From Candidatus Woesearchaeota archaeon (GTDB lineage Archaea > Nanobdellota > Nanobdellia > Woesearchaeales > GW2011-AR4): a DNA stretch of 35,607 nt. The translations under genes and the position numbers were made by a program. Shown in pieces: positions 1 to 35,607 of this stretch. Positions within the stretch are counted from its first letter, which is position 1; every line of letters begins with the position of its first letter. The DNA lies in the NCBI GenBank assembly GCA_016192985.1, contig JACPTC010000034.1, forward strand, positions 1 to 35,607, given 5' to 3'. Under the pieces are notes generated by a model. The model searched no databases. It was not told the DNA's origin and worked only from the letters and a program-made list of their open reading frames with translations.

Positions 1-128
1 ATTTCTATCTTCTTAACCGCTTCAGGCACTGTTATGAAAGCCCAAAACAAGCTTGTCAGAACAACAGCTATAATCAGTGCGCCTGCAAATATAGCCCATG
101 CCTCTAATTCTGTATATGTTTTTGCCAT
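1..128 (-). CDS. Small membrane protein, partial at window edge (MAKTYTELEAWAIFAGALIIAVVLTSLFWAFITVPEAVKKIE...)
   Basis: Open minus frame from ATG (128..126) running off the window; hydrophobic helix; TATA-like TTTATAAATACT upstream on the minus strand. The listed ORF 22..234 is a different frame and probably spurious. Confidence 0.55.
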   Translation of the reverse strand, partial: MAKTYTELEAWAIFAGALIIAVVLTSLFWAFITVPEAVKKIE

Positions 129-208
129 TGCAGAGTAGAAAATAATAAGTATTTATAAAACTATATGAAGAAATAGCTATACATAAATATGTAATGCTCC
201 CGCCGGGA

Positions 209-238
209 AAGCCATGACGAAGACGAATCTCCAATCAC
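209..238 (-). other. tRNA-Glu intron 2 (30 nt), T-loop, position 59/60
   Basis: T-loop TTCAAA^T is split. Relaxed BHB: TTCA (244-241) opposite TGGC (214-211), 3 of 4 pairs; bulges AA^G and TT^T; intron helix TGAT:GTCA. Confidence 0.78.
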
Positions 239-279
239 TTTGAACCCAGGTCTTCGGATCGAAAATCCGAAATGATTGG

Positions 280-322
280 TTATCCCAAAAGAACAACCAT
301 CATATGATGGATTTTCTTTCGA
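280..322 (-). other. tRNA-Glu intron 1 (43 nt), D-loop, between G19 and position 20
   Basis: 3-4-3 BHB: central helix GTCC (328-325) : GGAT (285-282); bulges GG^T and AA^C; 8-bp intron helix CGAAAGAA (321-314) : TTCTTTTG (293-286). Confidence 0.8.
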
Positions 323-365
323 CCGGACTACACTACGGGAGCAAAATTAAGTGGGCCCAAAGGGC

Positions 366-485
366 GTTTCACCAACCTTTCCATCTGAAAAGCTGTCATC
401 GAGGGGTTTTTGAAAAAATCCCTCCCACGCTTTCTTTTGGTCAAGCTTTTCTTTGCGAAGCTCTTGCGAGCAAAGAAAAGGTTGT
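366..485 (-). other. tRNA-Ile intron 2 (120 nt), T-loop, position 59/60, with internal hairpins
   Basis: BHB: TTCA (491-488) : TGAA (371-368), bulges AA^A and AC^G, ~10-bp intron helix CAACCTTTTC:GGAAAGGTTG (one unpaired G). Internal inverted repeat CTTTTCTTTGC / GCAAAGAAAAG. Confidence 0.8.
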
Positions 486-507
486 TTTGAACCCTTGACC
501 TACGGCT

Positions 508-537
508 CGCTTAGGTTCATTGTTTAGAGCAGAGCCA
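508..537 (-). other. tRNA-Ile intron 1 (30 nt), canonical position 37/38
   Basis: BHB: CTTA (543-540) : TAAG, bulges TA^T and CG^A, flanked by anticodon stem ACGGT:GCCGT. Confidence 0.83.
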
Positions 538-670
538 TATAAGACCGTCGCTCTAACCAGGCTGAGCTATGGGCCCACAAATTTAAGATATTTTAAACAA
601 TTTAAAAGGTTTTCTGAAACTGGAAAAGTTTTGGCATTAGTTTTAAAAATTAGGCAATGATTCTATTATT

Positions 671-960
671 AAATGGCACCCGCAGAAAACTTGTCTAAGG
701 AAATTGCAAGATATGTCATGGAAAATGGCCAAAGAGTCTCAGCCTTATAAAAAGCTTTAGCCTCTGCCGGTGAACCTCCGCGATTTTTCGATTGGAGAGG
801 AAGTATGGGGATGGAAGAGTATTAAACATTAAGTTTTATGCAGGCACTAAAGATACAAATCCTTCTGACTCATTGCTGGAGATCACCCTAAAGACTGTCA
901 GAGATGACCAATTTGGATACGAGGGCAGGAATAATTACCCAAACTTCCCTTCTCTTGACA
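671..960 (+). pseudogene. Possible degraded gene with a stop and a frame change
   Basis: MAPAENLSKEIARYVMENGQRVSAL* KALASAGEPPRFFDWRG in one frame, then ERKYGDGRVLNIKFYAGTKDTNPSDSLLEITLKTVRDDQFGYEG in another. Both look protein-like and neither frame is intact. Confidence 0.35.
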
Positions 961-1102
961 AGCCTTCAACAGCAAGCCTTAATTTTTCAATATGCCTTTC
1001 TATATCATGCTTCAATTCCCTGTACTCCTGCGCGCACAGAGGGTGCCCATCCTTTTCTGCATCATGCTGGGCATGCCTTTCAATGTAAGAGGCAATTTTC
1101 AT
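935..1102 (-). CDS. Small charged helical protein (MKIASYIERHAQHDAEKDGHPLCAQEYRELKHDIERHIEKLRLAVEGLSREGKFG)
   Basis: Minus ORF with protein-like composition; start chosen at the internal Met. Confidence 0.5.
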   Translation of the reverse strand: MKIASYIERHAQHDAEKDGHPLCAQEYRELKHDIERHIEKLRLAVEGLSREGKFG

Positions 1103-1232
1103 TAATTTATATAGAAGCTTAGTTTTATTGTAGTTACAATTACACAACATATCCATCACCTCAATTTAAGGGAGTATCTTAACTAGCTCTTATATAAATG
1201 TTTTTATTTTTCCACAATCTATTTATATAAGC

Positions 1233-2090
1233 TTGATAAAGAAACAGTCTGAAAAGAGGATGATTAAGGCAAAAACAAACCGAGCACTGTTATTCTTATT
1301 ATTTGTCGTTGCACTGATTGCCTTAAGCGGCTGTGCGAAGCCTGAATGCAGGACAAGCGCCGACTGCTCTCCAAAAACATGCTTTGTTTCAAAATGCGAG
1401 AGTAAAAAATGCGCATACACTATTCAGAGAAACTGTTGCGGCAACAGGATAAAGGATGCCATAGAAAATGGGAAACTAGGCAACCAATGCACTTGTCCTG
1501 ACGACTATGGCAGATGCGAGGGCAAAGGCAAGATTAAAATCGGCTCGAGGACAGAAGACGCAGTTTATATCCATTATTATTGCAATGCTGACTCAAAATG
1601 CGTGCTTGGAGCTGAAAAAAAGAATACAATTCCGCAGAATTTCTTGGACACTATCCAAACTGGTTATTTTAAGGCAAGCTCAATAGCTAAATACAGCAAG
1701 CCTTTTGACATAAAAAAAGATAGCTTTGAATTTGCCATAACTTTAGACGATACAAACAAGGATTTGTTATTGCCTGTAAGGCTGACAAAGGCAAAAATTT
1801 TGTACAACAGCGAATACTCAAGGGCAGAACTTTTAATTGCAGAGCAAGATTTGGACATTACCCTCAATGGCATTGGAGATAAGCTAGTTATAAATACACC
1901 ACTGACTTTAAGCTACAGGCCAGAGCAAATAGAAGAAACAGGCTCAATAAGGTACAGCATTGATTACTCTTACAACAAGAGAATCCTTGCCAGCAAAACA
2001 GCAAATGGGACAAGTATATACTATAAAGAGCCGGTAAGGGCAACTTTCACAGCACCTTCAAAACCAATCTTCCTGTTCAGAAGTGAATGA
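1233..2090 (+). CDS. Secreted Cys-rich lipoprotein, unknown function
   Basis: Signal peptide with lipobox-like LIALSGC; Cys-rich N-terminal part. Start may be the Met at 1260. Confidence 0.75.
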   Translation: MIKKQSEKRMIKAKTNRALLFLLFVVALIALSGCAKPECRTSADCSPKTCFVSKCESKKCAYTIQRNCCGNRIKDAIENGKLGNQCTCPDDYGRCEGKGKIKIGSRTEDAVYIHYYCNADSKCVLGAEKKNTIPQNFLDTIQTGYFKASSIAKYSKPFDIKKDSFEFAITLDDTNKDLLLPVRLTKAKILYNSEYSRAELLIAEQDLDITLNGIGDKLVINTPLTLSYRPEQIEETGSIRYSIDYSYNKRILASKTANGTSIYYKEPVRATFTAPSKPIFLFRSE

Positions 2091-2622
2091 AATGGCTTCT
2101 AAAAAAGCTGTGGAGCTTTCGCTTAATTTTATTGTAATACTCATAATTTCTATAGTGATATTCGGCTTTGGAGTTAGGTTTATTGCTATGCTATCTTCAC
2201 AGGCAACAGAGTTGCAGGAATTGACAATAAGCGAGCTTGACGAGAGAATAGGGAGCCTAGTCTGTGAGGGTTCTGACAGAGTTTGTGTAGGCATAGACCG
2301 CAAACCTATTAAAAGGACGAAGTTCGATATTTTTGGGGTAAGGGTACTTAATGTGCTGGATACACAAAACTTCGACATAATTGTAACAAGACCGTCGCCA
2401 TCTGCATACACCAAAAACAAGCAGGAACTGCTAAGCGATGAGCTTGTATGGAACCCAAAATTAAGGAGCATTCTCATAGAAAAAAATGAGGAAAAGAGTA
2501 TCGGCATTGGTGTACAGGTGCCTGCAAACGCCATATCAGGCACTTATATATTTGATGTGACTATTCAGACCGCTGATGGGCTATACTCCCCAGTGCAGAA
2601 ATTGTATGTGGATGTCCCTTAA
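2083..2622 (+). CDS. Membrane-anchored extracytoplasmic protein with pilin-like N-terminal helix
   Basis: ASKKAVELSLNFIVILIISIVIFGFGV N-terminus, beta-rich remainder; overlaps the previous gene end. Confidence 0.7.
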   Translation: MNEMASKKAVELSLNFIVILIISIVIFGFGVRFIAMLSSQATELQELTISELDERIGSLVCEGSDRVCVGIDRKPIKRTKFDIFGVRVLNVLDTQNFDIIVTRPSPSAYTKNKQELLSDELVWNPKLRSILIEKNEEKSIGIGVQVPANAISGTYIFDVTIQTADGLYSPVQKLYVDVP

Positions 2623-3398
2623 GATATAACGCTTTTTATAATCTCAGCAAAGCTTTTTGCGCTCAAAGATGCATTGCCAACCAATCCACCATTAATATTT
2701 GGCATTGAAAGCAATTCTTTTGCGTTTTCGGGCTTCATGCTTCCACCGTAAATGATTCTCGTGCTTTCGGCTGCGTCTCTGCCATGCATTTTTATGAGAA
2801 AATCCCTAATGAATGAATGCCCATTTTCAGCATCTTCTTTGGTAGCTGCCTTATGGTTTGGGTCGCCTTTGCTTATTGCCCAGACTGGCTCGTAAGCTAT
2901 ACTTATCTTTGAAATTTGATTTTTACTTATACCGTTCAGGCAATTCTTCAGCTGATTTCCGATTGCCTCTTTTGCCTTTCCAGTTTTTTTTTGTTCAAGA
3001 TTTTCTCCAACACAAAGGATAGGGTTCAAAGAATGCTTGAGTGCTGTAATAACTTTCCTGTTAATCAGCGCGTCATGCTCGCAAAAAATCTCCCTCCTTT
3101 CAGAATGCCCCAGTATCACATATTCGCATCCGATTTCCATGAGCATTGCAGCGGAAATTTCGCCAGTAAAAGCGCCATTTTCTTCATAGTGCATGTTTTG
3201 CGCTCCCAGCAGAATTTGGTTTTCTGATTTCTGTGATTTTAATTCTTTTGACAGCGCTTCCAATGCCGTGAATGGCGGGCAGATTACAACTTCAGCATTT
3301 TTTTCACGCTTTATTAATTCATTAAGCTCCTTAACAAAAGAAACGGATTCCTTAATTGTTTTATTCATCTTCCAGTTGGCTGCAATCAGCTTTTTCAT
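2619..3398 (-). CDS. tpiA: Triosephosphate isomerase (bacterial-type length)
   Basis: AANWKMNKT, CEYVILGHSERR, AYEPVWAISKG, YGGSMKPENAKELL. Confidence 0.95.
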   Translation of the reverse strand: MKKLIAANWKMNKTIKESVSFVKELNELIKREKNAEVVICPPFTALEALSKELKSQKSENQILLGAQNMHYEENGAFTGEISAAMLMEIGCEYVILGHSERREIFCEHDALINRKVITALKHSLNPILCVGENLEQKKTGKAKEAIGNQLKNCLNGISKNQISKISIAYEPVWAISKGDPNHKAATKEDAENGHSFIRDFLIKMHGRDAAESTRIIYGGSMKPENAKELLSMPNINGGLVGNASLSAKSFAEIIKSVIS

Positions 3399-3427
3399 TT
3401 TGAATATCAAGGACAAATTTTTAATCC

Positions 3428-4084
3428 CTATTTATTCTTTTTGATTTTTAGTTTAAAGCTAAGCATCAGCCCGGCTAATATAAAGACAACCGAAACTAAA
3501 CTGACTAATTTTGTTATTCTCAATCCAATTTCCATGAACAACTGCTCTGGGTAAAGATTCACAATTATCTCTTCAGCAGGGTTAAAAACATACGTCCCAT
3601 TTTCAAAAAACAACCGATGGAAAAAGTCAAAAGCCATTATGAAGTCTAAGCTTATGAATAAAAATAAAGTAGCCGAAAACAAAATAGTGAAAAGCCCTCC
3701 AAATATTAGAATTTTTCCAATGAAATCAATTACAATACTTCTATCCTTAAGCATCGATGCGGAATATGCCAATAGGACTATGTACAGTGTAATTAACAAA
3801 TATAGCGTCAATGATGCCGTCCTTAAAAGGGACCTTACGTCATGCAAATGCCGCTTTTCCCGCTCATTAAACTCATCAGGCAGATCATCACTTTTCCCAG
3901 TCATGAATTTAAGGACGTTTTCATTTAATGAAACTGCTTTTGGCACATTCTGCTGGACACCGTACTCAGAAAACTTCTCATTGAAAAAAGCGTCGTCAAA
4001 TCCAACAAAATTCAGTATAAGAGAAAAAAGCAATAATGGCGTTATTGTTATGAGCAAAAATTTGGATATTTTGGCAAATTTCAT
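3428..4084 (-). CDS. Integral membrane protein, DUF1461/TIGR01906-like
   Basis: Multi-TM; FSEYGVQQNVPKA and FNEREKRHLHDVRSLLR pattern. Confidence 0.6.
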   Translation of the reverse strand: MKFAKISKFLLITITPLLLFSLILNFVGFDDAFFNEKFSEYGVQQNVPKAVSLNENVLKFMTGKSDDLPDEFNEREKRHLHDVRSLLRTASLTLYLLITLYIVLLAYSASMLKDRSIVIDFIGKILIFGGLFTILFSATLFLFISLDFIMAFDFFHRLFFENGTYVFNPAEEIIVNLYPEQLFMEIGLRITKLVSLVSVVFILAGLMLSFKLKIKKNK

Positions 4085-4092
4085 GGCAATAA

Positions 4093-4518
4093 TCAGTTGT
4101 CAATAATTATTACCTCTTTTTCTTCCTCAATTGCCTTCTTGATAGCATCTTCAATTGTTGTGGCGTTTTTTTTCCTCGCCTCTTCCTTTTTGATTTCGAA
4201 CTTGCTTTCGCTGAATATCTGCCTTGCAGCTTTAAACTGTATATCATTTTGTATATCATTTTCTTCTGCTTTTTGCTCCTTTTTTTCCTCATCAAGCTCA
4301 TCAAAAGCATGCGAAGCGTTTTTTTCTTCTTTTTCTCTACTCTCTTCTTTCTTCATGTAATCAGAGCCCGGATTCTTCTCGTTTGCGCCGTATTTCTGCT
4401 CATGGTAGTTTTTACCCTCTTTTTTATCGTTTGAAATAGTGTTGCTGTATTTTGCAGCATTATAGCTGCTTGAATGTATATTCCATTTGTCATCATCCCA
4501 TAATTTCATTTTATACAT
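4093..4518 (-). CDS. Lys/Glu-rich hydrophilic protein, unknown
   Basis: 141-aa charged ORF; next gene in a minus-strand run. Confidence 0.5.
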   Translation of the reverse strand: MYKMKLWDDDKWNIHSSSYNAAKYSNTISNDKKEGKNYHEQKYGANEKNPGSDYMKKEESREKEEKNASHAFDELDEEKKEQKAEENDIQNDIQFKAARQIFSESKFEIKKEEARKKNATTIEDAIKKAIEEEKEVIIIDN

Positions 4519-4519
4519 T

Positions 4520-4675
4520 TTAAGACGCCATCAAACCGCTCCACACGGATTTTTTTATTTTGTACCCCTTCTTGATTAGAAGGTCAGCTTCCCTGTTGTT
4601 TCTTTCCAGTATCTGCGCCTCAAACTCAATGTCAAAGCTGCTCTCCAACTCCAAAACCGGGTTTAGCCATTTCAT
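4520..4675 (-). CDS. 51-aa small protein (MKWLNPVLELESSFDIEFEAQILERNNREADLLIKKGYKIKKSVWSGLMAS)
   Basis: Complete minus ORF below the supplied-track cutoff; tightly packed upstream of 4093..4518. Confidence 0.5.
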   Translation of the reverse strand: MKWLNPVLELESSFDIEFEAQILERNNREADLLIKKGYKIKKSVWSGLMAS

Positions 4676-4740
4676 TTTCAATACCTCTCTATTTTATTTG
4701 CCTTTTATAAATCTTTCTATTTTTAACCACTAAAAAGTAG

Positions 4741-5070
4741 TTATCTAGTGACTTTTGCTAGAATCATGTCCAATTTCTTCCTTAGCTGTTCTTCAGGATA
4801 GGAACCTATTATCCTGTCCACTTCCTGCCCGCTGTTATAAACTATAATGCAAGGAATTCCCCTGACATCGTATTCTGTAGCGAGTTCCTGGTTGTCATCA
4901 ACATTCAGCTTTGCGAATTTAAGCTTGCTTGTGTATTCTTTTGACAGTTTCTCCAATACGGGACCCACAATTCTGCAGGGGCCGCACCATGGCGCCCAGA
5001 AGTCAACAAGAACCGGAATGCTGTTTTTCAGCACTGCCTGCTCAAAATTATCTTTTGCAACTTCAAACAT
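4741..5070 (-). CDS. trxA: Thioredoxin
   Basis: VDFWAPWCGPCRIVGPVLEKL, cis-Pro loop VRGIPCIIVY. Confidence 0.92.
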   Translation of the reverse strand: MFEVAKDNFEQAVLKNSIPVLVDFWAPWCGPCRIVGPVLEKLSKEYTSKLKFAKLNVDDNQELATEYDVRGIPCIIVYNSGQEVDRIIGSYPEEQLRKKLDMILAKVTR

Positions 5071-5154
5071 TTTCTATTTGCACTTGTTTTTATTTATTGT
5101 TTAATATTTTACCACAATGTTTAAGTTTTATATTTAAATTTATTTATTTTGCTA

Positions 5155-5642
5155 CATCAAATATCTCCTCTTGTCTATATCAAGATCTATAAATAAATCA
5201 CATTCTTCCTTTAGCTTGGAAGAGCTTGATTTTCCAAATGCTATTATCTCTATCCTGCAGCCCAGCGCATGCCTTAAATGCCTGCAAAATCCCCGTCGCC
5301 GCTGACTATGATGATGGTATCGAGCTTTGGAGCAAGCTCTATTGTATCCATTGCCAGCCCGATGTCCCAATCCCCTTTTTTTGCGCCGCCTGCAAATATC
5401 TGCAGGTCCTTTGCCTTTACCTCGAACCCTATTTTTTCTAGAGCGTCGAAAAAGTTTTGCTCTTCTTTAACATCTGCTTTTATGACATAAGCGATTGCCC
5501 TTATCAGGCTTCTCCCAGCCAATCCTATCTTCAAAATCTGGGCAAAATTAACCTTTGCGCTGTACAGATTCTTGGCAGAGTAATACATGTTCTGCACATC
5601 AACAAAAACCCCTATCCTTTGATCCCTGAAATGCACATTCAT
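5155..5642 (-). pseudogene. NYN/LabA-type PIN-like nuclease, apparently frameshifted
   Basis: 5642..5274 encodes IGVFVDVQNMYYSAKN...DTIIIVSGDGDFAGI*. The conserved continuation HLRHALGCRIEIIAFGKSSSSKLKEECDLFIDLD lies in another minus frame (~5285-5155). Confidence 0.72.
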
Positions 5643-5646
5643 CTTT

Positions 5647-5802
5647 TCACCTCACGCTTGGAAAGTCCTCTTCATAACCGCAGTTTGTGCAATGTATTGA
5701 ATTGCGCCCGTATGACAATGCAGGCTGCTTGCACTTTGGGCATAGCTTTACAACAGAAAACCTGCGCAATTTCTTGTCAATCCATTGCTCATCATGATTC
5801 AT
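5647..5802 (-). CDS. 51-aa zinc-ribbon protein (MNHDEQWIDKKLRRFSVVKLCPKCKQPALSYGRNSIHCTNCGYEEDFPSVR)
   Basis: CPKC...CTNC; RBS of the downstream NYN gene overlaps its stop. Confidence 0.65.
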   Translation of the reverse strand: MNHDEQWIDKKLRRFSVVKLCPKCKQPALSYGRNSIHCTNCGYEEDFPSVR

Positions 5803-5943
5803 TATTGCTTACATTGTATCATAGCTTGTATTTAAAGGTTGTGCGATGCGCGGCTTCAGAGCTTGGTTTTCAAAAAATTTATATACCAGTATTCTCAAGG
5901 TTACGTACTCCAAGTGTTTTATACTTTGAGGAGGTGAAAAATA

Positions 5944-6309
5944 ATGCAAAAGCAAATTGGAAATTATTCTTTTATAATTGGGGTGATATTGGCAGTAGTG
6001 CTTGGTTTGGCCGCCCCAAAGCTTGGCACAGCAGAAGTATGGTTGTGGTCATTGTTGGTTGTGCTTGGTCTCGCAGTTGGCTTCCTTAATGTTTCAGGAA
6101 AAGAGACCAAAGAATTCCTGTGGGTTACAGTAGCTTTAGTGATAGTTGCCTATGCAGGCAGCGCCCAGGTTAATTCATGGGAAACGAAAGTTAAGATAAT
6201 AGGCCCTTACCTAAAGGGGATTTTTGACAGTATTTTGGCATTCGTTGTTCCAGCAACAGTGATTGTTGCATTAAAGGACGTCTGGGAGCTAGCAAAGCCA
6301 AACGGGTAA
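5944..6309 (+). CDS. Small multi-TM membrane protein
   Basis: GAGGTG RBS upstream; four hydrophobic segments. Confidence 0.75.
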   Translation: MQKQIGNYSFIIGVILAVVLGLAAPKLGTAEVWLWSLLVVLGLAVGFLNVSGKETKEFLWVTVALVIVAYAGSAQVNSWETKVKIIGPYLKGIFDSILAFVVPATVIVALKDVWELAKPNG

Positions 6310-6380
6310 AAACCTTTTTTTTATTTTTTTATCTTAAACTATTCTTAAATTATATATACCCATTTAATTTTCTTTTAGGC

Positions 6381-7163
6381 ATGGATATACTGCCCGATAT
6401 GGAGATTGTAGATTTAGCACTGTACTTTAATCCTATCTTGATAATCGCAGATGTGCATATAGGCTATGAGGAAGCTCTGAACAAGCAAGGCATTTTGTTG
6501 CCAAGGCTGCAGTTTGGTGAAATGGTGAAGAGAATTGAAGGCATATTCAACAGATTGAAAAACAGGAATATAGAAAAAATCATAATAAACGGCGACTTAA
6601 AGCACGAATTTGGCACAATCTCTGAGCAGGAATGGAGAAACACTCTGAAATTTCTTGATTTATTGGCAGAGCATTGCAATGAAATAATACTTCTCAAAGG
6701 CAATCACGACACTATACTTGGACCAATTGCTAATAAAAGGAATGTTAAGGTTTTGGATAGTTATATAGTTGAAACATTAACAAAAAAATACAATAATGAA
6801 AAAACATCAATTAAAAAAAATTTAAAAAAACTTGAAAAAATACTAATAGTTCATGGTAACAAGATTCCAGACAAGGCATTGCTAAAAGAGGTTTCTACTA
6901 TAATTATAGGCCACGAGCATCCTGCAATCTCTCTTAAGGAAAGCTACAAGGTAGAGCAGTACAAATGCTTCTTAAAAGGCAGGTACAAGGGCAAGAATTT
7001 AATAGTGCAGCCGTCTTTCAATCCAATAAACGAAGGAACTGATGTGCTTAAGGACAAAATCATGAGCCCTTTTCTGCAAAAGAATTTGGACAATTTTGAT
7101 GTGTATATTGTGGAAGACAAGGTTTATGAGTTTGGGAAGTTGAAGGGGTTGAGGAAGCATTAA
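6381..7163 (+). CDS. Calcineurin-like metallophosphoesterase (COG1407-like)
   Basis: IIADVHIG, INGDLKH, LLKGNHD, IIGHEHP motifs. Confidence 0.9.
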   Translation: MDILPDMEIVDLALYFNPILIIADVHIGYEEALNKQGILLPRLQFGEMVKRIEGIFNRLKNRNIEKIIINGDLKHEFGTISEQEWRNTLKFLDLLAEHCNEIILLKGNHDTILGPIANKRNVKVLDSYIVETLTKKYNNEKTSIKKNLKKLEKILIVHGNKIPDKALLKEVSTIIIGHEHPAISLKESYKVEQYKCFLKGRYKGKNLIVQPSFNPINEGTDVLKDKIMSPFLQKNLDNFDVYIVEDKVYEFGKLKGLRKH

Positions 7164-7705
7164 CTTTTGTACAGCTTCCCCAGCAAATCGCTCTTTGTAA
7201 TCAATCCTATTAATCTACCTTCTTCAGAAACCAGAACCATTGGGTAGTGCTTTAGCAGGCTTGAGACCAGCTGAATTGAGGTTGTTTTTGAGACTATTGG
7301 AGGCGCTTCCTGCATCACATCTTTGACAGTTTTACCTTTTGAGTTAATCAAAGCGTCTAAAATTGTAGACTCAGACACAAAACCAATTAGTTTGCCGTCA
7401 TCAATCACGGGAAGTTGGGAAATCCCAAATTTTTTCATCTTTCCTATTGCCTCTTTTATTGGTGCGCATGAATCTATGCTTATTATCCTTATTGCCATCA
7501 TCTGTTCTGCCTTGATTTCTTCTTTTTTTTCAAGTTCAGTGAGGGCAGCAAATATCTTCTTGGCCTTTGTGTAGGTGGGGTCAATTCTTCCGGACTCTAT
7601 CTTAGCGATAAGGGACTGGGACACATCTGCCCTGTTTGCAAGCTCTGCCTGTGTCAATCCCAGCTTTTTCCTTATCTTCTTGACTTCTTCTAATTCGTAT
7701 GTCAT
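7160..7705 (-). CDS. HTH-CBS transcriptional regulator
   Basis: N-terminal Xre HTH (LGLTQAELANRADVSQSLIAKIESGRIDPTYTKAKKI) plus two CBS repeats. Confidence 0.88.
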   Translation of the reverse strand: MTYELEEVKKIRKKLGLTQAELANRADVSQSLIAKIESGRIDPTYTKAKKIFAALTELEKKEEIKAEQMMAIRIISIDSCAPIKEAIGKMKKFGISQLPVIDDGKLIGFVSESTILDALINSKGKTVKDVMQEAPPIVSKTTSIQLVSSLLKHYPMVLVSEEGRLIGLITKSDLLGKLYKS

Positions 7706-7751
7706 TTTTTAATTTCCAAGATTAAAATTTCTTCAGATTATTCGCTATCAG

Positions 7752-7786
7752 GCAAAAATTTCCGCCTTAATAGCGGAAATTTTTGC
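7752..7786. repeat. Perfect 14-bp inverted repeat GCAAAAATTTCCGC-cttaata-GCGGAAATTTTTGC
   Basis: Read directly, in the divergent HTH-CBS/metK intergenic region. Confidence 0.95.
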
Positions 7787-7886
7787 TTATATTTATTCCT
7801 TTTGGAATATTTCTGGCACAAAAGTTTTTATAATTCCACATGATTTATCATTGTAATGGTTAATTCTGATTATAAAAGGTGGTAAA

Positions 7887-9080
7887 ATGGCGCACATAAC
7901 ATATGTTACTAGCGAGAGCGTTACGGAAGGGCACCCTGACAAGATTTGCGACCAGATAAGCGACTCTATTCTTGACAATTTATACGTTCAGGATCCATAT
8001 TCAAGGGTTGCTGTTGAATGCTTGACTACAACAGGGCTGATAGTTGTTGCCGGAGAAATCACAACACGCGGCTATGCAGATGTGCAGGGCATTGCAAGAA
8101 GGACATTAAGGGAAATAGGCTATACAAATCCCCAGTTTGGAATTGACTGCGAGGATGCCGGCGTTTTAGTAAGCATACACGGACAAAGCCAGGATATTGC
8201 CCAGGGTGTTGATGAAAAAAGCGGCAAAGAGCAGGGCGCAGGCGACCAGGGAATGATGTATGGATATGCATGCACAGAAACTCCTGAGATGATGCCGTTG
8301 CCTATTATATTGGCGCACAGGCTGACAATGAAGCTGGCTGAAGCACGGAAAAAAGGACTCATACCTGATCTTGGGCCTGATGGAAAGTCGCAAGTTAGTG
8401 TTGAATACCACGATGGAATTCCAAAAAGGCTAGGTGCAGTCGTCATTGCCCAGCAGCATTTGGAGAAGATAAGTGAGGAAGAGTTGAGGGAAGAGATAAA
8501 GGAAAAAATAATCTATCCTGTATGTGGCAAATGGATTGATGAAAACACTAAAATATACATTAATGCCACCGGAAAATTTGTGATAGGCGGACCCGAAGGC
8601 GATTCAGGAGTTACGGGAAGAAAGATTATTGCAGACACTTATGGCGGAGTTGGAAGGCATGGCGGAGGAGCATTCTCAGGCAAAGACCCGACTAAAGTGG
8701 ACAGAAGCGGGGCTTATGCAGCAAGATATGTCGCAAAAAATGTAGTTGCAGCAGGCTTGGCGGATAAATGTGAAGTCCAGCTGTCATACGCAATCGGAGT
8801 TGCGCAGCCAACATCAATCAATGTTGACACTTTTGGAACCAACAAGATTCCAGAGGAGAAAATTGCTGAGCTTGTCAAAAAACACTTTAAGCTTACACCA
8901 AAATGGATTATCGACCATCTGGACCTAAGAAGGCCCATTTACAGGAAGACAGCGGCATACGGGCATTTTGGAAGAAGCGATCCTGATTTCACGTGGGAAA
9001 AGACTGATATGGCTGATACCCTAAAAATAGAAGCGGGATTGATGAAACCTTTGCGAGCTGAAGCAAAAATTATAGGCTGA
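7887..9080 (+). CDS. metK: S-adenosylmethionine synthetase (bacterial-type)
   Basis: [70 protein letters not shown]. Confidence 0.97.
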
Positions 9081-9186
9081 AAATTTTGGTGTTTTTTATT
9101 TTAATTCTTGATATTTATTTCTTTTTAATTACTTTATGCATTAAATATATTAAGCAGCTTTAGTTTAATGTGAAATTGGGCTTAAA

Positions 9187-10401
9187 ATGATTTACATCGA
9201 GCTTATTATTGCTGTTTTGCTCGGTGTGCTGTCCGGGGTGATTACGGGCCTGACACCAGGTTTACACATAAACCTTGTCGCTTTGATTCTTTTTAGTTTA
9301 TCACCAATATTATTGGGCTACACAAATGTCCTTGCAGTTGCTTCTTTTATAATTGCGATGTCAATAACGCATACTTTCACTGATTTTATAAGTGCAACTT
9401 ATCTTGGCGCCCCTGCTGATGACACTGCTTTGGCTGTTCTGCCGGCTCACAGAATGCTGCTCCAAGGCATGGGGCATGAAGCTGTAAAATTGACCGTAAT
9501 CGGAAGTTTATTATGCTTAATTTTAACAATTATGCTATCGCCATTATTAATAATTACAGTCCCCCTTATTTTTTCTTATTTAAAAGATTATATCGGGTGG
9601 ATTTTATTTGCAGTTGTTGTTTTTATGATTTTAAGGGAAGAGAATATGAATAAAAGATTTTGGGCTTTTGTGGTTGTTGCTTTATCTGGAATCCTTGGGC
9701 TGATAGTTTTTAACATACCCAATCTTAAAGATCCATTATTGCCAATGCTGTCGGGTTTGTTTGGGGTTAGTGTGCTGCTTTTAAGCTTAACGCAAAAAAC
9801 CGTTTTGCCTATTCAAAGAACAACCGAAATGATAAAAATTAAAACTAAAAATATGTTTAAAGCATTAGGTTCAGGAATTTTCTCAGGTTCTATTGTCTCA
9901 ATATTTCCTGGACTTGGGCCTGCCCAGGCTGCAGTAGTCGCCAGCCAGCTTGTTGGAAAAATTGACGCTTTTAGCTATCTCATACTTGTTGGCGGAATCA
10001 ACACGGTCTCGATGATTATATCGCTGGTAACGTTGTTCACCATTGAAAAAGCCAGAAACGGCTCGATTATTGTTGTGCAGCAATTGATTGGAATCATAGA
10101 CACCAGCACGCTTATCATGTTTTTTGCCGTTGTTTTGGCGTCTGGCGGCATTGCAACATTTTTAACATTGCATGCCAGCAAAGTTTTTTCATCGGCAATT
10201 AATAACATCAATTATCAGGTTTTGATGATTTTTATCATTCTTTTTATTGGAGCAATCGTGCTTTATTTTTCCGGCCTTGTTGGCTTTTTGATTTTGATAA
10301 TTGCAACATTCATCGGATTAATACCAAATATTGCAGAAGTAAGCAGAAGCAGCTCAATGGCTTGCTTATTGGTGCCGATAATTTTGGTGAATGTTTTGTG
10401 A
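9187..10401 (+). CDS. TctA-family (DUF112-like) membrane transporter
   Basis: GVLSGVITGLTPGLHINLVAL, internal second GLGPAQAAV motif, ~11 TM. Confidence 0.8.
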   Translation: MIYIELIIAVLLGVLSGVITGLTPGLHINLVALILFSLSPILLGYTNVLAVASFIIAMSITHTFTDFISATYLGAPADDTALAVLPAHRMLLQGMGHEAVKLTVIGSLLCLILTIMLSPLLIITVPLIFSYLKDYIGWILFAVVVFMILREENMNKRFWAFVVVALSGILGLIVFNIPNLKDPLLPMLSGLFGVSVLLLSLTQKTVLPIQRTTEMIKIKTKNMFKALGSGIFSGSIVSIFPGLGPAQAAVVASQLVGKIDAFSYLILVGGINTVSMIISLVTLFTIEKARNGSIIVVQQLIGIIDTSTLIMFFAVVLASGGIATFLTLHASKVFSSAINNINYQVLMIFIILFIGAIVLYFSGLVGFLILIIATFIGLIPNIAEVSRSSSMACLLVPIILVNVL

Positions 10402-10479
10402 GTTTTTACTTATTTTTAAGCATCCGGAAAAATTGGCAAAACAACAACATTTTTAAAATAGGAAATATTCCAAATCGGA

Positions 10480-10737
10480 ATGGAAGGCGTCATTGTGAAT
10501 TTTAGGGGAAGCAGAAGAGTAAAAAAAGGCAACCACATGATTGTAGAAATTAAAGGGATACAAAGCAGGGATGAAGCATCAAAGCTTGTAGGCAGAGCTG
10601 TTGCATGGAAGACTTCTTCAGGAAAAACCATAAGCGGAAAAATTGCCTCGGCACATGGCAACAGCGGCGCCTTAAGGATTGTTTTTGAAAAAGGCATGCC
10701 TGGGCAGAGCATAGGCACTAGGATTTCCATTGGGTAA
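10480..10737 (+). CDS. rpl35ae: Ribosomal protein L35Ae
   Basis: GVIVNFRGSRRVKKGNHMIVEI...GRAVAWKTSSGKTISGKIASAHGNSGALRIVFEKGMPGQSIGTRI. Confidence 0.85.
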   Translation: MEGVIVNFRGSRRVKKGNHMIVEIKGIQSRDEASKLVGRAVAWKTSSGKTISGKIASAHGNSGALRIVFEKGMPGQSIGTRISIG

Positions 10738-11623
10738 GCCCGCTCATTCTTTCTAGATAATGGTTTAATAGCATGACCGATGCATCAACGAACCTTCTTT
10801 CCTTCCCTAGTTCTTTTGCAGATTCTGCCTTAAGGTCATCTCTTGACGCTTCTGCAACCGCTTTTGAGTAATGCATCGCATTGTCTATCCAAAGAACATC
10901 ACCAAAAAGCGCCCTAACCGCTTCTTTTGTGCTTATCTTTTTTAGACCTTCATTCAGCGCAGTTAGCACCAAAAGAACATTGTAAACAGGTTGATTTGAA
11001 AAATCCGGTACAAAAATTTCACCTGTTGCATTATCAATTATTCTAATTCCCGCACGCTCCAAATTTGTCTTTATTTCTGAATACTCTGCAAATTTCCTTA
11101 AGTCCCATCTGGAAAGAGCATATTCAAGCGGAATTCTAAGACGGCTTACATATTCTTGTACAACAGTGCCCGCGTTTCTGTCTTCCCCAACATTAAAGAC
11201 AGGGAATCTTCCGTCTCCAAGTTTTTTAACATGCTCGGTTACATACAGACTCTGCGGCAGCTCACCGGATAAAACAATCTCATCAATATATTGTGGCACT
11301 TTAAAGCCATGCTGCCTTAATTCTTTAGCTGCCTTTTCTCGTGAAGCTGAGCTGTAGAAGGTTATTCTTCCATCAACAGTTGCAGCTAGCTGGAATTCAA
11401 TTCCGAACCTGTTTACAAACTTGCTTACTATTGGCTTTTTGTTTCTTGCTGTGGGATGCAGCAGTTGTTCGCCTTCATTCGCAACAATCAAGCTTAAAGC
11501 TCCGCTTACGCCTCTGACTAAGAAATTCGCAAGGTGCTGGGTTTCTTTTCTTAAACTGCCATCCGGATTATAGAGTGTTTCCCTAACATATGATGGACTT
11601 AAGTCATATCCCGAATTTGCCAT
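10718..11623 (-). CDS. Hypothetical protein, 301 aa
   Basis: Long ORF with protein-like composition, convergent with L35Ae and overlapping its end. Confidence 0.7.
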   Translation of the reverse strand: MANSGYDLSPSYVRETLYNPDGSLRKETQHLANFLVRGVSGALSLIVANEGEQLLHPTARNKKPIVSKFVNRFGIEFQLAATVDGRITFYSSASREKAAKELRQHGFKVPQYIDEIVLSGELPQSLYVTEHVKKLGDGRFPVFNVGEDRNAGTVVQEYVSRLRIPLEYALSRWDLRKFAEYSEIKTNLERAGIRIIDNATGEIFVPDFSNQPVYNVLLVLTALNEGLKKISTKEAVRALFGDVLWIDNAMHYSKAVAEASRDDLKAESAKELGKERRFVDASVMLLNHYLERMSGLTQWKS

Positions 11624-11763
11624 AGCTAAAGGATAGGCAGTGATGTTTTTAAATGTTTAGATTTTTAACTACCATTAAGTTACATTCAAATAGAATATGT
11701 CAAAATTTTGTTGTTTATCATTACAGAATAGACAGATGACTCGAATACACTTGAATAAAAAAC

Positions 11764-11970
11764 CTATTCCCTAAACTTGTAAATATAGGAATTTTTCCCT
11801 TGCCCCTGCTTATTGGGGTATTTGAAGCTTACAGCAGAGCTGTCCCTTAATTTTTTAAGGCAAGTTGTCACAGAGCCGAGAGAGGCGTGCAGCCTGTTGG
11901 CTATCTCTTTTGATGTGAACCACTTGTTTTTGTGTCTCCTCAGAAAAGTATAAACCTCTTGCTGTCCCAT
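11764..11970 (-). CDS. Small winged-helix DNA-binding protein
   Basis: WFTSKEIANRLHASLGSVTTCLKKLRD HTH pattern. Confidence 0.65.
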   Translation of the reverse strand: MGQQEVYTFLRRHKNKWFTSKEIANRLHASLGSVTTCLKKLRDSSAVSFKYPNKQGQGKNSYIYKFRE

Positions 11971-12015
11971 TTAATTGAGTATGCATAACTATTATTTAAG
12001 CCTTGTTCATTAAAG

Positions 12016-12356
12016 GGTTCTGTAGAAAATAATATTAACCCAGACAGCCATTAGGCTGTAAGGGGGTGGGGAGCACACCCCGCCATGATGTTATTGATGC
12101 GAAAAAGCTAATGACCGACAAAAGAATTTATCTAGGTGACAAAGGCTACAATAGCGGAAAGAAAATGGGAAAGTTTTATGACGAGAAAGTTTACAGAATG
12201 AGAAATTCAATAGAATCTGTCTTTGGAAGCCTCAAAAGACGGTTCGGCTCATCAGTAATGAGCCGCACCTTTAAAATGCAAAGAGCAGAAATATTATCAA
12301 GAATCGCGATTTATAATTTAAATTCTTTTTTTATGTGGCTTATTTTCTACAGAACC
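12016..12356 (+). mobile_element. Internally deleted IS remnant with 17-bp perfect TIRs
   Basis: GGTTCTGTAGAAAATAA (12016-12032) and TTATTTTCTACAGAACC (12340-12356). Contains a transposase C-terminal fragment (GDKGYNSGKK...RNSIESVFGSLKRRFGSSVMSRT). Confidence 0.88.
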
Positions 12357-12359
12357 TAG
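12066..12359 (+). pseudogene. DDE transposase C-terminal fragment (IS5/IS4-like)
   Basis: IYLGDKGYNSGKK and E-containing RNSIESVFGSLKRRF motif; N-terminal half missing. Confidence 0.8.
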
Positions 12360-12362
12360 GCG

Positions 12363-13253
12363 TTAGTTTTTAGTCAGCACAATCACTTCCCCTTCATCGT
12401 CTATCAAGATGGAATGCTCTGCCTGAGCAACAATTCCTTTGCTCACTTCAACCAAAGGCGGAAACTGGTGTGATATTCCAAGCTGTGTTAATTCCCTTAA
12501 TGCGAAATTTGCTTTTGCTCCGAATTTTTTGGTGAGCCATCTTTTTGCAAATGGAAGTCCGTCATATCTTTTAATTTCTTTCAAAACCTCCCTTGTAATG
12601 GGGCTTCTTGCAGGCTTTTTATGCTCGAGCATGAATACCGTTGGCAATCCCTGCTCATGCACAACCCCATTGCCTGTTGTTGAAAATGGCTCAACTGCAA
12701 AAGCCATTCCTTTCTTCAAAATTGCTTTATCTCCATTGTCAATATTCGGAATTGTTGGCTTGGTGTGTATATTGTACAAATCCAAGCCATGTCCAGATAA
12801 ATTTCTGACAGGAGCGTAGCCATAACTGGATATTATGTCATTTATCACTTTACCAATTTGCCTTAACTCAGTGCCAACATTAGTAATTTTTAGAGCTTCT
12901 TCTAAGGCTTTTTGAGCTGCTTTAACCAAGTCATTGTATTTTCCAGACAAATCAACTGTGTAAGCAGTGTCTCCGATTGCGCCATCAACATGAACGCCCA
13001 AATCAAGGCTTACAACCTGCTCGTCAAAAACAGTTTTATCATCCTCTTCTACGCAGAAATGCGCTGCAATCTCGTTGCAGGAAATCTGAACAGGAAAAGC
13101 GGGCTTTCCATCCAACTCAAAAATTTTTTTCTCAATTAATTCTGTTGTTTCTAATAATGAATTGCCTTTCTTAATCAATGACTTGCCGTATTCAAGAACC
13201 TCTGCCGAAATTCTGCCTGCCTTGATGTAATTCTGCTTGGTTTGCTCTTCCAT
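12363..13253 (-). CDS. map: Methionine aminopeptidase, type II (archaeal)
   Basis: SCNEIAAHFC, SLDLGVHVDGAIGDTAYTVDL, NLSGHGLDLYNIHTKPTIPN, EPFSTTGNG. Confidence 0.95.
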   Translation of the reverse strand: MEEQTKQNYIKAGRISAEVLEYGKSLIKKGNSLLETTELIEKKIFELDGKPAFPVQISCNEIAAHFCVEEDDKTVFDEQVVSLDLGVHVDGAIGDTAYTVDLSGKYNDLVKAAQKALEEALKITNVGTELRQIGKVINDIISSYGYAPVRNLSGHGLDLYNIHTKPTIPNIDNGDKAILKKGMAFAVEPFSTTGNGVVHEQGLPTVFMLEHKKPARSPITREVLKEIKRYDGLPFAKRWLTKKFGAKANFALRELTQLGISHQFPPLVEVSKGIVAQAEHSILIDDEGEVIVLTKN

Positions 13254-13303
13254 TCAGAAAAGATTAAAGAAAGTTTATTTAAAGGTTTTGGGCTATTAGG
13301 CTA

Positions 13304-14653
13304 TTACGCGTACATTCTGTCTGGGAAATTTCTCGCTAAATCGCGAGATTCTAAACTTACATTTGCTCTGTCAATTATCACTCTTCTGAACATCCATGCT
13401 ATTCTGTCCATCTCTCCTTCCCTCATGCCCTGGATAGTCACTTCAGGAGTTCCCATTCTTATCCCACTTGTCTTGAACACTGAGGTATCATAAGGCAAAG
13501 CATTTGAATTTGCAAAAATTCCGTTTCTATCAAGCCAAGTTTCCACTTCTTTAGAATATGTGCCAGTAAGCCTTCTCACATTAAGTGCCACTTGATGGCT
13601 TCTGGTATATCCAAATTCTTTTGCATCGGGTGTTAGTCCATATTTATCAAGTGCTTCAGCCAAGGCTTGTGCATTTCTTATCGTTTGTGAAGCATACTCG
13701 GGCCCATGCTGTTTATATTCTCTTAATGTGACAATTAAAGCAGGTATTCTGTGCAAATGGTGGCTGCTAGTTGTACCAGGCATTATTCCTTTGTCTATAG
13801 CTACTATCAATGGATCATCTGGTGGTAAGTTAGAATAAATAATCCCTCCTTGAGGACCTGCTAGTGTTTTGTGTGTGCTTCCTCCCACAACTTCAGCCCC
13901 TTCTTTAAGAGGTTGTTGAAATTGTCCACCAACAATAAGTCCCAAAACATGAGCACCATCATAATAAATTCTAGTTCCAGTTTGTTGGCAAATTTCTGTA
14001 ATCGCGCCAATATCTTCTGGAAACAAAAACAAACTTTTTCCCAAGACAATTAATTTTGGCTTGTAGCGCTCAATTAATTTTGCTGTTGCCACGCCATCCA
14101 TATGATAACCATCTTCTGTGACCGGTATCGGTATTAAATGCTCTTTTAGTTCCCTGCCTCGTACCGTAACCCTCTTGCCCAAAGAGCCGACATCAGCATG
14201 GCTTATGTGGCCTCCTTTATAGATTGTATTAGCCATTACAAAATCTCCGCCTTGTAAATAATTGAGAAACACTGCCATATTCACGTTGTTGCCGCTAATT
14301 GGCCTTATATCAACCCATTTGGCACCCATTAAATCCTTGGCTTCCGCTATTGCTATGGTTTCCAACGCATCACTTGCTTGTGTCCCTGGGTAATATCTTT
14401 TGCCAACGTGTCCTTCTGCATATCTTCCATCAAGTCCTGCAAGTTCGCCAAGCCACGACATCAATTTGGCTTTTGGGCTCTTCCTATTTTCGCTTGGGAT
14501 AAGATTAATACCTCTTTTTATTCTCTGCTCCCTGGCAGACCATAGAATTCCTTGTATATCTGAAGTATCTACACCAATACCTGTAGAATTAACAACAAGC
14601 ATCCTAATTGCTTGTTCCATCAAAACATCCAAATCGCCTTGAGTTGCTGGCAT
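13304..14653 (-). CDS. glyA: Serine hydroxymethyltransferase-like PLP enzyme
   Basis: NLIPSENRKSPKAK, GKRYYPGTQ, YYDGAHVLGLI, GGSTHKTLAGPQGGII. Divergent; exact function uncertain. Confidence 0.8.
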   Translation of the reverse strand: MPATQGDLDVLMEQAIRMLVVNSTGIGVDTSDIQGILWSAREQRIKRGINLIPSENRKSPKAKLMSWLGELAGLDGRYAEGHVGKRYYPGTQASDALETIAIAEAKDLMGAKWVDIRPISGNNVNMAVFLNYLQGGDFVMANTIYKGGHISHADVGSLGKRVTVRGRELKEHLIPIPVTEDGYHMDGVATAKLIERYKPKLIVLGKSLFLFPEDIGAITEICQQTGTRIYYDGAHVLGLIVGGQFQQPLKEGAEVVGGSTHKTLAGPQGGIIYSNLPPDDPLIVAIDKGIMPGTTSSHHLHRIPALIVTLREYKQHGPEYASQTIRNAQALAEALDKYGLTPDAKEFGYTRSHQVALNVRRLTGTYSKEVETWLDRNGIFANSNALPYDTSVFKTSGIRMGTPEVTIQGMREGEMDRIAWMFRRVIIDRANVSLESRDLARNFPDRMYA

Positions 14654-14771
14654 TACATCACATGCAAAAAGTTTTGATATAAAAATGTTTTGTCGATACT
14701 TAAAAATTTTCACTACTAAAATTTGAAACAAAATTAAATCTTATTCTTTTGCTGACCCAATTATGGCGCGA

Positions 14772-15182
14772 TTATTTGCCGTGCATCTTTGCGCAGTGCG
14801 AGCAGCAAAAAGTCATGGTTTTTCCGTTTATTTTTTCCTTGTAGCCTCCGGAATAAACCTTACAGCCGCATGGGCATGTTGCAATCCTCGGTTCTATAGA
14901 GATATGAATCAGGTCTCCAAATTTGTCGAACATTTCGTTTGTGAATTTTTTCCCCTCAGCAGTCAGATGATAAACTTTCTTTTCCCTTTTGCCGATGTTG
15001 TCGTGCTTTATCAGCTTGTTTTTTCTCAGCAGCTCAAGAAAAGGATAAACATGGCTTGCGCTGATTTTCTTGCGGAATTTCTCTTCAAGATCCTTGATTA
15101 GGTCATAGCCATGCTTTGGGCCATTGGCAATAAGGCATAATGTATAAAATTTCAGCATATTTGTTATTTTTATATCAGCCAT
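14772..15182 (-). CDS. PadR-like regulator with C-terminal Cys-rich TRASH-like metal-binding tail
   Basis: KFYTLCLIANGPKHGYDLIKDLEEKFRKKISASHVYPFLELLRKNKLI... then ATCPCGCKVYSGGYKEKINGKTMTFCCSHCAKMHGK. Confidence 0.82.
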   Translation of the reverse strand: MADIKITNMLKFYTLCLIANGPKHGYDLIKDLEEKFRKKISASHVYPFLELLRKNKLIKHDNIGKREKKVYHLTAEGKKFTNEMFDKFGDLIHISIEPRIATCPCGCKVYSGGYKEKINGKTMTFCCSHCAKMHGK

Positions 15183-15200
15183 AACCAGCTTGAGAATCAT

Positions 15201-15300
15201 TGGCTATAAATACTTTTCCTTTTTTGATATATCCTTTTTTGATATAAATCGAAAAGTTTAAATATTAGCCCTGATATATCAAAAGCAGATATATTTTATC
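15201..15300. promoter_or_regulatory. Divergent promoter with repeated GATATA(T) operator-like boxes
   Basis: TTTTTTGATATATCC (15220-15234) and TTTTTTGATATAAAT (15235-15249) in tandem, then GATATATCAAAA (15273-15284) and GATATATTTT inverted. The TATA-like GAAAAGTTTAAATA (+) lies between and TATTTATAG (-) is adjacent. Confidence 0.65.
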
Positions 15301-15385
15301 GCAGCCTCAGCTGCAAAATACCAATAAGAAAGCATAAATAACTAATTTAGAAAGTTATGAAAGACAAGAAGCAAAAGGTGCGAGC

Positions 15386-15832
15386 ATGGATAAAAGTAAT
15401 ATGATTGTCTATACTATTTTAGGAGTCGCATTAATAATCGCAGTTTACACTTTGCTCACTTTTGTGAAAAGTGGTGATGAACCAGCTTTAGGCTCAGATT
15501 ATTTTTCAAACAAATTCAAATCTATAACAACCGGAGGCACCGAAAACGGAGATATTTCAGTTGAATTAACACCCAAAGGCGTGAATAACGGCATTCTGGA
15601 AGTTGCTATTTCTATCAATACCCACTCTGCCGAACTGAGCCAATTTGATTTAAAGCAAATAGCCACGCTTGAGTACAATGGCAAATCAATTAAGCCATCG
15701 TCAGCGCCGCAGTTAAGCGGCCATCATGCTTCTGGAGACTTGCTGTTTAAAGTGAATGATGACATTGAGAAATTTGTAATAACTATTATCGGCATGCCCA
15801 AGACTGAAAAAAGAGTGTTCGAATGGAGGTAA
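15386..15832 (+). CDS. Membrane-anchored extracytoplasmic protein
   Basis: Single N-terminal TM and beta-rich domain; immediately upstream of copA. Confidence 0.7.
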   Translation: MDKSNMIVYTILGVALIIAVYTLLTFVKSGDEPALGSDYFSNKFKSITTGGTENGDISVELTPKGVNNGILEVAISINTHSAELSQFDLKQIATLEYNGKSIKPSSAPQLSGHHASGDLLFKVNDDIEKFVITIIGMPKTEKRVFEWR

Positions 15833-15839
15833 ATTTAAA

Positions 15840-18452
15840 ATGGCAAAAGACCCAATATGCGGAATGGAAGTTGATGAGAAAAAAGCCAAGTTCAGCACTG
15901 TCAAAAATGGGAAAAAATATTATTTCTGCAGCAAGGATTGCTCTGACAAATTCACAAAAGGCAGCCAAAAAGCAGAAGAGCATAATGGAGCCGGACATAA
16001 ATCCAGCATCAAAAAAACATCAATCTCAATTTCTGGAATGCACTGCGCCTCATGCGCGATAACAATTGAAAGGGCGCTCAAGAAAACAAAAGGAGTGGCT
16101 AAAGCAAGCGTTAATTTTGCCTCTGAAAAAGCAAGCGTGGAATTCAATGAAAATGAAGTTGATGAAGACGCAATAAATCAAGCAGTTGTTAAATCAGGGT
16201 ATAAAGTTCTTGATGCCCAAAAAAATGAAAAAAACATTGGCGAAGCAAGGCTTAAAGTCATTGGGATGGATAATCCTCATTGCGTAGGAACAGTCTCAAA
16301 TGCCTTAAACCTTATCAAAGGCATACTCTCAAAAGAGCTTCTGGTAAATGAGCGCGCTTTCATCAAATATGACCCAAATCAGACCAATGTTGAGGAAATC
16401 AAGAAAGTCATAAAACAAGCTGGTTACGAGCCGGTTGAACAGACAGCATCAAGCGTTGACAGGGAGAAAGAAGCAAGGCAAAGGGAAATCAAAAGACTCA
16501 AGTGGGAAGTTATTGCGGGGTTTATTATCAGCATTCCGATATTTATTCTTTCATTTCCCGAGTGGTTCAAGATAGTGATGCCTTATCATAATTATTTTCT
16601 TCTTGCGTTAGCAACGCCAGTACAGCTCATTCTGGGGTACAGATTTTATGCTGGGACTTGGGTTGCATTGAGAAATAAAACTGCTAATATGGATACTTTG
16701 ATTGCTGTAGGAACATCTGCCGCTTACATCTACAGCGCGCTTGTGACTTTTTTGCCGTCATATTTTGACGGGAAGCTTTACTTTGACACATCTTCAGTAA
16801 TTATAACCTTCATTTTGCTTGGAAAATATTTTGAGGCTTTGACAAAAGGAAAAGCTTCAGAAGCGATAAGAAAGCTGATTGGTCTTCAGGCAAGGACAGC
16901 AATTGTCGTTAGAGGCGGAAAAGAGCAGGAAATTCCTATAGAAGAATTGCAGATTGATGACATATTTATAGTTAAGCCCGGGCAAAAAATTGCAACTGAC
17001 GGCATTGTCGCTTCTGGATATTCCCATGTTGACGAATCAATGATTACCGGAGAGAGCATGCCGGTATCGAAAAAAGAAAAAGACAAAGTGATTGGAGCAA
17101 CAATCAATAAAAGCGGAATGCTGAAGGTTAAGGCAACCAAAGTTGGAAGCGACACAATGCTTGCCCAAATTATAAAATTAGTCGAAGATGCCCAAGGCTC
17201 AAAAGCGCCTATTCAAAGGCTGGCTGACAAGGTTTCTTCAATCTTTGTTCCGGTTGTGGTTCTGATTGCAATATTGTCATTTCTTTTCTGGTATTTGATT
17301 GCTCCAAGTTTCATGGCAATAAATGCGCCTTTCCTGTTTTCTTTTACGATTTTTGTAGCTGTCCTCATAATTGCATGTCCCTGCGCACTTGGACTAGCAA
17401 CGCCAACTGCAATAATGGTAGGCACCGGCAAAGGAGCAGAGAATGGAATTTTGATTAAGAATGCAGAGGCGCTTGAAACTGCGCATAAATTGACAACTGT
17501 TGTGTTCGACAAAACAGGCACGCTGACAAAAGGAAAGCCGGAAGTTGCAGATATTGTTGCTTTGGATAAAAAATACGCTGAAAATGATGTTTTGAAATTC
17601 GCTGCAATTGCTGAAAAAGGCTCCCAGCATCCTCTTGCTGATGCGATTGTGAACAGCGCAAAAAACAGAAAGATTGTAATAAATGAACCTGACAAATTTG
17701 AAGCAATACATGGCAAAGGCGCTGTTGCAAAGTACAAGAATCATGAAATTTTGATTGGGAACGATAAGCTCATGCAGCAGCACAGGATAAAAATTTCTGA
17801 TGATGTGGACAGTAAAATAAGCAGGCTTGAAGAGCAGGGGAAAACAACAGTAATTTTGGGCTTGAACAAATCAATTATAGGCCTGATTGCGATTGCCGAT
17901 ACCTTAAAGGAGAATTCAAAAGAAGCTGTTGATGAGCTTCACAAGCTGGGAAAAGAAGTTGTAATGATCACCGGCGACAATGAAAGGACTGCAAAAGCAA
18001 TTGCCTCGCAAGTTGGAATTGACAAGGTAGTTGCAGGGGTTCTTCCGCAGGATAAGGAAAGCGAAATAAAAAAGCTTCAGAAAAATGGCAAAGTAGTTGC
18101 AATGGTTGGCGATGGAATCAATGACGCTCCTGCTTTAGCTGCTTCTGATGTTGGGATTGCGATTGGCGCAGGCACAGACATTGCAATTGAAGCATGTTCA
18201 ATTATTTTAATCAAGAATGATTTGAGGGATGCTGTAACGGCAATTAAATTAAGCTCGTATACTATCAAAAAAATAAAGCAGAATTTGTTCTGGGCGTTTT
18301 TTTACAATGTTGCAGGCATTCCAATTGCAGCCGGCATACTATACCCTTTTGTCGGATTTTTATTGAACCCCATAATTGCAGGAGCAGCTATGGCGTTCTC
18401 GTCAGTTAGTGTTGTGAGCAACAGCTTGCTGATGAGAACTTGGAGAGCATGA
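15840..18452 (+). CDS. copA: Heavy-metal (Cu) P1B-type ATPase with N-terminal YHS domain and HMA domains
   Basis: DPICGMEVDEKKA...YFCSKDC (YHS), GMHCASCAITIE (HMA1), GMDNPHCVGTVSNAL (HMA2-like), CPCALGLATP, DKTGTLTKGKPE, GDGINDAPALA. Confidence 0.95.
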   Translation: MAKDPICGMEVDEKKAKFSTVKNGKKYYFCSKDCSDKFTKGSQKAEEHNGAGHKSSIKKTSISISGMHCASCAITIERALKKTKGVAKASVNFASEKASVEFNENEVDEDAINQAVVKSGYKVLDAQKNEKNIGEARLKVIGMDNPHCVGTVSNALNLIKGILSKELLVNERAFIKYDPNQTNVEEIKKVIKQAGYEPVEQTASSVDREKEARQREIKRLKWEVIAGFIISIPIFILSFPEWFKIVMPYHNYFLLALATPVQLILGYRFYAGTWVALRNKTANMDTLIAVGTSAAYIYSALVTFLPSYFDGKLYFDTSSVIITFILLGKYFEALTKGKASEAIRKLIGLQARTAIVVRGGKEQEIPIEELQIDDIFIVKPGQKIATDGIVASGYSHVDESMITGESMPVSKKEKDKVIGATINKSGMLKVKATKVGSDTMLAQIIKLVEDAQGSKAPIQRLADKVSSIFVPVVVLIAILSFLFWYLIAPSFMAINAPFLFSFTIFVAVLIIACPCALGLATPTAIMVGTGKGAENGILIKNAEALETAHKLTTVVFDKTGTLTKGKPEVADIVALDKKYAENDVLKFAAIAEKGSQHPLADAIVNSAKNRKIVINEPDKFEAIHGKGAVAKYKNHEILIGNDKLMQQHRIKISDDVDSKISRLEEQGKTTVILGLNKSIIGLIAIADTLKENSKEAVDELHKLGKEVVMITGDNERTAKAIASQVGIDKVVAGVLPQDKESEIKKLQKNGKVVAMVGDGINDAPALAASDVGIAIGAGTDIAIEACSIILIKNDLRDAVTAIKLSSYTIKKIKQNLFWAFFYNVAGIPIAAGILYPFVGFLLNPIIAGAAMAFSSVSVVSNSLLMRTWRA

Positions 18453-18486
18453 CTATATTTTGACAAACAGGAAGGAGGTAATAAAA

Positions 18487-18768
18487 ATGGAAAAATTAAA
18501 TTCGCATGCAGTTGCTTTGTCGCTTGGATTAACAACTACTGTGCTTTATCTGATTTGTTTAGTATTGACGGCAATTACGCCACTGCCTGTGCTTGTAGTT
18601 GTAGTAAACTCATTTCAGCATAGCCTTGATTTGTCAAGCGTAATGAGCAAAAGCACAACTTTGGCAAGCATTGCTATAGGCATTGTGGGTTGGTTTATAA
18701 CAGCAGCATTCATTGGCTACATATTTACATTTTTGTATAACAAGCTTGGGCAGAAATTCAGCTCATGA
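18487..18768 (+). CDS. DUF5676-like membrane protein
   Basis: Two TMs, SHAVALSLGLTTTVLYLICLV; AGGAGG RBS; directly follows copA. Confidence 0.65.
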   Translation: MEKLNSHAVALSLGLTTTVLYLICLVLTAITPLPVLVVVVNSFQHSLDLSSVMSKSTTLASIAIGIVGWFITAAFIGYIFTFLYNKLGQKFSS

Positions 18769-20237
18769 TGATAAGACCAGAGAAACTTGCGAAAATATAC
18801 TGCGTATTTCCAAAAGATATGCTTGAAACTGTCACAAATACATTGCAGGATATAAGCGCAGTCCACTTATACGACATTAAAGGAGAACATCTATCTCTAA
18901 AGCCGGTCTCTGGAAACAACAAGGATGAAATAATCAAAATGTCAGAAAATGTAAAGAAGCTCAGAAATGAACTCGAATCAAAGGCTCGAAGAAAAGGGCT
19001 TGAATGGCTTTTCGGACCAAGATATATTCCGCTAGAAAGAAGGGACATGAAAATTGAAGAGATTGAAGATGAAACTGAGAAGCTGTTAAAAGAAATTAAG
19101 AATAAATATGGAGAAATAAATGCAAAAAACGCAAAAGAAATAAAAAAGATTTATTATCCAAGATTGCTTTCTATAAATGAACATCTTAATAACATTAACG
19201 AAAGGATTAAGGCATTGGAAAAATTTGGCTCAACAGAATACACAATTTGTTTCGCAGGCTTCGCAGCAAAAGAGGACGTTTCAAAAATTTTGAACGCTAT
19301 AGACGCAGCAACAAACGGAAAGTCTGCATTTGAAATAAAAGATGCTGTTTCTGAGGACAATCCTCCCACAAAGCTGTCGAATCCAAAACTTGTAAAGCCG
19401 TTTGAAATTCTGACTGAAAATTACGGCATGCCATCTTATGACGGAATAGACCCAACTTTTATTCTTGCAGTCAGCTTTACTCTTATTTTCGGCTTGATGT
19501 TTCCTGATGTTGGCTATGGAATAATGCTTAGCGCATTGGGTTTGCTTGTTTATTTCATAACAAGAAAAACAACAAAATTCATCAGGAACGTGAATATAAT
19601 CCTTATGTACGCTGGGTTATCATCCGCTTTTTTTGGATTTTTATTAGGGGAATTTTTTGGAGGCTTGATTCCGATAAACCCAATCCTCTATGACCCTGCA
19701 AAGGACATACTGGCGATTTTGTTTTTTTCTGTAGTTATCGGGATTTTGCACATATCGATTGGGCTATTATCTGGCATAATTGTTAAAAAACACAGATTGC
19801 ACAGCATTGGATTGTTAATCTCTTTGTGGTCGATTGTTTTTCTTGTATACACAAAAAATTATAGTTTCTTGTTTTTGTTTGCTGCATCATTCGCAATGCT
19901 TATTTACATTAAGGGATTCCTGATAATTGAAGAAGTTATGGCTTTATTTTCGCATGTTTTATCCTATCTAAGAGTCGGAATTTTAATATTGTTAAGCGTT
20001 ATAATGTCAAAACTGCTCTTAGAAGCGTACTTGGGGCTTCCCAAAAACTTCGTGGGAATAACGTCAGGCATATTATTGATAATAGTTGGAATTTTGCTTT
20101 CATTTGCTATTGGCGTTATATCAGTTTTCGTTCAATCTTTACGTTTGCACTGGCTTGAATTTTTCAGCAGCTATGAGTTTGGCGGAAGAAAGTTTAAGCC
20201 ATTTAGGTATAAAAAGGAATATTTATATTCATTATAA
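18765..20237 (+). CDS. A/V-type ATPase subunit I (a subunit)-like
   Basis: MIRPEKLAKIYCVFPKD N-terminus, coiled-coil arm, FGLMFPDVGYGIML, SHVLSYLRVGILILLSVIMSK, ...RLHWLEFFSSYEFGGRKFKPFRYKKE C-terminus. Confidence 0.88.
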   Translation: MMIRPEKLAKIYCVFPKDMLETVTNTLQDISAVHLYDIKGEHLSLKPVSGNNKDEIIKMSENVKKLRNELESKARRKGLEWLFGPRYIPLERRDMKIEEIEDETEKLLKEIKNKYGEINAKNAKEIKKIYYPRLLSINEHLNNINERIKALEKFGSTEYTICFAGFAAKEDVSKILNAIDAATNGKSAFEIKDAVSEDNPPTKLSNPKLVKPFEILTENYGMPSYDGIDPTFILAVSFTLIFGLMFPDVGYGIMLSALGLLVYFITRKTTKFIRNVNIILMYAGLSSAFFGFLLGEFFGGLIPINPILYDPAKDILAILFFSVVIGILHISIGLLSGIIVKKHRLHSIGLLISLWSIVFLVYTKNYSFLFLFAASFAMLIYIKGFLIIEEVMALFSHVLSYLRVGILILLSVIMSKLLLEAYLGLPKNFVGITSGILLIIVGILLSFAIGVISVFVQSLRLHWLEFFSSYEFGGRKFKPFRYKKEYLYSL

Positions 20238-20251
20238 AATTACTAATCACA

Positions 20252-20671
20252 ATGGCAATTAGAAAGATATTAGTAGCAACTGACGGCTCAGTTTTTTCAA
20301 GACGAGCAGCAAGCTTCGCAATCGAAATAGCAAAAGCTGTAAACGCTGAGATAATTGCATTGCATGTAATCGAGGTAAAACGGCCAAAAATGCTTGAAGC
20401 AGGCAGCATAGAAAAGACAAAAGCCAAGCAGGCGGAACTCTGCTTTAAGGATTTTGAGGCAGAAGCCAAGAATGCAGAAGTGCAATTCAAGACAAAAATG
20501 CTTGTTTCAAGAAGCACGCCTCAAACTATTATAGATGAAGTTGAAGTCCAGAATCCCGATATTCTTGCAATGGGTTCACATGGATTAACAGGATTAAAAA
20601 AGCTTTTGCTTGGAAGCGTTTCAACAGAAGTGCTTAAGAAATCAACAGTTCCGGTTTTAATAGTCAAATAA
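20252..20671 (+). CDS. UspA-family universal stress protein
   Basis: KILVATDGSVFSRRAA; GSHGLTGLKKLLLGSVSTEVLKKSTVPVLIVK. Confidence 0.92.
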   Translation: MAIRKILVATDGSVFSRRAASFAIEIAKAVNAEIIALHVIEVKRPKMLEAGSIEKTKAKQAELCFKDFEAEAKNAEVQFKTKMLVSRSTPQTIIDEVEVQNPDILAMGSHGLTGLKKLLLGSVSTEVLKKSTVPVLIVK

Positions 20672-20697
20672 AGAGACGGAACGTTTCAGAAAAGTAA

Positions 20698-20976
20698 TTA
20701 TCCATTCAATCCAAAAGATGTCGTAAAATCAACAATCATCTGGTATTTATTGAGGTAATCAAATCCTTTTTGTGTCAAAGAATAGGTTTTTCCTGACTTG
20801 GATGTACTTTCGACGATAAATCCCTTTATAATTAGATTATTTATGTACTCTGTGAACATCTGGTTTGATAGGTTGGACTTATACAGAACATTGGTTGGCT
20901 TAATCCTGCCGTTCTTTTCCTTTATTGCATTCAGTATGTCATGGATTATCTGCAATCTGTCTCTCTTTTTGCTCAT
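20698..20976 (-). CDS. Small winged-helix regulator (COG3432-like)
   Basis: RIKPTNVLYKSNLSNQMFTEYINNLIIKGFIVESTSKSGKTYSLTQKGFDYLNKY. Confidence 0.75.
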   Translation of the reverse strand: MSKKRDRLQIIHDILNAIKEKNGRIKPTNVLYKSNLSNQMFTEYINNLIIKGFIVESTSKSGKTYSLTQKGFDYLNKYQMIVDFTTSFGLNG

Positions 20977-21638
20977 TTTCTCTTGATTATGGTCAAAAGG
21001 TTTATAAAAATCAATGAATAAGCCACAAGCTCAAGAAAGTGCCCTGCAACATAGTAAGCTCCGTGGTTAATTGAGAAAATAAAATGGATTTTTCCAAACA
21101 GCAAAAACAAGAATGCGATTAGCACAATTAGCGAATTCACTCTTCTGCTTTGAAGGTAATTTCTCAGATAATAAAACGAGGTATAAATCAAAAGAATTGA
21201 AGATAGTGTGTAAAATAAGTATAAGGGGTTTGAGCTAACTAATATTACCCCCAGTGATATCACAAGAAACAAAAGATATGCCCCAATACTCTTAATTTTC
21301 AAAGCCATGTAGGCAAGCGTAACAAGCCCTGCAATGAACAGAATGATGTGAGTATAGATTCCAAGGCTGCCTAAAGCATGCATTGACTTCATTGACTGCA
21401 TGTTGCAACCTTCTGCCATTGAGTAGCTTGATGCAAAATTTAGTATAGATTGTATTAGATACGCGGCCGAGATAAATAGAAATGAAATTCCAAATAACTT
21501 TGACTGCCCTTGGCCTGACAACTGGTAAATTCTTAGAGCATATACCCCAACCATTAAAGTCACTATAAAAAACAGAAGCTCAAGAAAGATATTGTATCCC
21601 AAAAACCAGTGTGGTACTACAGCATAATCCATATTCAT
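20973..21638 (-). CDS. Multi-TM (about 7) membrane protein
   Basis: Hydrophobicity pattern; overlaps the start of the wHTH gene by 4 nt. Confidence 0.7.
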   Translation of the reverse strand: MNMDYAVVPHWFLGYNIFLELLFFIVTLMVGVYALRIYQLSGQGQSKLFGISFLFISAAYLIQSILNFASSYSMAEGCNMQSMKSMHALGSLGIYTHIILFIAGLVTLAYMALKIKSIGAYLLFLVISLGVILVSSNPLYLFYTLSSILLIYTSFYYLRNYLQSRRVNSLIVLIAFLFLLFGKIHFIFSINHGAYYVAGHFLELVAYSLIFINLLTIIKRK

Positions 21639-21745
21639 TGTCTTATTTTTCCCTTTTTAAACTTTCCGAAGGTTAACTCCTGATTATTCTTTAATAAGCT
21701 ATATATAAGCGGCGTGTTATATCCTTCATCACGGAGGCGATTAAC

Positions 21746-22012
21746 ATGAATAAAAAGGTAAAGAAAATCACAAATAAGCTTGTGTTTGCAGTTGCATTGG
21801 TAGCACTGATTTCGATAGTTGTGATTGCATATGCGCAGGGAGAAAGCCAGAGCCGCATGTCAGGCAATATGATGGACATGATGGGCGGCAATGGAATGGG
21901 CAAGATGCATGAGCAGATGACAAAAGGGCTTGACATCGAAAGCAAGGAGCAGATGGATGAGATGCATGAGCAGTGCGAAAAGTTGCATAAGGAAAATGAT
22001 ACGATGCAGTAA
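21746..22012 (+). CDS. Secreted Met/His-rich small protein
   Basis: Signal peptide then MSGNMMDMMGGNGMGKMHEQM...QMDEMHEQCEKLH; TATA-like CTATATATAAG upstream. Confidence 0.7.
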   Translation: MNKKVKKITNKLVFAVALVALISIVVIAYAQGESQSRMSGNMMDMMGGNGMGKMHEQMTKGLDIESKEQMDEMHEQCEKLHKENDTMQ

Positions 22013-22013
22013 A

Positions 22014-22244
22014 ATGGAAAAGGAAGCCTATGGATGGATTTTGGTTGGAGTAATCTTGCTTCTGCTTACAAGCGGAATGCTTATGGGAGTTGGTCACATG
22101 GGAATTGGAGGGCTATTGATGGTGATATTTTGGATTGCCGTGATTTGGCTGATGTTTAGTCTTATAGATGATAAAAAGGAGAAATATCAAAAAATATCAA
22201 AAATGGAATTTGATAAAATAAAAAAAGAAATAGTTGACGGGTGA
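22014..22244 (+). CDS. Small membrane protein (SHOCT-like tail)
   Basis: MEKEAYGWILVGVILLLLTSGMLMGVGHMGIGGLLMVIFWIAVIWLMFSLIDDKKEKYQKISKMEFDKIKKEIVDG, start re-assigned from 21930. Confidence 0.65.
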   Translation: MEKEAYGWILVGVILLLLTSGMLMGVGHMGIGGLLMVIFWIAVIWLMFSLIDDKKEKYQKISKMEFDKIKKEIVDG

Positions 22245-22248
22245 AAAT

Positions 22249-22455
22249 ATGCATGAGCACGAGGAAAAACAGGGTTTTGTTAAGAAGATAAAGAATAATC
22301 ATTATCTAATGATTCTGGTTTGCATCGTGCCCATTGCTTTACTGCTTGGCGGAAGCTATTTTTTTGGATGGAAGAATAACTCCCTGCTTATATTTGCGAT
22401 GCTTGCAGCATGCATGGTAAGCCATATTTTCATGATGAAAAATCACAATCATTGA
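22249..22455 (+). CDS. Small His-flanked membrane protein (DUF2933-like)
   Basis: MHEHEEKQGF...CIVPIALLLGGSYFFGWKNNSLLIFAMLAACMVSHIFMMKNHNH. Confidence 0.6.
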   Translation: MHEHEEKQGFVKKIKNNHYLMILVCIVPIALLLGGSYFFGWKNNSLLIFAMLAACMVSHIFMMKNHNH

Positions 22456-22476
22456 TTCATCTTAAGGAGGTGACCG

Positions 22477-22515
22477 ATGGATAAGAAAAACAAAAGGGTG
22501 CTGCTAAAAATTTAA
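22477..22515 (+). other. 12-codon mini-ORF (MDKKNKRVLLKI*) behind a very strong SD
   Basis: AAGGAGGTGACCG-ATG; stops after 12 codons in an AT-rich tract. Confidence 0.4.
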
Positions 22516-22557
22516 TTTAATTTTTTTATTTTTTAGAGTTGTTAATGGGGTGTGATT

Positions 22558-22842
22558 ATGTACCAATGCAGGAGGGAAATTAAGCTAAGCTGTGATGATG
22601 CCACCGCAAAAGCAAGAGAGGAGCTTGCAAAAGAAGACTTCAGGGAAACTGCCATAGGTGCAGGAATATTAATTTTTGTCTTTGTCCTTTTATTGCTGAC
22701 AATCCAATCGGCAACCGGGCATAGGTCATGGGTATTTTCATCAGTCTTGTCGCTGATTATTCTTGGATTGTTTTTTTCATTCACCATAAAACAGGCGGAA
22801 AAAGGTGAAAGAATCGTGCATAAAGACAATCCAAGCCGATAA
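22558..22842 (+). CDS. Small two-TM membrane protein
   Basis: GGGGTG RBS; MYQCRREIKLSCDDATAKAREELAKEDFRETAIGAG.... Confidence 0.6.
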   Translation: MYQCRREIKLSCDDATAKAREELAKEDFRETAIGAGILIFVFVLLLLTIQSATGHRSWVFSSVLSLIILGLFFSFTIKQAEKGERIVHKDNPSR

Positions 22843-22849
22843 GGGCGAG

Positions 22850-22927
22850 ATGACTGTCAATCTATGCAGGATCATAGGAGAATGCAAAAACAAGGATTGC
22901 CAATGCAATAAGAAAAGCGAGGAATAA
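22850..22927 (+). CDS. 25-aa Cys-rich microprotein MTVNLCRIIGECKNKDCQCNKKSEE
   Basis: Complete ORF filling the gap between two genes; four Cys; stop 2 nt before the next ATG. Confidence 0.45.
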   Translation: MTVNLCRIIGECKNKDCQCNKKSEE

Positions 22928-22929
22928 AA

Positions 22930-23616
22930 ATGGAAGAAAATTCATTTAGTATCGGAAAAAAATATATTTACACGGGATTGACAATATTGGTTCTATTCTT
23001 TGGATATTTTATGTATTCTCTTGGAGCTACCAAGGCAAATGTAAATACCCCCATGCAGTCTGGCAATCAGGCCGGAATGGGAAATTCAAATGATATGTCG
23101 AGCCATCACAAGCCAGCTATTGATAAATCAAGTAGATTCTATGAATCTGCCGTTGGAAAGAATGCTCCTGAATTTGAATTGCAGGATATTAACGGCAACA
23201 TAGTAAAGCTAAGCGATTATAAGGGTAAGAATATAGTGTTGTTCTTTAATGAGGGTGCGATGTGCTACCCTTCTTGCTGGAACCAAGTGGCTGCCTTTGC
23301 CAAAGATGAAAGATTCAACAATGAAGGTACAGTTGCTCTTTCAATTGTGGTAGATTCACAGGCACAGTGGCAAAAGATATTCCAGAAAGTTCCGCAGATG
23401 GCAGGCACAAACATGCTATTTGATATCAGCAAGAAAACATCAATTGATTATGATGTGCTTTTCACTCAATCTTCGATGCACAAGGGCTCATATCCGGGTC
23501 ACACCTACTTTATAATTGGCAAGGATGGAGTCATAAGGTACACATTTGATGACTCACGGATGGCTATAAACAATGAGCAGATTGCATCCGAATTAGAAAA
23601 AATTAATGGTGCCTGA
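22930..23616 (+). CDS. Membrane-anchored redoxin (AhpC/TSA-like)
   Basis: N-terminal TM, GKNAPEFELQDINGNIVKLSDYKGKNIVLFFNEGAMCYPSCWNQ. Confidence 0.85.
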   Translation: MEENSFSIGKKYIYTGLTILVLFFGYFMYSLGATKANVNTPMQSGNQAGMGNSNDMSSHHKPAIDKSSRFYESAVGKNAPEFELQDINGNIVKLSDYKGKNIVLFFNEGAMCYPSCWNQVAAFAKDERFNNEGTVALSIVVDSQAQWQKIFQKVPQMAGTNMLFDISKKTSIDYDVLFTQSSMHKGSYPGHTYFIIGKDGVIRYTFDDSRMAINNEQIASELEKINGA

Positions 23617-24398
23617 TGGAGCCAACGCTTCTAATTGCTTCTCTTTTGACGGCATTCATAGCAGGAATTGCAGCCTTGTTTGCCCCTTGCTGCATAACAG
23701 TTTTATTGCCAACGTACCTTGGCTCGATTTTCAGGCAGAAAAAGAAAGTTATTGCAATGACATTTGTATTTTTCCTAGGATTGCTTGCCGTGTTTATGCC
23801 ACTTGGCCTTGGATTTGCAAGCCTTGGAACTTTGTTTAGCGAATATCATGATTTGATTTTTATTTTGGGAGGTATTTTTTTGCTTCTCTTAGGAGCATCA
23901 ATATTATTGGGATTTCATTTTTCATTTTCATTTACAAAGCATCCAAAGTCAAAAATAACTGGTCCAGTATCAGTTTTTACTTTGGGAATATTTTCAGCAA
24001 TTGCAACACTTTGCTGTGCTCCGGTGTTGGCAGGTGTTTTAGCACTATCAATACTTCCAGGCTCATTGTTCTGGGGAGGGTTGTATTCATTCTTATACGT
24101 TGCAGGAATGATAGCACCACTCTTTGTCGTAGCGTTCTTCATGGACAAGTATGATTTGACATCAAAGTTTGAAAAATTAAGCCAGTCTGTCTCTTACAAA
24201 GTATTTGGAAGGGAGATAAATGTGAGTTCGGCAGAGCTTATATCAGGAATAATGTTTTTGGGGCTTGGAATTTTGATAATATATCTTGCAAAGGCAGGAA
24301 AGCTTGCGATGGGGAATAATACAATGCAGACTTCAATAAATATTTTCATGAGCAATCTAACAACATCTATTAAGGCATATGGACGTTCTTTGAATTAA
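23616..24398 (+). CDS. ccdA: CcdA/DsbD-type transmembrane electron carrier
   Basis: GIAALFAPCCITVLLPTYLG and IATLCCAPVLAGVLALS Cys pair; multi-TM; overlaps the redoxin gene by 1 nt. Confidence 0.85.
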   Translation: MEPTLLIASLLTAFIAGIAALFAPCCITVLLPTYLGSIFRQKKKVIAMTFVFFLGLLAVFMPLGLGFASLGTLFSEYHDLIFILGGIFLLLLGASILLGFHFSFSFTKHPKSKITGPVSVFTLGIFSAIATLCCAPVLAGVLALSILPGSLFWGGLYSFLYVAGMIAPLFVVAFFMDKYDLTSKFEKLSQSVSYKVFGREINVSSAELISGIMFLGLGILIIYLAKAGKLAMGNNTMQTSINIFMSNLTTSIKAYGRSLN

Positions 24399-24625
24399 AT
24401 GTACAAAAATGTCCGAAAAGTTCACACATTAAAAAGCTAAATAACAACTTTTTTCGTATAAAAGAGTTAATTTCTTTATTTTTTCTTTCAATCGAGTTAT
24501 TTAACCGCTTTTTACCGATTTAAAGCCCGAATAATGCTTAACTTCCTTATATTAAGTTTTTTCTGGAAGAGTGTTTATTGATTCAAATGTACAAAAATAA
24601 CGAAGGAGTACAATAAAAAGTAAAG

Positions 24626-24715
24626 GTTACTTTGTATAAGTAACTGTTACCTAAATAAAGTAACGTTGTAGATTATATACAACTTCGTTACCACCCTCGC
24701 TTCAGAGGGGGTGGT
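24626..24715 (+). promoter_or_regulatory. Stacked inverted repeats in the transposase leader
   Basis: GTTACTT-tgtat-AAGTAAC (24626-24644); GTAACGTTGTA...TACAACttcGTTAC (24660-24691); ACCACCCTC-gcttca-GAGGGGGTGGT (24690-24715) overlapping the RBS. Confidence 0.75.
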
Positions 24716-24718
24716 AAT

Positions 24719-27652
24719 ATGAATATAAGTCTTGCGGAAAAGGTAAGATATCCTTTTTTGCCCAACCCAGTCAAAAGAGAATTGCTGGAAGAGTTTTTTA
24801 CAATTACAAAAGAAGACGGGCAATTTCTAAGGAAAATCAAGCAAAAGAAAAATCTGCTTGCGCTTGCTCTGCTTCTGAAAGTGCATTCTTATCTTCATTA
24901 CTTTCCATTTAAAATAAGCAACTTGCCAAATCCCATAATTGATTATGTTGCAAAGCAACTAAAAAGAAATCCCAAAGACCTTGAATCTTATGATGATCTG
25001 CGTTCTGTAAAGCAATATCATTCTAAAATAATCAGAAAATATCTGAGATTTTGCGCTTTTGAAGACAAAGCAGAAACTGTCAATACACGGATTTATGAGC
25101 ACGCCAGCAAGACGGATGTTCATATTGACATAGTAAAGGAATCGATTAGAAGAATTATAGTAGAAAAGATAGAATTGCCTTCTTTAAGCGTCATAGAAAA
25201 ACTTGCCTCATCTGCTGTGGTCAAAGCAAACAAAAATTTGTGTGATAGAATAGAGCAATCTCTAACAGCAGAACAAAAGCTAATGATTGAAAGCCTGATA
25301 AAAGAAACGGGAGGATCAAAGGCATCAGAATTAAGGTTGCTAAAAATAATTCCCGGAAAGGCTAATATCAATACACTGCATGACCAAATAAAGCTTCTTA
25401 AAAAGTTGAAAGCGTTCAACATTACAAAAAGCCTGATGCGGACAATTCCAGTAAATAAAAGAAGCTATTTTGCAGAACAGGGAACAGAGTACAATATTCG
25501 CGATTTAAGAAACTTTAACGTTGAGAGAAGGCATGCGATATTATCATGCTTTGTCTACAGGAATTACACAAAAACAATTGATAACATTCTGTCAATTTTG
25601 ATAAAAATTGTAAGAGGAATGCACAACAGATCAATAGAAAAGTTTGAAACTATCTGGCTCAGAAAAATAGCAAAATCCGCTTCAAATTTCAGAATATTGG
25701 AAGACTTAACCGGGATAATTCTTGAATATATTGACGAAGATGGAAAAATACTCAAAAAGAAATTAGTGGATTACAAGTCAGTTGAAGAGTACACACAAAT
25801 CAATTTGGAAGCGAAAAGGATTTCTGGCGCTGAAACTGACCACTATGCTTTGCTGATAAACTACTATGGATATTTAAGAAGGTTCAGCAAAATCATACTC
25901 AACACTTTGGAATTCAATTCCAATATTAAGAACAACCGCATAATAATGCACATAGACATCCTGAAAAAGAATCTTCATAATAGCCCAAATTTTAAATTAA
26001 ACCCGGACCTTGTCCATGGGAAATGGAGGAAATACATCTTTGACAAAAGCGGAAAATTTAATCCAAAATTCTTTGAACTTTATGTTATTTCTGAAATTGC
26101 AAATTCTTTGGATTCGGATGAGATATGGGTCAAGGATAGCGAAGAATACGGTTCACTCTATGATTGCCTTATGCCAAGAGAGAAATATGAGCTTAACAAG
26201 AAAAAATATTATGAAGAACTGCGATTAGACATGGATCCAGAAAAATTTGTCTTCAGGACAAGAAGCTCCCACATAACTGCATGCAATAAATTTGAGTCTA
26301 GCCTGCCAAAAAACAAGTACGCTAGAATTAAAGACGGAAAGTTAAGCATAACTCCCCTTGACAGAAAAGATGAGCCGCAATCCATAGTTGGCTTTAGGCA
26401 AGAAGTTTTCAAAAAAATTGGCTATGTGGATTTGTCAAATATTTTAATAGACGTGCAGAATTGGCTTGACTTTTGCGAATACTTCAAGCATCTTGGCGGC
26501 AAAGTAAAGAAGAATTCGAAAGCGACAATTGAAAGATTATTAGCTACTCTTCATTCTTATGGCTGCAATTTGGGACCAAGCCAGACGGAACGAAGCACCA
26601 AATTCGGCAGAAAGCAGATTATTGAAACAAAAAAGAAATACTTTACAGAAAAAAATCTTATTGGGGCAAAAAACGAAATTGTGAATCGTTACAATATGCT
26701 GGATGTAACCGATTGGTGGGGTGATGGAACCTCTTCAAGCTCCGATGGAAGAATGATAAGGTCATATGAAGACAATCTAACAGCTTCATTTAATATCAAA
26801 TACAAAGCGACTGGCGCAATGGTTTACAATCTCATAAATGATAAGCAAATTGCACTGTGCTCAATTCTTATACCGTGCACTGTGTATGAAGCAGAGTACG
26901 TACTTGACACTTTTTATGACGAAGACAACCAGATAGAAACCATGCCGGAAATAATTCACGTGGACACCCACGGCCAGACAGAAGTGCTCTTTGGATTTTG
27001 CCATTTGCTGGGAATGCAATTAATGCCGAGAATAAAAAACATAGGAGATTGTGCGTTGTACAGGCCCAAAGACAACAATTACAAGAATGTTGGTGTAATT
27101 CTAAAAAATGTGACAAACTGGAAACTCATTAAGGATAATTATGACGACCTGATATGGATGATGGCATCTATGCAAGAAGGATACGCAAAACCATCTTTTC
27201 TTCTGAAAAAAATGTCTTCTTACAACAAGACAAGCACTGCCTTTATGGCTTTTAGAGAGCTTGGGTTAGTTGCAAGAACAATGTACATCATGCAATATGC
27301 AAGCAGTAAACAAATAAGAAGAATGGTTCAGGTTGGATGCAACAAGTCAGAACAGTGGAATGCATTCCAGAAGTTTATCTATTTTGCACGAAACGGCGAG
27401 ATAAACACAAACGATTTTATGACTCAGAGGAAATCAATCAGCGCTTTGGAGCTGGTTTCAAATTGTGTCTGCTACTGGACAGCTTTCGTCATGGATCGGG
27501 TTATAAAGCAGATGAAAAAAGAAGGCAAAAACGTTAAATACTCCGATGTCAGTTACATAAGCCCATTGAGCACGCAGCATATCACAAGATACGGCAAGTT
27601 TGAGTTTGATTTGGAGAAGAGGAAGAAGGAATCAAAGTTAAATAATTTATAA
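24719..27652 (+). mobile_element. tnpA: Tn3-family transposase TnpA (977 aa)
   Basis: N-terminal DUF4158-like region; DWWGDGTSSSSDGRMI, EIIHVDTHGQTEVLFG, LMPRIKNI, SALELVSNCVCYWTAFVMDRV near the C-terminus. Confidence 0.85.
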
Positions 27653-27904
27653 AAAATGAACAGAAAAATGAAAGTTTATATGTTCGGTGTTATGTATTCG
27701 TTCGTATCGCCCCTTCATTATTCTTTTTCGTGTGTGTAGTTGTAATTTAATAGAATTGATTTCTGTAAGCAATATTTTATACTTCAACACTACTTATTCT
27801 GATTAATGTATCACTCTTCAAAAAAATATTTAATCTTTGTCCAATATATTTAATGACGCAGAAAGAAGCATAATATTTATAAACTTGTTGATAATGTAAA
27901 TATT

Positions 27905-28156
27905 ATGAAGAATCAAAGGTGTTATAGTTTAATTTTGTTCGTCTTATCAACATTTCTTCTCTATGTAATTTTTATTGACCAACTTGCAGAAAGAGGAGAA
28001 TATGTCCATAGCAATTTACTTTTATGGTTAACCCCATTTGAACATATTGAACATGGACATCTTTTTGTCGGCTTGCTAAGTATATTTTTTTGGGTTACGT
28101 TGATTATTTTTTTGCTAAGCTATATACCATATTTTATCATAGAAAAAGTGGCATAA
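27905..28156 (+). CDS. Small two-TM membrane protein
   Basis: 83-aa hydrophobic ORF with ATG start. Confidence 0.55.
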   Translation: MKNQRCYSLILFVLSTFLLYVIFIDQLAERGEYVHSNLLLWLTPFEHIEHGHLFVGLLSIFFWVTLIIFLLSYIPYFIIEKVA

Positions 28157-29439
28157 ATCCCCATATTACTCTTTCATTTAGTCGAAAGTTTTTTCTAGTA
28201 ATCGTATCATTCTTTATATTTATTTCAGTTGCTTATGCTATGTGCCCTGCTTTTGTTTCACCACCACAACGTTTTATTGCTCCCGATGATAATACCCACG
28301 CTTTATTAGTTTTTGATTTTATAACCAACATAGAACGATTAATCCTAGAGCCTGCATTTCATGGTAACGCTAAAGAATTTGGTATGGTAATGCCAATACC
28401 AAGTAAGCCAGAATTACTAGAAGCCGATGAAAAATTATTTAACGAACTGGAGGATTTGACAAACCCGTTTCAGAGAAGAGGAGGTTTTGTCACAACGCAA
28501 TCTGCTTCTGCTAAGGATGTGAGCGAAGGCGTAACAATAATTGAGGTTAAGGATGTTGGTGACTTTACAGCTACAACATTAACGGCAGAAAATACCCAGT
28601 CTTTGTTGAATTGGCTAAAGGAACATAATTATGTACCTAATCCTTCAGATGAAGAGAATTATGATTATTATGTAAAAAGAGGCGGTTATTTCTTTGTTGC
28701 TTTAAAAGTTAATATGGAGAAAGCCAAAGTAGATAAGGATGGCAATCTTCATGGAAAATTAAGGCCCATTGAATTTAAATTCCAGTCTTCAGAGCCGATG
28801 TTACCAATCAGAATAATGAGAAGCGACATGGAAGATATGAGTTTTACCCTGTATACTCTTTCAGATGCTCCCTACTATATCCCTGGCTCAAAAGTATTAT
28901 TCAGCAGAAGTTTATCAAAAAATGATCTTGAAAAAGCCCCCACTTTGAAAAAATATGGCGAAACAGGAGATTGGCTTGTAAGAAGCCACCTTAAATTCCA
29001 ATTCTCAAAGATTCGAACTGATTTATTTTTGGAGAGAGGAGACGGAAGCTTATTAGTCAACAACCCAAACCAATTCAAAATTGTGAATCCGACACTTTTA
29101 TCTGAAAATACAGGTATTTTGAAGGAGGAAGGTCCAGAACTTTATCTTGGAAATGAAAAGATGAAGAATGATTTAAAAATACTCTCTAATATAATAGAAA
29201 AAGTTAGAAATGATTCACAGAGCTCGTTAGCCGCAAATGAAAAAATTAAATCTGACTTAAAGACCTTATCAAAGGATGTCGAATTAATTGAGGATAATTT
29301 TGAGAAAGGGTTAATCAACGTAGAAGATAAATATGAGAATAGGGTTTTTCTACTAAGTATCGTAATTGGTGTTTTAATTGGGATTGTAATAGGTGTTCTT
29401 ATTAATTCAAGATTTAAGATTTTTAAGAAACAAAAATAA
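28090..29439 (+). CDS. DUF2330-like secreted protein with C-terminal TM
   Basis: Signal sequence ...FISVAYA-MCPAFVSPPQ; NIERLILEPAFHGNAKEFGMVMPIPSKPELLEADEKLFNEL; C-terminal TM. Start uncertain (TTG overlapping the upstream gene). Confidence 0.75.
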   Translation: MGYVDYFFAKLYTIFYHRKSGINPHITLSFSRKFFLVIVSFFIFISVAYAMCPAFVSPPQRFIAPDDNTHALLVFDFITNIERLILEPAFHGNAKEFGMVMPIPSKPELLEADEKLFNELEDLTNPFQRRGGFVTTQSASAKDVSEGVTIIEVKDVGDFTATTLTAENTQSLLNWLKEHNYVPNPSDEENYDYYVKRGGYFFVALKVNMEKAKVDKDGNLHGKLRPIEFKFQSSEPMLPIRIMRSDMEDMSFTLYTLSDAPYYIPGSKVLFSRSLSKNDLEKAPTLKKYGETGDWLVRSHLKFQFSKIRTDLFLERGDGSLLVNNPNQFKIVNPTLLSENTGILKEEGPELYLGNEKMKNDLKILSNIIEKVRNDSQSSLAANEKIKSDLKTLSKDVELIEDNFEKGLINVEDKYENRVFLLSIVIGVLIGIVIGVLINSRFKIFKKQK

Positions 29440-29455
29440 TCTTAGATACAACCTA

Positions 29456-31072
29456 TTATCTTATTCCACATTTATTTTTAATGCAGGCAGGCTGACTACT
29501 TCCGCAATCTAATGGTCCAGAACAAACTCCGGTGCAAACAATGCCCCCGCATACTGGCGCGTATTTCCTGTTAATGGTAGAGGTAGGGTGGCAGCATTGG
29601 GCTGCTACACAATCTTCATCTTTTTCGCAAAACAAATCAGGATAATTTATTCTAGTTTCCTCCTTATCTTGTTCACTCCAACATTTTCCAATAATTTTTT
29701 CTTTATAACCCTTGTTTAATTTTATTAGTGTCTTGTCGTTCTTATTCAGCTTAAAAACATCATAGTAAATTAATGATTTACGGCAATCAGTATATTCATG
29801 TTGAATTAGTGGCAGAGTGAATAAATGAATTAAGTAATTATTACCTACCTCATAAATTGTGTAATTTACGTTGTCGATACTAGTTCTTAAGACAGGAAGT
29901 CCAGGGTCTATAATGTTATAGTATAATACAGAATCAATAACAATCTGTTCTGTTATATTATCAGAATTTATTTTTAATAATGGAAGTTCTGGATTTGGTA
30001 TGTAATCATAACCAGTTTTGTCCAAAAATTCTATATCGTATAAATTACAAGACTTGTCAGTTGACCTATGTTTAGCATTATTGTTTTGTAACACATAAAA
30101 TTCCTCATAAGTTTTATTGGATATACTTTGGTTCTGATTGCAATATGTTAAGTTTAAAGTTGTTGTATTCTTAATAAAATAATAAAGCTCCTTAGAAGAA
30201 AGATTGAAAAAAGTTGAATTTGGCACTAAGTAATTCAATATTTGACCTACATCGTTTTTAAAATATATTTTTATATTCTCTAAAAAAGTGCAATTTAACG
30301 AACTATCACAATATATAATTTGCTTTAATTTGTTGAAGATTGTTTTATTGATTGAGCCATTCTCTTTGAATTCATTAAAAATTAATGAAAGTTGCATCTC
30401 GCCTGCTTTTGGTGTAATATCTATGCCTTTTTCTACAAAATTATTATTTTCTTTTGCTTCAATCATTTTGTTATCTTCATCAACATAGAATAAAATCCTA
30501 TAATGTCCATGTTTATTAAAAGTAAATGAAGTATTTGCCAAAATTATTATCCTATCACTGTAGTTATGGTATTCACCAGTTCTGCCATCATAATAACCAT
30601 CAAATTGCATTGTATTCCAAAAATGTAGGCTATCAGTTACCTTTGAGAGTACAATATCACCATTTTCATTTTTTATATAAAAAGAAATGGAAAAATTACT
30701 GGTAGAATAATTCAAAGGAAAAGGATGACTATTAAATTCAATGGCAGCTTTCATCTCAAGTTCTTCACCAACAACAAGCGACAAAGCTGATAATCCACCA
30801 GTCAATAGATCTATATCTGGAAGGTCACATGCTTTAAATTCATGCGACCAAGTTCCACAGCCGTCCTTTCTTTTTATATCAACACATTCGTATTTATAAT
30901 ACCAATCTCGACTTTTATCCCAATCACACTTAACTGAATCTATTATACAACCTTCAGGACATTCCTTAAGAGTGCTATTTTTAATATAACTATCGTTCGA
31001 TTTATTAGTACAACTAGTAACAACAAGAATAAATAACAACAATAAACTAATTGATTTATTAAACATTTCCAA
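29456..31072 (-). CDS. Large lipoprotein, Cys-rich C-terminus, possible CARDB-like domain
   Basis: Lipobox LVVTSC; CEKDEDCVAAQCCHPTS...CTGVCSGPLDCGSSQPACIKNKCGIR. Confidence 0.75.
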   Translation of the reverse strand: MEMFNKSISLLLLFILVVTSCTNKSNDSYIKNSTLKECPEGCIIDSVKCDWDKSRDWYYKYECVDIKRKDGCGTWSHEFKACDLPDIDLLTGGLSALSLVVGEELEMKAAIEFNSHPFPLNYSTSNFSISFYIKNENGDIVLSKVTDSLHFWNTMQFDGYYDGRTGEYHNYSDRIIILANTSFTFNKHGHYRILFYVDEDNKMIEAKENNNFVEKGIDITPKAGEMQLSLIFNEFKENGSINKTIFNKLKQIIYCDSSLNCTFLENIKIYFKNDVGQILNYLVPNSTFFNLSSKELYYFIKNTTTLNLTYCNQNQSISNKTYEEFYVLQNNNAKHRSTDKSCNLYDIEFLDKTGYDYIPNPELPLLKINSDNITEQIVIDSVLYYNIIDPGLPVLRTSIDNVNYTIYEVGNNYLIHLFTLPLIQHEYTDCRKSLIYYDVFKLNKNDKTLIKLNKGYKEKIIGKCWSEQDKEETRINYPDLFCEKDEDCVAAQCCHPTSTINRKYAPVCGGIVCTGVCSGPLDCGSSQPACIKNKCGIR

Positions 31073-31175
31073 TAATAAAATAAAAACAATATATAAACTA
31101 TTCTACTTCTGCACACGTACATAGAAAGCTTTAAATAAGTCCAAAGGCAATTCTTTGTTTTTAAGGGGGTGTAGG

Positions 31176-32054
31176 TTGGTAAGCAATAAAAACTTATTAT
31201 TTGGACTGCTTATATTTATTATTTTACTCAATAGCTGTCAAACTTTGATATTAACCACAACTCCAGAAACATCGATAATAAATGCACAAACAGAAAATGA
31301 GAGTTTAGGTAACGTAAGTAAAAATGAGTCTCTCAATGAGGTACCTGCCGTACCTGCGGAAAAAATTAATGAAAGTGGAAGACATCTAACCTATATTAAT
31401 GAAACAGAATTCTATAAGAATAAGACACGCTCTTTTTCTGCATGTTATGGATTTGAGTGTTTTACTCCGACAGAAAGAAGAGGACAAGCATCTATCGACT
31501 ATTTTAAATCCTTAAACTTAACTGACGATTTCATCTACGTCATTATACAATTTGATGCATCTGGCGGCGACCCAACTGTAGAGCAGATGAATTTGTTAGC
31601 CAATGACAACATACTATTATTTGAATATCATGGCGACCACTCTTATTATGCAAAAGCACCAAGAGCAATTCTTGAAACAAAAGCTTATGATTTTGTGAGA
31701 TGGGTTGGGATTGCGGAGAATGAGGGTTGGAAAGTTGAGAGAAATTTAAGAAATAAGACATTTGGTAAAAATTGTACTGGAGATATTCAATTAGATATCA
31801 ATTTTTATCAAAATATACAAGAGATTCCAAGTTATAATAATAAAAAAGATTTGATTATGAATCTATCATTAAATTTAATTGGGGAATATAGAGAGATTAT
31901 ATCCGTAAATGCCAGTGTGACGAACATTTACAAGATTGCTTCATTTAACTTTGTTCAGATGATAGAAGGGACTCCAATAGCTAGAGTACTTGGAGGTTAT
32001 CAAGGTTTTAAAAAGTACCCAGACCCGCTTGAAGAAATAAAGTGTTATGATTAA
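31176..32054 (+). CDS. Lipoprotein paralogous to the N-terminal (prodomain-like) region of the adjacent subtilase
   Basis: TTG start after AGGGGGTG; lipobox LLNSC; INETEFYKNK...DYFKSLNL...QFDASGGDPTVEQMNLLANDNILLFEYHGDHSYYAKAPRAILETKAYDFVRWVG is near-identical in pattern to the next gene. Confidence 0.8.
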   Translation: MVSNKNLLFGLLIFIILLNSCQTLILTTTPETSIINAQTENESLGNVSKNESLNEVPAVPAEKINESGRHLTYINETEFYKNKTRSFSACYGFECFTPTERRGQASIDYFKSLNLTDDFIYVIIQFDASGGDPTVEQMNLLANDNILLFEYHGDHSYYAKAPRAILETKAYDFVRWVGIAENEGWKVERNLRNKTFGKNCTGDIQLDINFYQNIQEIPSYNNKKDLIMNLSLNLIGEYREIISVNASVTNIYKIASFNFVQMIEGTPIARVLGGYQGFKKYPDPLEEIKCYD

Positions 32055-35000
32055 AAGTAAAACGATTAGAAAAAGAGGGAAATACTTAGTATTTATAGTA
32101 ATCTTTTTTATAAGTATAAACATAACAAATGCTGTCACTCAAAATACAAGTTTACAAATTATTGGTTTTTCCAAAAAGATTTCACCTGTAGAAAGGCATG
32201 AAATATTTATTAACGAGTCAGAATTTTATAAAAATAAAAAACGCACTTATGAAGTTGGTTTGCCATCACATTCCTTTGTACCACAACCACGCAAAGGCTT
32301 AGATTCTATAAATCACTTTAAATCACTGAATTTAGCTGACAATTATATTTATGGCTTAATGCAATTTGAAACATTAGATGGCGACCCAACTTTAGAACAG
32401 ATGAATTTGTTGGCAACTGATAACATAACTTTATTTGAATATCACGGTGACCACACATACTACGCTAAGATTCCGAAATCAATATTGGAAACTAAATCCT
32501 ATGGTTTTATGAGGTGGGTTGGACTTGTTGAAGGTCCAAATTATAAAGTAAGTAAAGACGTAAATGATTTTATTAAAAACACTAATAGTGTAAATATCAC
32601 ATTATTGTTTTATGAAAGACCGACTAATATTCAAATCGAACTCGTAAAAGGTGCTTCAAACTATATAATTTTTGATAGCGCCTCAGATTTTATCGATATT
32701 AATATCGATACAGAAAAACTAAGTTACTTAACTAGTCTAAATTTTGTAAAGGTTATAGAATTAACGCCTAGACATAAATTATTGCTTGATAGAAGTGCCA
32801 GAGTAACTGCCACAGACTATGTTTGGGATTTTCCAAATGACGCTTCTGGAATTACTGTTGGTGTTATTGATGCAGGTATACAACGCTCACATAATCATTT
32901 TAGTTCTTCAACTGTTTTTTATGCACATGATTATGCCGATGGTGATAATGTTTCGGAAGCTGGATGTGGAGAATCAAATTGTTCTGATGATACAGATAAC
33001 GATGGTGACGGTGGCATAGATGAAGGTACACACGGTGTTCATGTTGCAGGAATCATTTCAGGACAAAGTACATTTAATAATAGATTTATCAAAGGAATCT
33101 CTTATGATGCAACTTTGGTTATTCAACGAAAATTTGATTCAAACGAAAATGAAGTAGGACCTTCAGCAAGTGCGGATGATATATGGATAAACATATTAGA
33201 TCCAGATAATGATGGTAATTATTTTGAGACTAATTCAGCAGATGTCATAAGCAATAGTTGGGGTTCTCTTACTCATGGGAGTTATACATCAAGTTCGAAA
33301 GAAGTTGATAGGGTAGTAAAAGGTAATTTAGGGAGGCCAGTGCCTGTAGTATTTGCAGCAGGAAATGAGCATCCAACATTTGGTGTAACTTCAATTGCGA
33401 CTGCAAAAAACGTCATAACTGTCGGTGCAAGTGGCGATTTCAAAAATAGTACGAATACTTGTCAGCATGGATATACTTCTGCACCTTCTGACCTGAATGT
33501 CATGAGTTATAGTTCAAGAGAGACAAACGATGGTCGTACCTCTTCTGTTATAAACAATACTTATAACAGTTGGGACGGCACTTCAATGGCAACCCCTCAC
33601 GTCTCAGCAGTTGCAGCCCAATTGCTAAAGCAATACAATTTAACACCTTATGCTGTTAAAGCGTTCTTGCTTTCCAGTACAGCCAATGGCAGCAGAACAA
33701 ATAATTATCCTAATAATATTAATTACAATCAAGGCTGGGGCAGATTAGATGCATATAGGGCAGTGTACAAACTCTCAGATGAATATACTGACAGTTACGA
33801 TACATTCCACATAGGAGAACCAGGTTCTGGTTTCTCGTCGGATGTATATTATGACATAAATGTGCCAGTTGCTGCAGACAGATTAATAGTTACATTAGTA
33901 TGGGATGATTTACCAGGAGATAAATCCGGTAATAACTCTAAAACCCTCTATAATGACATAGACCTCTACTTTAGATATCCTAATGGCAGCATAGACACTT
34001 CAACAAAAGAAGATGATACAATAAATAATGTTGAAAAATATATTTTCAATGATCCAGTTAATGGGATTTGGGAAGCACATGTATCTGTTATTGATTTAAA
34101 TGGAACTGCAGGAACTCAAAACTATTCCATATCCATAGTAATAGAGAAGGAAACTACAACACCACAGATAGTTGCTACTCTTTCTTTAAATCAAACAATG
34201 ATTAAGCCAAGCGCTTCGGCAGCAGTATCTACAAGAGTTAATGCTAATGGCAATATGTTTTATGACATAGATGCTGATTTGGATGTTTCAAGTGGCTTGA
34301 CAATAACTTCAGGTACATTTGACGGAACTGATGGTGATAAAGATAAAGTTGGAGATATCCCAGCTGGAAGTAACAGGTACACAAGAAATTGGACTGTTAG
34401 AGGCGATTCTGTTGGTTCAAGAACTGTTACAGCCAATGTAAACGGCTTCAGAATTGATGGTTTAGGCTATAGCGATTCAGATGTTGCAACCTTAACAGTT
34501 TGCAATGATGATGATAATGATGGATATTTTTTAAATTCCTGTGGAGGAAATGACTGTAATGATAATAATGCAAACGTTAATCCTGGCTCAAGTGAGATTT
34601 GTGACAGTGTTGATAATAATTGTAATGGCATAGTTGATGAAGTATGTACTCCTATAGGATTGACTATAGTACATCCTGTCAACAACGCTCAATATCAATC
34701 AAATACTACAGACTTAAACTGGACATCAAACACCACATTAGCTTCGTGTTATTATAAGTTTGACGAAAGCAGTTACAGCAATATCATATGCCGTTCTAAT
34801 TATTCATACAGCGGGTTCAGTTTTTCCGTTGCAACGCAAGACACATCCCCAGAAGATGTTACAAAAAAAGGGAATAATTTTTATGTTGTTGGTCGCTTTA
34901 ATGAGGCAGTTTATGAGTATGATTCATCTGGAACATATACGGGATTTAGTTTCTCGACAGCAAGCCAAGATGTTACCCCATTAGGGATTGCGTGGAATGG

Positions 35001-35607
35001 AAGTAAGTTCTATGTTGTCGGTGACGCAACAGATAAAATCTATGAATATGATTCTTCGGGAACGTATACGGGGTTTAGTTTTTCAGTTGCAGGCCAAGAT
35101 ACTGGACCTAGCGGAATAACAACCAAAAGTGGCTCATTTTTTGTTATTGGTGATGCAACTGACAGAGTTTATGAATATAATCCTGCAGGCACTTACACAG
35201 GCTTTAATTTTTCTGTAACTAATCAAGATACAGGTCCTGAAGGAATAGTTTGGGATGAAATGTCGTTTTATGTGGTAGGTGCTATCACGGATAAAATTTA
35301 TGAGTATTATTCTACTGGAAACTACACTGGATTTAACTTTTCAATATCGGCCCAAGATACCAATGGTAAAGGCATAACAACAAACGGAAGTTCATTCTTT
35401 ATAGTTGGTGCAACTGGCGATAAAGTATACAAGTACATTAGCAATAATGCTGCATTAAGCAACACAACTTTGAATGATTTGTCAGTAGGCAAACATAATG
35501 TAACTATTTACGGCAAGGGTTCGGATGGAAATACTGCGCAGACTAATTATACTTATTTTAACATTACTACTGTGCAACCAGACACAACACCACCAATCGT
35601 AAACACA
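32047..35607 (+). CDS. Multidomain S8 subtilase, partial at window end: prodomain + peptidase + beta domain + MopE-like metal-binding motif + 43-aa repeats
   Basis: No stop over 1187 codons; triad context VGVIDAGI (D), GTHGVHVAGIISG (H), GTSMATPHVSAVAAQ (S); oxyanion AAGNE. Confidence 0.92.
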   Translation, partial: MIKSKTIRKRGKYLVFIVIFFISINITNAVTQNTSLQIIGFSKKISPVERHEIFINESEFYKNKKRTYEVGLPSHSFVPQPRKGLDSINHFKSLNLADNYIYGLMQFETLDGDPTLEQMNLLATDNITLFEYHGDHTYYAKIPKSILETKSYGFMRWVGLVEGPNYKVSKDVNDFIKNTNSVNITLLFYERPTNIQIELVKGASNYIIFDSASDFIDINIDTEKLSYLTSLNFVKVIELTPRHKLLLDRSARVTATDYVWDFPNDASGITVGVIDAGIQRSHNHFSSSTVFYAHDYADGDNVSEAGCGESNCSDDTDNDGDGGIDEGTHGVHVAGIISGQSTFNNRFIKGISYDATLVIQRKFDSNENEVGPSASADDIWINILDPDNDGNYFETNSADVISNSWGSLTHGSYTSSSKEVDRVVKGNLGRPVPVVFAAGNEHPTFGVTSIATAKNVITVGASGDFKNSTNTCQHGYTSAPSDLNVMSYSSRETNDGRTSSVINNTYNSWDGTSMATPHVSAVAAQLLKQYNLTPYAVKAFLLSSTANGSRTNNYPNNINYNQGWGRLDAYRAVYKLSDEYTDSYDTFHIGEPGSGFSSDVYYDINVPVAADRLIVTLVWDDLPGDKSGNNSKTLYNDIDLYFRYPNGSIDTSTKEDDTINNVEKYIFNDPVNGIWEAHVSVIDLNGTAGTQNYSISIVIEKETTTPQIVATLSLNQTMIKPSASAAVSTRVNANGNMFYDIDADLDVSSGLTITSGTFDGTDGDKDKVGDIPAGSNRYTRNWTVRGDSVGSRTVTANVNGFRIDGLGYSDSDVATLTVCNDDDNDGYFLNSCGGNDCNDNNANVNPGSSEICDSVDNNCNGIVDEVCTPIGLTIVHPVNNAQYQSNTTDLNWTSNTTLASCYYKFDESSYSNIICRSNYSYSGFSFSVATQDTSPEDVTKKGNNFYVVGRFNEAVYEYDSSGTYTGFSFSTASQDVTPLGIAWNGSKFYVVGDATDKIYEYDSSGTYTGFSFSVAGQDTGPSGITTKSGSFFVIGDATDRVYEYNPAGTYTGFNFSVTNQDTGPEGIVWDEMSFYVVGAITDKIYEYYSTGNYTGFNFSISAQDTNGKGITTNGSSFFIVGATGDKVYKYISNNAALSNTTLNDLSVGKHNVTIYGKGSDGNTAQTNYTYFNITTVQPDTTPPIVNT
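34800..35450 (+). repeat. Tandem 129-bp (43-aa) coding repeats, ~5 copies
   Basis: YEYDSSGTYTGFSFS...QDTGPSGITTKSGSFFVIGDATDKI; DNA copies of tatga(g/a)tatga... start near 34911, 35040, 35169, 35298. Confidence 0.85.

Follow-up and report, generated by a model that had tools for sequence, protein, structure and literature searches.

The two tRNA genes and their place in the tRNA set

The window, that is the whole stretch of 35,607 nucleotides analysed here, is contig C10 of a Candidatus Woesearchaeota MAG (1.26 Mb in 65 contigs, 77% complete). On its minus strand there are two neighbouring tRNA genes, tRNA-Ile(UAU) and tRNA-Glu(UUC), each of which is interrupted by two introns (Table 1). Both genes, their four introns and the identical T-loop site 59/60 had been proposed in the initial annotation, and all of these stand: ARAGORN accepts the spliced 75-mers as tRNA-Ile(tat) and tRNA-Glu(ttc), both of them perfect cloverleaves. 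The proposed intron positions were also right, except for the D-loop junction of tRNA-Glu. The intron lies one base further upstream (322-280) when the cut follows the second bulge base, and the mature sequence then reads GUCCGGCCAAUCAU, which is the conserved archaeal Glu sequence.

Table 1. Features of the tRNA-Ile and tRNA-Glu locus, with positions in the window
Feature	Position	Strand	Description	Evidence or remark
tRNA-Ile(UAU)	352..576	-	exons 576-538, 507-486, 365-352	ARAGORN on spliced 75-mer; orthologues in genus
Ile intron 1	508..537	-	30 nt, position 37/38	BHB
Ile intron 2	366..485	-	120 nt, T-loop 59/60	copied element family member
Element core GAAAAGCTTGACCAAAAGAA	432..451	-		6 exact copies in genome, all in tRNA genes
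Spacer CTTAATTTT between tRNA-Ile and tRNA-Glu	343..351	-	9 nt	
tRNA-Glu(UUC)	195..342	-	exons 342-323, 279-239, 208-195	ARAGORN on spliced 75-mer; orthologues in genus
Glu intron 1	280..322	-	43 nt, D-loop	genus-wide conservation
Glu intron 2	209..238	-	30 nt, T-loop 59/60	unrelated to Ile T-loop intron

It had also been expected that gene finders miss such tRNAs. On the unspliced locus ARAGORN reported no tRNA, with introns allowed or not, and the Rfam tRNA model reached 24.6 bits only, which is below the threshold; calls were obtained from the spliced sequences alone. When the identical excision pattern was applied to 1,500 shuffled pieces of the region, none of them gave a tRNA. The predicted spliced sequences are found in relatives which have no intron at these sites. 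G001 and G011, which have no Ile T-loop intron, carry the predicted Ile T-arm, with one T-stem difference in G001, and G004, which has no Glu T-loop intron, carries the predicted Glu T-arm. An intron similar to Ile intron 1 is present at the same place in G001, G002, G003 and others. Both loci are thus presumed to be working tRNA genes, which would be transcribed as precursors.

A Group I intron reading was dropped, as Rfam gave no family above its cut-off anywhere in the window. Apparent homing-endonuclease introns of 0.5-1.8 kb in the tRNA-Ile genes of relatives were rejected as well: tRNA-Ile ends normally there and the distance is the spacer between both tRNA genes. In another part of the window, a 977-aa ORF on the plus strand (24719-27652) combines Tn3-family DDE transposase and DUF4158 domains, which is probably unusual on an archaeal contig.

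Intact intronless copies had been named as the sign that the two genes are pseudogenes. BLAST of the locus found no second copy of tRNA-Ile(UAU) or tRNA-Glu(UUC) in the assembled genome, where at 77% completeness further tRNA gene copies could be missed. Other archaea can read AUA with the help of TiaS. A search of 59 genomes of the order, ours among them, found TiaS (Pfam: PF08489) in none, while the four archaeal controls have it. In eleven ORFs of the window, 3.9% of the codons are AUA, and tRNA-Ile(UAU) is the only AUA reader detected. Since TiaS is absent while AUA is used at this frequency, tRNA-Ile(UAU) is needed and its gene should be essential. Because tRNA-Ile(UAU) was found in only 2 of 167 archaeal genomes surveyed (PMC6000648), this is an unusual yet coherent decoding set. 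The absence of TiaS throughout these genomes, together with the presence of tRNA-Ile(UAU) in the genus, makes it probable that AUA is decoded without agmatidine.

The Rfam tRNA model gave 18 hits on the whole genome, most of which are stretched by inserts. We located the tRNAs of this genome by targeted searches only, with an intron-aware parser and resolution by eye of the loci that did not fit it. By approximate and partly manual counts, there are 26 identified tRNA genes with about 39 introns, and Val(CAC) is the only one without an intron. With one intronless gene among 26, a large part of the tRNA genes in such genomes goes uncalled in practice.

Splice-site motifs and the splicing endonuclease

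The bulge-helix-bulge (BHB) geometry had been counted about right in the initial annotation, as three complete motifs and three of the four central pairs at Glu 59/60. Ile 37/38 and Ile 59/60 each have four central and three exon-helix pairs, the latter with one extra unpaired intron base, and the centroid fold of the Ile minihelix gives the same bulges. The BHB in the Glu D-loop is complete, with 4/4 pairs in the central helix. Its GUCC/GGAU pairing is kept in 10 out of 12 relatives checked, 3/4 pairs being counted in the remaining two, and the intron helix h' varies on both sides among relatives. Glu 59/60 combines its 3/4 central pairs with 3/3 exon-helix pairs and an ideal h' of 4 bp.

For a comparison of exon and intron bases, 60 T-loop introns from 18 genomes were parsed by script. 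The parser could take central-helix pairing into account in placing the boundaries; a check for alternatives showed that T-stem and acceptor pairing leave each boundary unique. An Ile intron of G048 (20 nt, central helix 3/4) was left out of the 60, and the row labelled as Ile for G020 is a Val tRNA intron. Exon base 57 and intron base -6 are A:U in 48 introns, G:C in 10, G:U in one and A:A in one (Fisher p = 1.8e-10, which overstates independence as the sequences are related). Arg, Glu, Val, His and the C43 tRNA all show this change, and it is seen within the Val and Glu orthologues too. Such covariation is what BHB splicing predicts. The central helix has 4/4 pairs in 49 of the 60 introns, and an ideal 3-nt 5' bulge is found in 16 only. 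In the introns of the element family described below, an additional base stays unpaired opposite the 5' bulge, and an alpha4-type EndA of narrow specificity may be inefficient on such a site. We infer from these motifs that the Ile and Glu introns are spliced in the cell: the splicing endonuclease EndA would cut two BHB motifs per precursor and the exons would be joined to a 75-nt tRNA.

The genome has one EndA gene of 198 aa with both domains (Pfam: PF01974 and PF02778), which is of the alpha type. It is closest to NEQ205, its closest solved relative, and to the EndA of M. jannaschii. Reading the alignment by eye, the catalytic Tyr, His and Lys are retained. A 9-residue gap lies opposite the A. 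pernix insert, leaving a short loop as in M. jannaschii. Going by the loop positions described in the literature, the aligned sequence has neither the CSL/ASL loop with its key Lys nor the inserts found in A. pernix and ARMAN-2. Neither a second subunit nor a three-unit chain was found in this 77% complete genome, in which a divergent beta subunit could be missed. Among the 59 genomes searched, one PF01974+PF02778 gene per genome is the pattern with few exceptions, also in genomes rated 100% complete; G013 and G002 have a second hit, partial or full.

A broad-specificity EndA had been expected for this genome, and the search gave instead a single two-domain gene of the alpha type that lacks the CSL insert. 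In reviews, non-canonical introns are linked with (alpha-beta)2 or epsilon2 EndA (PMC4090602, PMC6379350). Nanoarchaeum equitans and ARMAN-2 are likewise ultra-small archaea with disrupted tRNAs, but their EndA is of the (alpha-beta)2 or epsilon2 type with broad specificity, unlike the single alpha-type gene without CSL insert seen here (PMC6379350, PMC12397907). Either near-canonical BHBs are sufficient for an enzyme of the alpha type, or a divergent partner escaped detection. The rule that links non-canonical and multiple introns with a broad-specificity EndA is called into question, since only an alpha-type gene without the known loops was found.

T-loop introns across the genome and the genus

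Twelve T-loop introns at 59/60 were found in the genome, in Ile, Glu(UUC), Glu(CUC), Pro(UGG), Ser(GCU), Val(GAC), Arg(UCG), Arg(CCU), His, Asp, Gly(CCC) and C43, the last being the 3' half of a Leu- or Ser-type tRNA. Eight of the 12 belong to one element family, with intron lengths of 53-294 nt. The 120-nt Ile intron has its kin, at the same site and in the same orientation, in Pro, Ser, Val, two Arg, Glu(CUC) and the C43 tRNA. A gain or spread of introns between the two neighbouring genes had been suggested, and of this the general idea holds. The T-loop introns of Ile and Glu(UUC) (120 and 30 nt) share no similarity, so nothing has spread between these two neighbours; the kin of the Ile intron sit in unlinked tRNAs.

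The longer copies are similar from splice site to splice site, as in Ile and Pro, whose introns align over positions 1-119 of 120. Near-identical introns also occur across amino-acid identities. The introns of Arg(UCG) and Glu(CUC) are identical at 94 of 95 positions, and their single difference, CGAA versus UGAA, restores the pairing with exon base 57 (G in the Arg tRNA, A in the Glu tRNA). Ser(GCU) and Val(GAC) have a nested insert in common (170 and 128 nt), which is nearly identical apart from an internal indel and flanked by GTGACC repeats. Elsewhere in the genome this insert was found in one copy only, with one mismatch, beside tRNA-Val(CAC), and the orthologous introns of G018 (Ser) and G009 (Val) are without it.

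Of the exact copies of the element core GAAAAGCTTGACCAAAAGAA, five lie in T-loops at 59/60 and the sixth in the anticodon loop of His. Among the copies with one to three mismatches, three in this genome are outside tRNAs, as are a few copies in other genomes, so that a purely tRNA-bound element was rejected. In a set of 36 genomes from the family, there are 20 core copies with at most one mismatch, of which 17 are in or beside tRNA genes (contexts judged by eye). Since the core is conserved in sequence, no covariation is claimed inside the element. On contig C29 of G000 (7826-9226, L136/L137), two relaxed element copies directly abut the start codons of a pair of adjacent genes encoded on the opposite strand.

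The C43 tRNA 3' half (L067/L220 in G000, at about 1000-1250 on the minus strand) is of Leu or Ser type and carries the element intron in its T-loop. No 5' half was found within 600 nt upstream, and a pattern search was also blank; this is a candidate split tRNA.

The Ile site 59/60 is empty in eight genomes of the same genus (G001, G002, G004, G010, G011, G013, G015 and G016, parsed by script). G001 and G011, both with an exact empty site, share the T-arm GGGTTCAAAGCCC, and the Ile intron was therefore inserted exactly between A59 and G60 without target duplication. Our genome has a 30-nt intron at Glu 59/60, where G018 has the element, G001 an intron of 136 nt, and G004, G009 and G019 none. 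At Pro 59/60, all 12 resolved relatives have unrelated introns of 16-56 nt, and the 122-nt element is found here. Position 59/60 is in use across the whole genus. The Glu and Pro occupants differ among relatives; the site itself is thus old, and the introns that fill it are exchanged over time. In Arg(CCU) of seven relatives (L193-L199), the intron lies inside the T-stem and not at 59/60, so its position differs between orthologues.

Origin and spread of the T-loop introns

As a whole explanation, we consider it likely from the sequence data that both loci are working, spliced tRNA genes, that 59/60 is an intron hotspot and that one element was copied into at least eight tRNA genes. T-loop position 59/60 would be the hotspot in this Woesearchaeota genus. 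The exon UUCR (54-57), which is nearly invariant, would give one strand of the BHB central helix, and because of this any insert whose 3' end is UGAA or CGAA followed by two bulge bases would be spliceable. Such inserts are presumably tolerated, the covariation itself being observed, and selection would act only against unspliceable ones. In this species, copies of one such structured element are seen at the T-loop intron site of at least eight tRNA genes, Ile(UAU) among them, where it has gone into or over these introns with no duplication of the target. Copying probably takes place at the DNA level, by ectopic recombination or gene conversion, or by element-like transposition, between tRNA T-arms.

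A rather doubtful alternative is that the T-loop introns are old and inherited, with a dispersed palindromic repeat inserted inside them repeatedly, so that the similarity is that of the repeat and not of moving introns. Unrelated introns do occupy 59/60 in many orthologues (Pro in 13 of 13 resolved, Ser in 12 of 14), repeat copies with up to three mismatches also lie outside tRNA genes, the repeat is present inside anticodon-loop introns of His, Pro and Arg, and nested inserts exist. Yet the similarity reaches both splice sites, over positions 1-119 of 120 in Ile and Pro and 95 of 95 in Arg(UCG) and Glu(CUC), Ile is without a T-loop intron in the eight same-genus genomes, two of them with the same T-arm, and one nested insert is common to two tRNAs and missing from their orthologues. 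Insertion of a dispersed repeat into pre-existing introns could explain part of the spread, as in the case of Pro(UGG).

We regard it as slightly less plausible still that the introns come from tRNA-targeting integrative elements, whose integrase would recombine an intron-bearing att site with the T-arm or 3' end of a tRNA, a route that was proposed for Caldiarchaeum tRNA-Thr (PMC3293823). The element is found just 3' of tRNA-Gln in G012 (L155), G018 (L156) and G004 (L157/L088), where copies of the tRNA-Gln 3' end are repeated beside it like leftover att sites, and a tRNA 3' half is part of a tandem repeat on C30 of G000. Next to tRNA-Gln, however, the element has the opposite orientation, the T-loop copies are without flanking tRNA repeats, and no integrase was noticed beside these tRNAs. 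That the Ile and Glu loci are decaying pseudogenes or chance cloverleaves, neither being found unspliced by ARAGORN or Rfam, is very improbable given their perfect 75-nt products, the shuffle control, the orthologues across the genus, the exon-intron covariation, and, in the absence of TiaS and of a second copy by BLAST, the role of Ile(UAU) as sole AUA reader detected.

The preferred reading, a copied element at a T-loop hotspot, resembles known systems in part. The initial annotation had named Thermoproteales as the group best known for multiple non-canonical tRNA introns; the host here is a Candidatus Woesearchaeota instead. Intron transposition in Thermoproteales (Fujishima 2010), as far as it is described in PMC4090602 and PMC4033280, has in common with our case near-identical BHB introns in different tRNAs, several introns per tRNA and non-canonical positions. 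Going by the same descriptions, our case differs in its DPANN host, its focus on T-loop 59/60, its long structured element, its nested inserts, empty sites and exon-intron covariation, and its single alpha-type EndA in place of the (alpha-beta)2 enzyme. In the Asgard Atabeyarchaeia and Freyarchaeia, introns are found in 92-95% of tRNA genes, many of them non-canonical and often several per gene; this is another lineage, and a copied intron family is not known to have been described in that study (PMC11291895). Caldiarchaeum tRNA-Thr is also a case of recent intron gain with a possible mobile-element origin and tRNA fragments nearby, whereas here many tRNAs have one intron family at one site (PMC3293823). 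In the literature searched, with most subscription journals and preprints outside its scope, no report of a spread of tRNA introns in DPANN or Woesearchaeota was found. Intron transposition itself is known from Thermoproteales, and the spread in Woesearchaeota resembles it.

More tentatively, the 59/60 element is possibly an archaeal mobile unit comparable to introners, namely a BHB intron that spreads by itself and has ends matching the universal T-loop. If this is true, the host EndA would excise each new insertion into a tRNA gene from the transcript. For the question of how archaeal tRNAs gain introns, this genus offers many copies, exact empty sites and diverse introns, and with them a fixed site at which gains, replacements and compensatory repairs can be followed.
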